The translations under genes and the position numbers were made by a program. 64,000 bases of DNA from positions 248,001 through 312,000 of the forward strand of contig JALVSY010000016.1 in the NCBI GenBank assembly GCA_027036135.1. The letters are read 5' to 3'. The DNA is from Pyrodictiaceae archaeon (GTDB lineage: Archaea; Thermoproteota; Thermoprotei_A; Sulfolobales; Pyrodictiaceae). Below are positions 1-64,000 of this stretch, piece by piece. The notes below the pieces were generated by a model. The model was given only the letters and a program-made list of their open reading frames with translations, ran no database searches and was not told the origin of the DNA. Each line of letters starts with the position of its first letter. Position 1 is the first letter of the stretch.

Positions 1-2
1 CT

Positions 3-497
3 ATCTACACACTTATAGCGATGTTCGAGACGTATATAGCTTCAATCGCCAGCGGCTCTATTAAGGGGAGAGCAAGAGAGTCAGCTGGCAAGCTCCTAAG
101 GCTTACATCTCTCGCCTTGATTACCCGCGTAACCTATTTCGTATTAATCACAGTGCTAGCTGCAACCATCACTGCTGGCTCCTCCGCGCTTATTGCATGG
201 TCTGTCTCGCTAGCTACGATGTCCCTGCTATCCATAATAGGTTATATTGAGCTAACGCCTAGTCTAAGCTACACCACGTTCAAGAGACATATTATCCTCT
301 TAACTATTTATACTATTTTGAGCTGTCTAGTAGCACGCCTAGTAAGGCTACCGCCGCCTGCTCAGCACTTCTTTGCAGAGGCAAAGATACTAGCCCTTCC
401 TTTTATAGAGTATGTAGTAATAACATATATAATCATAGTTTTGGTAACACCTGAGCTCAGACAAATGCTAAAACACGTATTAAAAAATATAGCGTAA
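3..497 (+). CDS. Membrane protein, 5' end beyond window edge
   Basis: The reading frame is open from the first bases of the window and continues hydrophobic residues ahead of the first ATG at 21, so the true start probably lies outside the window. From that ATG 158 residues remain. They contain about four hydrophobic stretches (roughly residues 28-50, 57-75, 88-108 and 125-143) joined by short basic loops, so this is an integral membrane protein. I do not recognise a family. It is the only plus-strand gene before a convergent glycerophosphodiesterase. Calling it partial is an inference from the open frame. Confidence 0.55.
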   Translation: MYTLIAMFETYIASIASGSIKGRARESAGKLLRLTSLALITRVTYFVLITVLAATITAGSSALIAWSVSLATMSLLSIIGYIELTPSLSYTTFKRHIILLTIYTILSCLVARLVRLPPPAQHFFAEAKILALPFIEYVVITYIIIVLVTPELRQMLKHVLKNIA

Positions 498-518
498 AAC
501 AATCTGCCGACAAAGCAA

Positions 519-764
519 TTGAAGACCGAGGGAATGGACTACGTCATAGTTGTTGACATAAGAATCTTCAGCTATAATGTAATATTGTACTATGATATTG
601 TAGTGGCAACAATAGCGCTATATCTGCATGGCATAAAGGAAAAGAAACAAGCAGCTACCAGTAAGAAGTGGCCATTAAAGCCTCTGCTAGCTAGTAAGCT
701 ATTACTAGTGCTAATCGTTATAGCGTGTAAAGAGCAATGGATCATCAGTTATGATATAATCTAG
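519..764 (+). CDS. Doubtful small hydrophobic ORF
   Basis: An 81-residue frame with a TTG start, beginning 21 bases after the preceding membrane protein. It has one or two hydrophobic stretches (about residues 8-35 and 57-70) and overlaps the end of the convergent glycerophosphodiesterase by 54 bases. No motif or clear Shine-Dalgarno sequence supports it. It is listed because the 213-base gap would otherwise be empty. It may be the end of a decayed neighbour or simply chance. Confidence 0.2.
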   Translation: MKTEGMDYVIVVDIRIFSYNVILYYDIVVATIALYLHGIKEKKQAATSKKWPLKPLLASKLLLVLIVIACKEQWIISYDII

Positions 765-1427
765 TTTATCTCGTAGCTTATTAACTATTTCAACATCATT
801 GACAGTCCAAAGAACCGTCTTGAGACCTAATCGCTTAACTTCAGATAAGTAGTTTTTAAGACCCTGGAGCCCCACGATCCCTATAGCTTCAACCGGTGGA
901 TTAATGGTCTCAAGGCCTAGCTCCCTTGCTAGCGCTAGTGCCCGCTTGGCCTTCTCAATGCTATCAATGTTAATACCTAGTCGCGCATCTTTATCAAGTG
1001 TTCTTATGCGCCTTAGTGCTTCCTCGTTAAAGCTTATGAATATGACGTTTCTTAGCCATCCCTTTTCCGCGACAATATTGTAGGAGGGAGCCGCTGCGCC
1101 TAGCTCCTTAATCTCTACGAATACTTCATAGGTCTTGGGGATAGCACCTAGAACCTCTTCGAGCGTGGGGATTGTCTGCGCCATGCCTAGGTGTATACGT
1201 TTTAGCTCATGTAATGTTGCCTCGTTGACACGCATACTTAGGCCAGCTACTCTCTCAAGATCCTCGTCATGAATAACTACCGGGTAGTCATCCTTGCTCA
1301 TCCTAACATCCAGCTCAACTCCATGAGCGCCATGCAACAGTGCACCGAGGAATGACGCAATAGTGTTCTCAGGATAGCGCCTAGGAAACCCTCGGTGCCC
1401 GATCACTTTAGGCATCAATGCTAGCAT
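711..1427 (-). CDS. ugpQ: Glycerophosphodiester phosphodiesterase
   Basis: GDPD family, cleaving glycerophosphodiesters to glycerol-3-phosphate and an alcohol. The 238 residues carry the family signature: HRG at 11-13, ENT at 20-22, the metal-binding E38-L-D40 and H53-D54. Length matches cytosolic GDPD enzymes and no signal peptide is seen, so it should act inside the cell. ATG at 1415 (MPKVIGHRG) is an alternative start; a run of G about 10 bases ahead of it looks like a better-spaced ribosome binding site than the one for 1427. It is divergent from an alpha/beta hydrolase and close to glycerol kinase, which suggests salvage of glycerol compounds. Confidence 0.88.
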   Translation of the reverse strand: MLALMPKVIGHRGFPRRYPENTIASFLGALLHGAHGVELDVRMSKDDYPVVIHDEDLERVAGLSMRVNEATLHELKRIHLGMAQTIPTLEEVLGAIPKTYEVFVEIKELGAAAPSYNIVAEKGWLRNVIFISFNEEALRRIRTLDKDARLGINIDSIEKAKRALALARELGLETINPPVEAIGIVGLQGLKNYLSEVKRLGLKTVLWTVNDVEIVNKLRDKLDYIITDDPLLFTRYND

Positions 1428-1443
1428 CCCCCTTGGAACTATT

Positions 1444-2421
1444 TTGGCCCGATTAGTGCTTGTTGCGAGGAAAGAGCTTAATATCTTAAGGTCCTACAAG
1501 GGTATAAAGGGGCCTATTAAGATGGGGCCCTGGGTTTTAATAGCTTCCTTAATAGTCATAATCGTCGCTATACTTGTTCTATTAGCGTTTGCGGCTGCGA
1601 AGAGGCTGCTAAGTCCTCCGCGCAAGAAGGGAGCATGGACGCCTCAAGACTTTGGACTAGGATACCAGGACGTAGAGATTGTCGCGGATGATGGTGTAAA
1701 GCTGAGAGGCTGGTTCATAGATGTAGGGAGCATGAATACCGTTATCGCTATACATGGATATACGTCGAGCCGCTGGGACGAGACTTATATGAAGCCAGTT
1801 GTCCACATGCTTGCTCGCAATGGCTTCAATGTACTAGCCTTTGACTTCCGCGCACACGGTGAGAGCGAGGGCAAATACACTACTCTCGGCGTAAGGGAGC
1901 TGAGGGACTATAGGAGAATAATATCGTGGCTCAAAAACAATTACCCCGACAAAGCCAAGAAGGTAGGTGTCATCGGCTACTCTATGGGCGGAGCAGTGGC
2001 CATAATGCTAGCCGCCACAGAGGATAGAATCGACGCAGTAGTGGCGGACAGCCCCTACATGGATATAATTGCGTCAGGCAAGCGATGGATAAAACGAATG
2101 AAACAACCCATGCGCGGCCTCCTACTGGTAGTTTACCCCCTCATAGTCTCATTTGCCTCGCACATTGCAGGGATAAATACCGATGAGTTAAAAATAATTA
2201 ATTACGCTGACAAGGTAAAGAAACCCCTGCTAATCATAGCTGGGCGTCGCGATGACCTAGTATCCATTAACGAGGTCAACTCGTTTTTCCAAAGAGCCAA
2301 GGCGCACAGGAAACCAGTTGAGCTATGGATAACCGATTCCCCTCATGTGAGATCAATACTTGACGAACCCGAGGAATATGAAAAGAGAGTCGTCTCATTC
2401 TTTCGGAGGTGGCTAAGCTAA
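1444..2421 (+). CDS. Membrane-anchored alpha/beta hydrolase
   Basis: Serine hydrolase of the alpha/beta fold, likely an esterase or lipase-like enzyme. A single hydrophobic segment at about residues 29-52 is followed by a basic patch; the catalytic domain starts near residue 75. The oxyanion region is IHGYTS (103-108), the nucleophile elbow GYSMGG places Ser180, and Asp270 or Asp271 (GRRDD) and His301 (SPH) complete the triad. The TTG start lies only 16 bases from the divergent gene; ATG at 1522 (residue 27) would leave room for a promoter and keep the anchor. It is joined by a TAATG overlap to a carrier, so the two are probably co-transcribed. Substrate unknown. Confidence 0.82.
   Translation: MARLVLVARKELNILRSYKGIKGPIKMGPWVLIASLIVIIVAILVLLAFAAAKRLLSPPRKKGAWTPQDFGLGYQDVEIVADDGVKLRGWFIDVGSMNTVIAIHGYTSSRWDETYMKPVVHMLARNGFNVLAFDFRAHGESEGKYTTLGVRELRDYRRIISWLKNNYPDKAKKVGVIGYSMGGAVAIMLAATEDRIDAVVADSPYMDIIASGKRWIKRMKQPMRGLLLVVYPLIVSFASHIAGINTDELKIINYADKVKKPLLIIAGRRDDLVSINEVNSFFQRAKAHRKPVELWITDSPHVRSILDEPEEYEKRVVSFFRRWLS
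2405..2410 (+). promoter_or_regulatory. Shine-Dalgarno GGAGGT setting the MFS start
   Basis: GGAGGT lies inside the end of the hydrolase gene, 10 bases before an ATG at 2421 that overlaps the hydrolase stop as TAATG. The strong pairing to 16S rRNA favours ATG 2421 over the in-frame GTG at 2409. Confidence 0.7.
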
Positions 2422-3707
2422 TGAGCCAGGGCATGGGAAGAACAAATGCAATATTGGTTGCACTCGCTATTCTAGTTCTTCTCTACTTTGCTGGATACTA
2501 TATGCCGGCTGCTGTGCTTACTCCAATGAGGAAAGAAGGCTTGATACCTGGAACCAAGCAGACCTGGAGGTTCTATGCTAGTCTGCTAAGAAGCATACCT
2601 GGCTATGTAGGCCTTGCACTGACTTTTGTATGGGGAGTGCTTGCCGACAAAATTGGTAGGCCGCGCCTCTTATTCGTATTAGGGCTTGTCATGGGCTCCT
2701 CACTCGTTCTCGTAGGTCTTGCTCATAGCTACTTGTACCTATTACTCGTGCTAACGATATTTGGTATTGCCCAGGCAGGCACTAGCCCAGTTATATACGC
2801 GTTTATTCCCGATATAACTCCTCCTGAACGAAGAGGAGTCGGCTATGCCGCCTACTATGCTGCTAGTGTTCTTGGCTTTGCTTCTGGCATGGTTATAGGA
2901 GGAATACTTCTATACTGGAGGACCGCTTTTATCGGAGTAGGCTTAGCCTTAATCCTTGTCGCGATACCTCTATACATGTTGTCTAGGGGCATAAGAATAG
3001 GTTATGCAGAGCAAGCAACTCCTACTACATACAGTCTCCGCGGGGCACTACGTGCAATACGTAATAGAACAGTTCTGCTTATGATGGGCCAGATAGTTCC
3101 TTGGGCAATACCATGGGGGTTCATAACTTACTATGCTGTAACATACTTGCAGACAAGGTGGGGCATACCAAGGGGTTTAGCGAGCGGTATTCTCGCGCTT
3201 GCAGCACTCTCTATAGCGCTTGGCCATGTTATTGGTGGGAAGCTAGCCGATAACTTGGTAAGGAAGGGTGATGTTAATGGTAGGGTAAAGGTATCGGTAA
3301 TAGGAATATCAATAGGGTTCCTAGCGATGCTTGGTATGTTAGCGTATCCCTACCCATATGGCTCAACAAGTATCCATGCCCTCCTACCGCCCGTTATTCT
3401 CGCCCTTACAGGCCTCATATTCACCACATTCCCCTACCCTAACATAAACTCGGTTATTAGTGACTGTGTGAGACCAGAGTATCGTGGAACAGTATTCTCG
3501 CTCTACAACATACTGAACGGAACAGGATGGGCAACAGGGCCATTACTCTATGGCATATTGTCAGAGTATTTCATGAGAAGCTATCCCGAGAGAACAGCGG
3601 TAATGTACGCAGCCGTGAGTATTGAGAGCTTGTGGATAATTAGCCTAGTCATATGGTTGTTGGTAGCAAAGACCTATCCGAGAGACCGGATAAGTGCTGA
3701 AAAGTAG
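2421..3707 (+). CDS. Major facilitator superfamily transporter
   Basis: A 428-residue carrier with about twelve hydrophobic segments. The loop after the second helix (WGVLADKIGRPRLL) is the MFS signature motif, and a similar GGKLADN loop occurs in the second half, as expected for two six-helix repeats. The start ATG at 2421 overlaps the stop of the hydrolase and has a good ribosome binding site, so translation is probably coupled. Its position between a hydrolase, a glycerophosphodiesterase and a convergent glycerol kinase suggests uptake of a glycerol-containing or ester product, but that substrate is inference only. Confidence 0.85.
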   Translation: MSQGMGRTNAILVALAILVLLYFAGYYMPAAVLTPMRKEGLIPGTKQTWRFYASLLRSIPGYVGLALTFVWGVLADKIGRPRLLFVLGLVMGSSLVLVGLAHSYLYLLLVLTIFGIAQAGTSPVIYAFIPDITPPERRGVGYAAYYAASVLGFASGMVIGGILLYWRTAFIGVGLALILVAIPLYMLSRGIRIGYAEQATPTTYSLRGALRAIRNRTVLLMMGQIVPWAIPWGFITYYAVTYLQTRWGIPRGLASGILALAALSIALGHVIGGKLADNLVRKGDVNGRVKVSVIGISIGFLAMLGMLAYPYPYGSTSIHALLPPVILALTGLIFTTFPYPNINSVISDCVRPEYRGTVFSLYNILNGTGWATGPLLYGILSEYFMRSYPERTAVMYAAVSIESLWIISLVIWLLVAKTYPRDRISAEK

Positions 3708-3720
3708 CGGTGCTGCGGCT

Positions 3721-5307
3721 CTAGTCTTTATCGAGTCCGTATGCCCAGCTTACCTCCCTGGCCCACCCAAGTGCTCTTTTAACAGCTGCCTTCCACCCCT
3801 TGTAGAGTTTTTCACGAATCTCTTGCGGCATTCTTGGCTTGTAAGTTTTCTCGACTCTCCAGAGCTTCTCGACCTCACTTATATTCTTCCACAGTCCTGC
3901 TGCTATTCCGGCTAGGAAGGCTGCACCGAGGCTAGTGGTCTCCCTGATTACTGGTCGCTGTACTTCCATCCCCAAGATATCAGCTAGGAATTGCATTAGA
4001 AACTCGCTTTTAGTCACACCACCATCTACTCGTAGCCTACTTAGCTCTAGCCCCGACTCAAACTTCATAATCTCTAGTACATCCCTTGTTGTATAGGCTA
4101 TGGATTCTAGTACTGCTCTCACTATGTGGCGACGCTCAGTAGCCCTCGTGATCCCGATTACGAGGCCCCGTGCATAGGGGTCCCAATAGGGGGCACCCAG
4201 CCCAGTTAGTGCCGGTACGAAGTACACACCACCAGTATCCTTAGCCGCCTCTGCTAACGGATCAACCTCGCCAGGAACCTCTATTATCTTCAATCCATCA
4301 CGTAGCCACTGTATAGCCGCGCCCGTCGCAAAAACACTGCCCTCGATAGCATATTGTGCCTCACCCCTCCTCACAGAATAAAAGACTGTGGTAAGGAGCC
4401 CCTCCTTGGAGTAAACAATATCATCCCCGGTATTCATTAGTATAAAGGTGCCAGTGCCGTAAGTGGCTTTCACGGCGCCAGCTCTGAACCCAGCTTGCCC
4501 AAAGAGCGCTGCTTGTTGATCACCTGCATCACCACAAACGGGTACTTCTGCACCAATTATTCTTGCAGCCTCTGGGCCGACATATCCATAGCATCCCTTG
4601 TCGCTTGAGGGCCTGGGCTCCGGGAGAGAGACGCGTGGAATCCTATCCATTATCTCTAATAGCTCCTCATCCCAATCAAGAGTTCTTATATTGAAGAGCA
4701 TTGTTCGCGACGCGTTACTATAGTCTGTTACATGAGAGCCGTCTTTCTCTGGAGTTGCTATGCTTCTTCCTCCACGCGTAAGGCGCCAAATAATCCACGA
4801 GTCAATCGTGCCAAGTAGTGCTTCTCCTCGCTCTAGGCGCTCACGAAGCCCAGGCTTGTTGCGTAGAAGCCACATTATCTTAGTCGCGGAGAAATAGGGA
4901 TCAGGTATGAGCCCTGTCCGTTCATGAATAACGCTGCCATACTCCTTCTTGAGTTCGTCGCTTATCGGCGCTGTTCTCCTATCCTGCCACACAATAGCAT
5001 TATACAACGGCTCCCCGGTTCTGGGGTCCCATACAACTATTGTTTCCCGCTGATTAGTTACACCAATAGCCACAATATCTCTCGGGTTAACCCTGCTCTT
5101 CTCAATCGCCTCCTTTATTACTGCTTTGACGTTCTCCCATATCTCTAATGGGTCGTGCTCAACCCACCCAGGTCGAGGGTAGAGTTGTTTGTGTTCCCTA
5201 TAGCTCCATCCATGCTTCACAATATAGGCTTCTTCATCAAATAATATGGCCCTAGTACCAGTTGTTCCTTGATCAATAGCAAGCACATACCCCACTAAGA
5301 CCACCAC
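3721..5307 (-). CDS. glpK: Glycerol kinase
   Basis: ATP-dependent glycerol kinase of the FGGY family, making glycerol-3-phosphate in the cytoplasm. All landmark regions are present: phosphate loop DQGTTGTR (12-19), glycerol-binding NQRET (R87, E88), DPYFSATK around 136-143, catalytic Asp263 in [13 protein letters not shown], and the C-terminal [12 protein letters not shown] nucleotide region. At 528 residues it is slightly longer than the common 490-505, through a short N-terminal lead and a C-terminal tail. It is convergent with the MFS carrier with 13 bases between stops. No glycerol-3-phosphate dehydrogenase lies in the window, so the next step must be encoded elsewhere. Confidence 0.95.
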
Positions 5308-5358
5308 ACTACAAACATAATGAGCGAAGTGAGAGATAGTAGGAGCTAGGTATCCAAT

Positions 5359-5661
5359 TCATGGCTTTGAGCTTATGAGAGCTAGGTTCTCAGTCATCTT
5401 TATTCTCACTTCTATTCCTAAAGATTTGGATAGAGCCTTAGCTAAGTCCCGGACTGCTTTAAGCAACTGAACCGCTTTGGAAGGGTTAGCTAGCAAACGT
5501 AGAGGGAATTTTTCAATAATTATTTCGAGAACATTACCTTGTAGGCGCATCTTTCCCTCATACTCATCTACTTTCCAGTTAAACTCAATCATAGAGCTTG
5601 AGAGATCTATCTCACTAACTTTGCCATCGATCTCTATGCTTATATGCAGGCCTAGCACCAT
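5359..5661 (-). CDS. Small protein of unknown function
   Basis: A 100-residue soluble protein with an ATG start and alternating beta-type segments in the first 55 residues, followed by an amphipathic helix (about 60-82) and a final strand. No family recognised. It lies just upstream of glycerol kinase on the same strand (51 bases) and may share its transcript. The neighbouring gene at 5756-5932 encodes a similar strand-helix-strand protein, so the two may be distant relatives or partners; that comparison is by eye. Confidence 0.55.
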   Translation of the reverse strand: MVLGLHISIEIDGKVSEIDLSSSMIEFNWKVDEYEGKMRLQGNVLEIIIEKFPLRLLANPSKAVQLLKAVRDLAKALSKSLGIEVRIKMTENLALISSKP

Positions 5662-5755
5662 TCCACATCTTCCATCGACGCCGTGATATAGACTTGATTG
5701 ATTTCATATGCCTAAAAATATATTAATGAGACTTGATAGGACTAGAAGGAGCCGT

Positions 5756-5932
5756 TTATTGCTTTGTCTCTCCTTCCTTGTAAACGGTTCTTATAGTTAT
5801 TGTGCCAGATATATTTGATAGACTTATGTCTATTCTCTCTGGAGGCTTGTCAGCCTTGCTTAACATCTCAACAAACTTAGCTATTACCTGGTCGTCTAGG
5901 TTTGCCTCCATATTTATCTTTATAGTTGCCAT
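5756..5932 (-). CDS. Small protein of unknown function (58 aa)
   Basis: Start set at ATG 5932 (MATIKINMEANL) because GGGGTG sits 8 bases upstream; the longer frame to 5950 would place that site inside the coding region. The protein has a beta strand, an amphipathic helix (about residues 12-28), a KPPER turn and two further strands, so a compact alpha/beta fold is likely. No recognised domain. It precedes the 100-residue protein and glycerol kinase on the same strand. Confidence 0.55.
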   Translation of the reverse strand: MATIKINMEANLDDQVIAKFVEMLSKADKPPERIDISLSNISGTITIRTVYKEGETKQ

Positions 5933-6024
5933 GTGTTTTGCACCCCACAAACTAGGCTCGCTTACACCCTCCGCGTTTCTTAGAGAGTATGATTAGTGGC
6001 CCCTTGTAAGTTTTGACTCGCTCT

Positions 6025-7341
6025 TCACTTAGCTACTTGTAGGAGAGGAGCCCATAGAGGAAGTGTTATCAAGTATTGAATGACGAGCGATAATATGGTG
6101 AATGGGATAGAGTATTTGAAGAAGGTCCGAGGCTTTACCCGATAGCCTGCTTTCTCCGCCATAGATATCGCGACATAAAGTGCTGGTGCGGCTGCTACTG
6201 TCATATTGCTTGCCAAGGTGGCTGACCACGCCATGCCCCAGTAGAGGGGCCACGCGTTTATTCCTGTCATTTTTGCTGCATCCCTTACCATATAGAGAAA
6301 TGTTAGGAGAAGCGCGTCATGCTCAACGATGGTTGCTAAGCCGGCCACAACCCAGTAGAACACAGTATAGGCTACAAAAGGCCCCGCTAATAAGAACCCC
6401 ATGATATGCCTTGCAGCACTCTCAAGGACGCCATTTGCTTCTAAGCCTCCTACTAGCCCGAACAGAGATGCATAGAAGAGGAGAGCACGCCACTCAACAT
6501 GGTTAAGTGCCTCCTCTATTGATACACCTCTGCCGCTTATTTTATTATGGAACTCGGCTATGAGAGCTGTAAACGCTGCCCCACTCATGGTGATGAAGCC
6601 CAATGGCACACCTAGAAGAGGCCTTACCGCCATACCTATCACTGTCGCCGTGAAACCAGCAATGCTTATCAACAAGACTGGCTTGTTTATCTTCTCTTCT
6701 AGCTCCCTGGACTCGATACTAACAATATTCATAGGCTCCTTCGATATAAACAACCAATACATAATAGCAACCACTAATAGGAATGTTATCGTTAATAGCG
6801 GGAAACTGCTTGGCCTCCCATGACTCCATATAAAGTCTAGGAACTCAGCACCGGCAACGCTGTGCAGTAATTGTGGCGGTAAATCTCCCATAAGGAGTGC
6901 TGTCCCCATGAAGTTTGCCGCAAAACCAACAAGGAGTATGGCTAGTACAGGGTCTGCCCTGGTCTTTCTAGCGGCTTCTATTACTATAGTGCCGAAGAGA
7001 AGTATAACCAAGACGTTATCGACGAGTATTGATACAAAGCCAGCTAGTATCACCATTGCCAATAGGAATAGGCGATAGCTACGTATGCGCCTCGCAACAG
7101 CGTCAACCACTAGTTCGGCAAAGCCTCCCTCTATCATGTAGCCAGTTATTATCCACATACCCAGCAAAGTAGCTATTACATTCCAATCAATCTTGTGAAA
7201 AGCCTCCAGCGGAGTATACTTAGTCAACACTATCATTAGTACAAGGCCTACAAGACCCATCACACTTTCATCAATTATCCTTAATACTATACCTGCGACG
7301 ACAAGTACGAAAAGAGCAGCGGCAAGGGCTTCTACGCTCAC
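6025..7341 (-). CDS. ArsB/NhaD (CitMHS-like) permease
   Basis: A 438-residue membrane transporter of the ion transporter superfamily with 10-12 hydrophobic segments. Family signs are the helix after WNVIATLLGMWIITGY, the SILVDNVLVILL segment with the conserved Asp-Asn pair, and the second-half EHDALLLTFLY and SNMTVAAAPALY segments. Relatives include Na+/H+ antiporters (NhaD), arsenite permeases (ArsB) and the P protein, so ion antiport or export is likely but the substrate cannot be read from sequence. No ars regulator or arsenate reductase lies nearby. About 190 bases follow before the suf genes. Confidence 0.82.
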   Translation of the reverse strand: MSVEALAAALFVLVVAGIVLRIIDESVMGLVGLVLMIVLTKYTPLEAFHKIDWNVIATLLGMWIITGYMIEGGFAELVVDAVARRIRSYRLFLLAMVILAGFVSILVDNVLVILLFGTIVIEAARKTRADPVLAILLVGFAANFMGTALLMGDLPPQLLHSVAGAEFLDFIWSHGRPSSFPLLTITFLLVVAIMYWLFISKEPMNIVSIESRELEEKINKPVLLISIAGFTATVIGMAVRPLLGVPLGFITMSGAAFTALIAEFHNKISGRGVSIEEALNHVEWRALLFYASLFGLVGGLEANGVLESAARHIMGFLLAGPFVAYTVFYWVVAGLATIVEHDALLLTFLYMVRDAAKMTGINAWPLYWGMAWSATLASNMTVAAAPALYVAISMAEKAGYRVKPRTFFKYSIPFTILSLVIQYLITLPLWAPLLQVAK

Positions 7342-7528
7342 CTTTACCGCACCGCATAGCCTCTATTTAGTGGCTCCCAGCGTTCATGTGTAGCTTAGAT
7401 TTCTAATACTATTCGCCAGCCCATATTACAGTATTTCACTGCGCGTTAACAAGCTTAGAGAAATAGAAGAACGTCTTATATTGATGAGATGCTGGAGGAA
7501 TAAAAGAACAGAAGAACCAGTATTATGA

Positions 7529-8860
7529 TTAGTGACCCAGTAGGGCTAGTTCTAGTATCTTCTTTACCTCGATCTGTACATCTATTGGTAGCTTGTTTAT
7601 CACTGGCTCGAAGAACCCGTTCACTATTAGCCATGTAGCCTCGTCTTCATCGAAACCCATTAGTGCCAGGTAGTAGAGCTTCTCATAGCTTATTCTACCA
7701 ACGCTTGCCTCGTGGCTTAGCTCGGCGTCCTTCTCCTCTGTGCCTATTGCTGGTACTGTTATGCTCTTTGCCTTATCTCCTATTACTAATGTGTTACAGC
7801 TCATGAAGCCCGTGGCTCCCTTGGCCCCCCGCGCTGCATAGAGCATTCCGTTGAACTCCTCTACTGCCTCGTCCTTGACGACTGTTCTGTTGAGTATCTG
7901 TGCCGAGGTCTCTGGTGCCTCGTATCTTATGAGGGGGGCGCTGTGTACCCGCTGCTTATCACGGTATAGCGCTATGTTCTGTATTACGCCTCTGCTCTTT
8001 CTTCCGCGTAGGTCTATTCTTGGTGCAGTATGGGAGGTCGTGGAGTAAAATGCTATTGATGTTAGCTCAGCGTAGGCATTGTCTCCTTCAACTATAGCTC
8101 TCTTTACTGGCATGTGGTGTACCTCGCCTAGCCAGTTATTGATGCTCGCCACGTATAGCTTAGCGTTATTCTTCACAAACGCCTCGAGGCCTCCTAGGTG
8201 TACTGCGTAGCGCAGCGCTATTGGTGTAGTACATCCCTCTATCCAGTGAAGCTCTGCGCCCTCCTCTAGGACTATTAGTGTATGCTCTGTCTGGCCGAGC
8301 CCCTCCCTGCCTATTATGAAGACTCCTTGGAGTGGCTGCGGGATCTTGACGCCCCTTGGCACGTATATGAATGGTCCACCAGCCCATAACATTACATGGT
8401 AAGCTGTCTTCCTATTGAGTTGTGGATGTAGGCCTCGGAACGCGTACTCTTTCACCACTGGGTAGCGCTTAACAGCTTCATCCATGCTCGTAAATATGAC
8501 CCCCTTCTTCTCGAAGTACTTTAGTACAGCCTTTACAACAACGTTGTCCACATCGATGCTGAAGCCGCTAGCTAGTACCTCGAGTTCTTCCGGCTTCACG
8601 CCAAGGCGCTCAGCAGCCTTTATAGCCTCCTCTGTAGGCAGTACAGGGTTCTCAAGGCTCTCGATGAACACCTTGTACGTAACCTTCTCTATCAACGGGT
8701 CTATCTTAGGGTCTGGCGGCGTTGATCTAAGGTACTCGAATGCCTCTAGCCTTCTCCGGAGAACCCACTCTGGCTCCTTCCGTCTCCTACTAAACTCTAC
8801 GATATCGTCACGGCTTAGCTCGGTCAGAGGCCTATCCTCTAATAAGCGTGTACCGCTCAT
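7529..8860 (-). CDS. sufB: SufB Fe-S cluster scaffold
   Basis: SufB/SufD family scaffold for assembly of iron-sulfur clusters, 443 residues. The middle shows repeated beta-helix segments (EEGAELHWIEGCTTP, NAKLYVASINNW, GDNAYAELTSIAFY). The C-terminal third has the family core: a Cys in MSCNTLVIGDKA, then ELSHEASVGRI and a helical end (YLALMGFDEDEA) typical of SufB more than SufD. The stop of SufC is 7 bases ahead of this start, so they form a sufC-sufB operon. No SufD, SufS, SufE or SufU is present, which is the minimal archaeal SUF arrangement. SufB versus SufD is my judgement from the C-terminal motif. Confidence 0.92.
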   Translation of the reverse strand: MSGTRLLEDRPLTELSRDDIVEFSRRRKEPEWVLRRRLEAFEYLRSTPPDPKIDPLIEKVTYKVFIESLENPVLPTEEAIKAAERLGVKPEELEVLASGFSIDVDNVVVKAVLKYFEKKGVIFTSMDEAVKRYPVVKEYAFRGLHPQLNRKTAYHVMLWAGGPFIYVPRGVKIPQPLQGVFIIGREGLGQTEHTLIVLEEGAELHWIEGCTTPIALRYAVHLGGLEAFVKNNAKLYVASINNWLGEVHHMPVKRAIVEGDNAYAELTSIAFYSTTSHTAPRIDLRGRKSRGVIQNIALYRDKQRVHSAPLIRYEAPETSAQILNRTVVKDEAVEEFNGMLYAARGAKGATGFMSCNTLVIGDKAKSITVPAIGTEEKDAELSHEASVGRISYEKLYYLALMGFDEDEATWLIVNGFFEPVINKLPIDVQIEVKKILELALLGH

Positions 8861-8867
8861 ACATTAT

Positions 8868-9611
8868 TCACCTCCCACCATTGCGGTGAGCTATCCACGT
8901 GTAGCCCTTGTCCTCTATGAGCTGGACGAGGTCAAGGCCGCCCTCCGCGACTATGCGGCCATTATACATTACATAGACATGGTCTGGTTCAAGGTGCTTA
9001 AATAAGCGTGGTTGGTGAGTTATGAGTACAACTATAGCTCCGTCTTCTCTCAGCTTCTCAATAGCCTTAGCAACCAGGGGCATACTCTCAACATCAACGC
9101 CGCTATCAGGCTCGTCTAGGAGAGCGACACGAGGCCTCTGAGCCAGAACCCTTGCGAGTTCGAGTCTCTTTCTCTCACCGCCACTCATCCCTACCATGAA
9201 GTAACGTGACATTATTGAGTCGCTGAGCCCTACTAGGCCCAGTAGCTCACGGGCAATGCGGAGCGCCTCATCGGTCTTATCGACCCCCTGGAACCTCTTA
9301 ATTATCCTTGATAATAGCTCTGCTACGCGAACCCCCTCTATCTCCAGGGGCATCTGAGTAGCGAGAGTTATTCCCTTGCGGGCCTTTTCATGCGTCGGTA
9401 GCTTCGTTATATCCTCTCCCTCGAGGAGAACCCGACCCTCAAGGCGGTAGCTCTGATGACCCATTATCGCGTTAACCAGGCTGCTCTTACCAGCGCCGTT
9501 AGGACCCATTATCGTATAGATTCCAGGCTTCACTAGGCACAGCGATACCTCCTTGACCACCTCTTTGCCATCACTGGTATACACCTTTACCTTTTGGATC
9601 TCGAAGGTCAT
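8868..9611 (-). CDS. sufC: SufC ATPase of Fe-S assembly
   Basis: ABC-type ATPase that powers the SufBC scaffold. Walker A is GPNGAGKS (36-43), the signature SGGER begins at 143, Walker B is VALLDE (162-167) followed by the SufC-specific PDSGVD, and the switch His is H199 (ITHQ). At 247 residues it matches SufC and lacks membrane domains. The ATG at 9611 is preceded by GAGGTG and GGTGG. Being the first gene of sufCB, its upstream 130 bases should hold the operon promoter. Confidence 0.95.
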   Translation of the reverse strand: MTFEIQKVKVYTSDGKEVVKEVSLCLVKPGIYTIMGPNGAGKSSLVNAIMGHQSYRLEGRVLLEGEDITKLPTHEKARKGITLATQMPLEIEGVRVAELLSRIIKRFQGVDKTDEALRIARELLGLVGLSDSIMSRYFMVGMSGGERKRLELARVLAQRPRVALLDEPDSGVDVESMPLVAKAIEKLREDGAIVVLITHQPRLFKHLEPDHVYVMYNGRIVAEGGLDLVQLIEDKGYTWIAHRNGGR

Positions 9612-9740
9612 CCACCGGCACCTCTCACTACTAATCTCTGTTTTGAACCCTTGTTAAAGAAAGTGTTTCACGCCTGTTAATAAAGGCTCTCCACAGGGAG
9701 AGAAAACAGCTACTTTAACACCACAACTCAGGTCAGCGGC

Positions 9741-10490
9741 CTATGCCTTACCGCTGAGTAGGATCCGCTTTAACCACTCGTAGTATCTTTTCTCAAGGCC
9801 GAGAAACTCTAGTTTCTTCAACACCTTGTCAATATCGTATTTGACTCGGTAATGCCTCGTCTCCAGGGTTTCAGTATCAAGTATCATGTATGAAGCCGTG
9901 GGAATCCCGTCCCTTGGCTGACCAACACTTCCCGGATTAACCACAACTAGATCATTCACACATAGCCTGAACGGTATATGGGTATGCCCAACAACGACTA
10001 CGTCAGCGCTGACCAGGCGTCCTCTCTTCCCAAGCCTCATACTAAGAACCGATAAATGTTCCAGGATCTTCTCCTCGGGCATATCGGGTCTAAGATAACC
10101 ATATAGAGGACTAAGAGGCGATCCATGAACAATGTAGAACACGCGATCACTTATCTGGATTCGTTGCTTAATGGGCAGCGACCTAAGCCACTCCACCTGG
10201 TCACGGTTTAGTAACTTTAGCGAAATGTTCTCCCGGGTATAAACGCTGAGCTCATGGATTCTCGGATCACAAAAACAATCAACACCAAAAGCAACAGCGT
10301 TGTCATGATTACCTCTAACTATTATCCTTGGCTCGAGTTCCCTAATAGTATCTACTACTACGTGCGGCTCCGGGCCATAGTCCACGAGATCGCCTAGAAC
10401 CCATACCTCATCCCAGCCCCTAGCATGCTCAAGCACTGCTCTTAGTGCATCAGCGTTACCATGTATATCTGATAAAACGAGAACCCTCAC
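9741..10490 (-). CDS. Calcineurin-like phosphoesterase (YfcE/MJ0936 type)
   Basis: Binuclear-metal phosphoesterase, 249 residues. Metal ligands appear in order: D8 and H10 (SDIHGN), D34 (GDLVDYG), N61-H62-D63 (RGNHD), HGS near 123 and GHTH near 171. The short single-domain form resembles archaeal phosphodiesterases acting on cyclic nucleotides or general phosphodiesters; the physiological substrate is unknown. Its start overlaps the stop of the molybdenum-protein gene upstream by four bases (ATGA type), so the two are probably translated together, an association I cannot explain from known pathways. Confidence 0.88.
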   Translation of the reverse strand: MRVLVLSDIHGNADALRAVLEHARGWDEVWVLGDLVDYGPEPHVVVDTIRELEPRIIVRGNHDNAVAFGVDCFCDPRIHELSVYTRENISLKLLNRDQVEWLRSLPIKQRIQISDRVFYIVHGSPLSPLYGYLRPDMPEEKILEHLSVLSMRLGKRGRLVSADVVVVGHTHIPFRLCVNDLVVVNPGSVGQPRDGIPTASYMILDTETLETRHYRVKYDIDKVLKKLEFLGLEKRYYEWLKRILLSGKA

Positions 10491-11557
10491 GGTCTCATCC
10501 CCTTCCTCTCGGGTGGTAGGCGACGAGGTTCTCCTACCAATTTTCTTGCTGAGACTATTACTGGGTTCCTTATCTTAAAGCGCTCCTCAGCGCTTACTAG
10601 GCCTCTCTCGTGGTAAGCTAGCGATTCCCAGAACCCGTCCTCGTATTCGCTGAGGAGTACTATCTCAGTTATCCACTTGGCTGCCTTCCAGCCATAGAGG
10701 CTTGGGAAGAAGAGCCTAGCGGGGAAACCATGCTCCCTTGCTAAAGGCCTATCATCTACATGTGTTATCACTGCACCCTCTTCGGTAGCGATGCTCAATG
10801 GAACTATTGATGCATAGCCCCATGGATTCCGGGCTGCTAGCCACTTAGCCGAGCTAGCCACGCCTACTTCCTCCAGCAGCTCTGAGAGCCACACACCCCG
10901 CCACTGGTGCTTTCCTGTGCTCCAGCCCGTGACGCAGTGAAACTCGTACTCGCTGAGCAACCTGCTACGCCTAACAAGCTCCTCGTAGCTAAGTGTCTTG
11001 GGGGAAGAGACCTCGCCACTTATCCTTAGCCGCCACCCATTAATGCTTATCTCGGGGATTCCCTCAGCAACATAAACTATGAAGCGGGGTACTGTTATCT
11101 GGCCAGATGCTGTCTTAGAGCCTCTCGGCTCTAGGAAAACCGTGCCTATTGTATTGCCCTTCCTGACCACTTTCTCCGCCCCGAGCTTCTCGGCAACAAT
11201 GCTACTAATCTTGCTAGAGATGCCTGCCTCCAGAGCTCCAGACACATTTACCACATAGCCCCCGCTCTCAACTACCCTCAGCTCACCAATCGAGTCATTC
11301 CCGATTCTCAGAGGGTATGCATAGAGGTTGAAGCGCCTACCTATGTACTCCCAGTGAACACTATCAATACCTATCCCTAGCTCAGCGCCAAGGGTGTCTG
11401 CTAGAAACGTGGTTGCTTTCTTAGCGACCATCGTAATATCATTGTACCTCTCTACATTGTCTATGTCAACTGTGCACTCAAAACTATAAGGCACCAGAGT
11501 ACCAGCCATCAAGATACCGTTGTAGCGTACCAGGCAACCCAGTACGTCGCGATACAA
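10487..11557 (-). CDS. YedY/sulfite oxidase-like molybdopterin protein with extra N-terminal domain
   Basis: Residues from about 160 to 356 form an oxidoreductase molybdopterin-binding domain of the sulfite oxidase/YedY (MsrP) group: Cys208 in EFHCVTGWST is the expected molybdenum ligand, followed by HQWRGVWLSELL, a WLAARNPWGY stretch and a GFPARLFFPSLYGWKAAKW segment typical of the cofactor pocket. Residues 1-150 are a separate alpha/beta region I do not recognise. No Tat or other signal peptide is visible, so unlike YedY it may be cytoplasmic. The annotated TTG start is weak; ATG at 11509 (residue 17) is an alternative. It overlaps the downstream phosphoesterase by four bases. No cofactor biosynthesis gene is nearby. 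Confidence 0.8.
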   Translation of the reverse strand: MYRDVLGCLVRYNGILMAGTLVPYSFECTVDIDNVERYNDITMVAKKATTFLADTLGAELGIGIDSVHWEYIGRRFNLYAYPLRIGNDSIGELRVVESGGYVVNVSGALEAGISSKISSIVAEKLGAEKVVRKGNTIGTVFLEPRGSKTASGQITVPRFIVYVAEGIPEISINGWRLRISGEVSSPKTLSYEELVRRSRLLSEYEFHCVTGWSTGKHQWRGVWLSELLEEVGVASSAKWLAARNPWGYASIVPLSIATEEGAVITHVDDRPLAREHGFPARLFFPSLYGWKAAKWITEIVLLSEYEDGFWESLAYHERGLVSAEERFKIRNPVIVSARKLVGEPRRLPPERKGMRP

Positions 11558-11674
11558 AAATAATTACACCTCTAGGACAAGGCTTTTCTCCCTCAGCACC
11601 ACTAATCCGCTTTTCGTAACAGGCCAGCCGAATCACTACCAGCGGTATAGCTAGGCTAGGGGTGGCTCGACGCA

Positions 11675-12547
11675 GTGAACAAGTGTACAAGAATAGGAGA
11701 TGTACTAGTATGTGTGGGCGATATGAGAACAAATACAACCATAGTCAGGGACATAGTCATTGACGCTTCTCTCCCCCTTGCAAGGCTCCTAGCCAAGCCA
11801 CGCCTCCTGCTACTAACACATGGCCATGCTGACCACTTTAGGTATGCTCATGAATACCGTGGCTCGGGCATAGTCGTTGCTGCTCCTCGACACTGCCTAC
11901 CCCTTGTGGAGAACCCTGCAATTAACCAAATGGCCACTATCGGGTGGGCTGGCCCTATTGATGAGGAGCTCGTTACAAGGTACTTTGTCGGGAGAGGAGT
12001 AAGAGTTGATATAATCCTCGAGCCCGGCCAAGTAACCAATGGAGTTGAGGCATTAGCAGCACCGGGCCACACCCCTGGCCACCTCGTCTACCTCGCCGAG
12101 ACAAGGAATGCACGGGTACTAGTGGCAGGCGATACCGTGCTTGGCGAGGACTATCTAGAGAAGACACCGCTCCCTTATCATACCAGTACGCTGTGGCTTG
12201 AGGGGAGCCTCAACAGGATCAAGAGTCTGGATATTGATGTCCTTGTGCCAGGCCACGGGGAGGTAGCTATTGGTAAGCGAGAGGCTCGTAGACTAGTTGA
12301 AGCAAACTTGTCAAAGATCGAGTCAATGCTGCGCTTAGTGGAGAGCGTCCTACCTGGTTCCAGCGAGGACCCAGTCTATGTAGACGAGGTTGTTGCGAGG
12401 ATTGCTGAGAAACTGGGCTATACTCGTAGTAAGAGAGCGTACTCAGCGCTATCGCCCACTATCCGTGCACTCTTGTTAGCGTTAAAGCATAGGGGGCTCG
12501 CAGAATCAATACCATACAAAGGGGTACTAGCGTGGAGAAGAAAATAG
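11675..12547 (+). CDS. MBL-fold metallo-hydrolase
   Basis: Metallo-beta-lactamase superfamily hydrolase of 290 residues. The zinc motif THGHADH is near residues 48-54, followed by APGHTPGH (third ligand His), AGDTVLG (bridging Asp) and VPGHGE near the end of the fold. The C-terminal 60-70 residues form a helical, winged-helix-like tail as in the LACTB2/glyoxalase II-like group. GTG start at 11675 has AGGGGTGG 10 bases upstream. The downstream radical SAM gene overlaps its last 16 bases, indicating one transcript. Substrate unknown; hydrolysis of a thioester, RNA or phosphodiester are all possible for this family. Confidence 0.85.
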   Translation: MNKCTRIGDVLVCVGDMRTNTTIVRDIVIDASLPLARLLAKPRLLLLTHGHADHFRYAHEYRGSGIVVAAPRHCLPLVENPAINQMATIGWAGPIDEELVTRYFVGRGVRVDIILEPGQVTNGVEALAAPGHTPGHLVYLAETRNARVLVAGDTVLGEDYLEKTPLPYHTSTLWLEGSLNRIKSLDIDVLVPGHGEVAIGKREARRLVEANLSKIESMLRLVESVLPGSSEDPVYVDEVVARIAEKLGYTRSKRAYSALSPTIRALLLALKHRGLAESIPYKGVLAWRRK

Positions 12548-13610
12548 GGCCCCGGGCTAGGCTCTGGAAACCCCTACTCGGCAAACCTGGTTTCGTCCAA
12601 TGCCTCGTCTGCGAGAGAAGATGCCCTATAGCCCCGGGTTCTCGCGGCGCTTGCGGCAACTACGTGAACGCTAGGAGTGAGCTACGCCACCTGGGCTACG
12701 GGAGGCTAAGTGCTATCAAGAGCCGGCCTATCGAGATAAAGCCCCTCTTCCACTACTGGCCCAATAGCACCGCGCTGACCTTCTCCGGTGGGGCTGCAAC
12801 TTCTACTGTCCATGGTGCCAGAACCACCTACTAAGCTTCCGCCACCCGGGGCCAGAGGACCCAGTAGTTGAGCCAGCAACACTGATCCGTGAAGCACTGC
12901 GCAGCGATGACGAGGGCCTTTGCGCGAGCTTCAATGAGCCAGCAACCCTCTTCGACTACCTACTTGATGTTTTCGAGCTAGCTAAGAAGAAGGGACTCTA
13001 CGGCTCAATAGTAACTAATGGATACTTCACTCCCAGGGCAATAGATATGCTCGTAGAAGCCGGTGTCGATGGGTGGAGCATCGATATCAAGGGCTGCCCA
13101 AAGCTAAGAGAAAAGAAGATACTCGTGCCGATAAACCACGAGTACGTGTTTAGGAATGCCCGCCGAGTCCTAGATCACGGCGGCCACGTAGAAATGGTCC
13201 ACCTGGTAGTAACTGGTGCAAACGATGACTCGGAGTGCTTTGAGTGGATAATAGACAAGCACATAGAGTACCTAGGACATAGTACACCGCTTCACATCAA
13301 CCGGTACTATCCCGCTCATCATTGGAGAGAGCCGCCGACACAGGTTGAGAAGCTCCTAGAGTGGCGCAGAAAAGCGCTACGAGAAGGCATAGAGTATGTC
13401 TACATCGGTAATCTAGGGGACCCAGAGCTAGAGACCACGCGGTGCCCGAGATGCGGAAAAGTACTGATAAGGCGAGAGGGCTATCGCGTCACCTACTTCG
13501 CCCTAGACTGTAGCAACGGGAAATGCCGCTGCCCACGATGCGGCTACCCCGTGAATATCCGTGGCCGCTACATACCTGGTAAGCTATGGGTTCCCCGCAC
13601 GCTTCTCTAA
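12532..13610 (+). pseudogene. Radical SAM activating enzyme-like gene (AmrS/COG1180) with frameshift
   Basis: The first frame (GTG at 12532) codes for a Cys-rich start (CLVCERRCPIAPGSRGACG) and runs to LTFSGG, then leaves frame and stops at 12834. The continuation, CNFYCPWCQNHLLS with the CxxxCxxC cluster motif, is in the -1 frame from about 12795 and runs unbroken to 13610. One missing G at 12787-12788, or re-reading of T12789, restores the canonical SGWGCNFYCPWCQN. The joined protein would be about 359 residues and ends in a zinc ribbon (CPRCGK...CRCPRCG). Family members resemble the AmmeMemoRadiSam enzyme. Whether this is sequence error, decay or recoding cannot be told here. Confidence 0.82.
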
Positions 13611-13651
13611 CCACTCATAATGAGTGGTATCAAAGCTGGGTGACCCGGGCT

Positions 13652-14719
13652 ATGAGGAGCCAAGCACTACTCGTCATAGCCCTGGCCGCATTACTAGTCC
13701 TCGCTGCACTACTAGTGCTCAGCCACCACGGAGCCAGGGAGGCGACTACTCCTAGGCACCCCATTACCGCTGACCAGTATCAGCGCATCCTCGGAGTAGG
13801 CCTAGCTGTTGACTGGCTAAACTATAGGAGAGTTGAGCACTGGTACTTCTACTGGAGAAGCCACGGAGTAAGCATACCAGCAATGATAAGGGCCAAGGGC
13901 TTCACCCACGTAAGGATAAGGATAAGCGGCGACGTAGTAGCGAACAAGACGCTTCTCCACATGCTAAGAACAGTGGTAAATGATTGCCTAGGAGCTGGCC
14001 TAGTACCAGTCATAACCTATACCGCTCCGCGCCTAAGAGGAGGGGATCTCAGCTCCTCTGCCCAGAGACACTTTGTCCAATGGTGGGTAACTGTAGCCAA
14101 GTATCTCCGAGACGAGCCCTACCTAGTCTCATACGACTTAGTAATAGAGGGTAGCGGCGCTCTCAGAGACAAACAAGAGCTACTAAACAGGCTTTACAAC
14201 GAGACCATAGCCGCGATAAGGAGAATAGACCCCTACCGAGTAATCATCGTGACTCCCGCCAATACCTCGAGCCCTTTCAGCCTCAAATACCTCAGAATCC
14301 GCTTCGACAACTACACCATCGCTGAGTGGCACATATACGCGGGCGGGCCAAAAGGACCCCTACAGAAACCCTTTGATAAAGCCTTCATCAAGGCAGCGAT
14401 AGAGACCGCGCTCAACTGGTCCAAGGAGACACACGTACCCGTGTACATGGGTGCCTGGCGACCAAACAGGATACCAAAACATAATAAAGAGAGACTACCA
14501 GACGGAGCACCCCGTGGAAAATACACATTGAGCGTGGCAATCCAGTTCTCAAAATACATGGCAGAACAGCTATGCAGCCACCACATACCATTCACAGTGA
14601 ACGCAGACACGCTCTTCATAGACTACGAGAAACCAGGTTGGTACCCCAGCCAAGAACCAATAATAAACACGATAATCAACACATGCAAAGCCATAGAGAC
14701 CAACGAGGAAAAGCACTAG
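13652..14719 (+). CDS. Membrane-anchored GH5-like (beta/alpha)8 protein, nucleophile missing
   Basis: Start set at ATG 13652 because GGTGA lies 8 bases upstream; a longer frame from 13586 would overlap the previous gene. The 355 residues begin with a hydrophobic signal anchor (about 3-24), so the rest is extracellular. The domain resembles glycoside hydrolase family 5: LGVGLAVDWLNYR, a GFTHVRIRI strand, SYDLVIEGSG where a GH5 NEP motif would put the acid/base Glu, and EWHIYAGG. The strand that normally ends in GEFG reads VPVYMGAW, so the nucleophile Glu seems replaced by Ala. It may be a sugar-binding or altered enzyme. The overall GH5 link is by eye. Confidence 0.6.
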   Translation: MRSQALLVIALAALLVLAALLVLSHHGAREATTPRHPITADQYQRILGVGLAVDWLNYRRVEHWYFYWRSHGVSIPAMIRAKGFTHVRIRISGDVVANKTLLHMLRTVVNDCLGAGLVPVITYTAPRLRGGDLSSSAQRHFVQWWVTVAKYLRDEPYLVSYDLVIEGSGALRDKQELLNRLYNETIAAIRRIDPYRVIIVTPANTSSPFSLKYLRIRFDNYTIAEWHIYAGGPKGPLQKPFDKAFIKAAIETALNWSKETHVPVYMGAWRPNRIPKHNKERLPDGAPRGKYTLSVAIQFSKYMAEQLCSHHIPFTVNADTLFIDYEKPGWYPSQEPIINTIINTCKAIETNEEKH

Positions 14720-14792
14720 AAACAATATAACCAGGACAACAAGACTACAACAACATACACGGCGGCCCGCCAACCAGCCATGGACTAGGACT

Positions 14793-14870
<78 letters not shown>

Positions 14871-15012
14871 CGCTTTGTCGCTTTTGACGTATTGGCGTTT
14901 GCTCGTTCCTGGCTCTCTACGCTCCACTGTTTCTGCTGCCGATCAAGCATTGAACCAGTAATGCAACTATTACTCATACTGCTGCAACCTTAAATTTCCA
15001 GCAGTTAAGACA

Positions 15013-15384
15013 TCACGGTGTGAGTGGGTGTAGCTCTATAGCGGCGGACGTAACTATTGCTAGAACATGCCTCCTTTCAAGCACTTCTAGGGCCTTTACT
15101 ATGTTTCTGGCGAGTTTCTCGACGTTATCCCTTTTTACCGGCTCAGCGACATAGATAAGCCCGTACCTTATCCTCCTCCTTAGGTTCGTTTCCAGGAAGT
15201 CACTGTCTCTCGTCAATACCGCTCTTCCATCACTGTTAGCCAGGTCTACCACTTCCCTATCGCTTATGCCTCGATAGCGGGTCTCGGGAATCCATACTAC
15301 GTCGAGCCCCATGCTCCTAAGGAGCCTTACGAGCGGCCAGGGTATATTCTCGTCAGCTAGAAGCTTCGGCTGCGACCACCTCAA
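15013..15384 (-). CDS. DUF5615 PIN-like toxin
   Basis: A 123-residue PIN-like nuclease of the DUF5615 group: LLADENIPWPLVRLLR at the N terminus (conserved Asp-Glu-Asn), then a VLTRDSDFLETN segment with the second pair of acidic residues, the typical pattern of these Mut7-C-like toxins. The start overlaps the end of the DUF433 gene by 32 bases, the standard antitoxin-first order. It likely cleaves RNA when freed from the partner; that role comes from the family, not from this sequence. Confidence 0.85.
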   Translation of the reverse strand: MRWSQPKLLADENIPWPLVRLLRSMGLDVVWIPETRYRGISDREVVDLANSDGRAVLTRDSDFLETNLRRRIRYGLIYVAEPVKRDNVEKLARNIVKALEVLERRHVLAIVTSAAIELHPLTP

Positions 15385-15595
15385 CCTTCCTTAGGGTCTC
15401 CAGGGCATACCTTAGCGCCTCGTAAACAGCCTCCACGGGTATCCTGTAGTTCTCAGCAACCTCCTCAACACTCCAACCATTAGCCAGCGCCTCTAAGATA
15501 TCATCAACGGTTATACGGGTTCCCTTGACCGTGGGTCTCCCACCACGCCTACCCGGGACTATCTCGAGCCACCTATACCCTGGCAGCGTTACCAT
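15353..15595 (-). CDS. DUF433 antitoxin
   Basis: An 80-residue DUF433 protein: GRPTVKGTRITVDDILEAL followed by GWSVEEVAENYRIPVEAVYEAL, which is the winged-helix DNA-binding pattern of the family. It is the upstream gene of a DUF433-DUF5615 pair, overlapping the toxin start, and presumably represses its own promoter in the 15596-15650 region and neutralises the toxin. Confidence 0.88.
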   Translation of the reverse strand: MVTLPGYRWLEIVPGRRGGRPTVKGTRITVDDILEALANGWSVEEVAENYRIPVEAVYEALRYALETLRKVEVVAAEASS

Positions 15596-16105
15596 CTTCC
15601 AGGCACCTCCATGTCCTGCTCCAGCTAGGAAGGTAGTATATAGTATAGCGCTATATCCTTGTGTTTATGTGGTAGAAGACTCACTTATTTTTGCTTGCAC
15701 TTCTTTTCTTTATTCTGTTAATAATTCAGGTCCTCTACATTCTAGTCCCGGTTTTCGTGTGCAATAAGCGTTCTCTGTGATTACAATAACTCTACCCCTG
15801 GGCCCGTCTGCGGGGACGGGCACGCTCCTATATCAAGACTACATGTTGTACATTATTGGTCTGGGCAAGTGTAGAGCCGGCTCTCAGGCCTCAACGCCCC
15901 TCTCTACAACCCTCTGTAGGGCCTCACCAATACGGGGCCTCCAGGCACAGTAGCCTCGTGCCAACATGAGCAGCACCTCTACAGCTGACCACGAAGCCCT
16001 CTATTACAAGATTATTCGGGCAAGTCTTAGGGCAGGCTGAAGCACCAGCTATAATAATCTCAGCCGAACGTAACTAATAGTAAGGGAAGATTAATGTTTC
16101 TAAGC
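15596..16105. other. 510-base gap without a credible gene
   Basis: Only short broken frames on both strands. It holds a hairpin with stem GCCCGTC/GACGGGC (15802-15808 with 15815-15821) and a 10-base copy (15798-15807) of the sequence at the 5' end of tRNA-Arg (14791-14800), possibly chance. The composition between 15860 and 16020 looks like worn coding sequence, but I cannot name a source. Confidence 0.5.
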
Positions 16106-16417
16106 TTAGCGGGAATACTGGGTATAGGATACTGAAGTATATCGTTGAGAAGTATGCCGTAGGAAGGTTATTTGCTTATCAAGCCCTCTAAGCGTTTCCC
16201 TGACCCTTTCCGGCTTCTTCTTTAGCTCGTAGGCTCTCATACCCGTCAAGAGCTTGATGAGAACGAACAATACCTCTGAGAATACAACACTATTAATAAC
16301 GCTATTAATATAGCCTATTGTTTCGCCGCTAAGCACGGATTCTAAGACTCTTTTAGCTGCTAAGTCACCAGCATAGTATCTAATTATAACGTTGGAGTCA
16401 ATAAAGGCCGAACTCAT
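16106..16417 (-). CDS. vapC: Truncated VapC-type PIN toxin
   Basis: The N-terminal half is a PIN domain: FIDSNVIIRYYAGD with the first catalytic Asp, and VFSEVLFVL with the conserved Glu. After about residue 80 the sequence becomes unlike PIN (KQITFLRHTSQRYTS...) and stops at 103 residues, so the C-terminal acidic residues that complete the active site are missing. This looks like a frameshifted or deleted toxin that is no longer active. Its ATG overlaps the end of a small antitoxin gene by 20 bases. Confidence 0.7.
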   Translation of the reverse strand: MSSAFIDSNVIIRYYAGDLAAKRVLESVLSGETIGYINSVINSVVFSEVLFVLIKLLTGMRAYELKKKPERVRETLRGLDKQITFLRHTSQRYTSVSYTQYSR

Positions 16418-16574
16418 CCTCTGCCTCCCTTAAAGCCTTGTCGATCTTCTCCTTTTCCACCTTTATAGAGCCGAAAACTTCCTCAGCAATATCCTTGCCC
16501 AGTATCTTGATTATGACTACCTCCCCATCTCTTAACTCCTTTATTTTATTAAGAGGCTTGAAAACATCTCTCAT
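16398..16574 (-). CDS. vapB: VapB-like antitoxin (58 aa)
   Basis: A short frame from ATG 16574 to TGA 16398: begins MRDVFKPLNKIKELRDGEVV, then a beta strand (VVIIKILGKD) and a charged C-terminal helix (SIKVEKEKIDKALREAEDEF). Small size, charged helical tail and position directly ahead of and overlapping a PIN gene identify it as the antitoxin of that pair. The strand-forming N terminus suggests an AbrB-like or related fold rather than ribbon-helix-helix. The toxin is truncated, so this antitoxin may be a leftover. Confidence 0.7.
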   Translation of the reverse strand: MRDVFKPLNKIKELRDGEVVIIKILGKDIAEEVFGSIKVEKEKIDKALREAEDEFGLY

Positions 16575-17035
16575 ACTTGGCCCGTATAATCATAGACAAT
16601 CCGCCTACCTCCCTACACCTAACTATCCTCAATTAATAGTTAAATAGCTTTCACCATGATGTTTAAGCCGAGCACTAACGCCAAGGCTACTACTTCGCTC
16701 CACCTCTACTATTCTTCGTCCCCTCTACAAAATTCTCAACAACATTTGAATCCTCACCGCAACTGGCCTAAGATTAATACTAATTTCATGGGAACAACAG
16801 TGCCTAAGTGCTGGCCTTCAAAGCCGATAGTCCAGGGCTCGAATCCCAGCGTGTCCTGCCATAGTAGTAATCTCTTTGATACCCATATCAATGTCCAATA
16901 TAATATTTATCGTTTCATTTTATTTAAACTTAAATATTTGACAAGCTTACGGGAAGTTGAGGCTTTGATTGCTGTATAACTAGTGATTCTTATATACTAG
17001 TAGCCACATCTTATCCTACATGGTGTGTCTACCTT
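16575..17035. other. 460-base gap with a decayed tRNA
   Basis: No credible protein gene. AT-rich, with a tRNA-like remnant described separately (16808-16861). The last 60 bases before 17036 should hold the promoter of the vapBC pair; an AT-rich stretch (TTATATACTAG, about 16989-16999) is a reasonable TATA box. Confidence 0.5.
16808..16861 (+). pseudogene. Decayed tRNA, 3' half
   Basis: The stretch holds an anticodon-arm-like TGGC-CTTCAAA-GCC(G) segment, a T arm with one mismatch (CAGGG-CTCGAAT-CCCAG) and a 3' end GTGTCCTG-CCA. The bases just upstream (GGGAACAACAGTGCCTAAGTG, 16790 on) look like a collapsed 5' half without a D stem. As written the anticodon would be TCA. It cannot fold as a normal tRNA, so I read it as a dead copy or the relic of an integration site. 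Confidence 0.6.
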
Positions 17036-17266
17036 ATGGGTAGGTATGTTACTGTCTCCGCTAAGGTTAGGAGAGAGCTTCTAGAGGAGGCTAGACGGCT
17101 GAACATCAACGTCTCCGAGCTTATAAGGAGGGCTCTCGAGGAAGAGGTACGACAACGTAAGTTGATAAAGCTAGAGGAGAGGCTAAGAAGGAAGCACAGC
17201 ATACTCGCCAAGATAGATGTAAATGAAATAGTGAGGCTAATCCGGGAAGATAGGGAAACAAGATGA
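17036..17266 (+). CDS. vapB: VapB-type ribbon-helix-helix antitoxin
   Basis: A 76-residue protein with the MetJ/Arc/CopG pattern: beta strand RYVTVSAKVRRELLEEARR followed by helix INVSELIRRALEEEV, then a long basic and charged helix that would bind the toxin. The start of the toxin gene overlaps its stop by four bases. It should repress its own promoter and block the PIN nuclease. Confidence 0.88.
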   Translation: MGRYVTVSAKVRRELLEEARRLNINVSELIRRALEEEVRQRKLIKLEERLRRKHSILAKIDVNEIVRLIREDRETR

Positions 17267-17667
17267 CGAGGCCTATGTATCTGTTTGATGCCTCAAGCGT
17301 TGTTAGAGCGTTCAAAGAAGCTAAACTAGTGCCATTGGGTGGTCAGGCATTACAATGGCTAACAGTGTACGAGGTTCTTAACGCTTTTTGGAAAGAGGCC
17401 TATCTGTTGCACAGGCTTGACCCGGAGGAGGCTAGCTCCCTAGTTAGCGACTTTGCAGAACTAATCCAGGAGATGCTCATACTCGAGCCTATGGGCCTCG
17501 AGGGAGACATTTTCCGGATAGCAGTTTCTAAGGGGATAACAGTTTATGACGCATCCTACATAGCCCTAGCCGCAAAGCATAATCTAATACTTGTGACAGA
17601 GGACCAAAAATTATCTCGTACTGCGAGCAGCATGGTCAAGGTAGTGAGTCTAAGCGATATTACATAG
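17263..17667 (+). CDS. vapC: VapC-type PIN ribonuclease toxin
   Basis: An intact 134-residue PIN domain. LFDASSVVRAFKE carries the first Asp, TVYEVLNAFWKEA the conserved Glu, and VYDASYIALAAKHNLILVTEDQKL the second and third acidic positions. Translation is coupled to the antitoxin by an ATGA overlap. Known relatives cleave initiator tRNA or rRNA loops; the target here is unknown. This is the only pair of the three nearby modules with a complete PIN active site plus RHH antitoxin. Confidence 0.9.
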   Translation: MTRPMYLFDASSVVRAFKEAKLVPLGGQALQWLTVYEVLNAFWKEAYLLHRLDPEEASSLVSDFAELIQEMLILEPMGLEGDIFRIAVSKGITVYDASYIALAAKHNLILVTEDQKLSRTASSMVKVVSLSDIT

Positions 17668-18002
17668 GGTTGATAAATTTCCTTAACTAGGTCAGCACCG
17701 ATTAACACACTTATACTTTCTTTCACATTTCTCACGCTTATCGATACACCTATGTCTCTCGACCAAGCTGTTGAGACTCCTAGAAGATGTGTCGCTAAGC
17801 CCGTAAACCTGCAACAACTATGTAGCCGGGTGATACCAGGAGCCTCTGTAAGACAGCTATGGGGACGACCCCATGTACATCACCTGGGAACATCTTTAAT
17901 AATTCTCGTGAATTCTTATAGGCTCAACACTTATCCCATAGTTGGTGTAATAATTAGGGGCTTACCGGGTTGCTCTATAGTGGCTAGTTATTGTTTGCTC
18001 CA
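17668..18002. other. 335-base gap, nothing recognised
   Basis: Open frames here (for example plus strand 17752 into the next gene) have no homologue I recognise and run antisense into the GNAT gene, so I do not call them. The segment may be further eroded material of the toxin-antitoxin island. Confidence 0.45.
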
Positions 18003-18461
18003 TTATTCCTTACCGCAATCGAGATACTTGATGAGTATTGCTGCTGGTTGGCCCCCGAATGGCTTATAGTCTTCTATTATCTCGTAGAGCCGGAATCCCC
18101 TGCTCTCATAGAACTTTAGTGTCCGTAGGTAGGGCTCGTAATCCATGCCCCCATACGTCTTGACTGTGAGGACTGGTTTCCTCCTATGGCACGCGTACTC
18201 AGCGGCTGCGTTGACGAGGAGCGTGCCTAGGCCCTTGCCCTGGAAGCCTTTCTCGACAGCTAGCCACGCTATCTCTAGGCAGCACTCCCTCTCCTCGAGT
18301 AGCACAAAGCCGCGGACAACACCATTGATCCTGGCCACGAAGCCGGGTAGGTGCCTCGCAGCACTCTCTACCTCTCTAACAGCGCCTGGGGTAAACCGCT
18401 CTGGGAGACCATGAACTATCTCAATAACTTTTTCGGCATTACTGCTGCTTAGCTTCTCGAT
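18003..18461 (-). CDS. GNAT acetyltransferase, start region damaged or unusual
   Basis: GNAT N-acetyltransferase. Motif A, VEKGFQGKGLGTLLVNAA, binds acetyl-CoA; it is preceded by the strand LEIAWLAV and followed by KFYESRGFRLYE, the usual motif B. The first ordinary start codon in frame is GTG 18338, which would leave out the first strand and helix, yet clear GNAT-like coding continues upstream in frame (IEKLSSSNAEKVIEIVHGLP and on to HLPGFVARINGVV) to about 18461 and the frame is open to 18526 without ATG, GTG or TTG. An ATG at 18469 is one base out of frame. A one-base loss near the start is the simplest reading. Confidence 0.75.
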   Translation of the reverse strand: MEKLSSSNAEKVIEIVHGLPERFTPGAVREVESAARHLPGFVARINGVVRGFVLLEERECCLEIAWLAVEKGFQGKGLGTLLVNAAAEYACHRRKPVLTVKTYGGMDYEPYLRTLKFYESRGFRLYEIIEDYKPFGGQPAAILIKYLDCGKE

Positions 18462-18573
18462 GCACGCATGCTGCGTGGTCGCTTCGCCCTCGGCACTCCA
18501 AGCACTGGGACGTGAGCCAACCTTCTAGCTTGATTGCGTTTTTACTAACACTTATGGATGTAATGGATTAGGC

Positions 18574-19494
18574 TTAACTTGGATACTTCCCTACTATGTC
18601 TTTGATTTCTTTTTCTCTAGGAACGCTGTGTGATCCTAGCCTAGATACTTTGAGTGCTGCTACTAGTGAGGCGTATTGTAGTGCTTCGAGGAGATCGGTT
18701 CCTTGTGCTACTTTTAGCAAGGTTGCTGCTGCGAATGCGTCTCCGGCGCCGGTAGTGTCTACTACACGTGGTGCTGGGTACGGCTCTATGTGTTTTTGTC
18801 CCCTGGTTCCGTAGTAGAGTGCTCCTTTTTCGCCCATCTTGACTACTACGTGTCCTGGACCGTGTTTTGCTATCGTCTTGGCTGCTTCTAGTGGCTCTTT
18901 CCCGGTCATAGCTTTTGCCTCTACTTGGTTGAGGAATACTATGTCTACGTATCGGAGCAATGGGCTTAGCTTCACTAGGCCTAGCTGGGCTAGCCTCCTA
19001 CCAGGGTCCCATGATACTATTGCGTTGCTCTGTTTTGCTAGCTGTGCTGCCTTTATGGAGGTGTCCAGTCTTAGGCTTGCTATATGTACCGTCTTGGCGT
19101 CGCTTATTAGATCCGCATCTACCTCGCCTGGTTCCAGGTCATCAGCTACCCCTTTGTGGCCGTAAATGGTTATATCCCCGCTCCGCGTGATGACTACTAT
19201 GCTGAAGCCCGTCTTGCCCTGGGCGCTTATTCTTAGCCCGCGTAGGTCTACTTTGTTCCTCCATAGCTCCTCGTATACTATTCGGCCAAACTGGTCAAAG
19301 CCTATTTTTGCCACGATGCCGCTGCTCCCGCCGAGCCTCGCCACGTCTATCGCTACGTTGACTGCTGAGCCTCCTGCTCCTCGATTTTCCTCTTTTATCT
19401 CTGCCTCCTCGTCTGGCCCTGGGAACTTGTCAACAATTATTCTTATATCGACAAGGGCATGGCCGACAGCCACTACGTCTAGTTGTTTATTCAT
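18574..19494 (-). CDS. PfkB-family sugar kinase (possible phosphofructokinase)
   Basis: Ribokinase/PfkB family, 306 residues. GAGGSAVNVAIDVARLGG (39-56) is the first PfkB signature, and DTTGAGDAF (246-254) contains the anion hole and catalytic base Asp252. It overlaps the class I aldolase gene by four bases, so the pair probably works in glycolysis, phosphorylating fructose-6-phosphate before cleavage. PfkB members also use ribose, adenosine or other sugars, so the substrate assignment rests on context. No ADP-dependent phosphofructokinase is seen. Confidence 0.8.
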   Translation of the reverse strand: MNKQLDVVAVGHALVDIRIIVDKFPGPDEEAEIKEENRGAGGSAVNVAIDVARLGGSSGIVAKIGFDQFGRIVYEELWRNKVDLRGLRISAQGKTGFSIVVITRSGDITIYGHKGVADDLEPGEVDADLISDAKTVHIASLRLDTSIKAAQLAKQSNAIVSWDPGRRLAQLGLVKLSPLLRYVDIVFLNQVEAKAMTGKEPLEAAKTIAKHGPGHVVVKMGEKGALYYGTRGQKHIEPYPAPRVVDTTGAGDAFAAATLLKVAQGTDLLEALQYASLVAALKVSRLGSHSVPREKEIKDIVGKYPS

Positions 19495-20309
19495 TTGAGT
19501 CCCTCCGCTGCCTCCTCGGGGCTCATTTCGCCCACTAGTACTGTTTTACACGCTTTTGCCATTGCCTCGATGTCTTTGGCTTGGAAGATGTTCCTCCCAA
19601 CTACTGCTCCCGCTGCTCCCGCGTCCCTGACTGCCTTGAGGTCTCGGAGGAACTCTAGGGGCTTGTCTCTCTTTGGGCCACCACTCATCATTACTGGTAC
19701 TCCGGCAGCTGCTTCAACGACTTTGGCGAAGGACTCCTTGCTACCAGTATAGTATGTCTTTATTAGGTCTGCTCCGACCTGTACAGCGGCCCTTACCCCA
19801 TAGAGCACGATCTCGGGGGCATAGCGATTGCTTATCGTGGGGCCACGTGGATAGGCTAGCTGGAGCACTGGCAGGCCATATGCCTCGGCTGCCTCTCTTA
19901 TAGCAACCCAGCGCCTAAGCATCATATCCTCCATGGGGCTTCCCCAGTAAATTGTTGCCGCGACAGCGTCTGCGCCAAGCCTTACAGCATCCTCTACAGT
20001 ACCTATGACGCTCTGCAACAATCTCTCATCGGGCGGGCGGAGATTAGTCTTGCTAGTGATCTTGACTATAAGCGATGTCCTACCGGTCCAGATGTCGGCA
20101 AATAGTTTGGCATCGCCAGGTGTAAGCATGACGGCGTCAACACCAGCGCTGATTACTCTCTCCAAGATAGTTCTCGGGTTAAGCCTATCCTCGGGAAAAT
20201 CGCTTGGGCCGTGCTCGAACCAGTGATCAAAAGCGAAGATTAATGTACCTCTAGGATCTATTATTCTCTCAAGGCGTGCTTTCTTCCCGACAGAGGAATA
20301 AGATACCAT
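19491..20309 (-). CDS. fba: Archaeal class I fructose-bisphosphate aldolase (DhnA type)
   Basis: DeoC/DhnA-type TIM barrel of 272 residues. Matches to the crenarchaeal enzyme include FDHWFEHGPSDF with Asp28, AYPRG (152-156), the Schiff-base Lys184 in DLIKTYYTG, MSGGPK (208-213) phosphate loop and GAVVGRNIFQ. A related family makes a shikimate precursor (ADH synthase), but co-transcription with a PfkB kinase favours the glycolytic aldolase. An FBP aldolase/phosphatase for the reverse direction is encoded at 31.4-32.6 kb. Confidence 0.85.
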   Translation of the reverse strand: MVSYSSVGKKARLERIIDPRGTLIFAFDHWFEHGPSDFPEDRLNPRTILERVISAGVDAVMLTPGDAKLFADIWTGRTSLIVKITSKTNLRPPDERLLQSVIGTVEDAVRLGADAVAATIYWGSPMEDMMLRRWVAIREAAEAYGLPVLQLAYPRGPTISNRYAPEIVLYGVRAAVQVGADLIKTYYTGSKESFAKVVEAAAGVPVMMSGGPKRDKPLEFLRDLKAVRDAGAAGAVVGRNIFQAKDIEAMAKACKTVLVGEMSPEEAAEGLK

Positions 20310-20396
20310 GCTGCACCTACCTAGCTTAAAATGTTAGGCTTACCATACACCTATATTATTTATCTCACAATTCAAATTCAATTACTAAGAGGCTGC

Positions 20397-21266
20397 CTAG
20401 CGCATTGCTAGCCACCAATTACACCCAATATACATGATTATAGAGCCAATCCCTATTAGAAAGATCCCGGCCACGACAGGCAACGTTAATACCGCCGCTA
20501 CCGGGTCCTTGCGGGCAATCAGCTTATAAGTCGTCGCCAACGCTACTCCTATGCCCCCAATAACATAGTACGCCGCGAGTGCCTCCCACTTAGGGCCCCA
20601 GCTATCGGGTCTCCAATGTGACGTGAAATGCGTAGGCACCCTATTAGGTATGAAGGGATAGATAATTATTCCTAGCAGAATATAAGCTATCGAGGCTACA
20701 AGGAGCATTTGCGCAATTGTATTCGAGATACTGGTTCTAAAGCCCGGTTTACTTTGCTTATCTGTAGGTGCTCGTGCTAGAAGGACTATATCCTTTAGCT
20801 TAGAGGGTGCGTCACCGCCCACGTAGATAACGCTCCCATCTACGAGTCTCAGCTCAACAAGGTTATCAAGTCTCTCAGAGAATATGTAGGCCCGTCCAAC
20901 ATCTTTGACTTCATAATACCCGGAATAGAACACACCGGGTACGGCTGTTCCTCCAAGCCTAATCACCGGCCGTGCCTTATCGACAATTCTTGCCCCAACA
21001 ATATTCTCTAAAGGTACATCTATGCTGCCGCAAATTCCTAAACCTATTCGCACAACATTCCTCTTAACACTAACCCTTACAGTGCAAAGCTTGTCGAGAA
21101 ACGCCAAGAAAACAAAGAGCCCCATGACCAGCGCCATGCCTAAAAGCATGAATAACGCCGCAGGACGACATGGTGGGGCAAAACCACTATATCCTAGGAA
21201 AATAGTCACAACCATCACTATCAGTATCATTAAGATTCTGCCCACAAGCCTAGTATACGACACCAA
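20397..21266 (-). CDS. Membrane protein with PH-like and DUF1648 regions
   Basis: 289 residues. Two hydrophobic segments at the start (about 9-27 and 36-57), a soluble middle with a bacterial PH-like pattern (VSVKRNVVRIGLG ... PLENIVGARIVD ... ELRLVDGSVIYVGG), then hydrophobic segments near 187-206, 233-250 and 260-280. The loop PNRVPTHFTSHWRPDSWGP is the DUF1648 signature, found with SdpI-like immunity and other membrane proteins. Function unknown. It is a single gene with its own short intergenic regions. Confidence 0.7.
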   Translation of the reverse strand: MVSYTRLVGRILMILIVMVVTIFLGYSGFAPPCRPAALFMLLGMALVMGLFVFLAFLDKLCTVRVSVKRNVVRIGLGICGSIDVPLENIVGARIVDKARPVIRLGGTAVPGVFYSGYYEVKDVGRAYIFSERLDNLVELRLVDGSVIYVGGDAPSKLKDIVLLARAPTDKQSKPGFRTSISNTIAQMLLVASIAYILLGIIIYPFIPNRVPTHFTSHWRPDSWGPKWEALAAYYVIGGIGVALATTYKLIARKDPVAAVLTLPVVAGIFLIGIGSIIMYIGCNWWLAMR

Positions 21267-21385
21267 TACTCACAGCCTCACTATTAACAAGATTATAATA
21301 GGTATATAATAATCCTATATAGTAGCTGGCAAGATCGCAAGCTATGAGCCTGCTAGGTGGTGGACAAGGAGCCTAGGCGACGCGT

Positions 21386-21919
21386 ATGGACATCGTCTAT
21401 ACAGTTGGGCACTCCAATAGGAGCCTCCAGGAGCTACTTGGCCTTCTTAAGCGTAAAGGAATAGAGCTTGTCATAGATATTCGCCGGTTCCCGGGTAGCC
21501 GTAAGTTTCCATGGTTTAATAGGAAGAATCTAGAACATGAGCTAGGCCGTATTGGGGCAGAGTACCTGTGGCTCGGTGATAGGCTTGGTGGTTTCCGCCG
21601 CTTCGGTGTCGATGTTGAGGACACTGATGGTGCGACTTGTTTTACTTCGCCGGGTTTCCGTGCGTACGCGTTATACGTGACAACTAATCCCTATGCGTGG
21701 GAGGCTGTGCTCCGCGTAGAGGAGCTAGCTAGGAGCAAGAGGGTTGCCTTGTTGTGTCGTGAGAGGCTTCCTTGGCGTTGTCACCGCAAGATATTGTCCG
21801 ATATTCTCGTGCTTCACGGATTCACGGTCTACCATATAATTGATGAGAATAGAGTTATTAGGCACAAGCCTGCTAAATGCGCTAAGCTCTTACCAGATGG
21901 CCATGTTTTCTATACTTAG
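21386..21919 (+). CDS. DUF488 protein
   Basis: DUF488 family, 177 residues. Typical segments are YTVGHSNRS, VIDIRRFPGSRKFPWFN and the Cys-containing ALLCRERLPWRCHRKILSD, where the family has C-E-x-CHR. The fold is thought to bind a nucleic acid or small ligand, but no activity is established. The gene stands alone on the plus strand and ends 5 bases before the convergent aldo/keto reductase. ATG at 21386 follows a purine-rich leader without a strong binding site. Confidence 0.8.
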   Translation: MDIVYTVGHSNRSLQELLGLLKRKGIELVIDIRRFPGSRKFPWFNRKNLEHELGRIGAEYLWLGDRLGGFRRFGVDVEDTDGATCFTSPGFRAYALYVTTNPYAWEAVLRVEELARSKRVALLCRERLPWRCHRKILSDILVLHGFTVYHIIDENRVIRHKPAKCAKLLPDGHVFYT

Positions 21920-21924
21920 CCTAC

Positions 21925-22923
21925 TTATTTTCTTATTTTCTCTAGGCTTTTGGCTGGCTTCTCCGGGCTACTATGTATAGCTCCTAGATAGAGTTCTCGT
22001 AGCCTTGCAGTGATGCTTGGGCTTAGTCGTGGGAGCCTCAGGGAGTTGATGTATTCTCTTAGCCTTGACTTGTCCTTAGCTATGATTATTACTGTGTCTA
22101 TGGGAGCACTGTCTAGCGCGAATCTTATAGCTATTTGCCCCGGGGTTCCAGGCAGCGTTGCTATGATTTTCTTCATCTCGTTGTAGAGCTGGAAGGCCCA
22201 GCTATACCACCCACGCCTCCTCAATACGCGGTGATCTCGTAGCTTCTTCTCCTCGCCAGGCCTTATGCTCTCATCTAGTACCCCTCCTGCATGAGGTACC
22301 CTGGCTATCGTCCCTACTTTCTTCTCAGCAGCGAGCCGGGCTATTGTGAAGCCAGGCTCTTGTTCAAGCATGTTGTACACGAATTGTAGTGCCTGTGTCT
22401 CCTCGTGGCTTAGGGCTTCTATTGCGTGCTCAAGTACATCTGTCTCTGGGCCAAGCGCTACACCGATGGCCTTGGCGTAGCCCTCGTCGTGTATCCTCTC
22501 AAGGGTTCTCCAGAGAGCCCTGCTTCTCAGAACCTCCAATGGAGGATTATGCACCTGGACAAGATCTATTGGCTTCTTGCAGAGCCTCTCACTGCTCCTC
22601 TCCACAGCGCTTATCAAGTACTCAGGGTCGTATCGCCGCGGCGGAGGAGCCTCCCCGCTATAGAAGTCATACCCTATCTTGGTCGCAACGATTATTCTCT
22701 TGACACCTTTCTCGCCGAAAGCCTTGCATAATAGCTCTTCTCCGTAGCCATTGCCGTACACATCCGCTGTATCATAGAAGTTTACTCCAAGGCTCTCGGC
22801 GTAGCGAAGCAGCTCTATAGCCTCCTCCTCACCCACATCGCCATAGAGACCGGTGAGACTGTATACTCCAAACCCTATCCTTGACACGCGCAGACCCGTA
22901 CGTCCCAGGACCCTATACTCCAT
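21925..22923 (-). CDS. Aldo/keto reductase
   Basis: 332-residue NAD(P)H-dependent oxidoreductase with a TIM barrel. The start MEYRVLGRTGLRVSRIGFG is characteristic. The catalytic tetrad can be placed: Asp in FYDTADVYG, Tyr four residues later, Lys in IVATKIGYD and His in LVQVHNPP. Substrate not evident. Single gene, convergent with the DUF488 gene. Confidence 0.9.
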   Translation of the reverse strand: MEYRVLGRTGLRVSRIGFGVYSLTGLYGDVGEEEAIELLRYAESLGVNFYDTADVYGNGYGEELLCKAFGEKGVKRIIVATKIGYDFYSGEAPPPRRYDPEYLISAVERSSERLCKKPIDLVQVHNPPLEVLRSRALWRTLERIHDEGYAKAIGVALGPETDVLEHAIEALSHEETQALQFVYNMLEQEPGFTIARLAAEKKVGTIARVPHAGGVLDESIRPGEEKKLRDHRVLRRRGWYSWAFQLYNEMKKIIATLPGTPGQIAIRFALDSAPIDTVIIIAKDKSRLREYINSLRLPRLSPSITARLRELYLGAIHSSPEKPAKSLEKIRK

Positions 22924-23033
22924 GCGCCCGGGTCACCCTCGGCTCAACGACATAGAAGCTGGGACCAAGACGCTACGAAGGAGTAAAGAAGCATTAACTA
23001 ATGACGAGAAAAGAAAGGCAGTATGGGCTTGTT

Positions 23034-25890
<2,857 letters not shown>

Positions 25891-26071
25891 TGTCTCCTCT
25901 CGTTAGAGGCTCTCTTACCATGTTTTCACGTGTTAAAAGAACCCACCTTATATCTTTAACGAGTGTTTACATTAGGCTATGGCAGATACGGGGATACCAC
26001 ACAATTACAAAGAACATTAAAACAAGAATTAAGAGGTTAGAAGAAGAACGATCTATTGGAAAAAGTTAAGG

Positions 26072-26686
26072 CTACTGAAATGTTACCTTTCTGTTCTTTA
26101 GGCTGCGGTTCAGTAGATCCGCGTGCTCCAGTGTTACTTGGTACTCTGCTAGCTTCTCTAGCTTGGTCTCGCCGTTCTCTATCTTTACCTTATTCACGTA
26201 TACCTTGCCTTCATCGAAGCCTACTGTGTAGACGTATAGGTCTTTGCTGCTTAGGTATTTCTTTACCTCCTCGTCCTTTAGTGCCTCTGCTACGCCACCA
26301 GCAGCAAATATTCTTACGTGGAACACTATTGTTCCTGGAATGTTCTCTTTAGCTGCCGCTTTGAGTAACTTGACGAAGCTCTCCTTTACTTTCTCTATTG
26401 GGTCCTCGCCACCGAACTGAAGTAGTACTACTTGTGCTCCGAACTCCTTTACGCGCTTAGCTACCTCTTCCTCGTTCTTGCCTAGCTCTACCATGAAGTG
26501 ATATGTCACGCCACCGCCATGATCTAGGAATGCCGCCTCTGTTGCCGTTGCTATACTGCTGCATATTATGTTCTTAGGAGCTACTACTGCTAGTTTGTTC
26601 ACTCCTAGGTCTGCTAGAGCTTTGCCCACCAGCCTACCAGTTAGGGCTCTTAGGTAGATTTCTTCCTCGAACGTGGTTAGAGCCAC
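26072..26686 (-). CDS. Conserved-looking protein of unknown function
   Basis: 204 residues, soluble, Lys/Glu-rich in the second half. N-terminal helix, a Rossmann-like strand (KLAVVAPKNI), a helix-loop rich in small residues (CSSIATATEAAFLDHGGG), then alternating helices and strands. I do not recognise the family; the CSSIATATEA region looks like a ligand loop. GTG start has GGTGAG about 8 bases upstream and a good TATA box at 26721-26730, so it probably has its own strong promoter. It lies between the 2-oxoacid oxidoreductase and the bd-type oxidase, which hints at an energy role but proves nothing. Confidence 0.65.
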   Translation of the reverse strand: MALTTFEEEIYLRALTGRLVGKALADLGVNKLAVVAPKNIICSSIATATEAAFLDHGGGVTYHFMVELGKNEEEVAKRVKEFGAQVVLLQFGGEDPIEKVKESFVKLLKAAAKENIPGTIVFHVRIFAAGGVAEALKDEEVKKYLSSKDLYVYTVGFDEGKVYVNKVKIENGETKLEKLAEYQVTLEHADLLNRSLKNRKVTFQ

Positions 26687-26718
26687 AGTTTCTCACCGTA
26701 CCCGATACGGTTTCGGAA

Positions 26719-26732
26719 CACTATTTATTTTC
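26719..26732 (-). promoter_or_regulatory. TATA promoter for the 26.1-26.7 kb gene
   Basis: Read on the minus strand the sequence is GAAAATAAATAG, a purine BRE-like lead followed by a TATA box. Its centre is about 40 bases upstream of the GTG at 26686, giving a predicted short leader that includes the GGTGAG binding site. Confidence 0.55.
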
Positions 26733-26929
26733 AACGCCAGTTAATATAAACACCTGTTACAAACAAGTATGGAACATAACAAGAATATTACTTATTAATT
26801 TCTAGAACAAAGAATGAGAATAGAATACAAAAGATAGTTGCTTATAAATTCATAGAGAATAGTTATAGAAAAAATAATAATTACTAATCATTGACAAGAT
26901 AAAAATACAAAACGCTAAAAGATAAAGTT

Positions 26930-28342
26930 CTAATATTGTTTCTCTTCTGCTGTAATTGCTTGCTTCGCTTTTGTTGCGGTAGGCCATAATAATACGTAGA
27001 TAACAAAGTACGCTGCCGCTGCTAACAAGAATGCTAGAAACGCTATTGTTAACGCTTTCACAGGCGTTATTACGGCTAATTGATTCACCGGGCTCATTAC
27101 TGAACTCGCTTGCGGGAATAACTTAGCTATACCCATAGCCTTCAATATATGATAAGTAGTTGGCGTTGTATCTAAGAGAACTACTGAGTTTATTGTACTA
27201 ACAATTGTAGGAAGATACTGCTTCGGTATATGTATACCGTAGCTCGCTAGCTTATTTAGAGCTATATGACCCGTTAATATGTCAGGCCACGCTGCCACGA
27301 AGAAGGGATACTGACTAAACGCGTTAAGGAGTTCTCCAGCAGCTATAGTAGCTATACCAATTATTCCGCCGAATAATAGTACTTTTGCATGCCTCTTTGT
27401 TAATCTATTGCCAAGAAGAGCTGGGAGCGAATAAGCTAGGGCAAATATTTGGATCGCTACAAATACCATCTTTAATACAAAGAGCCATGATACATTGTAG
27501 TAGGCTTTACCTCCATCAACACTCCAGCCAAGAGGAGCAAATATATTATTAAACTTATAAGGGATATTCTCTAAGCTTATAGTATACCAGATCCCCAAAG
27601 GAATCATCAAGCCTAATCCTATTGCTGCAGGCTTAGCTAACATTTTTGCAACTTTTAAGGCTCCGCGTTTTTCTTCATCGTCCCCTGATAGGAAGTACTT
27701 ATAGACCATTGCACCTATTACTACAAGCGATGTTACAGTGAAAGCACCTACTATGCTCTTAAGATATAACGGCCAAAATGTAGGATTCTTAGTAATAGCA
27801 TCTACAACATTTAGATAGAACTTATGATGCACCGGATCATAGCCAAGCCCTGCTGGTATATTTAAGAATGCGAATACCGCTCTGAAGCCAAACGGTATTA
27901 GTAATGCCGATATACCTAGCAAGAACCCTATGAAATAATGTGCCTTCCTACTCCAGCGGTCCCATCCGTACCAAAACGCTGATATACTAAAGAAGTGCAG
28001 CACTATCATTAGTATAGCTATACCGAACGGTATCAATGTTATACTGCCAGCAAATCTAAGAAAGTGTGGATAAAAACTTAGTAGGAATACTGTAAATGCC
28101 GTCGCAAATACTCCTCCAACACCATAAGTTGCAGCATAGAATCGCATAAGAGACTTAGCAGGTTTCTCTAGCTCTTTTTCGCCTCTATCGGCTCTCCACT
28201 TAATATATGGTATTAGCCAAGCTAACCCCATTCCTAGATTAACCATAGTTATATGTATGGTAAATACTAGTGCAAGCATTATTGGTGCATAGCCCACCAT
28301 TATCTCCTCACCATTTTTGAGCAAGTTATCTATGTCATACAT
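26930..28342 (-). CDS. CydA' second subunit of bd-type oxidase
   Basis: 470-residue CydA-like membrane protein with about nine helices. It shares the family architecture (YGVGGVFATAFTVFLLSFYPHF in the helix III-IV region, FWYGWDRWS after it) but lacks the CydA GRxPW motif and the long quinol loop. A His in the first helix (TIHITMVN) is retained. Paired head to tail with the true CydA 49 bases upstream, and with no CydB, it fits the CydAA' arrangement described in some crenarchaea, in which the second copy replaces CydB. Role: structural partner or second haem-bearing subunit of a quinol oxidase. Confidence 0.78.
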   Translation of the reverse strand: MYDIDNLLKNGEEIMVGYAPIMLALVFTIHITMVNLGMGLAWLIPYIKWRADRGEKELEKPAKSLMRFYAATYGVGGVFATAFTVFLLSFYPHFLRFAGSITLIPFGIAILMIVLHFFSISAFWYGWDRWSRKAHYFIGFLLGISALLIPFGFRAVFAFLNIPAGLGYDPVHHKFYLNVVDAITKNPTFWPLYLKSIVGAFTVTSLVVIGAMVYKYFLSGDDEEKRGALKVAKMLAKPAAIGLGLMIPLGIWYTISLENIPYKFNNIFAPLGWSVDGGKAYYNVSWLFVLKMVFVAIQIFALAYSLPALLGNRLTKRHAKVLLFGGIIGIATIAAGELLNAFSQYPFFVAAWPDILTGHIALNKLASYGIHIPKQYLPTIVSTINSVVLLDTTPTTYHILKAMGIAKLFPQASSVMSPVNQLAVITPVKALTIAFLAFLLAAAAYFVIYVLLWPTATKAKQAITAEEKQY

Positions 28343-28391
28343 GGTACATAATTATAAAATATTTAGATAAATAATATAAGTTAATTAAAAA

Positions 28392-30176
28392 TTACCTAGT
28401 TTGGGGTTTTCCAGGTACCCATAGTATTCGGTAAACTGCATATACCAAGCCAAATGCTATTGCTAAGAAGAACACCGCCACCAAAGCAAGTTCCCAGGTC
28501 GGCGGGGCATTAGGTGTTATTATCTCATCAACAGTTACTAAGCCATATATTGCCCATGGTAGTCTACCAGTCTCTCTTACAATCCATCCCATTGTACTCA
28601 CTGTCTGTGCTATTACTGCTGCAACTGGTGCTAATCTCAGCCAGAACCTTGAGGGTATTGTACTTCCTCTTATTCCCACTATATTTAATGTCTTATCTAT
28701 AAGGCTCCATTTGTCTCTAATAACTATGAGCGCTACTATAAGAGCGTAGAATCCTATCAGTAGTGCTAGTCCTATCTTTGTATAGTATACATAATGGATT
28801 TCAATTGGTGGTTTACAAGGCTCTGGAGGCATTCCATTAAGCTTACAGTAATTAGCTGGTATTTTATCATAGCTTGGCAACTTGGCGCTCAATGATCCGT
28901 ACGCTAGTAGCGGCATTATCTTGTCTGTACCTAGGAGTCTTGATAGACTAAATATGTGTTTTGAAGTGCCCTCCATTGCTGCGAACTTCTCTGGTTCCCA
29001 ATGAGCTACTGCACGCCCCATCTCATGGCCAGCTATGAATCCTTGATAAGCTATAACTATGGCTGTAAATACAGCTGCAAATTTAAAGGCTTTCTCGATG
29101 TAGCGACGGTACTCTGGGTCAGCGTTTTCTGGCATTTTGAGCAGGCGCAGTGCATATCCAGCCAGTACAGTAAATCCAGTTACTGTTAATCCGGCACCAA
29201 TACCATGCATTAATGTGGGAATATAAACGGGGCTCTTAAAGGCGAAGCTCATTATACCAACATGTCTCATCCATACATTTATTATATAGGTTAGGATGTT
29301 CTTTACTGGTATGTTAAGTAATAGCTGTGCTGGTGTAGTTTTTGTCCCAGCCAAGGCAAGACTACTTATTGGTATACCAAGCTTAGCTGCAAGTTCTTTT
29401 ACTTGATTCAGAGTTAGGTGCTGAACTGTAGTTTTATTGATGAAGCTAGCCAATATGCTATTCTTGAGCTTCGCTCCATTAAAGTATTCTCTCATTAACT
29501 CCTGCATAATGTTCGACGGGATGGCTACCTTTACAGCATCCTTAGTTGAGCCTAGTATGCTTACATGAACCATTTTTAGCGCTGTTATATTTAGTAATGG
29601 TATTATATCCTTAGGTATGTATAGCATTATTTTTGGATAACCTTGACTATAGAGATATGTGCCATTTGGTATATATGCTGGCATTATACCGTATGGAGCT
29701 GTCATAGCACTGTTTACACTAAGTATCATAGCACCGCTATACCAAGGCCCTATAAATCCTAGTAGTGCAATCGCTGCTAGCACTTTTGGCGAGAATTTAT
29801 TCCATCCATACCATAACATGTAAAGGAATATCACTTCTAGCATGAATGCAAATATCTCCGCATAGAATGGGAAATAAACTCCAGTAGCACCACCAATCTC
29901 AACAAAACGTGGCCATAAAAGCACCAAGCCAAATTCTACCAAGGTACCAGTAGCAGCACCTACCGCAAACACTATTATGAAGCCTTTAGCAAGAGTTCTT
30001 GCTATCCGCATCCAAACTGCATCCTTAGTACGCAGATAGAATAAGAGTGCTAGGAAAACCATAAATGGCAAGCCCAGCACATACTGAAGGATAATCCAGT
30101 GTATATCAATCCCTATAAACGATAATATCCTATCTCCCAGCGGGGAAAACTGCGTCCAATGAACAACGGCACTCAT
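28392..30176 (-). CDS. cydA: Cytochrome bd-type quinol oxidase subunit I
   Basis: 594-residue CydA. Diagnostic features: TGTLVEFGLVLLWPRF with the conserved Glu of the haem pocket, the LEVIFLYMLWYGW helix, MGRAVAHWEPEKFAAMEG which contains the Lys and Glu of the quinol-binding loop, and GRLPWAIYG near the C terminus, equivalent to the GRQPW motif. A long insert (about residues 175-290, mostly polar) sits where CydA has its variable periplasmic loop. It reduces O2 with quinol electrons at the membrane. Upstream of the ATG are GAGGCGA and, about 60 bases away, a TTTAAAAA box. It forms an operon with CydA'. Confidence 0.85.
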   Translation of the reverse strand: MSAVVHWTQFSPLGDRILSFIGIDIHWIILQYVLGLPFMVFLALLFYLRTKDAVWMRIARTLAKGFIIVFAVGAATGTLVEFGLVLLWPRFVEIGGATGVYFPFYAEIFAFMLEVIFLYMLWYGWNKFSPKVLAAIALLGFIGPWYSGAMILSVNSAMTAPYGIMPAYIPNGTYLYSQGYPKIMLYIPKDIIPLLNITALKMVHVSILGSTKDAVKVAIPSNIMQELMREYFNGAKLKNSILASFINKTTVQHLTLNQVKELAAKLGIPISSLALAGTKTTPAQLLLNIPVKNILTYIINVWMRHVGIMSFAFKSPVYIPTLMHGIGAGLTVTGFTVLAGYALRLLKMPENADPEYRRYIEKAFKFAAVFTAIVIAYQGFIAGHEMGRAVAHWEPEKFAAMEGTSKHIFSLSRLLGTDKIMPLLAYGSLSAKLPSYDKIPANYCKLNGMPPEPCKPPIEIHYVYYTKIGLALLIGFYALIVALIVIRDKWSLIDKTLNIVGIRGSTIPSRFWLRLAPVAAVIAQTVSTMGWIVRETGRLPWAIYGLVTVDEIITPNAPPTWELALVAVFFLAIAFGLVYAVYRILWVPGKPQTR

Positions 30177-30231
30177 CCCAGTGTCGCCTCTTACCTTAGT
30201 TTCCCCTTATTTCTAGAACGAAACTGTGCCA

Positions 30232-30243
30232 GTTTTTAAACAA
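30232..30243 (-). promoter_or_regulatory. Probable promoter of the cydA-cydA' operon
   Basis: On the minus strand the sequence reads GTTTAAAAACTG, a TATA-like box centred about 62 bases before the cydA ATG. A start of transcription about 25 bases downstream would leave a leader of roughly 35 bases with the ribosome binding site. Confidence 0.4.
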
Positions 30244-30386
30244 TAATTGCCACAGTCTCTACTGCGAACTTTAACAGAGTTCAAACTGATATAACACATG
30301 ATTAAGGAGAAGGGGTAAGGAACAATATAAATAGATTAGAGAACAGCCTTAGGCGAGTTCATGACCTATTTTATCACTAGGTATCG

Positions 30387-31196
30387 TTACTGCTTCTTTT
30401 CCAGGGCCTTAGCCATGGCCTCTGCTAGTTCTCTCATCTTCGCCTCTGGGTCCCTGGCCTTCATCACCGCTGAGGCTACTAGGACTCCTATTGTGCCGAG
30501 TCTTATAGCGGCTGCAGCGTCTTCTCCACTAGTAATCCCGGCACCAGTTAGTACAGGTATATCGGGATTAACCATTCTCACTAGCTTAAGGGTGTCTGTC
30601 ACAACCTCGGGCTTTGCCTTTGAGACGGGTATACCTGTGCCTATGAGCTCTGGGGGCTCTATGGCGAGCATTGTGGGTGTTAGAGCTGCCACGGCAGCCG
30701 CGACCGTGGGTGTGTCAGCGCATACAAGTGTCTCGAGCCCTACTTGGGTTGCTCTCCTAATAGCATGATCGATGTCGCTAAGAACCATGCGATGCTCGCT
30801 ATGATTGAGAAGCGTCCCCTTAGCGCCAGCTTCCTTTACGGCCTCTGCGGGGAGAAACCCAGTATGGGCACCAGGCTCCACAGGGTCAATGTGCTGCGCA
30901 TAGACAACAGCCTTGTCAACGACCTCGCTTACCCTGGAGATCTCTGTAGAGGGAACCGCTAGTACTACCCTAACAGAGCCATTGTACTCCTCAGCTACCT
31001 TCTCTGCTGCAAGAGCTATAGCTAGTCCTTTATCACCGAAGGCTGTTGGATACGCCTTATAGTTGACAACTAGTACTGCCCGCCAATCCCGCTTGTCCCG
31101 GGCCTTGGCCTCGGATACAACGCGTGCATGCAGCCCCGATAACAATACTGTGCCCACGCTAGCTCCCCACAAGAGGGGGCAAGCACGCCTATACAA
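30387..31196 (-). CDS. tpiA: Triosephosphate isomerase
   Basis: Interconverts glyceraldehyde-3-phosphate and dihydroxyacetone phosphate. Catalytic residues are clear: N45-Y-K47 (VNYKAY), H132 (LLNHSEHR), E180 followed by the lid loop PPELIGTG, and the phosphate site VLVASAVMK. The archaeal enzyme is usually about 225-230 residues; the frame here from a TTG at 31196 adds about 35 residues ahead of the first strand. In-frame GTG and TTG codons further in (for example TTG near 31145) are likelier starts, but no clear binding site decides it. Confidence 0.93.
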   Translation of the reverse strand: MYRRACPLLWGASVGTVLLSGLHARVVSEAKARDKRDWRAVLVVNYKAYPTAFGDKGLAIALAAEKVAEEYNGSVRVVLAVPSTEISRVSEVVDKAVVYAQHIDPVEPGAHTGFLPAEAVKEAGAKGTLLNHSEHRMVLSDIDHAIRRATQVGLETLVCADTPTVAAAVAALTPTMLAIEPPELIGTGIPVSKAKPEVVTDTLKLVRMVNPDIPVLTGAGITSGEDAAAAIRLGTIGVLVASAVMKARDPEAKMRELAEAMAKALEKKQ

Positions 31197-31392
31197 GAAT
31201 CTTAGGGCAATGAGCTCCGTGATTCTTAACTAAGAGGGGCTCGGTGAGGAGATTCCTCATCACATAGAGAAAGCAGTTCGCCAGCTCCTCTTCATAGCCT
31301 CAAAAAGACAAGCCCCTAAAGATTTTTAAAGAAGCTTAAAAACGCAAAAGTATATGTAGTTAAAAACGAAATATAGTTATATGAGCCTGGCC

Positions 31393-32577
31393 TTAGTCGT
31401 GCATTTCCTCGGCTCCGCTTAACATCTCGCTGTGCTTTATCTTCGGCTTTATGTATTTCTCGTAGTCCTTTGCCTCCTTGAACCTGTCCTTGAGCTTCTC
31501 TAGTACCTGTGGCAGTGTCGTGTACTCCATTTCCTCGGGGCCTAGCCGGTGCGGCATGAATGGGCCGTGGCGCCTCATGTAGTCAGCTATTAGCTGTGCG
31601 GTTCTCCTAGCCTCGTCGAACGCTGGGTCATCGAATAGATCTGTCGGGCCTATGAGGCGACCCTTGGTTATGTTAAACCCGAGGCCGACTATCCTGGGTG
31701 GTCCGTCAAATCTCGTGCACTTAGCGTCCTTGAGGCCTACTGGCATCAATGGGCCCCAATGGCTTCCTCTCATCCAGCCTGCTACGAGGTGTGGGAAGCT
31801 GAATGGCTCTAGTATCTCGCCTAGCGCTGGGAAGCCGCTCTGTGCACGCACTATTGCCACGGGGTCGTCCTTACCGACGTAGCGGCCTGCTATGAGGTTT
31901 AGCCTCTCAACACTCACTACTGCTGCTATCTCGTTATCGCTTTTCCTGAAAACCCTCTTCACAACGTAGCGGCCAGGGGTACCAATAAGGGCTAATAGGT
32001 CGTACATCTCCTCCGGCGTGTTTAGTACAACGTACTTGCCTTCCATCACATCGAGTACTTCGAACTTGAAGCCATCATGCATCCTTGGGTCAATCACTAA
32101 GCCCGCTGTGTTGAATGGGTCGGCAAATATCCTGAACATTGGGAAGTTGAAAGCACCAGGCTCGGTCTTATCAGCCATAAATATTACTATTGGCTCGCTC
32201 TTCCTCTCAACAATCTCCATCTCAGCTACTCCTGGCCCTAGCCCCCTTACATTACCGGAGAAAGCATCGCTTAGCAAGTCCTGGCCAGCAGCGTATAGCC
32301 CGAGCTCCTTAGCCACCTCAGCAGCCTTCTTGAAAGCATCCCATGCAAGTCCATGTATATCGGGGCTGTCAACTCCCTTACGATGAGTCATTATTAGCTG
32401 GAGATCGTCTCCAACATGCGTCACAAAGTAGTCTATGATTAGTCCTTTCCGCTTAGCCTCGGCAAGAACCCTTGAAGCAGCAGCCATTGTGTCAGGATGA
32501 ACCTTGTGATGACCCGCTAGGCTACCTATATCGGCCTTAATTACACTAATAGTAACCTTTCTCTCCTCTGCGCTCAT
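31393..32577 (-). CDS. fbp: Fructose-1,6-bisphosphate aldolase/phosphatase
   Basis: Bifunctional gluconeogenic enzyme (type V FBPase) of 394 residues that condenses triose phosphates and removes the 1-phosphate in one active site. Asp16 and His23 in IKADIGSLAGHHKVHP and the double Asp in THVGDDLQLIMTH are metal ligands; the segments FNITKGRLIGPTDLFDDPAFD and GSHWGPLMPV are specific to the family. ATG at 32577 has GAGGGTG about 8 bases upstream. Together with the class I aldolase and TIM in the same 14 kb it marks a complete lower sugar pathway in both directions. Confidence 0.96.
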   Translation of the reverse strand: MSAEERKVTISVIKADIGSLAGHHKVHPDTMAAASRVLAEAKRKGLIIDYFVTHVGDDLQLIMTHRKGVDSPDIHGLAWDAFKKAAEVAKELGLYAAGQDLLSDAFSGNVRGLGPGVAEMEIVERKSEPIVIFMADKTEPGAFNFPMFRIFADPFNTAGLVIDPRMHDGFKFEVLDVMEGKYVVLNTPEEMYDLLALIGTPGRYVVKRVFRKSDNEIAAVVSVERLNLIAGRYVGKDDPVAIVRAQSGFPALGEILEPFSFPHLVAGWMRGSHWGPLMPVGLKDAKCTRFDGPPRIVGLGFNITKGRLIGPTDLFDDPAFDEARRTAQLIADYMRRHGPFMPHRLGPEEMEYTTLPQVLEKLKDRFKEAKDYEKYIKPKIKHSEMLSGAEEMHD

Positions 32578-33454
32578 GCGCTACACCCTCTCCTACTCAT
32601 ATCTCAGATGTAACTAGGGTATATCAGAGGCTATTAACAAGTTTGCGCCGCGAATGCAATAATTATGAGTCTTAATAGTCTATTGTTCTCAAATATTATA
32701 TGTAGGGCAATAAGAGATAAGAAGTAATACAAAGAAGCCCGAGGGAGCAACCTAGATTATTATACATATTGTAGCTAAGAAGTATTCTTAGTATAATACT
32801 TCTATAATGGCTACGCGTAAGAGGGCTATGAGAATACAGGCGAAGTCCGATCTGGGCCCTAGCTCATTATAGCCTGTCAGGCAGAACAGCGGTATTTAAG
32901 TACAAATCCTTACTCTAAACACTATTTTTATTGGCAATTAACAATTATAAAGAGTAAAAGTTATTAAAAGTGTACTGAGTTTACTCCAAGATTAGTTGAT
33001 AGGTCTCTGCCTCTATAGTGCTACAATTGATAGAGCTACCAAGTTGGCTGTGCTCTCTCAGGAGGATAGTATAGCGTTCATTAATATTACTTTGTCTAAG
33101 AGAGATGTCGTCCTCTATACTGTACCTATTCGGTAGCTATCAATATACTGAATACTAGATCTTTTTACTAATATTATTATGTACAATTTAGCATTTCAGT
33201 AAAAACAGAGTACTTAATGCCGGACTATTTCCCTCGGATTTAGTAGCTTGGACTATGAGGGAGAGGCCTGTTGTTATATTAGTTTAGTTTAAAATAATTT
33301 GTGTATTTTTTGAAATAATAGTATTATAGTTGTCAGCTAGAACTCTTAATATTGCCGGCGCATCACAAGACTAGAAATCCTAGTAGTATAGGTATAGAGC
33401 CTTGCCGAGGAGTAATGTAATACAATAATGTAGTTTTTATTAATAATTTGTGTC
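32578..33454. other. 877-base AT-rich gap with inverted repeats
   Basis: The longest stretch without a convincing gene. It holds a 9-base inverted repeat (32778-32803), a possible 21-codon frame just after it (ATG 32807, basic), a CCTGTCAGGC at 32873-32882 that recurs at 34212-34221, and a 46-codon frame from TTG 32996 to 33136 whose product looks protein-like but matches nothing I know. It may hold a non-coding RNA, a decayed gene or promoter regions of the flanking genes. Confidence 0.5.
32778..32803. repeat. Perfect 9-base inverted repeat
   Basis: AGAAGTATT and AATACTTCT separated by eight bases. The RNA would form a small AT-rich hairpin; the DNA could be an operator. It ends three bases before the ATG of a 21-codon frame. 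Confidence 0.6.
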
Positions 33455-34078
33455 CTACGTGAGTTTCCCTCCTTTTTCAACGAGTCTTATGAGGTCTAAT
33501 GTGTCGAGTACTCTCTCTATGTTGGCTCCTATGTTTATTCCTATTTCTTGTAATGCATAGAGCAGGAGTGGTAGATTACCCCATATTCTTTTTCCCTTTA
33601 TCTTGTCAAGTAACTTGTTAAATCTCTTTGTTATGTAGCGAGCTATTGGTGCTAGGATCTCTCTCTGCGTTGTTGCCAGGTTTATTCCCTTAGTACGTGC
33701 TAGTTTTCGCGCACCTTTCGTGAACCCTCTTGGTGCATACACTATGTAGAGGATATCTGCTGCAGTGAATAATTTACTCCGGAGCTTATTTACCTCTTTT
33801 AGTACTCTCCTTATTTTCGCAGCTAGTTGTGATGGAGATAGTGGTCTAGAGGCCTGCGTGCTAATATAGTACGCTATGAGGAGAGGGTTTGAGCCAGGCA
33901 TTTCGGCTAGGAATATCGTTACTGTATAGTCTCTTGTTGTATACGTCTCCAAAGGCTTTTTGCTTATTCTTTGCAGCTGTGACCATATTGAGAGGTAGCG
34001 CCTAGCCCCTCGTAGCAGTGGTACTAGGGCTGTGTTGAGTATTCTTATTCGCTCCTCAACCCGCTGTAATGGCAGCAT
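33455..34078 (-). CDS. Protein of unknown function (207 aa)
   Basis: Soluble, strongly basic 207-residue protein. The first 40 residues are helical, followed by a strand pair (DYTVTIFLAEMPG ... LLIAYYIS), a helix rich in Lys and Arg, and ILYIVYAPRGFTKGARKLARTKGINL, a strand-turn-helix like that in some restriction-endonuclease-like folds. The C-terminal 60 residues are helical. No catalytic motif is firm. ATG start. It is isolated between the 877-base gap and a hairpin region, so it could be a recent arrival; nothing mobile is seen. Confidence 0.55.
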   Translation of the reverse strand: MLPLQRVEERIRILNTALVPLLRGARRYLSIWSQLQRISKKPLETYTTRDYTVTIFLAEMPGSNPLLIAYYISTQASRPLSPSQLAAKIRRVLKEVNKLRSKLFTAADILYIVYAPRGFTKGARKLARTKGINLATTQREILAPIARYITKRFNKLLDKIKGKRIWGNLPLLLYALQEIGINIGANIERVLDTLDLIRLVEKGGKLT

Positions 34079-34190
34079 TGTTGCTCCGAGATAGAGTGGA
34101 GTAGGTGGGCTACAGCTAAGTGTAAAGGGCCGTGTATTCTCCTGTGTAGAGTATTAAGGGGCTTGGTTCCCGGTACTAGTTTATTTCTCG

Positions 34191-34220
34191 CCTGACAGGT
34201 TACAGGATTATCCTGTCAGG
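34191..34220. repeat. Perfect inverted repeat CCTGACAGG/CCTGTCAGG
   Basis: Nine-base arms (34191-34199 and 34212-34220) around a 12-base loop, between the end of rli1 and the start of the 207-residue protein gene, both transcribed leftward. It could be an operator for the downstream gene or a hairpin in the rli1 3' end. The right arm plus one base is repeated at 32873-32882. Confidence 0.6.
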
Positions 34221-34251
34221 CCAAGGGAACAGAGATTCAGGGGAAGGTGGG

Positions 34252-36093
34252 TTATTTCTTTTCCTTTTGTTCTTTCTCTCCCGGCCTCGGTATGTAGTAG
34301 TACTTGCCGAGTCTTCGCTGCATTCGGTCGAGGAAGCTTCCTTCCTTGTTTATCCTTGGTCTCCCGGTTTCTGGATCCTTTCTTATCGTTATTCCTATTT
34401 CTGCTAGGAATTTGTTCATACCCTCGTTTAGTGGTAGTGGCTGGAGTGCGTGACCTTTTATGCCGGGGGTGCCGGTGAACACCATTACCCGGTTCGCGAT
34501 GTAGTCTTGTACGGCTATGTCGTGCTCAACTACTATTGCTGCGGCTTTTCTTGCCTCGGTTAGCCGCTTAATTGCCTTGGCGACTATTAGTCTTTCTTCT
34601 ACGTCAAGGTAGGCGGAGGGCTCGTCTAGCAGGTATATGTTGGCTTCACGTGCTATTGTAACGGCTACTGCTACTTTTTGTAACTCTCCGCCGCTGAGCT
34701 CATCGATTCTCCTATCAAGGAGCCGGTCTATTCGTAGCCTCTTCACAATTTCTACATTAATCCAGCTGCCTGGAGCTAATGCGGAGGAATTGGTCTCTCT
34801 TAGTAGTTCCTCTACGGTCTTGTCCTCGCCGAGTGTCTGTGGGCTTAGTCTCTGTGGCTTGTAGCTTACTTTGAGCTTCTCGCCTGGTTTTCTCACCTCG
34901 CCTTCTACGGGTTCTATTTCGCCTGCTAATGTTCTTACAAAGGTTGTTTTCCCTATGGCGTTGGGACCTAGGATGCCTAGTACTTCTCCCTCGTATACCT
35001 CGCCTGGGTCGACTTCTAGGTTGAAGTCGTTCAGGCTTATTGTGAGCCTTGTCCACTCAATGTACTTTGTTGATGTCTGTATTGCTTGTAGTGCCTCCGT
35101 TGGGTTGATTGTATATTTTATTGGCTCGTTTCTTATCCTCATGTTCTCCGCTGGTAGGTAGCCTTTCAGGAAGTAGTTTATCCCGGCTCCAACGGCATAG
35201 GGCTTCGAGGATATACCGTAAACGCCTGGCTCACCATACATTATTACTACGTGGTCTGATAAGTAGTCAAGCATAGCTATGTCGTGCTCGACTACAACGA
35301 CGTAACTATTCTTTGGCATATAGCTCCTTATTACCCTGGCTACTTTCACGCGCTCCCTTACATCAAGGTAGCTGCCTGGCTCGTCGAAGAGGTATAGGTT
35401 GGCATCCTTGCTGAGCACGGCGGCTATCATGAAGCGTTGTAGCTCTCCGCCACTGAGCACACGTATATCCTTGTCAAGTGCACTAGTGAGTCCTAGCTCC
35501 TTGACGAGTTCCCGCCATATGCCTCTCTCATCGGCTTTCTCTAGTAGGGCTGCAACGGTACCCTTTACTCTGCGGGGTACAAGGTCTATGTATTGTATCT
35601 TATGAGCAGCTCTTATTTTTCCCTCAGCTAGTGCGCGGAAATAATTCTGTATCTCGGTGCCACGGAACCTTCTAATTATCTCGTCCCATGAAGGCTCTCG
35701 GTCTGGCTCGCCGAGGTTTGGTTTAAGCTCGCCTGCTAGTATTCTTAGCGCAGTAGTCTTTCCTGTACCATTCTTGCCGAGAATGCCGAGAACCTTGTCC
35801 TGCCTAGGCACAGGTAGGCCGTAGAGCTTGAAGCCGTTGACGCCGTACCTGTGGAGAAGCATCTTCTCTAGCTCGTCGGGTAGATTCACTATGCTTATTG
35901 CCTTGAAGGGGCACTTTCTTACACAGATGCCGCAGCCTATACATGTTTCCTCATATATTACTGGCTTCTTGCGGCCCGGATCCATTTCTATTGCTTTGCC
36001 GCCTGTCTTGTTGACCGGGCAGAATACTATACACTCCTTGTTGCATTTATTGGGTTTGCAGAGCTCATAGTCTATTACCGCTACACGCACCAT
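34252..36093 (-). CDS. rli1: ABCE1/Rli1 ribosome-recycling ATPase
   Basis: 613-residue soluble ABC protein that splits ribosomes after termination together with aRF1/aPelota. N-terminal ferredoxin-like domain with two cluster motifs: C12, C17, C21, C25 and C51, C54, C57, C61 (CIGCGICVRKCP). First nucleotide-binding domain has Walker A GKNGTGKT (106-113) and signature LSGGELQRF; the second has GPNAIGKT and LSGGELQKV, each followed by an LFDEPGSYLDV or LLDEPSAYLDV Walker B. Length and order are exactly those of the family. A GTGGGAGAG tract precedes the ATG. Confidence 0.97.
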   Translation of the reverse strand: MVRVAVIDYELCKPNKCNKECIVFCPVNKTGGKAIEMDPGRKKPVIYEETCIGCGICVRKCPFKAISIVNLPDELEKMLLHRYGVNGFKLYGLPVPRQDKVLGILGKNGTGKTTALRILAGELKPNLGEPDREPSWDEIIRRFRGTEIQNYFRALAEGKIRAAHKIQYIDLVPRRVKGTVAALLEKADERGIWRELVKELGLTSALDKDIRVLSGGELQRFMIAAVLSKDANLYLFDEPGSYLDVRERVKVARVIRSYMPKNSYVVVVEHDIAMLDYLSDHVVIMYGEPGVYGISSKPYAVGAGINYFLKGYLPAENMRIRNEPIKYTINPTEALQAIQTSTKYIEWTRLTISLNDFNLEVDPGEVYEGEVLGILGPNAIGKTTFVRTLAGEIEPVEGEVRKPGEKLKVSYKPQRLSPQTLGEDKTVEELLRETNSSALAPGSWINVEIVKRLRIDRLLDRRIDELSGGELQKVAVAVTIAREANIYLLDEPSAYLDVEERLIVAKAIKRLTEARKAAAIVVEHDIAVQDYIANRVMVFTGTPGIKGHALQPLPLNEGMNKFLAEIGITIRKDPETGRPRINKEGSFLDRMQRRLGKYYYIPRPGEKEQKEKK

Positions 36094-36336
36094 TGCTCTC
36101 TCCCACTAAGCCCCAGGGGAGGCGCTAACCAGAGTCTAAGTAATATAGGCTAAGTAGATAGTACGTCAATAATCTAGGTAGTCAATGGGAAACATTAATG
36201 AACAAGAGAGTGCGGTGTATTTGTCTCTGGGGCGTGTATGAGGAGTGGTGACGGCACGGAGTAGTAAATGCTTTATGAATCCTTGCTAAAAACTATGCGA
36301 TGAAGAAAGCAAGGTTGTCCGACACGCCCGCTACGA

Positions 36337-36567
36337 TTACCACTCCTCTTCTTCCCATTCTTCCTCTTCTTCCTCTTCCCACCATTCCTCTTCCTCTTCT
36401 TCTTCCTCCCACCACTCTTCTTCCTCTTCCAGTACCAGCCATCTCATCGTAAGAAGTCCCTCGCCTGGCTCTTGCTCCGTCATGTGGATAAATAAGCGGG
36501 ATGCTTTTAGTCCTTTCCCAAATCTCTCTCCCTTATAGAAAATGACGGAATAACTAGGATTGAGCAC
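36337..36567 (-). CDS. Small protein with Glu/Trp repeat tail
   Basis: 76 residues. The first 45 form an ordinary-looking alpha/beta stretch (SVIFYKGERFGKG ... TMRWLVL); the rest is nearly all Glu broken by Trp singles and pairs (EEEEEWWEEEEEEEEWW and so on), coded by a GAA/GAG/TGG microsatellite. GTG start overlapping the end of the Cgi121-like gene by 14 bases suggests co-translation. Such an acidic-aromatic tail resembles short interaction peptides that bind basic surfaces; no function is known. The low-complexity DNA could also be a replication-slippage product. Confidence 0.5.
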   Translation of the reverse strand: MLNPSYSVIFYKGERFGKGLKASRLFIHMTEQEPGEGLLTMRWLVLEEEEEWWEEEEEEEEWWEEEEEEEWEEEEW

Positions 36568-37084
36568 GTTGGCTTGTTGCCTGGATTCTAAATAGTCGCG
36601 TCTCGACGGGGTAAATGGCCACCCTGGTTATGTCCATCCTCGTTGGCTTGGACTTGATTAGGCACTCGGCTTCCTCTAGCTCAGAGAGCTCCGTGTCTAT
36701 ATTGTGTGGTGTTGCTATTAGTAGGGCTACTGTTTCTCCTGGCTTCGCGCCACAAGTGCTGGCTACTTTTCCTAGGTTTTTCTCGTTGCATAGTATGCGG
36801 AGGACTTCGAGTCCTCTCTTTCTAGCCTTGCTAAATCCGTATCTGGTTAGTGTGTATGCTTCCAGCAGGGCCGTGATCATTTCAGGAATGCTGTATTTTT
36901 CTGCTAGGAAGCTTGGCACAAGTACTACGAGAGCCTCTTCATCCTTTATGGACTCTATCAGCTTTGCTAGCTTATTGTTAAATACCGTACACTCTAAGTA
37001 GATGTTTAGCCTTCCTATGTTTGGGAGTACTATGCTATGTTTTTCTAGTTTTGATAATTTTCTTAATGAATTCAATATCTTCAC
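36554..37084 (-). CDS. cgi121: Probable KEOPS complex subunit Cgi121
   Basis: 176 residues. The middle follows the CGI-121 family pattern: a helical segment (ALLEAYTLTRYGFSKARKRGLEVLRIL) with the conserved Arg/Lys-rich turn, then NLGKVASTCGAKPGETVALLIAT. Cgi121 binds the CCA end of tRNA and supports the Kae1-Bud32 complex that makes threonylcarbamoyladenosine at position 37. The C-terminal tail after residue 145 is extra. Its start lies 50 bases inside the phosphoribosyltransferase gene; in-frame starts further in are few, so the overlap is probably real. Kae1, Bud32 and Pcc1 are not in the window. Family call by eye. Confidence 0.6.
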   Translation of the reverse strand: MKILNSLRKLSKLEKHSIVLPNIGRLNIYLECTVFNNKLAKLIESIKDEEALVVLVPSFLAEKYSIPEMITALLEAYTLTRYGFSKARKRGLEVLRILCNEKNLGKVASTCGAKPGETVALLIATPHNIDTELSELEEAECLIKSKPTRMDITRVAIYPVETRLFRIQATSQRAQS

Positions 37085-37631
37085 CAGTTACCTTAGCTAC
37101 CTCTTCTACGCTGTAACCCTTCCTCGAGACGAGTTCTTCCACGGTTTCAGCCTTGTCCCATGGGAATATTATCCATGCATCAGTCTCTTCTGCATAGAAA
37201 TCCGGGCGGTGCATAGACCATGGCTTTAGGTATAGTGATGCAGTGAGTATCTTCTTGGGACCATAATGGTTTAGGAAGTTAACAGCAACGTTTAGTGTCT
37301 TACCCGTATCGGCTACATCATCGACTACGAGTACTACTTTGTCACGTATATCCATTATGAGTGGTTGTGTAACTACTGGCCGCTCGGCAGTCTCGCCTAT
37401 TGATTTATAGAACTTTATCTCAAGGGCTCCCATTGTTGCTACTCCGAGATAATCTGAGAGCAAGCGGGCCGGTATCCATCCACCACGGAGAACCCCTACT
37501 ATTATGTCTACCTTCTCTATCCTTGAGCGTACCTGCTCAGCTATTGTTACGCAGTGGTGCTCTACTTCTCTCCACGAAACTGGCTTGAACTTTATTGGCT
37601 CAGGATGCCTATATGTGGTCATAGCCTCCAC
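37035..37631 (-). CDS. Purine-type phosphoribosyltransferase
   Basis: 198 residues, type I PRTase. VLVVDDVADTGKTL is the PRPP-binding loop, IIVGVLRGGWIPARLL the pyrophosphate loop, and the C-terminal WIIFPWDKAE the flexible end. The relation is to archaeal Gpt-like xanthine/hypoxanthine/guanine enzymes used for purine salvage; base specificity cannot be fixed. ATG at 37631. It is the first gene of a leftward group with the Cgi121-like and Glu/Trp-tail genes. Confidence 0.85.
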   Translation of the reverse strand: MEAMTTYRHPEPIKFKPVSWREVEHHCVTIAEQVRSRIEKVDIIVGVLRGGWIPARLLSDYLGVATMGALEIKFYKSIGETAERPVVTQPLIMDIRDKVVLVVDDVADTGKTLNVAVNFLNHYGPKKILTASLYLKPWSMHRPDFYAEETDAWIIFPWDKAETVEELVSRKGYSVEEVAKVTGEDIEFIKKIIKTRKT

Positions 37632-37815
37632 CGCGGCTAATGGCTCCTCAATTCTTGTCTCGGTCTTTTAGCATTAAAGTGTTGGGTCTTTCAATATGTT
37701 GTTAAAAATACATTGTTCCTAGCTTACCATTTCAAGGATGAGGGTAGGTAAAAGAACAATACATCTCTCTAGGTATAGGGTGTAGGTTGTATTAAGCTCA
37801 TTGTTGGTTTTGAGC

Positions 37816-38157
37816 TTATTGTTGTTCTCCGCTTGATTTTTCGAGTGCTTGGGCGATACTCTCCGATGATATTGCTTCTGCTTTTTCTTCAGTAGGGGCT
37901 TGGGCGAGTAGTGATTCTCTTATCTCCTCTGCTCGCTGCTGCTCTAGTAGCATTTGCAACTTACCTGTTCTCTTATAGAGCCTTATCAGCCTTGTTACAT
38001 AGCCTGCTATTTGGTTTCTTAGTTTCTTAGAGCCAACGTCTACTAGTCTTGCGACTACTTGCTTGTTGTGCTCGAAGTCTTCGGTGAACAGGTCGGGGTA
38101 CATGTTTAGTAGTCTTCTAGCTGTCCTCTTTACTAGGCCTATTCTGACCTTGCCCAC
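37816..38157 (-). CDS. rps17e: Ribosomal protein eS17
   Basis: Small-subunit protein. Start set at GTG 38157 ([16 protein letters not shown]), since a TATA box at 38195-38205 lies inside any longer frame. The core ([20 protein letters not shown] ... [21 protein letters not shown]) is the family signature. The total is 113 residues, about 40 more than typical archaeal eS17, through an acidic and Gln-rich C-terminal tail after KRTGKLQ. Divergently transcribed from the thermosome gene. Confidence 0.9.
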
Positions 38158-38194
38158 TCTTCTTTCCCCGCTACTTGGTGCGCTATGGGAGGGA

Positions 38195-38205
38195 GTTATT
38201 AATAG
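38195..38205 (-). promoter_or_regulatory. TATA box of rps17e
   Basis: Minus-strand CTATTAATAAC, about 43 bases upstream of the GTG at 38157. It implies a leader of about 17 bases and rules out the longer reading frame that begins at 38214. Confidence 0.5.
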
Positions 38206-38223
38206 TGTATGCATAGCCTTGTA

Positions 38224-38240
38224 CGAAACGCTTATATAGA
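38224..38240 (+). promoter_or_regulatory. BRE and TATA box of the thermosome gene
   Basis: CGAAACG followed by CTTATATA (38231-38238), a textbook archaeal BRE-TATA pair. Predicted start of transcription is near 38261, giving a leader of about 40 bases that ends in GGGGGAG before the ATG at 38302. Confidence 0.7.
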
Positions 38241-38301
38241 AGCGGCTGGGAAGGCAACCTACACACGGTTAAGAGAGGGTAGAGGAAACGGGGGAGTACC
38301 T

Positions 38302-40008
38302 ATGTCTGCGCCTGCGCGTATTGCTACTGTAGAGCCAACTGGCGTACCAGTGCTCATACTCAAGGAGGGCACTCAACGAACTTATGGTAGGGAGGCCCTC
38401 AGGGCAAATATAATGATTGTGAGAGCAATAGCTGAGACCCTAAGGACAACCTATGGTCCCAAGGGCATGGATAAGATGCTCGTGGATAGCCTCGGTGACA
38501 TCACTATAACTAATGATGGAGCAACAATACTTGACAAAATGGATGTACAGCACCCAACAGCTAAGCTAGTAGTACAAGTAGCAAAGGGCCAGGACGAGGA
38601 GGTAGGCGATGGCACCAAGACAGCAGTGATATTCTCCGGTGAACTACTCCGGGTCGCTGAGGAGCTACTAGACAAGAATGTACACCCAACAGTGATAGTG
38701 AGTGGCTTCAAGAAGGCCTCCGAGGAGGCAATAAAGAGACTATATGAGATAGCGGAGCCAATAGACATAAACAACGATGAGGAGCTAAAGAAGATAGCAA
38801 TGACAAGCCTAACAAGCAAAGCCGTACATGGTGCACGCGAGTACCTAGCAGAAATAGCTGTTAAGGCCGTAAGACAGGTAACCGAGAAGCGTGGAGACAA
38901 GTGGTACATAGACCTAGACAGTATACAAATAATAAAGAAGCATGGCGGCAGCCTAAGAGACACACAGCTAATCTATGGCATTGTTCTTGATAAGGAGGTT
39001 GTTCACCCTGGTATGCCTAAGAGGGTTGAGAACGCCTACATAGTACTACTAGACGCACCACTAGAAGTAGAAAAACCAGAAATCGATGCAGAGATAAGGA
39101 TCAGTGACCCAACCTATCTCAAGAAGTTCCTCGAGGAGGAAGAGAAGATACTAAGCAGCTACGTGGAGAAGATCTACGAGGTTGCTGTTGAGCGTATGAA
39201 GAGGGATGGCTTGGAGCCTGGTAAGGCTGGTATAGTGGTTATTACTCAGAAGGGTATTGACGAGGTAGCACAACACTTCCTAGCAAAGAAAGGAATAATG
39301 GCAGTAAGAAGAGTAAAAAGAAGCGATATTGAGAAGATATCCAAGGCTACTGGAGCAAAGATAGTGAGCAACATAGAGGACCTATCACCGGACGACCTAG
39401 GCTTTGCCAAACTAGTAGAGGAGAGAAAGGTCGGAGAGGACAAGATGGTGTTCATTGAGGGCTGCCCCAACCCCAAGGCAGTAACAATACTCATACGTGG
39501 CGGTCTTGAGAGGCTCGTAGACGAGGCCGAGAGAAGCCTCAACGATGCGCTACACGCGGTAGCCGATGCCATAAGGGACGGAAAGATAGTTGCTGGTGGT
39601 GGCGCAGTAGAGGTTGAGCTAGCTAAGTACCTAAGAGAGATAGCACCAAAGATTGGCGGCAAGGAGCAGCTAGCAGTAGAGGCCTTCGCAAAGGCGCTCG
39701 AGGGCCTACCAATGGCACTAGCCGAGAATGCCGGCCTAGACCCAGTGGAGATAATAATGAAGCTGAGAGCCGCCCACGCCAAGCCTGAGGGTAAGTGGCA
39801 CGGCATTAACGTGTTCAAGGGCGAAGTAGAGGACCTAATGAAGCTAGGCGTAATCGAGCCAGTTAGTGTGAAGGCAAACGCCATAAAGGCTGGTACAGAG
39901 GCAGCAATAATGGTGCTAAGGATTGACGACATCATAGCAGCTGCGAGGCGCAAGGAGGAGGAAGAGAAGGAGAAGAAGGGCGGCGAAGAAGAAGAGAAGG
40001 AAGAGTAA
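38302..40008 (+). CDS. thsA: Thermosome subunit (group II chaperonin)
   Basis: Start set at ATG 38302 ([14 protein letters not shown]) with GGGGG 8-12 bases upstream; a longer frame to 38209 would cover the promoter. The 568-residue protein has the ATPase segments [21 protein letters not shown] and GDGTKTAV in the equatorial domain, a central apical domain with a helical protrusion ([18 protein letters not shown]), and [17 protein letters not shown] near the end. The tail is Lys/Glu-rich and lacks the GGM repeat. It folds proteins in the cytoplasm as a double ring. Which of the archaeal paralogues it is cannot be told. Confidence 0.96.
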
Positions 40009-40174
40009 CACCCCTTTTATAGATCCTCCTAAGTAGGGTTGTTTTTGCATACATAATATTACGAGAGACGGGTCTATTGTGGTCGTGTTCTTATCTAATG
40101 AGCTTTTGTATCTAATTCCCTTCTAATACTATTTCTTGAACCGAAGTGAGTACAGAGAATGGCGTGACTCGCAT

Positions 40175-40798
40175 ATGACGGGGAACCGGTGGATCATTGT
40201 TTTCGGAGTACCAGGTACTGGTAAATCCTTCCTGGGTTCGAGACTTGCGCGAAGACTTAGTTACAGATTTACTACTTTGAGTTGGTTTGTGCTCTATAAT
40301 GGGTATTGGAGGGAATATGATATTCATCGTAGAAGCTTTGTAGTAGATTATGATGCTCTTCTTAGAGGATTACAGAAGCTTAGTGGCAGATACGTTATTG
40401 AGACTCATTGGTTAGAGCCCTTCCTAAAGAATGATGCACTGCCTAGCTTAGTTGTATTTACGCGTACTCATCCCCTCGTGCTCTATGAGAGGCTTGTTCG
40501 AAGAGCTTGGCCTCTTAGAAAGATAGCTGAGAACGTTGAGGCAGAACTTATTGGCGCGCTCGTCCCTGAGGTTCATGAAGTCATTGACCGGGGGATCAAG
40601 GTCATCGAGGTTGATACTACCAGTACCCCTGTTAATGATGCTGTTAACAAGGTTATTGAATTCTTGGAAAGGAATAGCAAAAATATCGAGTGCTGCATTG
40701 ACTGGTTATCAAGACTTAGTGTAGAGGAGCTAGAGAAGGTTATGAGGATAATAGAGGCTAGGACAGCTACTGAGAAGGGTGAAGAGCTTTATGAGTGA
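40175..40798 (+). CDS. Fap7/adenylate kinase 6-like NTPase
   Basis: Start set at ATG 40175; an earlier in-frame TTG at 40136 exists. P-loop GVPGTGKS at residues 11-18. YDIHRRSFVVDYDAL, VIETHWLEPFL and especially KIAENVEAELIG match the Fap7/hCINAP pattern, where ENVEAE is the hallmark. Eukaryal Fap7 acts in cleavage of pre-18S rRNA with eS/uS11; archaeal forms likely help 30S assembly. A C-terminal 40-residue extension is unusual. First gene of a five-gene operon with short overlaps. Confidence 0.78.
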   Translation: MTGNRWIIVFGVPGTGKSFLGSRLARRLSYRFTTLSWFVLYNGYWREYDIHRRSFVVDYDALLRGLQKLSGRYVIETHWLEPFLKNDALPSLVVFTRTHPLVLYERLVRRAWPLRKIAENVEAELIGALVPEVHEVIDRGIKVIEVDTTSTPVNDAVNKVIEFLERNSKNIECCIDWLSRLSVEELEKVMRIIEARTATEKGEELYE

Positions 40799-41450
40799 AG
40801 GATTTGACGGAATTCGCGGCCTTGATTTGTCCTACTTGTCTAGGCGAACAAGGGATATAATTACTCGTATCGATTCCGTATTAGCTAAAAGAGAGGAGAT
40901 TAGGGATTCTTTAATTAAGTCTGGCAGAGACATTATACGGCTATCTGGGTGGGCTATTAATGCTATTCATAGAGGTATGCTAAGCGAGGCTACCAAGTAC
41001 ATAGATGAAATGGATAAGAAGGTCACAACGTTCATAGATATGGCTAATAGCGATGTGTTCCTGAGAGAGAGTGGTTTTGTGTATAATGTACTATCGGAGT
41101 ACGTAGAGGCTAAGGTCTTCTACGAGCTAGTTGTAAAAGGTATTCTGCCGAGCCACGATGATCTAGGAGTTAGCGAGATCCCGTACTTACAGGGCTTGGG
41201 CGATGTTCTAGGCGAGTTAAGAAGATTGGCACTAGACTTTCTCAGGGTTGGTAAGGTAAAGCTGGCCGAGAAAATCCTAGAAGTAATGGAGGTAATGTAT
41301 TACGAGATGAGAGCCCTAGAGTACCCTGATGCCCTTATGCCGGGGGTCAGGCACAAGGTTGATGTGGCTCGGCGTCTAATAGATGATACAAAGTCGTTAC
41401 TGCTTAGCGTAAAGACTAGAATTGTATCATGTAGTGGCGAGAGAGAATGA
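40791..41450 (+). CDS. Translin-family protein
   Basis: Start set at ATG 40791, 8 bases after GGTGAAG and overlapping the previous stop by 8 bases. All-helical 219-residue protein with translin signatures: SGRDIIRLSGWAINAIHRGM, SEYVEAKVFYELV, the YLQGLGDVLGELRRLALDFL helix and YPDALMPGVRHKVDVARRL. Translin/Trax proteins bind single-stranded RNA or DNA and in archaea form octamers with RNase activity in some species. Its place between an rRNA-processing NTPase and a PUA protein points to an RNA role. Confidence 0.88.
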   Translation: MSEGFDGIRGLDLSYLSRRTRDIITRIDSVLAKREEIRDSLIKSGRDIIRLSGWAINAIHRGMLSEATKYIDEMDKKVTTFIDMANSDVFLRESGFVYNVLSEYVEAKVFYELVVKGILPSHDDLGVSEIPYLQGLGDVLGELRRLALDFLRVGKVKLAEKILEVMEVMYYEMRALEYPDALMPGVRHKVDVARRLIDDTKSLLLSVKTRIVSCSGERE

Positions 41451-41764
41451 AGTCTATGTCTCCTCTGGAAGCATTTCTACATGTGTTGTGCAAGTATCTA
41501 CGTGACCGTGGCGCAATGGTTCTTAGCTTAGCGAGTACTGTGGGCCAGAAGAAACTAATGGTTTCTCTTTATGGTCTTTGGCGTAGGCATCGGTACTGGG
41601 AAACAAGCTATAGAAGGCTTAGTGATATCCTCGAGGAGATTACGAAGAATGAGAAGTTCTTGGAGTCTCTTAAGAGAATTGGTGTCGAAGAGATTGTTGC
41701 TGGGGAGGATGAGCCATACATTGTTATCGATATCGAGAAAATTAGGCGTTCACTTAAGTGCTAG
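41447..41764 (+). CDS. Unknown protein, winged-helix-like
   Basis: 105 residues with an ATGA overlap with the translin gene. Mostly helical with a C-terminal strand pair (EIVAGEDEPYIVIDIEKI), a shape common in winged-helix domains. The segment SLYGLWRRHRYWETSYRRLSD is basic and aromatic and could bind RNA or DNA. No family recognised. Conserved position in the operon would be the best clue to its partner. Confidence 0.6.
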   Translation: MKSMSPLEAFLHVLCKYLRDRGAMVLSLASTVGQKKLMVSLYGLWRRHRYWETSYRRLSDILEEITKNEKFLESLKRIGVEEIVAGEDEPYIVIDIEKIRRSLKC

Positions 41765-41779
41765 TACTAGGGATTAGCA

Positions 41780-42265
41780 TTGAGGCTAAGAAGGCCTAGC
41801 CCAGCGGAGATAGAGAGGCTTAGAGCTATAGCTGATTACCAGTTTGGTTTTCCTGCAGGAGATCTCTTGATAAGTGATGATATTGTTGTCGGTGTTTCGC
41901 CTAGTACCCGTCGCATAAGAGAAATTTATGGCTCAGAAGGCTTGCTCGCAGTGCTGAGAGCACACGATTATCTGTTTTCGCTCTCGCTTAACGGGGCAAA
42001 TCGCTTACTCAAGCTACCAGAGCCAAGACTACGCGCCTGGGTAGTCGACCTTCGCGGAAAAAGTGTGCGATGTAGGGATATCATAAGGATTGACGAGTCC
42101 CTTCGGCCTGGTGATGAAGTTATAATAGTTTCTAGGGAGTCTCGTCTCCTTGGTGTAGGTAGGCTGCGTCTAGCTCCCCTCGAGGTAGCTGAGCGCTGCG
42201 AGAGCGAGGCTATACGTGTACGAAAGAAAGTAGAGACGGGTGAGGAGAAAAATGAGTCAGTATAA
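41780..42265 (+). CDS. PUA-domain protein (possible detached TGT PUA module)
   Basis: 161 residues. Residues about 1-75 form a pre-PUA region (YQFGFPAGDLLISDDIVVG ... DYLFSLSLNGANRLLKLPEP) and about 86-150 a PUA domain (RAWVVDLRGKSV ... RPGDEVIIVSRESRLLGVGRL). This arrangement equals the C2-PUA part of euryarchaeal archaeosine tRNA-guanine transglycosylase, which is absent from the TGT gene 700 bases downstream. TTG start without a clear binding site. The short acidic C terminus overlaps the PAC2 gene. RNA binding is expected; the TGT link is inference. Confidence 0.72.
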   Translation: MRLRRPSPAEIERLRAIADYQFGFPAGDLLISDDIVVGVSPSTRRIREIYGSEGLLAVLRAHDYLFSLSLNGANRLLKLPEPRLRAWVVDLRGKSVRCRDIIRIDESLRPGDEVIIVSRESRLLGVGRLRLAPLEVAERCESEAIRVRKKVETGEEKNESV

Positions 42266-42995
42266 TATTTATAGGTTTAAGACAATAAAAGTGTTCTTCA
42301 GGGACGAGTTTAGAAAGAGCGAATTCATTGTTACCGGGTTTAAGGGATTTGGGGCAGTTGGTTATCTCGCATCCCTTCATCTAGCTGAGAGACTGTTTTG
42401 CAAGAAAGCAGGCTTTATAGTCACAAAATATGTGCCGGAGGAAGTAACTCCGGGCGATGAGGGAGTTGTTGGACCTTTTACTCTGTATTCTTGCGAGAAC
42501 AACGGTAGACATTTTGGCGTAATAGTTAATCATGATATCCCCCTTGTACAGGAGCGTAGCCGCTTCGCGGAGGCTGTCATAAACTTCTTGACCCGAATAG
42601 GGATAGATGAGGCTGTACTTATTGGGGGTTTTGATTCAAGGCTTCGCCGTGGCGATGAGAAGCTTAGGTGGATAGCGACGTCTGCTTATAAGAGAGATCT
42701 CGATGAGCCGCGTATGGATAAGGGTCTCTATGTTGTTGGTCCTTTAGCGCTTCTTCTACTTTATGCGGAGGTTTATGGGTATCCGGCATTGGCTCTGCTC
42801 CCTTATGCTGAGGCCGTGCGACCGGATCCCAGGGCCGCTGCAACGGCTATTGAGAAGCTCAACGAACTATATGGACTCTCTATAGGTACTGAGGAGCTTC
42901 TCGAAGAGGCGAAGAAAATAGAAGAAATGATATCGACCCTTGAGCGTCAACAGCAGATGCTCTCGAGCTCGGCTCCAGAGAGATCCTATATGTGA
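42252..42995 (+). CDS. PAC2-family protein
   Basis: Start set at ATG 42252 with GGTGAGG 7 bases upstream. 247 residues of the PAC2 fold (related to proteasome assembly chaperones and to ATP-grasp-associated archaeal proteins): FIVTGFKGFGAVGYLASLHL, GVIVNHDIPLVQER, DEAVLIGGFDSRLR and PALALLPYAEAVRPDPRAA. The C-terminal 40 residues are a likely coiled coil ending in a Ser-rich tail. Last gene of the Fap7-translin operon; its end overlaps the convergent TGT gene by 10 bases. Confidence 0.82.
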   Translation: MSQYNIYRFKTIKVFFRDEFRKSEFIVTGFKGFGAVGYLASLHLAERLFCKKAGFIVTKYVPEEVTPGDEGVVGPFTLYSCENNGRHFGVIVNHDIPLVQERSRFAEAVINFLTRIGIDEAVLIGGFDSRLRRGDEKLRWIATSAYKRDLDEPRMDKGLYVVGPLALLLLYAEVYGYPALALLPYAEAVRPDPRAAATAIEKLNELYGLSIGTEELLEEAKKIEEMISTLERQQQMLSSSAPERSYM

Positions 42996-44578
42996 GAGAA
43001 AGTTTTTCCACAGTTTTCTTCCCTAATATCTATGGTATGCTTATTTCCTAGTTTTTCCATTATTTTGGCTGCGAGTTCTTTGCTCCATTCCCATTCTCTG
43101 CACGTAAGTATTTTTATGGCCGTGTAGTTCTCCTTGTTGTTCTCGATATAGTTTATTATGATTTTTGTGGTCTTGTCTATGACCTCTTGGTAGGTATAGG
43201 TGTTGGCCTCGAACTGTGAGAGTGGATAGGTTTCCGAGAGCTCCTCAGGTATAACGCCTATATAGAGCATATATCCCGCTATGTGGGTGTTGCTGGGCTC
43301 TCGTTTTCGTAGCCTAGTGTATATCTTTGACCTTGTGAACGGTTTCTCGCTTGGGTCAACTGGTATGAGTAATAACGTTCCGTGTTTTCTCGGTTTATAT
43401 CTTCTCAATATGTATTGGTGATGGTGAAGTATCTTGGGGTTGTAGAGGCTTTCGGGACCATAGAGGAAGACTCCTTTCACACCACTTGCTTTTACTCTTG
43501 GTGAAAGTTTTTCTATAAAACTAGAGTACTTTTTAAATTCTGTAAATGCTATTGAGAGTGATGGATGTGCTCGGCTTCTTTTCTCAAGAAGCTCCCATAA
43601 ACGTCCCTCCTTAATGGCTACTTTGACCTCATTAATTGTCTGTCTTAGAATATAGAGATTATGAAGAGCTAATAATCTTATGCGTTCTTGTTTTGGCATC
43701 TCTAGTAATTCTTTAGGTGCGTATTTTGTGCAGACTGGGCAGCTGCACGGGAAGTATTCCAAGTCCCTGAGCCTGTACGTTCTATAGGGCGTCATGTATC
43801 TCTCGTCGCGTGCATAGAGGATATAGGATGCTGAATCAAATAGGTCAACGCCTAGTGCAACAGCAAATGGTATTATCATTGGATGGCCTGCACCGAAGAG
43901 GTGTAGAGGCCTAGTTATCGGAAGTCTTGTTCGCGCAGTGTATATCATTTCTAGGAGAGTTCTATATTCGTATTGCTCTAGGAGAACAGTTGGGCTACCC
44001 AGAGCATATAGCTTATAGCCTTCTAGGGCTCTGGCCTCCGTGGCGCACTTTGCCACAAGGTCGCTGAAGGGCCCTCCCTGTATTGGCAGAACCCATATAC
44101 GGTTCTCGGGGTCTATGTATTTGAGGGCCTCTTTTGCTCTTCGAAGTGTCTCTGCGACGCTATATTCTGCTTGCTTCCTATCTCTCACATTACCAGTTGG
44201 AATGTCTAGGATAACTGCTATGTCGCTTCCTATTCCCTGTTGGAATTTTATTACCTCTATTGGGTCTATGTCTACTTCGCCGTATTGTAGAATTTGGTAA
44301 GCGCCAGAATCCGTCATTACTATGCCGTCAAAGCCTAGGACTTTATGCACTCCTTTTTCGAGAGCGGTTGTCCGCATCCTCTTCCATAATAAGTATGCAT
44401 TAGTTATAACTGCGTTGAACCCTAGCCTCTTTATGTCCTCGATTGGTACCTCCTGCCTAACTATATCTATGACTGGCAGTAGCGCTGGTGTCTCTATAAT
44501 GCCGTGAGGAGTATGTAGTCTCGCTATTCTGCCTGCTAAGTCCTTTTCCCTTATATCGAATAACCCGTAGGGGGTCAA
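42986..44578 (-). CDS. tgtA: Archaeosine tRNA-guanine transglycosylase, no PUA domain
   Basis: Exchanges guanine-15 of archaeal tRNA for preQ0. 530 residues: catalytic Asp in MTDSGAYQ, the nucleophile region DIPTGNVRDR, zinc ligands CSCPVC with a later His (LLALHNLY), and an additional C1-like domain up to the end. The full archaeal enzyme is about 580 residues with C2 and PUA domains; those are missing here, and a PUA protein is encoded in the facing operon. TTG start (TTGACCCCC) overlaps the SmAP3 stop by four bases. The zinc and active-site residues suggest it is functional. Confidence 0.93.
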   Translation of the reverse strand: MTPYGLFDIREKDLAGRIARLHTPHGIIETPALLPVIDIVRQEVPIEDIKRLGFNAVITNAYLLWKRMRTTALEKGVHKVLGFDGIVMTDSGAYQILQYGEVDIDPIEVIKFQQGIGSDIAVILDIPTGNVRDRKQAEYSVAETLRRAKEALKYIDPENRIWVLPIQGGPFSDLVAKCATEARALEGYKLYALGSPTVLLEQYEYRTLLEMIYTARTRLPITRPLHLFGAGHPMIIPFAVALGVDLFDSASYILYARDERYMTPYRTYRLRDLEYFPCSCPVCTKYAPKELLEMPKQERIRLLALHNLYILRQTINEVKVAIKEGRLWELLEKRSRAHPSLSIAFTEFKKYSSFIEKLSPRVKASGVKGVFLYGPESLYNPKILHHHQYILRRYKPRKHGTLLLIPVDPSEKPFTRSKIYTRLRKREPSNTHIAGYMLYIGVIPEELSETYPLSQFEANTYTYQEVIDKTTKIIINYIENNKENYTAIKILTCREWEWSKELAAKIMEKLGNKHTIDIREENCGKTFSHI

Positions 44579-45021
44579 CGGAGCGGTTCTCCCCTCTTCT
44601 TGGCATCAAGGTATTCTCTTAGAACATAGTTAACCTTAGCTGCTAGAGGCCCAGCTCCTTCAACGCCTTCTGCTGTGACCCTAATATTATTGTATATCAT
44701 GACGACACCTGCATCCGGGTAGATACGAATAGCATCAGGCCTAAGTCCTAGTTTCTTGGCCACGTAGTCAGCGAACTCCTTTGGATCAAATATAGTCGTC
44801 TCGTAGGCTCTTATTTCGGCAATTACTCTCCCCATTATGAATAACCTTGGTATAGTCTTGTCGTCTGTTTTTACATCGCTTAGAACAAGGTTCATTTCTG
44901 GATGCTCAAAGCCCAATAGTCTGCCCACATACTTTTTACCATCAACAAGTACTACCTCGATGCGCTTCCCGATAAGATTTGTAAGCTCTGTTATGAATCG
45001 CCTCGATGAGGGTGGAGCCAT
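44575..45021 (-). CDS. Sm-like protein SmAP3 with C-terminal domain
   Basis: Residues about 10-75 form an Sm fold: the Sm1 segment LIGKRIEVVLVDGKKYVGRLLGFEHPEMNLVL and Sm2 segment IPRLFIMGRVIAEI. About 70 further residues (DPKEFADYVAKKLGL ... VTAEGVEGAGPLAAKVNYV) make an extra alpha/beta domain, as in crenarchaeal SmAP3. It should form a ring and bind RNA. ATG at 45021 is preferred to the GTG at 45033. It is transcribed with tgtA, an association of two RNA proteins. Confidence 0.85.
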   Translation of the reverse strand: MAPPSSRRFITELTNLIGKRIEVVLVDGKKYVGRLLGFEHPEMNLVLSDVKTDDKTIPRLFIMGRVIAEIRAYETTIFDPKEFADYVAKKLGLRPDAIRIYPDAGVVMIYNNIRVTAEGVEGAGPLAAKVNYVLREYLDAKKRGEPLR

Positions 45022-45068
45022 TATAGAGGCCACTTTCTACACCAGCGAGCTAGGATAGCAAGTAGCTA

Positions 45069-45078
45069 AATATATAGG
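45069..45078 (+). promoter_or_regulatory. TATA box of rpo8
   Basis: AATATATAGG, centred about 90 bases before the rpo8 ATG. A start of transcription near 45100 would leave a leader of about 60 bases that contains the hairpin at 45102-45124. The same stretch is AT-rich on both strands and could serve the leftward SmAP3 gene too. Confidence 0.5.
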
Positions 45079-45101
45079 TAGGGTCAGTTTCGCCATTTCC
45101 C

Positions 45102-45124
45102 GGAGGAATATTGTCGCTTCCTCC
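45102..45124 (+). repeat. Hairpin GGAGGAA/TTCCTCC in the rpo8 leader
   Basis: Seven-base perfect arms around a nine-base loop. The 5' arm is itself a Shine-Dalgarno-like sequence. It lies about 40 bases before the rpo8 start, after the predicted transcription start. Confidence 0.5.
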
Positions 45125-45162
45125 TAGAAACGCTGGCCTAGCTTGCCACGAGGTGAGGTTAT

Positions 45163-45534
45163 ATGAGCAATGAGAATACTGTAGTAAATTTTACCGGCAC
45201 AGTAGAAAGTGTAGAAAAAGAGCTAATACCCCGACTATATATAGGGCGAATAAAGAGTGATAACGGTGAGTATCTCGTTGAGATGGATCTACATAAAGAC
45301 TTAAAGGTTTATGAACCGGGTACACGAGTAGAAGTAGCTATCTCAAAAACGATGCCTAATTATAAAGATGGCGTGGACTTAGTTGCCAAAGGAACCGTTG
45401 TATCCATAAGGAATGACGGCGACTACACAGCGTACCTGATCTCGATAGGAGGTCTCCTATTCATACTAAAATCTAAGAAAAAACTTGACTTAGCCCCCAC
45501 CGAGAAACTATATATAAAGATCACAGAGGTTTAG
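45163..45534 (+). CDS. rpo8: RNA polymerase subunit Rpo8 (RpoG)
   Basis: Crenarchaeal orthologue of eukaryotic Rpb8, 123 residues. The OB-fold pattern is visible: VNFTGTVESVEKELIPRLYI, YLVEMDLHKDLKVYEPGTRVEVAIS, DLVAKGTVVSI and the C-terminal signature YLISIGGLLFILK, equivalent to the SFGGLL motif of Rpb8. It sits in the polymerase clamp/channel region as a non-essential-looking but conserved subunit in crenarchaea. ATG has AGGTGAGG 4-11 bases upstream. Recognition of this short, fast-evolving subunit is from motif and length. Confidence 0.85.
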   Translation: MSNENTVVNFTGTVESVEKELIPRLYIGRIKSDNGEYLVEMDLHKDLKVYEPGTRVEVAISKTMPNYKDGVDLVAKGTVVSIRNDGDYTAYLISIGGLLFILKSKKKLDLAPTEKLYIKITEV

Positions 45535-45616
45535 TCATCTAAAGGACTCAGGTAGAATAGTTTAGCCTAGCTCTCCAAGAGCAGTCTCTCGCGACCCTTA
45601 TAGGGATAGGGATTTC

Positions 45617-46072
45617 TTGCAACCCGGTCAAGCAAGTAGAGCTGCTCCTTTAATCTTCCTAGCTTTAGCACTCACTATTCTATTACGTATGATAAATATC
45701 CCGAGGAGGCTTACTAAAACAGAATCAATAATTATCTTAGTTATTCTGGTCAGCTTTGTGTTAGTACTAGTAGCAACACTACGTAGAAAAAAGGATGAAT
45801 ACTGTATCGAAATAACAATCTCTCGTACCGCTCCCTACACACTACTTTACAAGGACCTAGTATATCTATCAAGGCTGATGAAGAGTTTATCGAGGGAGCA
45901 TAAAGCAGTAACCCTAATAGCACCGTGTGACGGAAAAGCTGTGTTTTGTGCCAGCTTTAACGAGCTAGAAAGACTTGCAGAAATAATAGATAAGAATACA
46001 TCTACGCTCCTAATAAGTCACACTAAAGAGAAACAAGCCTTGTGTAAAAACAGCGATGAGCAAAAATCTTAA
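45617..46072 (+). CDS. Unknown membrane protein
   Basis: 151 residues from a TTG start (ATG at residue 26 is an alternative). Two hydrophobic segments (about 10-26 and 37-54) are followed by a basic RRKK stop-transfer and a 95-residue soluble domain (EYCIEITISRTAPYTLLYKDL ...) with four Cys residues. The family is unknown. It follows rpo8 by 80 bases and may be read from the same promoter. The tRNA-Tyr gene starts 47 bases after its stop. Confidence 0.55.
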   Translation: MQPGQASRAAPLIFLALALTILLRMINIPRRLTKTESIIILVILVSFVLVLVATLRRKKDEYCIEITISRTAPYTLLYKDLVYLSRLMKSLSREHKAVTLIAPCDGKAVFCASFNELERLAEIIDKNTSTLLISHTKEKQALCKNSDEQKS

Positions 46073-46119
46073 ACCCCACTACCCGTTAAGCCCTCTATAC
46101 TACATGGCGGTCCACGGAT

Positions 46120-46290
46120 CCCGCCGTAGCTCAGCGGCAGAGCGCCCGGCTGTAGGTGGGGCTCCAGGCCCCCCGCGCGCCTAACTCCCCGTACACGGGG
46201 TGGATGAGGGCGCGTCGGCCAAAGGGCCTATGGGGGCCTGGGGGAGCAGATACCGGGTGGTCCGGGGTTCGAATCCCCGCGGCGGGACCA
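46120..46290 (+). tRNA. tRNA-Tyr (GTA) with a long intron
   Basis: Exon 1 46120-46155 and exon 2 46252-46290 join to a full cloverleaf: acceptor CCCGCCG/CGGCGGG, D stem GCTC/GAGC, anticodon stem CCCGG/CCGGG, loop CTGTAGA (anticodon GTA), T arm CGGGG-TTCGAAT-CCCCG, discriminator A, and encoded CCA. The C1-G72 pair and A73 are the archaeal tyrosine identity elements. The intron is about 96 bases at the canonical 37/38 site. Confidence 0.94.
46156..46251 (+). other. tRNA-Tyr intron
   Basis: About 96 bases. Its ends can pair (GCTCCAGGCCCCC near the 5' end with GGGGGCC...GGGGAGC near the 3' end), giving the helix of a bulge-helix-bulge splice site. Inside is a second hairpin CCCCGTACACGGGG (about 46187-46200). 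Long for an archaeal tRNA intron; no homing endonuclease frame fits. Confidence 0.8.
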
Positions 46291-46432
46291 CCCTAACCCG
46301 GCTCCCCCACCGCGTGACGTCTATACCGGCCTTTGCTTTCTCCGTGTCTAAAAGAAAAGAGAATTCTAAGCGGCTTCTTGTTTAGAAGAAAAGTTACAGA
46401 AACTGGAACGCTTAGTTAGCTATTCCTTCATG

Positions 46433-47716
46433 CTAGTGCTCGAAGGTGTATTCCTTATCATTTTCCGCTATGATTACCTCCTCGGCTAGCTCCTTTTCTC
46501 TGACTACTTCTGCAAACGTACTAGCGACGTCTGGCTCGCTATGTACTATCATTAACTTAGAGGGTTTAAGTTTTTCAACTATCTCTAATAGGCTTCTTTG
46601 ATCACCATGGCTGCTAAAGTCTAGCCACTCAACTCTAGCCTTAACGGGTTCCTCCGTGTCTGGCATTAGTCCCTCCTCTAGTATTCTCCTCCCTGGTGAC
46701 CCCGGAGCCTGAAAGCTTACCATCACTACCGTGTTGCGGGGATTTCTGCCTATCCTCTTGAGGTAGTATAGGCTTGGTCCTCCCTTTAGCATACCGGCTG
46801 ATGCGATAATGACTGAGGGCCTTTTCCAAGCCCTGTTTCGGTCCCTCCAGCCTCTTACTATGTTGAAGTTCTCGTAAGCTTTTCTTAATAGGTGTGGATT
46901 ATTTATGTACTCGCTATTCTCGAGAAATATTTCGGTTATCTGCCTAATCATGCCATCAACGTATACAGACACCCCAGGATCATGCTCTGCTAGTATCATC
47001 ATCATTTCTTGCCCCCTAGCAATACTGAAGGCTGGTATGAGCACTGTACCCTTCTTATCAATGGTCTCCTCTATAATGGACAGCAGCCTCTTCTCAGCGT
47101 TTTCTCGCGGAGGATGGTGGGATGCGCCATACGTTGCCTCCGTTATTAACAAGTCAACCTTGCCTACTAAGTCGATATGAGCAGGCTTCATCAATTTTGT
47201 CTCGATAGTATTAATGTCTCCCGTAAACGCTATCCTGGCACCATCTATATTTAGCACGGTGAGTACACTTCCTGGTATATGCCCTGCCGAGTAGAACTCG
47301 GCTTCTATACCATCACTCAGTAGTATCTTTTGGCCGTACCTAATTGTCTCTGTGTTCTCGAGAAACGCCTTTACCTCGCGGTGCTCGTAGGGAGAATAGT
47401 AACCATTCAGCTTTAGAAAGTCCTCGAGCATCAGCTTTGCCATCTGTTTTGTAGGCCTCGTTGCATAGACTTTTGGCGAGCCTGAGATGAAGTAAAGCGG
47501 CGCCGTCCCTATATGGTCTAAGTGGGCATGGCTAATTAGTATCGAGTCAACGTATTTTGGTGGATATGTTGCTGCAAAGACGGGTCTATCTTCTTCGTCA
47601 AAGTTTACGCCAGCATCTAGTAGCACACCATTCTTTTCACCTTCTCTTCTAACAAGTATTGATGCTCGGCCTACCTCTCCTCCGCCGCCAAGTACTCTAA
47701 CTACATATTTACTCAT
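46433..47716 (-). CDS. Archaeal RNase J-like beta-CASP nuclease (aCPSF2)
   Basis: 427 residues, metallo-beta-lactamase plus beta-CASP domains. SHAHLDH near 62-68 is motif 2; SAGHIPGS and FTGDIN follow; the beta-CASP part has TEATYGASHHPPR, VLIPAFSIARGQE and VIIASAGMLKGGP; the closing VHSEPD holds motif C. No N-terminal KH domains, so it belongs to the short aCPSF2/aRNase J group rather than aCPSF1. It should degrade RNA 5' to 3' or cut it internally. Isolated leftward gene. Confidence 0.9.
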   Translation of the reverse strand: MSKYVVRVLGGGGEVGRASILVRREGEKNGVLLDAGVNFDEEDRPVFAATYPPKYVDSILISHAHLDHIGTAPLYFISGSPKVYATRPTKQMAKLMLEDFLKLNGYYSPYEHREVKAFLENTETIRYGQKILLSDGIEAEFYSAGHIPGSVLTVLNIDGARIAFTGDINTIETKLMKPAHIDLVGKVDLLITEATYGASHHPPRENAEKRLLSIIEETIDKKGTVLIPAFSIARGQEMMMILAEHDPGVSVYVDGMIRQITEIFLENSEYINNPHLLRKAYENFNIVRGWRDRNRAWKRPSVIIASAGMLKGGPSLYYLKRIGRNPRNTVVMVSFQAPGSPGRRILEEGLMPDTEEPVKARVEWLDFSSHGDQRSLLEIVEKLKPSKLMIVHSEPDVASTFAEVVREKELAEEVIIAENDKEYTFEH

Positions 47717-47806
47717 AACATATACTCACCCCTTAAGCCCATATTCTTTGCATGCTTTGCTAAATGGTGGGCGAACCCTTGTCAAGAGAAGTGATACAAA
47801 CTAACT

Positions 47807-47815
47807 ATTATATAC
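47807..47815 (+). promoter_or_regulatory. TATA box of the NAC gene
   Basis: ATTATATAC, centred about 49 bases before the GTG at 47860. The predicted start near 47837 leaves a 22-base leader made mostly of GGAGAGGTGA (47841-47850), a strong ribosome binding site. Confidence 0.6.
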
Positions 47816-47859
47816 TCTAATGAAACACCTAACCAGTTATGGAGAGGTGAAGCGACGAA

Positions 47860-48243
47860 GTGTTCCGATTCGATCCGAAGGAGCTAAGGAAACAACTAAG
47901 ACGTCTCGGCTTAAGGGATGTGAAAATAGAGCCAGTTAACGCTGAGGAAGTAGTTATACGAACCGAGGAGGGCAAGGAACTCGCAATACCGTCGCCCCAA
48001 GTACTCCTCATGAGGATGAAAGGTGGAGCAGTTATGCTACAAGTAATGGGCCAGAGCATTGAAGAAAGAGAAGTAGCACAAGAAGAGACTCCACAGATAA
48101 GCGAGGAAGATGTAAAATTCGTCGCGGAACAGACGGGTGTAAGTATAGATGAGGCGAGACAAGCATTAGAGGAAGCGGGAGGAGATATAGCAGCAGCAAT
48201 TATGCTTATTGAGGAGCGGAAGCGAGCCCTCGAAGGCTCTTAA
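47860..48243 (+). CDS. nac: Nascent polypeptide-associated complex protein
   Basis: Archaeal NAC homodimer subunit, 127 residues. RQLRRLGLRDVKIEPVNAEEVVI and PSPQVLLMRMKGGAVMLQVMG form the NAC beta-barrel; a linker and a C-terminal UBA domain (SEEDVKFVAEQTGVSIDEARQ) complete it. GTG start with GGAGAGGTGA 10 bases upstream. It binds nascent chains at the ribosome. Its end overlaps the convergent regulator gene by 38 bases. Confidence 0.92.
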   Translation: MFRFDPKELRKQLRRLGLRDVKIEPVNAEEVVIRTEEGKELAIPSPQVLLMRMKGGAVMLQVMGQSIEEREVAQEETPQISEEDVKFVAEQTGVSIDEARQALEEAGGDIAAAIMLIEERKRALEGS

Positions 48244-48937
48244 CTATAGCATCCACGCTCTCCGCAACACTTATCACCACGGGGATGTTCTCGGCCTCGG
48301 CTATCCATGCAGCCAGATAGTCAAGCCTACGAGTCCCGTGAAGAACTATCATGGCTGGCTTCACGGTGGAGACGCGCAGTGCTATCATAGGGCTTCGCCC
48401 AGTGGTAACCTTTGTGAACACTACAACTCTCTGTGCCGTAGCACCAAGTAAGTAGAAGAACTCGTTACCAGCAAGACTAAGGACAGCCTTAAGACTATCA
48501 ACAACCGTGTACCCATATACTTTCAAGTCCTCGATGAAAGAATTAACTGGTACACCCTTCACAATCTCAACTATTTTGTCAACGGGTACACCGTGCTCAA
48601 ACTCGGCCATATCTATAACAGCACTCAAATAATGTATCTGGAATGTGCGAGCAAGCTTAGAGACAGTAGCCCAGCCCCTCTCGGCATCAATATCCAACAA
48701 TGCCTCGACAAAACGACGGACAAAACTAGAACCAGGCACCCTCCTACCCTTCTCATAATCACTGACAACACTCGGGCTAACACCCATATGATGAGCAACC
48801 TCTAGCTGACTAGCCCCGAATATCTCACGCCACTTCCTCATAGTACTGCCAGGACGACTACTCATTACAATCTCGCCGGCAATACGCTGAGAAACCTGCT
48901 CTATAACGACACGAGGAGGCCAAATAAGCCCGGTCAA
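48206..48937 (-). CDS. Xre-type archaeal transcription regulator (COG1709-like)
   Basis: 243 residues when started at TTG 48937. That start sits about 29 bases downstream of a TTTAAGT box (48961-48970 on the minus strand), as expected for a leaderless transcript. An N-terminal Xre helix-turn-helix (FGASQLEVAHHMGVSPSVVSDYEKGRR) is followed by a long C-terminal domain (YGYTVVDSLKAVLSLAG ... VFTKVTTGRSPMIALRVS ... VKPAMIVLHG) found in conserved archaeal regulators of this type. The regulated genes are unknown. Convergent overlap with the NAC gene. Confidence 0.83.
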   Translation of the reverse strand: MTGLIWPPRVVIEQVSQRIAGEIVMSSRPGSTMRKWREIFGASQLEVAHHMGVSPSVVSDYEKGRRVPGSSFVRRFVEALLDIDAERGWATVSKLARTFQIHYLSAVIDMAEFEHGVPVDKIVEIVKGVPVNSFIEDLKVYGYTVVDSLKAVLSLAGNEFFYLLGATAQRVVVFTKVTTGRSPMIALRVSTVKPAMIVLHGTRRLDYLAAWIAEAENIPVVISVAESVDAIVKSLRGLASAPQ

Positions 48938-48960
48938 AACGCGGCACCCGCTCCCGAGAA

Positions 48961-48970
48961 AAGACTTAAA
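48961..48970 (-). promoter_or_regulatory. TATA box supporting a leaderless start
   Basis: Minus-strand TTTAAGTCTT, about 29 bases before the TTG at 48937, the normal distance from a TATA box to the transcription start. It implies that translation begins at the first base of the message. Confidence 0.5.
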
Positions 48971-49007
48971 CCACCCTAGAGAACTATAACACCAACTAAT
49001 CATGGAT

Positions 49008-49094
49008 GCCGGGGTCGCCTAGCCTGGTAGGGCGCCGGCCTGCTAAGCCGGTGGGGGTTACCCCGCGCGGGTTCAAATCCCGCCCCCGGCGCCA
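49008..49094 (+). tRNA. tRNA-Ser (GCT)
   Basis: Acceptor GCCGGGG/CCCCGGC, anticodon arm CCGGC-CTGCTAA-GCCGG (anticodon GCT, reading AGC/AGU), a long variable arm TGGGGGTTACCCCGC as required for serine tRNA, T arm GCGGG-TTCAAAT-CCCGC, discriminator G and encoded CCA. No intron. Confidence 0.96.
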
Positions 49095-49142
49095 CACCCC
49101 TGTAAGCCCCACCGGCTCCAGCATTTCCCCTAGTGCCTCGTT

Positions 49143-50174
49143 CTAGCTATTCCTCTTAGCGATAAGAGGGCATAGGGGATCCGGTGCTGGCAACCTACCG
49201 TATTTTGCTAGGGCTCTTGTATAGCATCCTCCTCTGCACCAAGCCCTAATAGCGCAGTCCTTGCATTCCTCGGGTATTTTCATCGCGGCCTTCATCAAGG
49301 GGCGTTCTAGTAACTTTCTCCACGCTTCCAGTACTCCATCTCTTACTACATTAGCTACACGTATACCGGTTACGTCGCAGAGTAGTACATCGCCATTGGG
49401 TGCAATATCCATTACTAACCAGTCCCTGCAATTGCTAGCGATTAGGTGCTTAGTCCAGCTAAGTGCTCTAACAAAGGGAGCGCACCAGACCGCTATCCCT
49501 ATTCCAAGTTCCTCTGCAACTTGCTCTGCATCCCTTAGTGCTCTAAGAAACAAGTCATGCCCAATGAATGACTTGGTTCTAAGCGCTCTCCCGCTGGGCA
49601 TGGTGGGGATAAGCGAGATGCTATCTGCTCCGAGGTCTATGGCGAGTCTTATAGCGTCACTTACGCGGTTAAAGTTGAGCTTGCTCACCGGGATATTGAC
49701 GTGAAGCCACAAACCCATGGTCTTGGCAGTCTTTACTCCGCTAAGGAAGCGCTCCCAGCTTCCCTTACCCTTAACGAGCTCGTATACATCACGGGGTCCA
49801 TCAAGACTGGTGTAAACATCTATGCCGAGTCTTGCAAGCCGTGCAGCAATTCTATTATTCATGAGCGTCATGTTGGTGAAGATGCTAGCATCTAATCCAA
49901 GCTCCACAGTAGCCTCAAGAACATCAATTATGTCTCTTCTTAGTAAGGGCTCACCTCCAGTAAACTGTACATATCTTGCGCCAGTATCAGCAGCCTCCTC
50001 TAGGACGCCTATCATTTCTCTCGCGCCAAGCTCCTCGTCGTTCATGTACTGCTCTGCATAACAGTAGGGGCACCGAAGATTGCAACGTCCGGTGATAATC
50101 CATATCAATGACTCTGGCCTCGTCATTGCTTGCACCTCGTCGCGCAGTACTGCTGGCCTCATTACTAGAGCCAT
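49143..50174 (-). CDS. Radical SAM/SPASM-type protein
   Basis: 343 residues. CNLRCPYCYAE is the CxxxCxxC site for the SAM-binding cluster, QFTGGEPLLRRDI the GGE motif. The C-terminal part holds a Cys in NGDVLLCDVTG and the CKDCAIRAWCRGGCY cluster, which is a SPASM or twitch domain for auxiliary Fe-S clusters. Members modify peptides or act in haem synthesis (AhbC/AhbD); there is no nearby precursor peptide or haem gene, so the substrate is open. ATG at 50174 or at 50162 (residue 5). Confidence 0.85.
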   Translation of the reverse strand: MALVMRPAVLRDEVQAMTRPESLIWIITGRCNLRCPYCYAEQYMNDEELGAREMIGVLEEAADTGARYVQFTGGEPLLRRDIIDVLEATVELGLDASIFTNMTLMNNRIAARLARLGIDVYTSLDGPRDVYELVKGKGSWERFLSGVKTAKTMGLWLHVNIPVSKLNFNRVSDAIRLAIDLGADSISLIPTMPSGRALRTKSFIGHDLFLRALRDAEQVAEELGIGIAVWCAPFVRALSWTKHLIASNCRDWLVMDIAPNGDVLLCDVTGIRVANVVRDGVLEAWRKLLERPLMKAAMKIPEECKDCAIRAWCRGGCYTRALAKYGRLPAPDPLCPLIAKRNS

Positions 50175-50219
50175 CTTTTTCTCCTCCTATTTACCACGTT
50201 TTTTACAACGGTGTAGTGC

Positions 50220-51347
50220 TTGCAACCGTATCGGGAAAGACTAGCTAAGCTAGAAGCCCTCCTAGAGGAGGAGAACTTAGACGCTATACTGGTTACAAGA
50301 AGCCCCAACGTATTCTACTTCACTGGTTACCGTGGCGCAGGCTTCTTAGTCCTTGCACGAAACAATGGATTCGCCTTACTAGTGCCACCGCTAGAGTATC
50401 TAAACGCCCTTGATTCCGTAAAAGAGAACGATGTAGATGACAAAGTAGAGGTAGTGGGGTATCAACCCTACGGACTCCCCGAGGACCTAGTACTTGCCCC
50501 TAAGCAGAAGGTGCTCCAGAAAAGCCTCGTAGACTCAATCATAGAGATAATTGGTGAGGAGAAGAGAGTAGGAAGCGATCTAACAAATTTAACTCTGTAC
50601 AATGAGCTGGTGAAGAAGCTAAAACTAATAGATATAGACAAGAAGATAGCCCATATGAGGATGATAAAGGATCCGTGGGAGATAGAACGTATGGAGACAG
50701 CGGTAGCGATAGCTGAGGAAGCACTACAAGCAGCTATAGATAGTCTTGACTATGGTGTATCAGAGCAGGAAATAGCAGCAATAATAGAGTATAGTTTCCG
50801 CGTGATGGGCGCGGATGATCACTCGTTTCCCCCAATAGTAGCCTTCGGCGAAAACACAGTCTATCCCCACGCGTCACCATCTAAGCGAAGAAGACTAGAG
50901 CCGGGAATGCCAGTGCTAATAGATCTCGGCGCAATATACAAGGGCTACTGCAGTGATATGACGCGCACCCTTGTCCTCGATGAGGGCCCGGAAGGTTTCC
51001 GTGACACAGCCGAGGCGGTGCTCGAAGCAGTTGAGGAGGCAATTGACCTAGCAGCGCCGGGAGTCAAAACCGGAGAACTCGATGCCAAGGCCAGGGAAGT
51101 GCTACGAAAACACGGGCTAGCCTATTACTTCAATCATAGCCTTGGCCATGGAGTAGGCATAGAGGTTCACGAAGAGCCGCGAGTCAGCTATGGCAGTGAT
51201 ACAGTTCTCGAACCAGGCATAGTGATAACAATTGAGCCGGGAGTATACATTCCAGGCAAATATGGTGTACGAATCGAGGAAATGATACTGGTCACCAAGA
51301 AGGGAGCAAAGAGGCTAACAAGGTTCCCAACCAGGCTATGGCTATAA
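50220..51347 (+). CDS. pepQ: M24 Xaa-Pro dipeptidase/aminopeptidase
   Basis: 375 residues: an N-terminal creatinase-like domain (residues about 1-130) and a pita-bread catalytic domain. Metal ligands are visible: Asp in DLGAIYKGYCSD and the following Asp (DMTRT), His in GHGVGIEVHEEPRVSY, Glu in TIEPGVYIP and Glu in RIEEMILV. Removes or hydrolyses peptides next to proline in the cytoplasm. TTG start has GGTG 6 bases upstream. Single gene. Confidence 0.92.
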   Translation: MQPYRERLAKLEALLEEENLDAILVTRSPNVFYFTGYRGAGFLVLARNNGFALLVPPLEYLNALDSVKENDVDDKVEVVGYQPYGLPEDLVLAPKQKVLQKSLVDSIIEIIGEEKRVGSDLTNLTLYNELVKKLKLIDIDKKIAHMRMIKDPWEIERMETAVAIAEEALQAAIDSLDYGVSEQEIAAIIEYSFRVMGADDHSFPPIVAFGENTVYPHASPSKRRRLEPGMPVLIDLGAIYKGYCSDMTRTLVLDEGPEGFRDTAEAVLEAVEEAIDLAAPGVKTGELDAKAREVLRKHGLAYYFNHSLGHGVGIEVHEEPRVSYGSDTVLEPGIVITIEPGVYIPGKYGVRIEEMILVTKKGAKRLTRFPTRLWL

Positions 51348-51478
51348 CACCTAATCTAATTCCATTTTCTCCCATCAATACCCCTCAATAGAGAAACCCT
51401 ATATGGGGAAATACCGCAACTAGTAATAAGGGAATATGGAGAATTCCGAAGACTAAGTAGGAGAAAGGGATACACGTA

Positions 51479-52642
51479 ATGGTCTATGGTATCGCTGAGT
51501 TACCACTCCACGACGGACATGTACCACCATGGCTAGCAGCATACATGAAGAGACTTGCCCGTGCTCTCCTCGAGGCAATGGTAGCGCTTCACGGCGTCTC
51601 TAAGACAGTTAAAGTATTTGCTGATCCTCTATGGTTCCAGGCATTCAACAACGCTATAGGCATGGACTGGGATAGTAGCGGCTCAACAACAGTAACTATT
51701 GGCATAATAAAACAAGTCCTATCAGAGACAAACCTAGGCCTTGGCGTTGCTGGCGGCAAGGGAAAGAAGGCAAGGGAGACGCCAAACGAGCTCAGACAAT
51801 TGGGAGAAAGACTCAACCTATCATCTAGCCTTGTCGAGTACCTAGTAAGAGCGTCAAAGCTCAGCGCGAAAACAGACACAGTTCTACTACAAGACGGCTA
51901 CCAGCTATACCACCACGCAGTATTAGTAGCAGAGACGGGGGACTGGGTAATAATACAACAGGGAATGAACCCGGAGCAACGACTCGCTAGACGCTATCAC
52001 TGGGCTAGCCCGCTTCCACCGATACCGAGCCTAGAGCCTCATAGCGGTATTGCAGCGGCCCGGAGAGAGTACCAGGTCATAGATTTGACTAGCAGAAAGA
52101 GCCTTGATGCAAGGAAAACGATAGTAGATATTGTCCGTGAGAATCCGAGAAAAGTTATAAGAGAGATAATGCAAGCTCATCGTCTCCTGCAAGGCATAGT
52201 ACCTCTAACAGCATGGACTACTAGATCAAGGCTAGAAACAACTAGGATTAGAAGGATTTACAAGCCGCAGCCAAGGCCTCCAAGGGACCTTGAGAGGGTG
52301 CTTCGCAGAGTATACGAGACACAACCCAGCAGCATAGAGGAATTAGCCCTCATCGAGGGTGTTGGGCCAGCCACCCTGCGCAGTATAGCACTAGTAGCAG
52401 AACTCGTCTACGAGGCACCAATAAGCCACGAAGACCCGGCAACCCATCCATTAGACCCATTTCGCTACGCCTATATAGTTGGCGGAAAGGATGGAGTACC
52501 ATTCCCGTTTAGGCCCGATTACGCTGAGAAAGTCATAGAGTTCCTCCAGAGCATTGTAGCTGAGGCACGTCTAGACGAAAAGCATAGGAGAAGAGTCCTA
52601 GAGAGAATACGGAGACTCGCAGCACTTATTCCAAAAAGCTAG
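51479..52642 (+). CDS. DUF763 protein
   Basis: 387 residues beginning [16 protein letters not shown], the DUF763 start signature, with [26 protein letters not shown] in the middle and a helix-hairpin-helix ([25 protein letters not shown]) near 275-300. The family is restricted to archaea and some thermophilic bacteria and has no assigned activity; the HhH suggests DNA or RNA contact. ATG at 51479 after an AGGAGAAAGGG tract. Its end overlaps the convergent eS8 gene by 4 bases. Confidence 0.85.
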
Positions 52643-53034
52643 GCCTTCTTCTCGACAAGGACAGCGTTAACGACGCCGTCTTGCCCAGGTCTCGAGGTCA
52701 CTACTGCCTTACCGAGCTCGGTCTCTATAACAGTACCCTTAGTTATTATTCCTGAGCGCACGTATTGTGGGTTAGCAGGAGTTTCTAGGACACGTAGTAT
52801 TTTTACCTTCTTAACAGTATGGGTTGATGGATCAGCTACATTAGCATATGTGGCTCTCTTGAGTCGGACTTTTTGATTGCCTCCTCTAACCCTTATTATT
52901 TTCCTTTGCTCTATGTTGTCTAGTCTAGTGAATGTAGGGAAGCGCCCCATCCAGTACTTTCTCTTAACCTTTCGATGGGGTCTCTTTTTGCCGCCTGTGA
53001 GCTTCTTTAGGTCATTTCCCTGGTAAATCCCCAT
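52639..53034 (-). CDS. rps8e: Ribosomal protein eS8
   Basis: Small-subunit protein of 131 residues: [23 protein letters not shown] at the N terminus, [20 protein letters not shown] in the middle and a C-terminal strand region ([26 protein letters not shown]). Length and order fit archaeal eS8 exactly. It may be read with the upstream NTPase gene, 45 bases away. Confidence 0.96.
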
Positions 53035-53079
53035 GGCTTCTTTACGCCCCCGAGGCCAAGCAAGAGTAGTCCCAGCTTA

Positions 53080-53658
53080 TTAAGTTCTCTCGCTAAGCCG
53101 CTCAATGACATCTTGCGCTCTCGGTAGCCTAGGGTACAAGTTCGGGTTGAGGCGTGGAACAAGCGCCATTAATACAGCGTTATAGCTTAGCTCGGTACGA
53201 GTGATCAGGCCATAGGTAAGGTAGCCTATAAAGCCTAGTTTTTCACCAATATCCCTCCTTCCAATAGTTTTTGTAACGATTTCCTCTAGCTCAACTCTAT
53301 TTAGCAATTCGTCTAGCCAGTGCAGGGGGAGCATAAATCCCTGGCTAAAACCAATACTCACTCTACCGCTCCGATCAGAAATGGCGGCAACCTGGATCTC
53401 TATTGGCCCCGCCTCGGTGACTATAGTGCCAGCCTCTATGCCTACCCCATAGTCCGCTCCCTCTGCCTCAAGAGCCTGTGTAGCTCTGTTGAGCGCTCCA
53501 AGCAATATCTCTCGAAGCCCTATGGGCTGAGCTGGAACACCACTAGCAACCTTAGCTCCCCTAACAACGGGGTCACATAGCAGCCTAAAGGCTCGGCGAA
53601 CAGCATTAACCTTAACAGGATTAAGCGAGCCTACCACAACCTCGCACGCTGCAGCCAA
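53080..53658 (-). CDS. YjjX/DUF84-family inosine/xanthosine triphosphatase
   Basis: 192 residues. VVGSLNPVKVNAVRRAFRLL is the nucleotide-binding N terminus; IGLREILLGALNRATQAL, GADYGVGIEAGTI and GFSQGFMLP are the matching family segments. The enzyme removes deaminated or oxidised purine nucleotides by cutting ITP and XTP to the diphosphates. It is followed on the same strand by eS8 and preceded by the m5C methyltransferase. Confidence 0.85.
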   Translation of the reverse strand: MAAACEVVVGSLNPVKVNAVRRAFRLLCDPVVRGAKVASGVPAQPIGLREILLGALNRATQALEAEGADYGVGIEAGTIVTEAGPIEIQVAAISDRSGRVSIGFSQGFMLPLHWLDELLNRVELEEIVTKTIGRRDIGEKLGFIGYLTYGLITRTELSYNAVLMALVPRLNPNLYPRLPRAQDVIERLSERT

Positions 53659-53725
53659 AGATGCACCCCGTTAAGGGGCCAAGCTTACTACCTCTTTTAC
53701 CTACCCCTATTTCTACCCCTTTGTT

Positions 53726-55072
53726 CTAGCTCTGCTTCTCTAAGAGCGCGTAAAAGAAGCCGCTTGTCTGATGCCTATGAGGCCAAGACCTCATTGTTCC
53801 CTTAAGTAGCTGCGAGGGCTCATAGGGCTCCTCAAGAGGAACTACTTCTATTCCTTTCGCGTTATCAAGGAGCCAGGATATGTTATACTCGCCTTCCTCG
53901 GGCAATATACTGCAGACAGTGTACAGCAAGCGACCTCCTGGACGGAGCAACTTTACTGCCTCGAGGAGCATTGCTCTCTGCTTCTCAACATGCTCCCTTA
54001 CGGTTTTCCTAGTAAGCCTCCACCTAGCCTCAGGGTACTTAGCCAAAGAACCAGTACTCGTACACGGAGGATCAAGTAGTACTCGATGCGCACTCCGTGT
54101 AAGAATAGTTGAGGCTCTGCGCGCGTCACCAGCAACGGATACTATAGAGAGAAAGGTCCCCGTGCGCATAGCCAGCTCCCTTAGCCTGGCAAGCCGGTCT
54201 GGCCTAAGATCCATTCCTACTACGAGCGCCTGGCTCATAGCTAACTCGGCTAGGTGCGTAGTCTTCCCGCCAGGAGCGGCACATAGGTCATAGATTATCT
54301 CTCCTGGTCTTGCGCCTAGTATTAGTCCTGCAGCCGCACTAGCCTCATCTTGTGGGACTACTTTGCCTTCCTCTAGTGCACGGAATCGCTGATAATCTAT
54401 ACCCCCTCTATACCTTACGTGATTAGGCACCCTCTCACTAGGCCATGCATCCACACCGAGACCGTGTAACTCCTCAAGCACTTCCTCGGTACTCGCCTTA
54501 AGAGTGTTGACGCGAAAACCGAGTATAGGTGAGCGCGTATTAATCGACTCAGCGAAAGCCCTTACCTCGTCCCATGGTAGTAGCTTTCTCAGCGCGTCGA
54601 TTAGTATCCAGGGCATAGAGTACTCCAGCTCAAGTTTTTCGCGATGACTACTAGGCTGCCACGGGCTACGTCGAAGACTCCTATAAAGCTGCATTACCTT
54701 ATCAGCGTACTCTGTGCCGAACCTCTTTGAGACAAAAAGTGAGGCAAAGCGCAAGAGAGTATTATTAAACTCTTCGTCTCCGGCCTCGTCAAACTGGCCC
54801 AGCACTACAGCTAGGCGCAGCGACTGCCTTATCGCTGCAGGTAGCCGCTCCGGATTAATGCCTACGCGTTGAGCAGCTATACGGTCAAGTATCCCCTGAA
54901 GCCTATAGAGACGATACATTAGCGCAGTAAAGACCCTGTCATAACGAGTGCCGAGCAAGCCATATTTGTGGAAAACCCTGCGCTTAACCTCCTGGAAAGG
55001 CTTATAGTGCTCAGCTAGTTCCAGCGCCTCTAGCAGCGCCTTAGCGTGCTTCTTCTCAACCCTAAGACCCAT
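53726..55072 (-). CDS. RsmB/NOP2-type RNA m5C methyltransferase
   Basis: 448 residues. An N-terminal NusB-like helical domain (residues about 1-160) leads into a SAM-dependent methyltransferase: IYDLCAAPGGKTTHLAEL is motif I, VVGMDLRPDRL motif II, LLDPPCTSTGSLAKYPE holds the first catalytic Cys and YTVCSILPEEGEYN the second. It methylates cytosine C5 in tRNA or rRNA; the target is unknown. One base pair separates it from the PanE-like gene, so they are probably co-transcribed. Confidence 0.93.
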   Translation of the reverse strand: MGLRVEKKHAKALLEALELAEHYKPFQEVKRRVFHKYGLLGTRYDRVFTALMYRLYRLQGILDRIAAQRVGINPERLPAAIRQSLRLAVVLGQFDEAGDEEFNNTLLRFASLFVSKRFGTEYADKVMQLYRSLRRSPWQPSSHREKLELEYSMPWILIDALRKLLPWDEVRAFAESINTRSPILGFRVNTLKASTEEVLEELHGLGVDAWPSERVPNHVRYRGGIDYQRFRALEEGKVVPQDEASAAAGLILGARPGEIIYDLCAAPGGKTTHLAELAMSQALVVGMDLRPDRLARLRELAMRTGTFLSIVSVAGDARRASTILTRSAHRVLLDPPCTSTGSLAKYPEARWRLTRKTVREHVEKQRAMLLEAVKLLRPGGRLLYTVCSILPEEGEYNISWLLDNAKGIEVVPLEEPYEPSQLLKGTMRSWPHRHQTSGFFYALLEKQS

Positions 55073-55074
55073 AG

Positions 55075-55986
55075 CTAGCTACTCCTCATCTCCTCCTCTA
55101 GCGCCTTAACAAGCAAATAGACAGAATCATTATATGGCACGTATACTCCCTTACCTAGAGCCCTTCTCAGCAATGCACCATTAATATAGTCTATCTCAGT
55201 CACAGTTCTCTGCTCGACATCCTGCAACATACGGGGCACACAGCCCCTTATAGACAAGAGTTTCTCAAGTAATTCCTCCCTAAGCTTAATACCATATTCC
55301 TTTGCGACAAGCTCAGCCTCTTTCCAGAGCTGCTCGACAAGGCTCCTAGCATAGGAAATCCTCTTAATCCTTGATAATGGTACGCCAAGTATAGCTGCAA
55401 CTGGCTGAGATGAAAGATTCGTCGCCCAGTAATCCCAGGCAAGCTGCTCAACACTATCTTGGCGTGAGACATTAAGTCCTAAAGCTCTGAGCCCCTCCGC
55501 AAGGTAGTCCACTAGCTCGCTGCTCCCCCAGGCTTCGACAAAACCCTCACCAGGCCATTCCGCTGTACCTCTTCCCATCCGCCGAATGCATGTGTATAGG
55601 GCGATGAAGCCCCGCCCTCCATTAAGCTGATTAATAATATCTAGTACATCAATACTTGGCTGGATAAATACATGGATACTATTGGGTAGTTTCTTGTACA
55701 CCGCATCAACGAGTTCTCTTAGAGAGTTAAGCCTAGTAGCATATATTACTACGTCGTAGCCTCTCCTCAGGAAAGACACATGAGCAGCGGAAACCTTTAC
55801 AGACGATTCACCAGGGCCATAAACCCTTATCACGCCATCATTACGCATTATTGATACAACGTCCTCGTCTCGGAGACAAAACAGCGTAGCAACAAATCCT
55901 CTGACGGCCAAGGCGGAGGCTAAAACAAGGCCCGCGGCACCACAGCCAATAATAGCAGCTCTAACCAATACCACTTGTCCCTCCAC
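55075..55986 (-). CDS. Ketopantoate reductase-like (PanE/ApbA), catalytic Lys replaced
   Basis: 303 residues. GCGAAGLVLASALAVRG is the NADPH-binding site and the C-terminal domain ends in RMLQDVEQRTVTEIDYINGALL, which keeps the conserved Glu. In the strand where PanE has W-x-K-L-x-x-N the sequence is LAWDYWATNLSS: the Lys position appears to be Tyr. So it may be a PanE paralogue with a different substrate or little activity. GTG start with an in-frame TTG seven codons on. Upstream is the divergent Gar1-TFB operon. Confidence 0.75.
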   Translation of the reverse strand: MEGQVVLVRAAIIGCGAAGLVLASALAVRGFVATLFCLRDEDVVSIMRNDGVIRVYGPGESSVKVSAAHVSFLRRGYDVVIYATRLNSLRELVDAVYKKLPNSIHVFIQPSIDVLDIINQLNGGRGFIALYTCIRRMGRGTAEWPGEGFVEAWGSSELVDYLAEGLRALGLNVSRQDSVEQLAWDYWATNLSSQPVAAILGVPLSRIKRISYARSLVEQLWKEAELVAKEYGIKLREELLEKLLSIRGCVPRMLQDVEQRTVTEIDYINGALLRRALGKGVYVPYNDSVYLLVKALEEEMRSS

Positions 55987-56107
55987 AGGACGGGTACTAA
56001 GAGCCCCTCCTCTTTTAAGCGCGCGAGATAGAGTGTATCAACTATACTACAGCATGCAAGGATTAAGAAGGGGAGCCCGCCCCCTCCACCCTCGAGGGTA
56101 GTACGGC

Positions 56108-56506
56108 TTGAAGCGACTAGGAACCGTGCTGCACATGACGAGAAACGGCTACATAGTAGCAAGGCTAGAGAAAGAGGAAGCCGAGAAACTACCACCCCTC
56201 AACGTCCCAGTCTATGACCGGGACTTGAAGAAAATAGGTACACTCCTAGACATAATAGGCCCCGTGAAGAATCCCTACGCCGTGGTAAAGCCAGCTAACA
56301 AGGAGATCAAGGTCTACGAGGGAGAGCCCCTCTACTACAAGATCCCGCGCCCGCCCAGGAAGAGGCAGAAGAGGGCCAAAAAGCCTACACGAGAACGCAG
56401 GCCGGGACGAGGAAAAGCATCACGCGAGACCAAGGCCCGGGATCGGCCTCGGCCAAGAAGGGGGCGGGCTCGCCGAGAGAGGAGAGGTAGAGGCGCGAAA
56501 AGATGA
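56108..56506 (+). CDS. gar1: H/ACA RNP protein Gar1-like
   Basis: 132 residues. The first 80 are the Gar1 beta-barrel (LGTVLHMTRNGYIVARLE ... VYDRDLKKIGTLLDIIGPVKNPYAVVKP). The remaining 50 are almost entirely Arg, Lys, Gly and Pro, an RG-rich tail more like eukaryotic Gar1 than most archaeal forms, which end after the core. It helps pseudouridine synthase Cbf5 release its RNA. TTG start. The TFB gene overlaps its stop by four bases (ATGA). Confidence 0.88.
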   Translation: MKRLGTVLHMTRNGYIVARLEKEEAEKLPPLNVPVYDRDLKKIGTLLDIIGPVKNPYAVVKPANKEIKVYEGEPLYYKIPRPPRKRQKRAKKPTRERRPGRGKASRETKARDRPRPRRGRARRERRGRGAKR

Positions 56507-57387
56507 GCCCCCTTCCAGAGTATTGCCCCAATTGCGGCGCACCTTTAAGACTATACGCTCATAGACAGCCCGATGGAAGACTTGTATGTAGCAGATGCGG
56601 ATACGTCATAGAGGAGGCACCAATAGACCTAGGCCCCGAGTGGAGGAGCTTCAACGAGGAAGACCGCACAAGGCGTAGCAGGGTAGGCGCACCGCTAACA
56701 GAGAGAATACACGACCACGGCCTAACAACCTACATCTATGCGAAAAGAACAGAGCTACGTGCAAGGAAACTCGTCGCGCTACAAGCAAGCCTTCGTACAC
56801 ATGGGCAAAAGAAGCTAATCAGTATACTCCAGGAAGCAAACCGAGCAGCTAGCAAGCTTAGATTACCGAGCAGAGTAGCAGAGACAATGGCCAAGCTAAT
56901 TAGGCAACTCTACTCTATGAACATTCTTAGGAAGAATAATTTACAAGAGTACATAGCGGCAGCAGCAGTCATAGCGGCGAGGATAGAGCGTCATCCATTA
57001 ACTATGAGGGATGCAGCTGAGATACTAGGTGTAGGCGAGCAAGATGTGTGGAGAGCCTATAGGAGGATAGTAACAAAGCTAAAAGTACGCCCAGCAGCAC
57101 CTCCCAAGCCCCAAATGTTCATATCCCGTATAGCCTCCAAGCTAAATCTAAGCGGCGAGGTAGAAGCCCTAGCAATGAGGTTCTCAACAATGCTCGTGAG
57201 AACAGGACTCGCGCAAGGCAAGCCACCCGAGGCCCTCGCAGCTGCATCAATATACCTCGCCTCGATACTGCTTGACCAAAAGCGGAACCAGCTAGCAGTT
57301 GCACGCGCAATAGGCGTAACAGACGCCACAATAAGGAACCGGTACCGAGACATAGTGGACAACTTCTACATCGAGGTCCGCCTCTAA
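56503..57387 (+). CDS. tfb: Transcription initiation factor TFB
   Basis: 294 residues. Zinc ribbon YCPNCG ... CSRCG in the first 45 residues, the B-finger/linker region (GPEWRSFNEEDRTRRSRVGAP), then two cyclin repeats (residues about 100-195 and 200-294) with a DNA-binding helix in the second (ARAIGVTDATIRNRYRDI). It recruits RNA polymerase to TBP-bound promoters. One of possibly several TFBs in the genome. The ATG overlaps gar1 by four bases. Confidence 0.96.
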   Translation: MSPLPEYCPNCGAPLRLYAHRQPDGRLVCSRCGYVIEEAPIDLGPEWRSFNEEDRTRRSRVGAPLTERIHDHGLTTYIYAKRTELRARKLVALQASLRTHGQKKLISILQEANRAASKLRLPSRVAETMAKLIRQLYSMNILRKNNLQEYIAAAAVIAARIERHPLTMRDAAEILGVGEQDVWRAYRRIVTKLKVRPAAPPKPQMFISRIASKLNLSGEVEALAMRFSTMLVRTGLAQGKPPEALAAASIYLASILLDQKRNQLAVARAIGVTDATIRNRYRDIVDNFYIEVRL

Positions 57388-57629
57388 TAATCATGATTTT
57401 TACTAACCATATAATATTTCGCAAGTATCATTGCTTACTTTATATTCTCCTACCCAGAGTTATCCCAGCAACTTAAACTTATTCATTCCCGGTACTAGAT
57501 AGAGATATAGGCAGGCTAAGATACACTAATAGAGACTGGGTTGCGCAAAACTATACTAAGGCACGTAATCCCACATTCACTGACCGTGCATGAATGAAGA
57601 GAAGCCAGGGTATGAGGGAAGAATAGGCC

Positions 57630-58064
57630 TTGTCAGCCATGATAGACTCGTCTATCGGCATGCGTAGAAGCAGCCTCGAAGAACTAGAGGATAAGGCTCT
57701 GCAGCTTATCCGCGAAAGAGGAGATGAAGGAATATACCAACATGAGCTATGGAAAATGCTAGGCCTCGATAGCCGCGAAGGCTCACGCCTAGCGCTTCGC
57801 CTTCTCAAAAAGGGCCTTATTGTTAGAGAGCCAACAGTGCATAATGGTAGGAGAACATACAAGCTTTTCCTAGCAAAGCAGGTTAAGAAAAAACCAAAGA
57901 TAAGTATAAGGATAGGTAACGCTATCGAGGTTCCGTGTTTTACGTGCAGGAACCTAGATAAGTGCCATAATGGAGGCTTCTATGATCCCTCTACATGCCC
58001 TATTCTCGCGTCATGGATTAATGGTAAGATAAGAACCATAAAGCAGCTAATGGCTGAGCAGTAG
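57630..58064 (+). CDS. TFE-beta (RPC34-like) transcription factor
   Basis: 144 residues. A winged-helix domain (about 15-90: ELEDKALQLIRERGDEGIYQHEL ... LRLLKKGLIVREP) and a C-terminal four-Cys cluster VPCFTCRNLDKC with a fourth Cys in STCPIL, the 4Fe-4S site of archaeal TFE-beta, the homologue of RNA polymerase III subunit RPC34/hRPC39. With TFE-alpha it helps open promoters. TTG start at 57630; ATG at 57639 or 57660 are possible. It is 240 bases after tfb on the same strand, a fitting neighbour. Confidence 0.85.
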   Translation: MSAMIDSSIGMRRSSLEELEDKALQLIRERGDEGIYQHELWKMLGLDSREGSRLALRLLKKGLIVREPTVHNGRRTYKLFLAKQVKKKPKISIRIGNAIEVPCFTCRNLDKCHNGGFYDPSTCPILASWINGKIRTIKQLMAEQ

Positions 58065-58093
58065 GCCATAATTCCTCGGCCAAGGAGGATAAA

Positions 58094-59335
58094 CTAGCTC
58101 CTTGTCGCTATTATTCTCCTTAATGCTAGTTGATATACAGTGTCTATTGCAATAATGTGGGGAGCATTGGTTCTGAATCCTCTGGGGTCAAAGTGTGTAC
58201 GCGCTGCCTTATAGCCAAGCCTATTTAGCTCTTCCACAACCTCCTCTATTCTTGGCATGCTTAGATGAAGCATGCTACATATCTTGTCAAGGCGATAATA
58301 GGGTTTCTCTATACTGCATTCACTGCGTAACTGGTTTAGCAGCTTTCTAGCACGTTTGCTCTCAGCTAGCTTCATTCTATCTATTCTCTCTGCCATGGCC
58401 TCAACTAGTTCTTCGTCGCATAGCTTGCCTCTATACAAGGGGCCAACTATTATTGGTCTCGCCCCGCAGTGGGGGCAACGAGGCCCAGGGTAATTGATGT
58501 ACCCTGTGAAGTTGCAAATAGGGCAGTAGATGCCATAGCTTAGCTGCTCAAGAGCCTCGTCGGCTCTTCGGGCTCCTCTTCGCAGCTCGGCATAAACTCT
58601 TACATAATAGTCACTGTAATAGGCCAATAGTATCCTAGCGCCATACTCGTGTGCCGCAGCTCTCCTAATGATGTAGCCAGCGAGTATCCTCACAGCTTGC
58701 TCTTTCTCCCAAGCAGTTCTTCCCGGGACGACATCGTATTTGCGCCTAAGTGCCCGTGGATGAGTACCAGATAGTGGCGCAGTATCGGTAGCAGTAATGG
58801 CCAGTACCCCTCCTACGCCGAGAGACTCTATAGCTGAGTCGAGGAATGGTAGCGGCGAGCCAAAGGGATCTATGTCTATCAGCGTTGGCCTTATACCACG
58901 TCTTATCAAGCGATGCATAGCCTCGTTGGCATCAGCGATCTCTACTCTAACTCGTTCCTCGACTCTGTTTATTCGTGCATTAAGCGCTGCAAGTCTTGCA
59001 GCAGCAGGGCTAATATCAGCTGCATAGACATATGCACCGGTCTCAGCAGCGTAGCGAACAGCCCTGACCCCACTCCCCGTCAAAGGCTCAAAGACGACTA
59101 GCTCGTTGAGCCCGCGTAGCTCGGAGTAAACTAATAAGAATAACACAGATATATCGCGGTTAAGCGCCATACGTGGGTTATAGAATACAGGGGCCCATGC
59201 AGGCTCGTATACGCCGTCTCTACGCTTATACTTCTCCATACTGGGCACGACTATTTCCACAGAGCCCTCCGAGACGATCTCCACCGGGTAGCCAAGCTTC
59301 TCAGAGAGAGCCTTCACATCAACAATAGCGCTCAT
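58094..59335 (-). CDS. trm1: tRNA (guanine-26 N2) dimethyltransferase Trm1
   Basis: Start set at ATG 59335 (MSAIVDVKALSEKLG); an upstream extension of 37 residues is unlike the family. 413 residues. KYKRRDGVYEPAWAPVFYNPRMALNRD is the Trm1 N-terminal signature, FEPLTGSGVRAVRYA the SAM site, DIDPFGSPLPFLD the catalytic motif, and CPICNFTGYI with CPHCG the zinc ribbon. It makes N2,N2-dimethylguanosine at position 26 of tRNA. Stop lies 29 bases from the convergent TFE-beta gene. Confidence 0.93.
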   Translation of the reverse strand: MSAIVDVKALSEKLGYPVEIVSEGSVEIVVPSMEKYKRRDGVYEPAWAPVFYNPRMALNRDISVLFLLVYSELRGLNELVVFEPLTGSGVRAVRYAAETGAYVYAADISPAAARLAALNARINRVEERVRVEIADANEAMHRLIRRGIRPTLIDIDPFGSPLPFLDSAIESLGVGGVLAITATDTAPLSGTHPRALRRKYDVVPGRTAWEKEQAVRILAGYIIRRAAAHEYGARILLAYYSDYYVRVYAELRRGARRADEALEQLSYGIYCPICNFTGYINYPGPRCPHCGARPIIVGPLYRGKLCDEELVEAMAERIDRMKLAESKRARKLLNQLRSECSIEKPYYRLDKICSMLHLSMPRIEEVVEELNRLGYKAARTHFDPRGFRTNAPHIIAIDTVYQLALRRIIATRS

Positions 59336-59474
59336 CAAGCTACACCCGTGAATTCTTTGCCTCCCCTGCAACGCTGGACCCAGGGACCCCATACGTGGCG
59401 CTATGTTGTTTCGAGCAAGAAATCTTACACCTCCGGGGCCGGGCAAGGGCTAGGCACAAGGGAAAAGAAAAGCC

Positions 59475-60194
59475 GTGAGCGAGGCGGGGTACCTAGCGGC
59501 TTTCGGTGCAGGTTTATTATTTGGTCTAAGTGATAGCCTTGTTCGAGCAGCATCTCGGCGCCTCTCCCCCTACGTGAACTTGTTGATAAGCCTCTTGGTG
59601 GGCACCCCGATACTCTGGCTAGCAGTACCAGCTATAGGATCTACATATATGGGGCTGAGTGCTCTAACAGCGTATATTATCGCAGAGCTACTAAACTTCG
59701 TGGCTGGTAGGCTCCTCTTCTACATAGCCGTAGCGAACCTAGGCGCAGCAACAGCAACTGTCGCCACGAGCCCTGTAACAGCGCTCTCAGCGAGTCTCGT
59801 CTTCGCAACCGCGACGATAATGGTGAGATATGCTGCGTACCACGGAGGAGACCCAGTAACGGGCACAGCGGTATCCTATACAGTCGCGTTGTCCTTCGCA
59901 GCACTCCTAGTCATCGCAAAGAAGCAACAAAGCAACCTTCTACACCTAAGCAGAGAACACAAATACATGATAGCAGCAGCGATAAGCGTCGCGCTAGCGC
60001 AGCTAAGCCGCTACTACTCATTAACAGAGCTAAGCGTGGCTAACGCGGTAGTCCTAATAGGTCTCTTCCCACTGCACACAGTCGCCTTCACAGCGATAAT
60101 GAAGCATAGTACAGAGGAGAAGCCAGGAAAAAGACACGTAATAGCAGCCATAATAGCCATAGTAGCGATAATGCTAGTAACACGAGGAAAATAA
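59475..60194 (+). CDS. EamA/DMT-superfamily membrane protein
   Basis: 239 residues with about eight hydrophobic segments and two EamA-like halves (AGLLFGLSDSLVRAASRRL, then KYMIAAAISVALAQLSRYYSL and VLIGLFPLHTVAFTAIM). Small for a DMT carrier, which commonly has ten helices, but in range. A nucleotide-sugar or metabolite export role is possible; the substrate is unknown. GTG start. The tRNA-Thr gene lies 88 bases downstream. Confidence 0.75.
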   Translation: MSEAGYLAAFGAGLLFGLSDSLVRAASRRLSPYVNLLISLLVGTPILWLAVPAIGSTYMGLSALTAYIIAELLNFVAGRLLFYIAVANLGAATATVATSPVTALSASLVFATATIMVRYAAYHGGDPVTGTAVSYTVALSFAALLVIAKKQQSNLLHLSREHKYMIAAAISVALAQLSRYYSLTELSVANAVVLIGLFPLHTVAFTAIMKHSTEEKPGKRHVIAAIIAIVAIMLVTRGK

Positions 60195-60282
60195 CACCTA
60201 GCCATAAATAGAGCAGTATATGAGACTGCTTCGAGTAAAGCTTACTAACCAGGACTAAGACGGACTACAATCCTCACGGGGT

Positions 60283-60360
60283 GCCGCCGTAGCTCAGCCT
60301 GGTTGGAGCGCCGCCCTGGTAAGGCGGAGGTCCCGGGTTCAAATCCCGGCGGCGGCTCCA
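60283..60360 (+). tRNA. tRNA-Thr (GGT)
   Basis: Acceptor GCCGCCG/CGGCGGC, D stem GCTC/GAGC, anticodon arm CCGCC-CTGGTAA-GGCGG (anticodon GGT, reading ACC/ACU), T arm CCGGG-TTCAAAT-CCCGG, discriminator T as usual for archaeal threonine tRNA, and encoded CCA ending at 60360. No intron. Confidence 0.96.
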
Positions 60361-60583
60361 CTGCGGGCCTTCCTCTTATTAAGAAGTCACATACACTGTT
60401 CTCAACAAGTCTCCTTCTCCTGGTATATTGGTCTCACAATATCCTAGTTATCATAAAATACGTCATCAATTTCTAGCTATATGCTGTGCCTTGTTTTTAA
60501 CTAAAAGTGCTTTTACAGTGAATCAAAGGAATATTATTAAGCGAACACTGGCTGTCGTGCTGGGAAGAGTAGGGCTGTTTTAG

Positions 60584-61360
60584 ATGTCTAGCCTAGAGTG
60601 TTTAGTAAGTAATGTTCGTAAGGGAATAGAGGGCACATTGTTGGAGAGTTGTCTCGTGGAACTCGTTCTCTATGGCTCAATAGTTAGAGGCGACTATGAT
60701 AGCGATATAAGTGACATAGACCTATTCTATATCGTCAACGATGCGTGCAAAGACGATATTACCTGGATAAACCATGTGCTAGGAAACATTACCGAGTCAG
60801 CGCTACGCATCTGCGGCGTTGAGAAGCCGAGAAGAGGTATTGATCTAGCATGGTGTCTTAGAAGCGAGATAGAGAGCAGCCCAGCGCTCTGCGAGTACAA
60901 GTTCCTAACACTGTACAGGGAGGACTTTGAGCAAAGCAGCATACTTGTATTAGGCGAGAAACTTCATACACTGCTCCCAGCGCCCTCCCCAGAGGATGCC
61001 GTTAGACAAGCACTTAAGCGCCTCTCGAGAAGAGTCGTGGAGTTCGCTGAAAAGAATCCGTCCCTATTACCTATTCTCGCTGGCGAGGTAGTGAAGCTGG
61101 TGCTTCTCAGTAATGGCTACAAAGGACCTTGGGTTAAGCAAGCGGTATACAGGGCTCTACAGAGAACAGACCCGGTACTTGCAGATATTTGGCGAAACTA
61201 TCTAGACGGAAAGCCATTACCAGCTAGAGAGGCTCTACAAGTAATAAGATATGCACTAAACAGGCTATGCGGCGGGAAATTCGGAGGCGAATGCAGGGCT
61301 GTAAAGGCTGCTATTGAAGAAGCAAGAGCACTCTTAGAGAAAAAGGAAGAGCAGCACTAG
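60584..61360 (+). CDS. Nucleotidyltransferase-domain protein
   Basis: 258 residues. LYGSIVRGDYDSDISDIDLFYI contains the GSxxRG and DxD motifs of the Pol-beta-type nucleotidyltransferase superfamily; residues about 140-255 form a helical C-terminal domain like those of HEPN-linked or aminoglycoside-type nucleotidyltransferases. The two domains in one chain differ from the usual two-gene MNT-HEPN pairs. Substrate unknown: AMP transfer to protein, RNA or small molecules are all options. ATG after TTTTAG. Ends 4 bases into the convergent MBL gene. Confidence 0.75.
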   Translation: MSSLECLVSNVRKGIEGTLLESCLVELVLYGSIVRGDYDSDISDIDLFYIVNDACKDDITWINHVLGNITESALRICGVEKPRRGIDLAWCLRSEIESSPALCEYKFLTLYREDFEQSSILVLGEKLHTLLPAPSPEDAVRQALKRLSRRVVEFAEKNPSLLPILAGEVVKLVLLSNGYKGPWVKQAVYRALQRTDPVLADIWRNYLDGKPLPAREALQVIRYALNRLCGGKFGGECRAVKAAIEEARALLEKKEEQH

Positions 61361-62079
61361 TAGGGGAAGTGCTCCGTTACTACTGATAGACTCCTAGTTA
61401 TTGTTATCCGTGTCCCCGTCTTTGCCTCGCAGTACTTGTCGGGGTAGTTCTTGGCAACGTATCTCTTAGCTTGCCAACCACTGCAGTGCATCGGGCAAAT
61501 ATACCTAGCTATCCTAGCCAGGTTATCGAGCTGCCTCGGAGAGGGCTCGTGGAACCCACCTATGATGAGTAGCACCGGTAACCCAGTTATCTCGTGCAAG
61601 CGCTGAGTTAGACGATCGACGCCGGGGTGGCTACACCCAACAACCACAATTAGCCAGCCAGCCGCCTCGAAACCTAATGCTTGCTCATAGAAACCACTCC
61701 ACGCCTCAAGGGGCCCGCTCAGCCAGAACCCGGGCGCAACCTTTAGCGGCTCCTCGACTATGACAAAGTCGAGTTGGAGTCCATGGGCCCAGCTAAGATC
61801 GCCTGGAGGCACGTAGACTCGTAGCCCGGGGCGTCTTGCAGCAACCGCGCTAAACCCGCCATAATGGTCTCCATGATGATGGCTAAGGACAGCGAAGTCC
61901 AGTTTACTGAGATCAACGCCTAGGATCCTAGAATTCCTATCAATAACCGTCGGTGAAGTATCTGCGTCGAATAGTACCCGGTAGCCCTTGGCCTCTATGT
62001 AGAGGCTCCATCCCCACTCATTCAATAACCCAATAGAGCCAGCATTATCGTTGAGGACAACCATCTGTGCTAGGGCCAC
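61357..62079 (-). CDS. MBL-fold hydrolase of the COG1237 type
   Basis: 240 residues. LSHHHGDHYGG is the zinc motif; VVVGCSHPGVDRL and LIIGGFHEP further mark the COG1237 group, some of which are annotated as dihydropterin-linked ribofuranosyl-aminobenzene phosphate synthases. Others are simple hydrolases, so a methanopterin link is not safe. GTG start, with ATG at residue 6 as an option. Leftward single gene. Confidence 0.8.
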   Translation of the reverse strand: MALAQMVVLNDNAGSIGLLNEWGWSLYIEAKGYRVLFDADTSPTVIDRNSRILGVDLSKLDFAVLSHHHGDHYGGFSAVAARRPGLRVYVPPGDLSWAHGLQLDFVIVEEPLKVAPGFWLSGPLEAWSGFYEQALGFEAAGWLIVVVGCSHPGVDRLTQRLHEITGLPVLLIIGGFHEPSPRQLDNLARIARYICPMHCSGWQAKRYVAKNYPDKYCEAKTGTRITITRSLSVVTEHFPY

Positions 62080-62170
62080 TGAGGGTCCTAGTAATACGTA
62101 TATAATGAGAACTAGGTTATATTTAACTCTCCGCGACGCAAAAATCCCTGTAATAGGGCCCCGGGCGTGG

Positions 62171-62440
62171 CTAGCCTAGCCGCTCCTCAACCTCCCTGTC
62201 AAGAACAATCAGGTTACCGCACTTATCCCGAATACTCTTAACAAACTCAATACCCTTATCAACATCCTCGAAGACTAAGGTGTATAGATAACGAGGAGTC
62301 CTCGCCTTAACCTTTAATACACGTATTCTTCTACGACCCTCCTCCGTCTCAACCCGTCTATAGCCCAGCTTAACTCTACATTCCGAAGCCCGCTCTAGTA
62401 CCTTTAAGAACTCGTCTTCGCTCCTAAGCTCCACCGGCAT
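62171..62440 (-). CDS. rpl38e: Ribosomal protein eL38-like
   Basis: Start set at ATG 62440 (MPVELRSEDEFLKVL), following GGTGGTGGGGG and AGGAG; the longer frame to 62473 would enclose the binding site. 89 residues. VLERASECRVKLGYRRV ... RIRVLKVKARTPRYLYTLVFEDVDKG parallels eukaryotic eL38, whose core reads FK-x-R-C-S-RYLYTLVI. A subset of crenarchaea carry this large-subunit protein. About 15 residues longer than the eukaryotic form. Recognised from the RYLYTLV core and size. Confidence 0.78.
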   Translation of the reverse strand: MPVELRSEDEFLKVLERASECRVKLGYRRVETEEGRRRIRVLKVKARTPRYLYTLVFEDVDKGIEFVKSIRDKCGNLIVLDREVEERLG

Positions 62441-62479
62441 CTCCTGGAAACCCCCACCACCGCGACAGTACACAAGCCT

Positions 62480-62488
62480 CTATAAGCA
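62480..62488 (-). promoter_or_regulatory. TATA box of the eL38 gene
   Basis: Minus-strand TGCTTATAG, centred about 44 bases before the ATG at 62440, with a predicted transcription start near 62458. Supports the short reading frame. Confidence 0.5.
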
Positions 62489-62622
62489 TACTGCCCCTAT
62501 ACCAATAGCGTCGCGCTACCTCAGTTTAATCCAGGCAAGCCAGTGTCCACGGTGCTCACACGGAGATAAGAGAGAAAAACCCTAGACGGGAACCTATGTA
62601 TAACAAACATACATGGCTGGGT

Positions 62623-62731
62623 GGGCCCGTCGTCTAGCTTGGTAGGATGCGGGGTACTCAGCCCCGTGTATGGCGCGGGCTGAGCCCGACTCGGGACCCC
62701 GTGGTCCCGGGTTCGAATCCCGGCGGGCCCA
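62623..62731 (+). tRNA. tRNA-Pro (CGG) with a non-canonical intron
   Basis: Exons 62623-62654 and 62690-62731 join to acceptor GGGCCCG/CGGGCCC, D stem GTCT/GGAT, anticodon stem CGGGG/CCCCG, loop CTCGGGA (anticodon CGG) and T arm CCGGG-TTCGAAT-CCCGG with discriminator A. The intron (62655-62689, 35 bases) lies on the 5' side of the anticodon, at about position 31/32, not at 37/38. It carries an 8-base stem CTCAGCCC/GGGCTGAG. CCA is not encoded (TCA follows). Without removing the intron, the unspliced loop TACTCAG would mislead one to read anticodon CTC. Confidence 0.85.
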
Positions 62732-62909
62732 TCACCTCTTCTCTTTTTAAATCGCGAAGAATGTTTCCTGCTTCTTAGGGCGTTATAATTGTTATAATTG
62801 TTTTGCTCAAATCTTTTATGATAATAGTTTATTTATAGTGGGATACAAACACTAATTAAGAGGAAACGACATAAATACTATACGGAGGTCTTAGAGTGGG
62901 CGGTACCGA

Positions 62910-64000
62910 ATGGTGGAGCAGAAGCCCGCGTTAAAAAAGGAGGAGAAGAGGACCGAGCCCCAATATATACGCATTCCTAAGGGTTGTGCTAATGTCATAG
63001 TGGATACGAGTAAGATATCATATGTTGACCCGAAGGGTCAAATAACTATAATACGTGGATATAGGATAGACGATCTAGGCAGGCACGCGAGCTTCGAAGA
63101 GGCAGCTTACCTTGTTCTCTTTGGTAAGCTTCCGTGCGAGGATGAGCTAAGAGAGTTTAGCAAGAAGCTTAACTCTGAGAGATGGGTACCAGTTAAGGTG
63201 ATAGATGCTCTTAAGCAGATTCCCCCCTTCGCTCACCCTATGTTCTATGGCTCGTATGGCTTACTTCTCCTTGGCATGTACGACCCGGACGCCGGGGACT
63301 TGAGCATAGACAAGCTATATGAGAGAGCTATCCGTATCATAGCTAAGCTTCCACTCCTATTCATAAATGGGTGGTTTCTCTCCCGCTATGGGCGCATGAT
63401 TGAGCCGGATAGGTCGCTCAATCACGCAGAGGATGTCCTTAGGATGATACGTGGCGGGGACATGCCGACTGATGTTGAGGCCAGGGCTTTTGAGTCAAGC
63501 CTTGTCCTTTACATGGATCATGGCTTCAATGCATCAACATTCACTACAAGAGTAATAGCCTCAACTCTGAGCGATATGTACTCGGCAATAGCAGGCGCTA
63601 TAGGCGCGCTCAAAGGCCCGCTACATGGCGGTGCTAACCAGAGGGCAATAGAGATGATGCTCGAGATAGGCTCGTCGGAGAACGCTAGGTGGTATGTCGA
63701 GCAGAAGCTTAAGTGCCACGAGAAGATAATGGGCTTCGGTCATCGCGTCTACAAGCTCCACGATCCAAGGACAGATGTGCTACGTGAGTGGCTAGAAAAG
63801 CTAGCAGAGACAAGCGCTGAGGCAAAGAAGTTCCTTGATATGATAAACGAGCTGGAGAAGACCATGTGGGAGCTAAAGAGAATACCAAGCAATATAGACC
63901 TCTACACCGGCGCGCTATACTATCTGCTCAAGATACCAAAGGAGTTCTATACACCAATATTTGCAATAGGGAGAGTTGTTGGATGGACAGCACACTACAT
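62910..64000 (+). CDS. gltA: Citrate synthase, 3' end beyond window
   Basis: Opens at ATG 62910 and is open to the window edge after about 363 codons. A lead of about 25 charged residues comes before the core. SLNHAEDVLRM, LKGPLHGGANQ and MGFGHRVY carry the three catalytic-region His/Asp motifs (NHAE, GPLHGGAN, GHRVY); the C-terminal part starting FAIGRVVGWTAHY is present and only about 30 residues are missing. Condenses oxaloacetate with acetyl-CoA, using acyl-CoA from the 2-oxoacid oxidoreductase. A GTGGGCGG tract lies about 7 bases before the ATG. Confidence 0.95.
   Translation, partial: MVEQKPALKKEEKRTEPQYIRIPKGCANVIVDTSKISYVDPKGQITIIRGYRIDDLGRHASFEEAAYLVLFGKLPCEDELREFSKKLNSERWVPVKVIDALKQIPPFAHPMFYGSYGLLLLGMYDPDAGDLSIDKLYERAIRIIAKLPLLFINGWFLSRYGRMIEPDRSLNHAEDVLRMIRGGDMPTDVEARAFESSLVLYMDHGFNASTFTTRVIASTLSDMYSAIAGAIGALKGPLHGGANQRAIEMMLEIGSSENARWYVEQKLKCHEKIMGFGHRVYKLHDPRTDVLREWLEKLAETSAEAKKFLDMINELEKTMWELKRIPSNIDLYTGALYYLLKIPKEFYTPIFAIGRVVGWTAHY

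Follow-up and report, generated by a model that had tools for sequence, protein, structure and literature searches.

Can a cytochrome bd-type oxygen reductase be assembled without CydB? The question is raised by two neighboring genes in a 64,000-nucleotide stretch of a Pyrodictiaceae archaeon genome (contig JALVSY010000016.1; hereafter the window), which lie on the same strand as intact open reading frames, cydA first, with a gap of 49 bases between them (Table 1). A sequence-only reading of this DNA had taken both products for CydA-type proteins, and matches of each to PF01654 bear this out. Beyond PF01654, neither CydA nor its smaller partner, CydA', matched any Pfam family at E <= 0.001; searches against NCBIfam returned only matches below cut-off for CydA and none for CydA'. 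The majority of close relatives of CydA' begin at or after Met15 of the window's reading frame, so the true start may be Met15 (position 28300).

Table 1. Positions of the cydA–cydA' pair and of the insert-coding stretch within the window
Feature	Position	Strand	Description
cydA	28392..30176	(-)	Catalytic subunit; 594 aa; PF01654, E 4.4e-63
cydA'	26930..28342	(-)	CydA paralogue, putatively in CydB's place; 470 aa; PF01654, E 1.7e-21
Insert-coding stretch of cydA	29229..29699	(-)	Approximately residues 160-316, ahead of the H324 helix

Genes for triosephosphate isomerase and fructose-1,6-bisphosphate aldolase/phosphatase lie upstream of the pair and in the same direction, while a 204-aa protein with no family match over cut-off in Pfam or NCBIfam and the alpha subunit of a 2-oxoacid:ferredoxin oxidoreductase are encoded downstream. 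Among the eight loci compared for gene order, some of which are short, the arrangement of aldolase/phosphatase, isomerase, and pair is repeated in Pyrodictium sp. DIMAG01 alone and is absent from the other seven. The closest named relatives by CydA' identity are this Pyrodictium sp. DIMAG01 MAG (61%) and an 'Acidilobaceae archaeon' MAG (58%). Elsewhere in the window, a tRNA gene of 168 bases (46120-46287) was found by Rfam and missed by ARAGORN; it probably contains an intron of ~95 bases.

Turning to the missing subunit, a profile search with PF02322 (CydB), which as a control gave hits in 10 of the 14 reference genomes, found nothing in the window's own genome (99.61% complete, 40 contigs) and nothing over cut-off in any of 300 genomes of the phylum. 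The sequence-only reading, which had proposed a CydA with a CydA-like partner and no CydB, is upheld by these results, including with respect to a cydB gene elsewhere in the genome, for which the search came back empty. Six weaker matches occurred in the phylum, and two of these (in genomes G105 and G116) fall on genes matching CydA'. A hidden CydB was rejected on the basis of the null profile search of the own genome. The name CydAA', denoting a CydA and a CydA-like partner with no CydB by profile search, fits the pair.

The design is more widespread than the 'few crenarchaea' to which it had been assigned. The CydA' query was matched by 55 of the 300 phylum genomes at E <= 0.001, with CydA-like genes making up the weakest matches, and an adjacent, same-strand pair is present at 42 of 44 archaeal loci. 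The 44 loci comprise the window, three named MAG contigs, and 40 regions drawn, one per genome, from the 54 other matching genomes; the remaining 14 matching genomes, and the second match that several genomes contain, lie outside this sample. Chance or misassembly was rejected as an explanation, since the reading frames are intact and the same pair, adjacent and on one strand, recurs at these 42 loci, a regularity beyond chance. The remaining two loci (L076 and L077) carry one CydA-like gene each. Within the window's family, CydA was matched in 12 of 20 genomes, including 5 of 5 of the genus (own genome counted); the eight family genomes without a match are mostly incomplete, although one of them, G074, is rated 99% complete. 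In genome G208 (L040 and L086), cydA is frameshifted near residues 62-67 and CydA' is cut to ~383 aa, reflecting either decay or sequencing error.

In VIA comparisons, the predicted structure of CydA (AlphaFold, pLDDT 88.7) is best matched by chain 7ose_A, the CydA of E. coli bd-II, with 417 residues aligned at Z 39.6 and rmsd 2.6 A. The haem ligands of the bd-II enzyme are given in PMC8585947 as His186 and Met393 (b558), Glu445 (b595), and His19 (d). The window's CydA carries H26, E107, E114, H324, K397, E402, K467, E535, and GRLPW (537-541), the E. coli counterparts of which are, in the same order, H19, E99, E107, H186, K252, E257, M393, E445, and GRxPW. The quinol-site residues K397, E402, and GRLPW and the active-site haem ligands H26 and E535 are thus all kept, and H324 is the b558 histidine. 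E107 and E114 are likely proton-path residues, the role of their counterparts in E. coli. Across the archaeal CydA rows, the E99, E107, K252, E445, and R448 positions (E. coli numbering) are kept in 44 of 44, the H19 position in 43 (the gap is the frameshifted L040), the H186 position in 42, and the E257 position in 35, and the W451 position is occupied by Trp in 33 and Phe in 11. The span from the K252 to the M393 position measures 70 residues in the window's CydA, compared with 73 in Niallia and 141 in E. coli.

The second b558 ligand position departs from the E. coli pattern, with K467 in place of Met393, a change that the sequence-only reading had passed over. Methionine occupies this position in all six reference CydA (bacteria and one haloarchaeon), whereas the 44 archaeal rows, counted by re-reading the R391 column of the 44-row alignment, contain K (25), M (17), or H (2). 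All 11 loci of other family members, among which at least three are repeat genomes already counted, have Lys, and the tree requires at least four changes between Lys and Met, the two His rows excluded. Because only K, M, or H occurs at this position, all able to bind haem iron, a ligand site is the best interpretation, and K467 probably holds b558 in place of methionine. An alternative that we doubt, and yet consider a serious contender, is that Lys467 is no haem ligand, b558 being five-coordinate or bound by another residue, and that Lys and Met are simply tolerated there. The evidence for ligation is indeed drawn from sequences, and the first MAFFT alignments put the Lys under R391, two positions away from Met393. 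With five more reference CydA, however, both MAFFT modes placed the Lys opposite Met (6 of 6), and a phmmer alignment to 5doq likewise pairs the two; four of the added references are plasmid-borne genes beside an annotated cydB, and the fifth (Nonomuraea) lies in an unannotated stretch. The restriction of the position to three iron-binding residues also speaks against mere tolerance. So does the neighborhood of the Lys: in each of the 25 K-type rows, the four residues on either side include no Met, His, or Cys.

Returning to Lys467 as the probable ligand, a literature search for Lys as a b558 ligand found none; the lysine passage that was found concerns the Q-loop, and Murali et al. 2021 may discuss the position. 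Within the window's clade, His stands at the E107 position of CydA' in 13 of 14 K-type rows and in 0 of 5 M-type rows; since the five M rows are one clade, we do not claim a link between the Lys of CydA and this His. A separate variation is seen in the two single genes L076 and L077 (genomes G125 and G256, respectively), in which the H186 position holds Met and the Met393 position holds His, as though the b558 ligands had traded helices; these two rows are near copies.

A long polar insert in the larger copy had been singled out in the sequence-only reading. The insert is real but not peculiar to this copy: the N155-to-H324 span measures 169 residues in the window's CydA versus 36-40 in the six reference CydA, an excess of ~130 residues over canonical CydA, and in the window's 19-row clade this stretch measures 137-196 residues, against 79-89 and 52-53 in two other paired groups and 40 in the single genes L076 and L077. 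In the AlphaFold model of the whole CydA, the insert is predicted to be a folded alpha/beta domain of strands and helices (pLDDT mostly >90) rather than a loose loop. A Pfam search of the insert gave a best E of 0.12.

Several genes elsewhere in the genome bear on the likely electron donor. A pair of PF02621 (MqnA/MqnD-type) proteins over the Pfam cut-off is encoded next to a radical SAM gene whose closest models are CofH/MqnC/MqnE, and a UbiD-family decarboxylase adjoins a UbiA-type prenyltransferase. None of the menaquinone equivalog models reaches its cut-off, and NCBIfam gives no match for the PF02621 proteins; for these reasons, we rate menaquinone as likely only. As for other oxygen reductases, the genome has a single COX1-family match (728 aa; L094:757-2943, contig 7), which has no match in NCBIfam and is closest to the NO reductase 3ayf (E 2e-56). 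It was accordingly rejected as a second O2 reductase, no haem-copper O2 reductase having been found, which leaves CydAA' as the only O2 reductase found in the searches made (bd and COX1 families). A haem O synthase (L095) scored over its NCBIfam cut-off and is encoded away from the NO-reductase-like gene; haem O may serve the NO reductase, as in Pyrobaculum.

The presence of the quinol-site residues is not in itself proof of quinol use, to judge by their distribution in the alignments: Lys is present at the K252 position in 44 of 44 CydA, even where GRxPW is missing, as well as in 19 of 42 CydA'. An electron donor other than menaquinol for the CydAA' of the window's clade could be reflected in the altered b558 ligand position (Lys467), and CydAA has been reported from archaea in which no known quinones were detected (PMC12542729). 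We nevertheless consider such a donor unlikely, in view of the retention of K397, E402, and GRLPW and of the likely menaquinone genes in the genome; menaquinol is our preferred donor for the window's pair. Eight other pairs (L060-L064, L066, L071, and L073) lack GRxPW in either subunit, and their CydA combine GRYPF or GRVPF with Ala at the W441 position. Judging from these motifs, the eight pairs perhaps use a different donor.

CydA' was also modeled (AlphaFold, pLDDT 90.3), and its best VIA match is again 7ose_A, with 372 residues aligned at Z 37.3 and rmsd 2.6 A. Foldseek searches with this model retrieved CydB chains too (E 1e-5 to 2.5e-4), more weakly than CydA chains; together with the two of six weak PF02322 matches that fall on CydA'-matching genes, this fits, without proving, a placement of CydA' in the structural position of CydB. 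Among the PDB matches listed, none was a CydAA' chain.

At the residue level, the window's CydA' has lost the equivalents of GRxPW, H186, and E445. The view that the partner lacks GRxPW and the quinol-loop features holds in part: SQYPF replaces GRxPW and Phe stands at the E257 position, but Lys is retained at the K252 position, as it is in 19 of the 42 CydA' rows. Other catalytic positions have diversified across these rows, with A (28) or S (14) at the E99 position; H (13), R (11), S (7), N (5), A (5), or Q (1) at the E107 position; K (17), H (14), A (7), or S (4) at the H186 position; and A, D, G, or S in the E445 column. Two residues are invariant in 42 of 42 rows: H30, at the H19 position, and E337, a Glu in the W441 column, one helical turn (four residues) before the E445 position. 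Their conservation suggests that a haem or a proton path persists in CydA'. Six CydA' (L053-L057 and L059) retain His and Met at both b558 positions, unlike that of the window, and the ancestral CydA' may on this account have carried a b558 haem.

A phylogeny of both copies, which had been proposed as a check, separates CydA' from CydA on one branch (SH-aLRT 100, in a rapidly built tree whose long branches were flagged). CydA' forms one side of this branch; the CydA rows need two label changes on the tree, because the reference CydA fall among them. Alignments A2/A3 cover 31 of the 42 CydA' and 31 of the 44 CydA, the 13 CydA rows outside them being L040, L060-L066, L071, L073, L074, L076, and L077. 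That CydA acts alone or as a homodimer, with CydA' a separate or decaying protein such as an O2/NO sensor or scavenger, is very improbable: G208, with its frameshifted cydA and shortened CydA', indicates that the pair can decay, and most catalytic residues are gone from CydA', yet the genes are adjacent at nearly all of the archaeal loci, the CydA and CydA' subtrees are similar by eye, and the CydA' alignment has 17 invariant columns in 31 sequences.

Taken together, we assign the pair with good confidence to archaeal CydAA', within the cytochrome bd superfamily; its activity is probably that of a menaquinol:O2 reductase. In the proposed mechanism, electrons from menaquinol would enter at the Q-loop of CydA (K397, E402) and then cross low-spin haem b558, ligated by H324 and probably K467. 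O2 would be reduced to water at the two-haem site (H26, E535), with E107 and E114 likely on the proton path. We infer that CydA' packs on CydA at the location of bacterial CydB, without most of the quinol site and perhaps still with a haem or a proton path (H30, E337). The likely role of such a complex would be the removal or respiration of traces of O2 in a menaquinone-based hyperthermophile, an O2 reductase thus being retained in a lineage known for anaerobic growth at hydrothermal vents.

A broader proposal, which we offer tentatively and hold to be rather doubtful as a whole, has two parts. In most archaeal CydAA', b558 would be held by His and Lys through a recurrent exchange, which would bring its potential down to suit menaquinol at high temperature; and CydA', given its invariant His and Glu, would bind an additional haem, so that the complex would contain more than three haems. 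The exchange of Lys and Met at the b558 position offers a direct way to examine the influence of ligand chemistry on electron entry. More generally, CydAA' implies that two copies of the catalytic subunit can make up a bd oxidase, a point relevant to the origin of CydB.

Compared with canonical CydAB (E. coli bd-I and bd-II), the window's pair shares the CydA fold, the ligand positions H19, H186, and E445, and the K252, E257, and GRxPW positions; it differs in having no CydB, in the replacement of the b558 Met by Lys, and in the ~130-residue insert. The CydAA' type has already been described in Caldivirga, and the pair is ordinary as a gene system. The Caldivirga maquilingensis CydAA' was reportedly expressed by Murali, Gennis and Hemp in 2021 and is said to use quinol and to contain b-type haems only. 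Like the window's pair, it is archaeal and reportedly consists of two CydA paralogues without CydB, with the quinol-site residues of CydA kept; the window's pair belongs to another lineage, its nearest named relative being Pyrodictium sp. The OR-N type CydAA' of Nitrospinota/Nitrospirales also has two CydA-type subunits. In Murali et al. 2021, the quinol-binding site is reportedly absent from the OR-N type, unlike in the window's CydA, which has the quinol-site residues. The bacterial OR-N enzymes are called CydAA' in PMC10839748 and PMC12342949, the former stating that OR-N CydAA' likely takes cytochrome c instead of quinol. For CydAA in another archaeal lineage, a role in oxygen protection has been suggested (PMC12542729). 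What stands out in the window's pair is the Lys at the b558 ligand position of CydA, along with the invariant His and Glu of CydA'.
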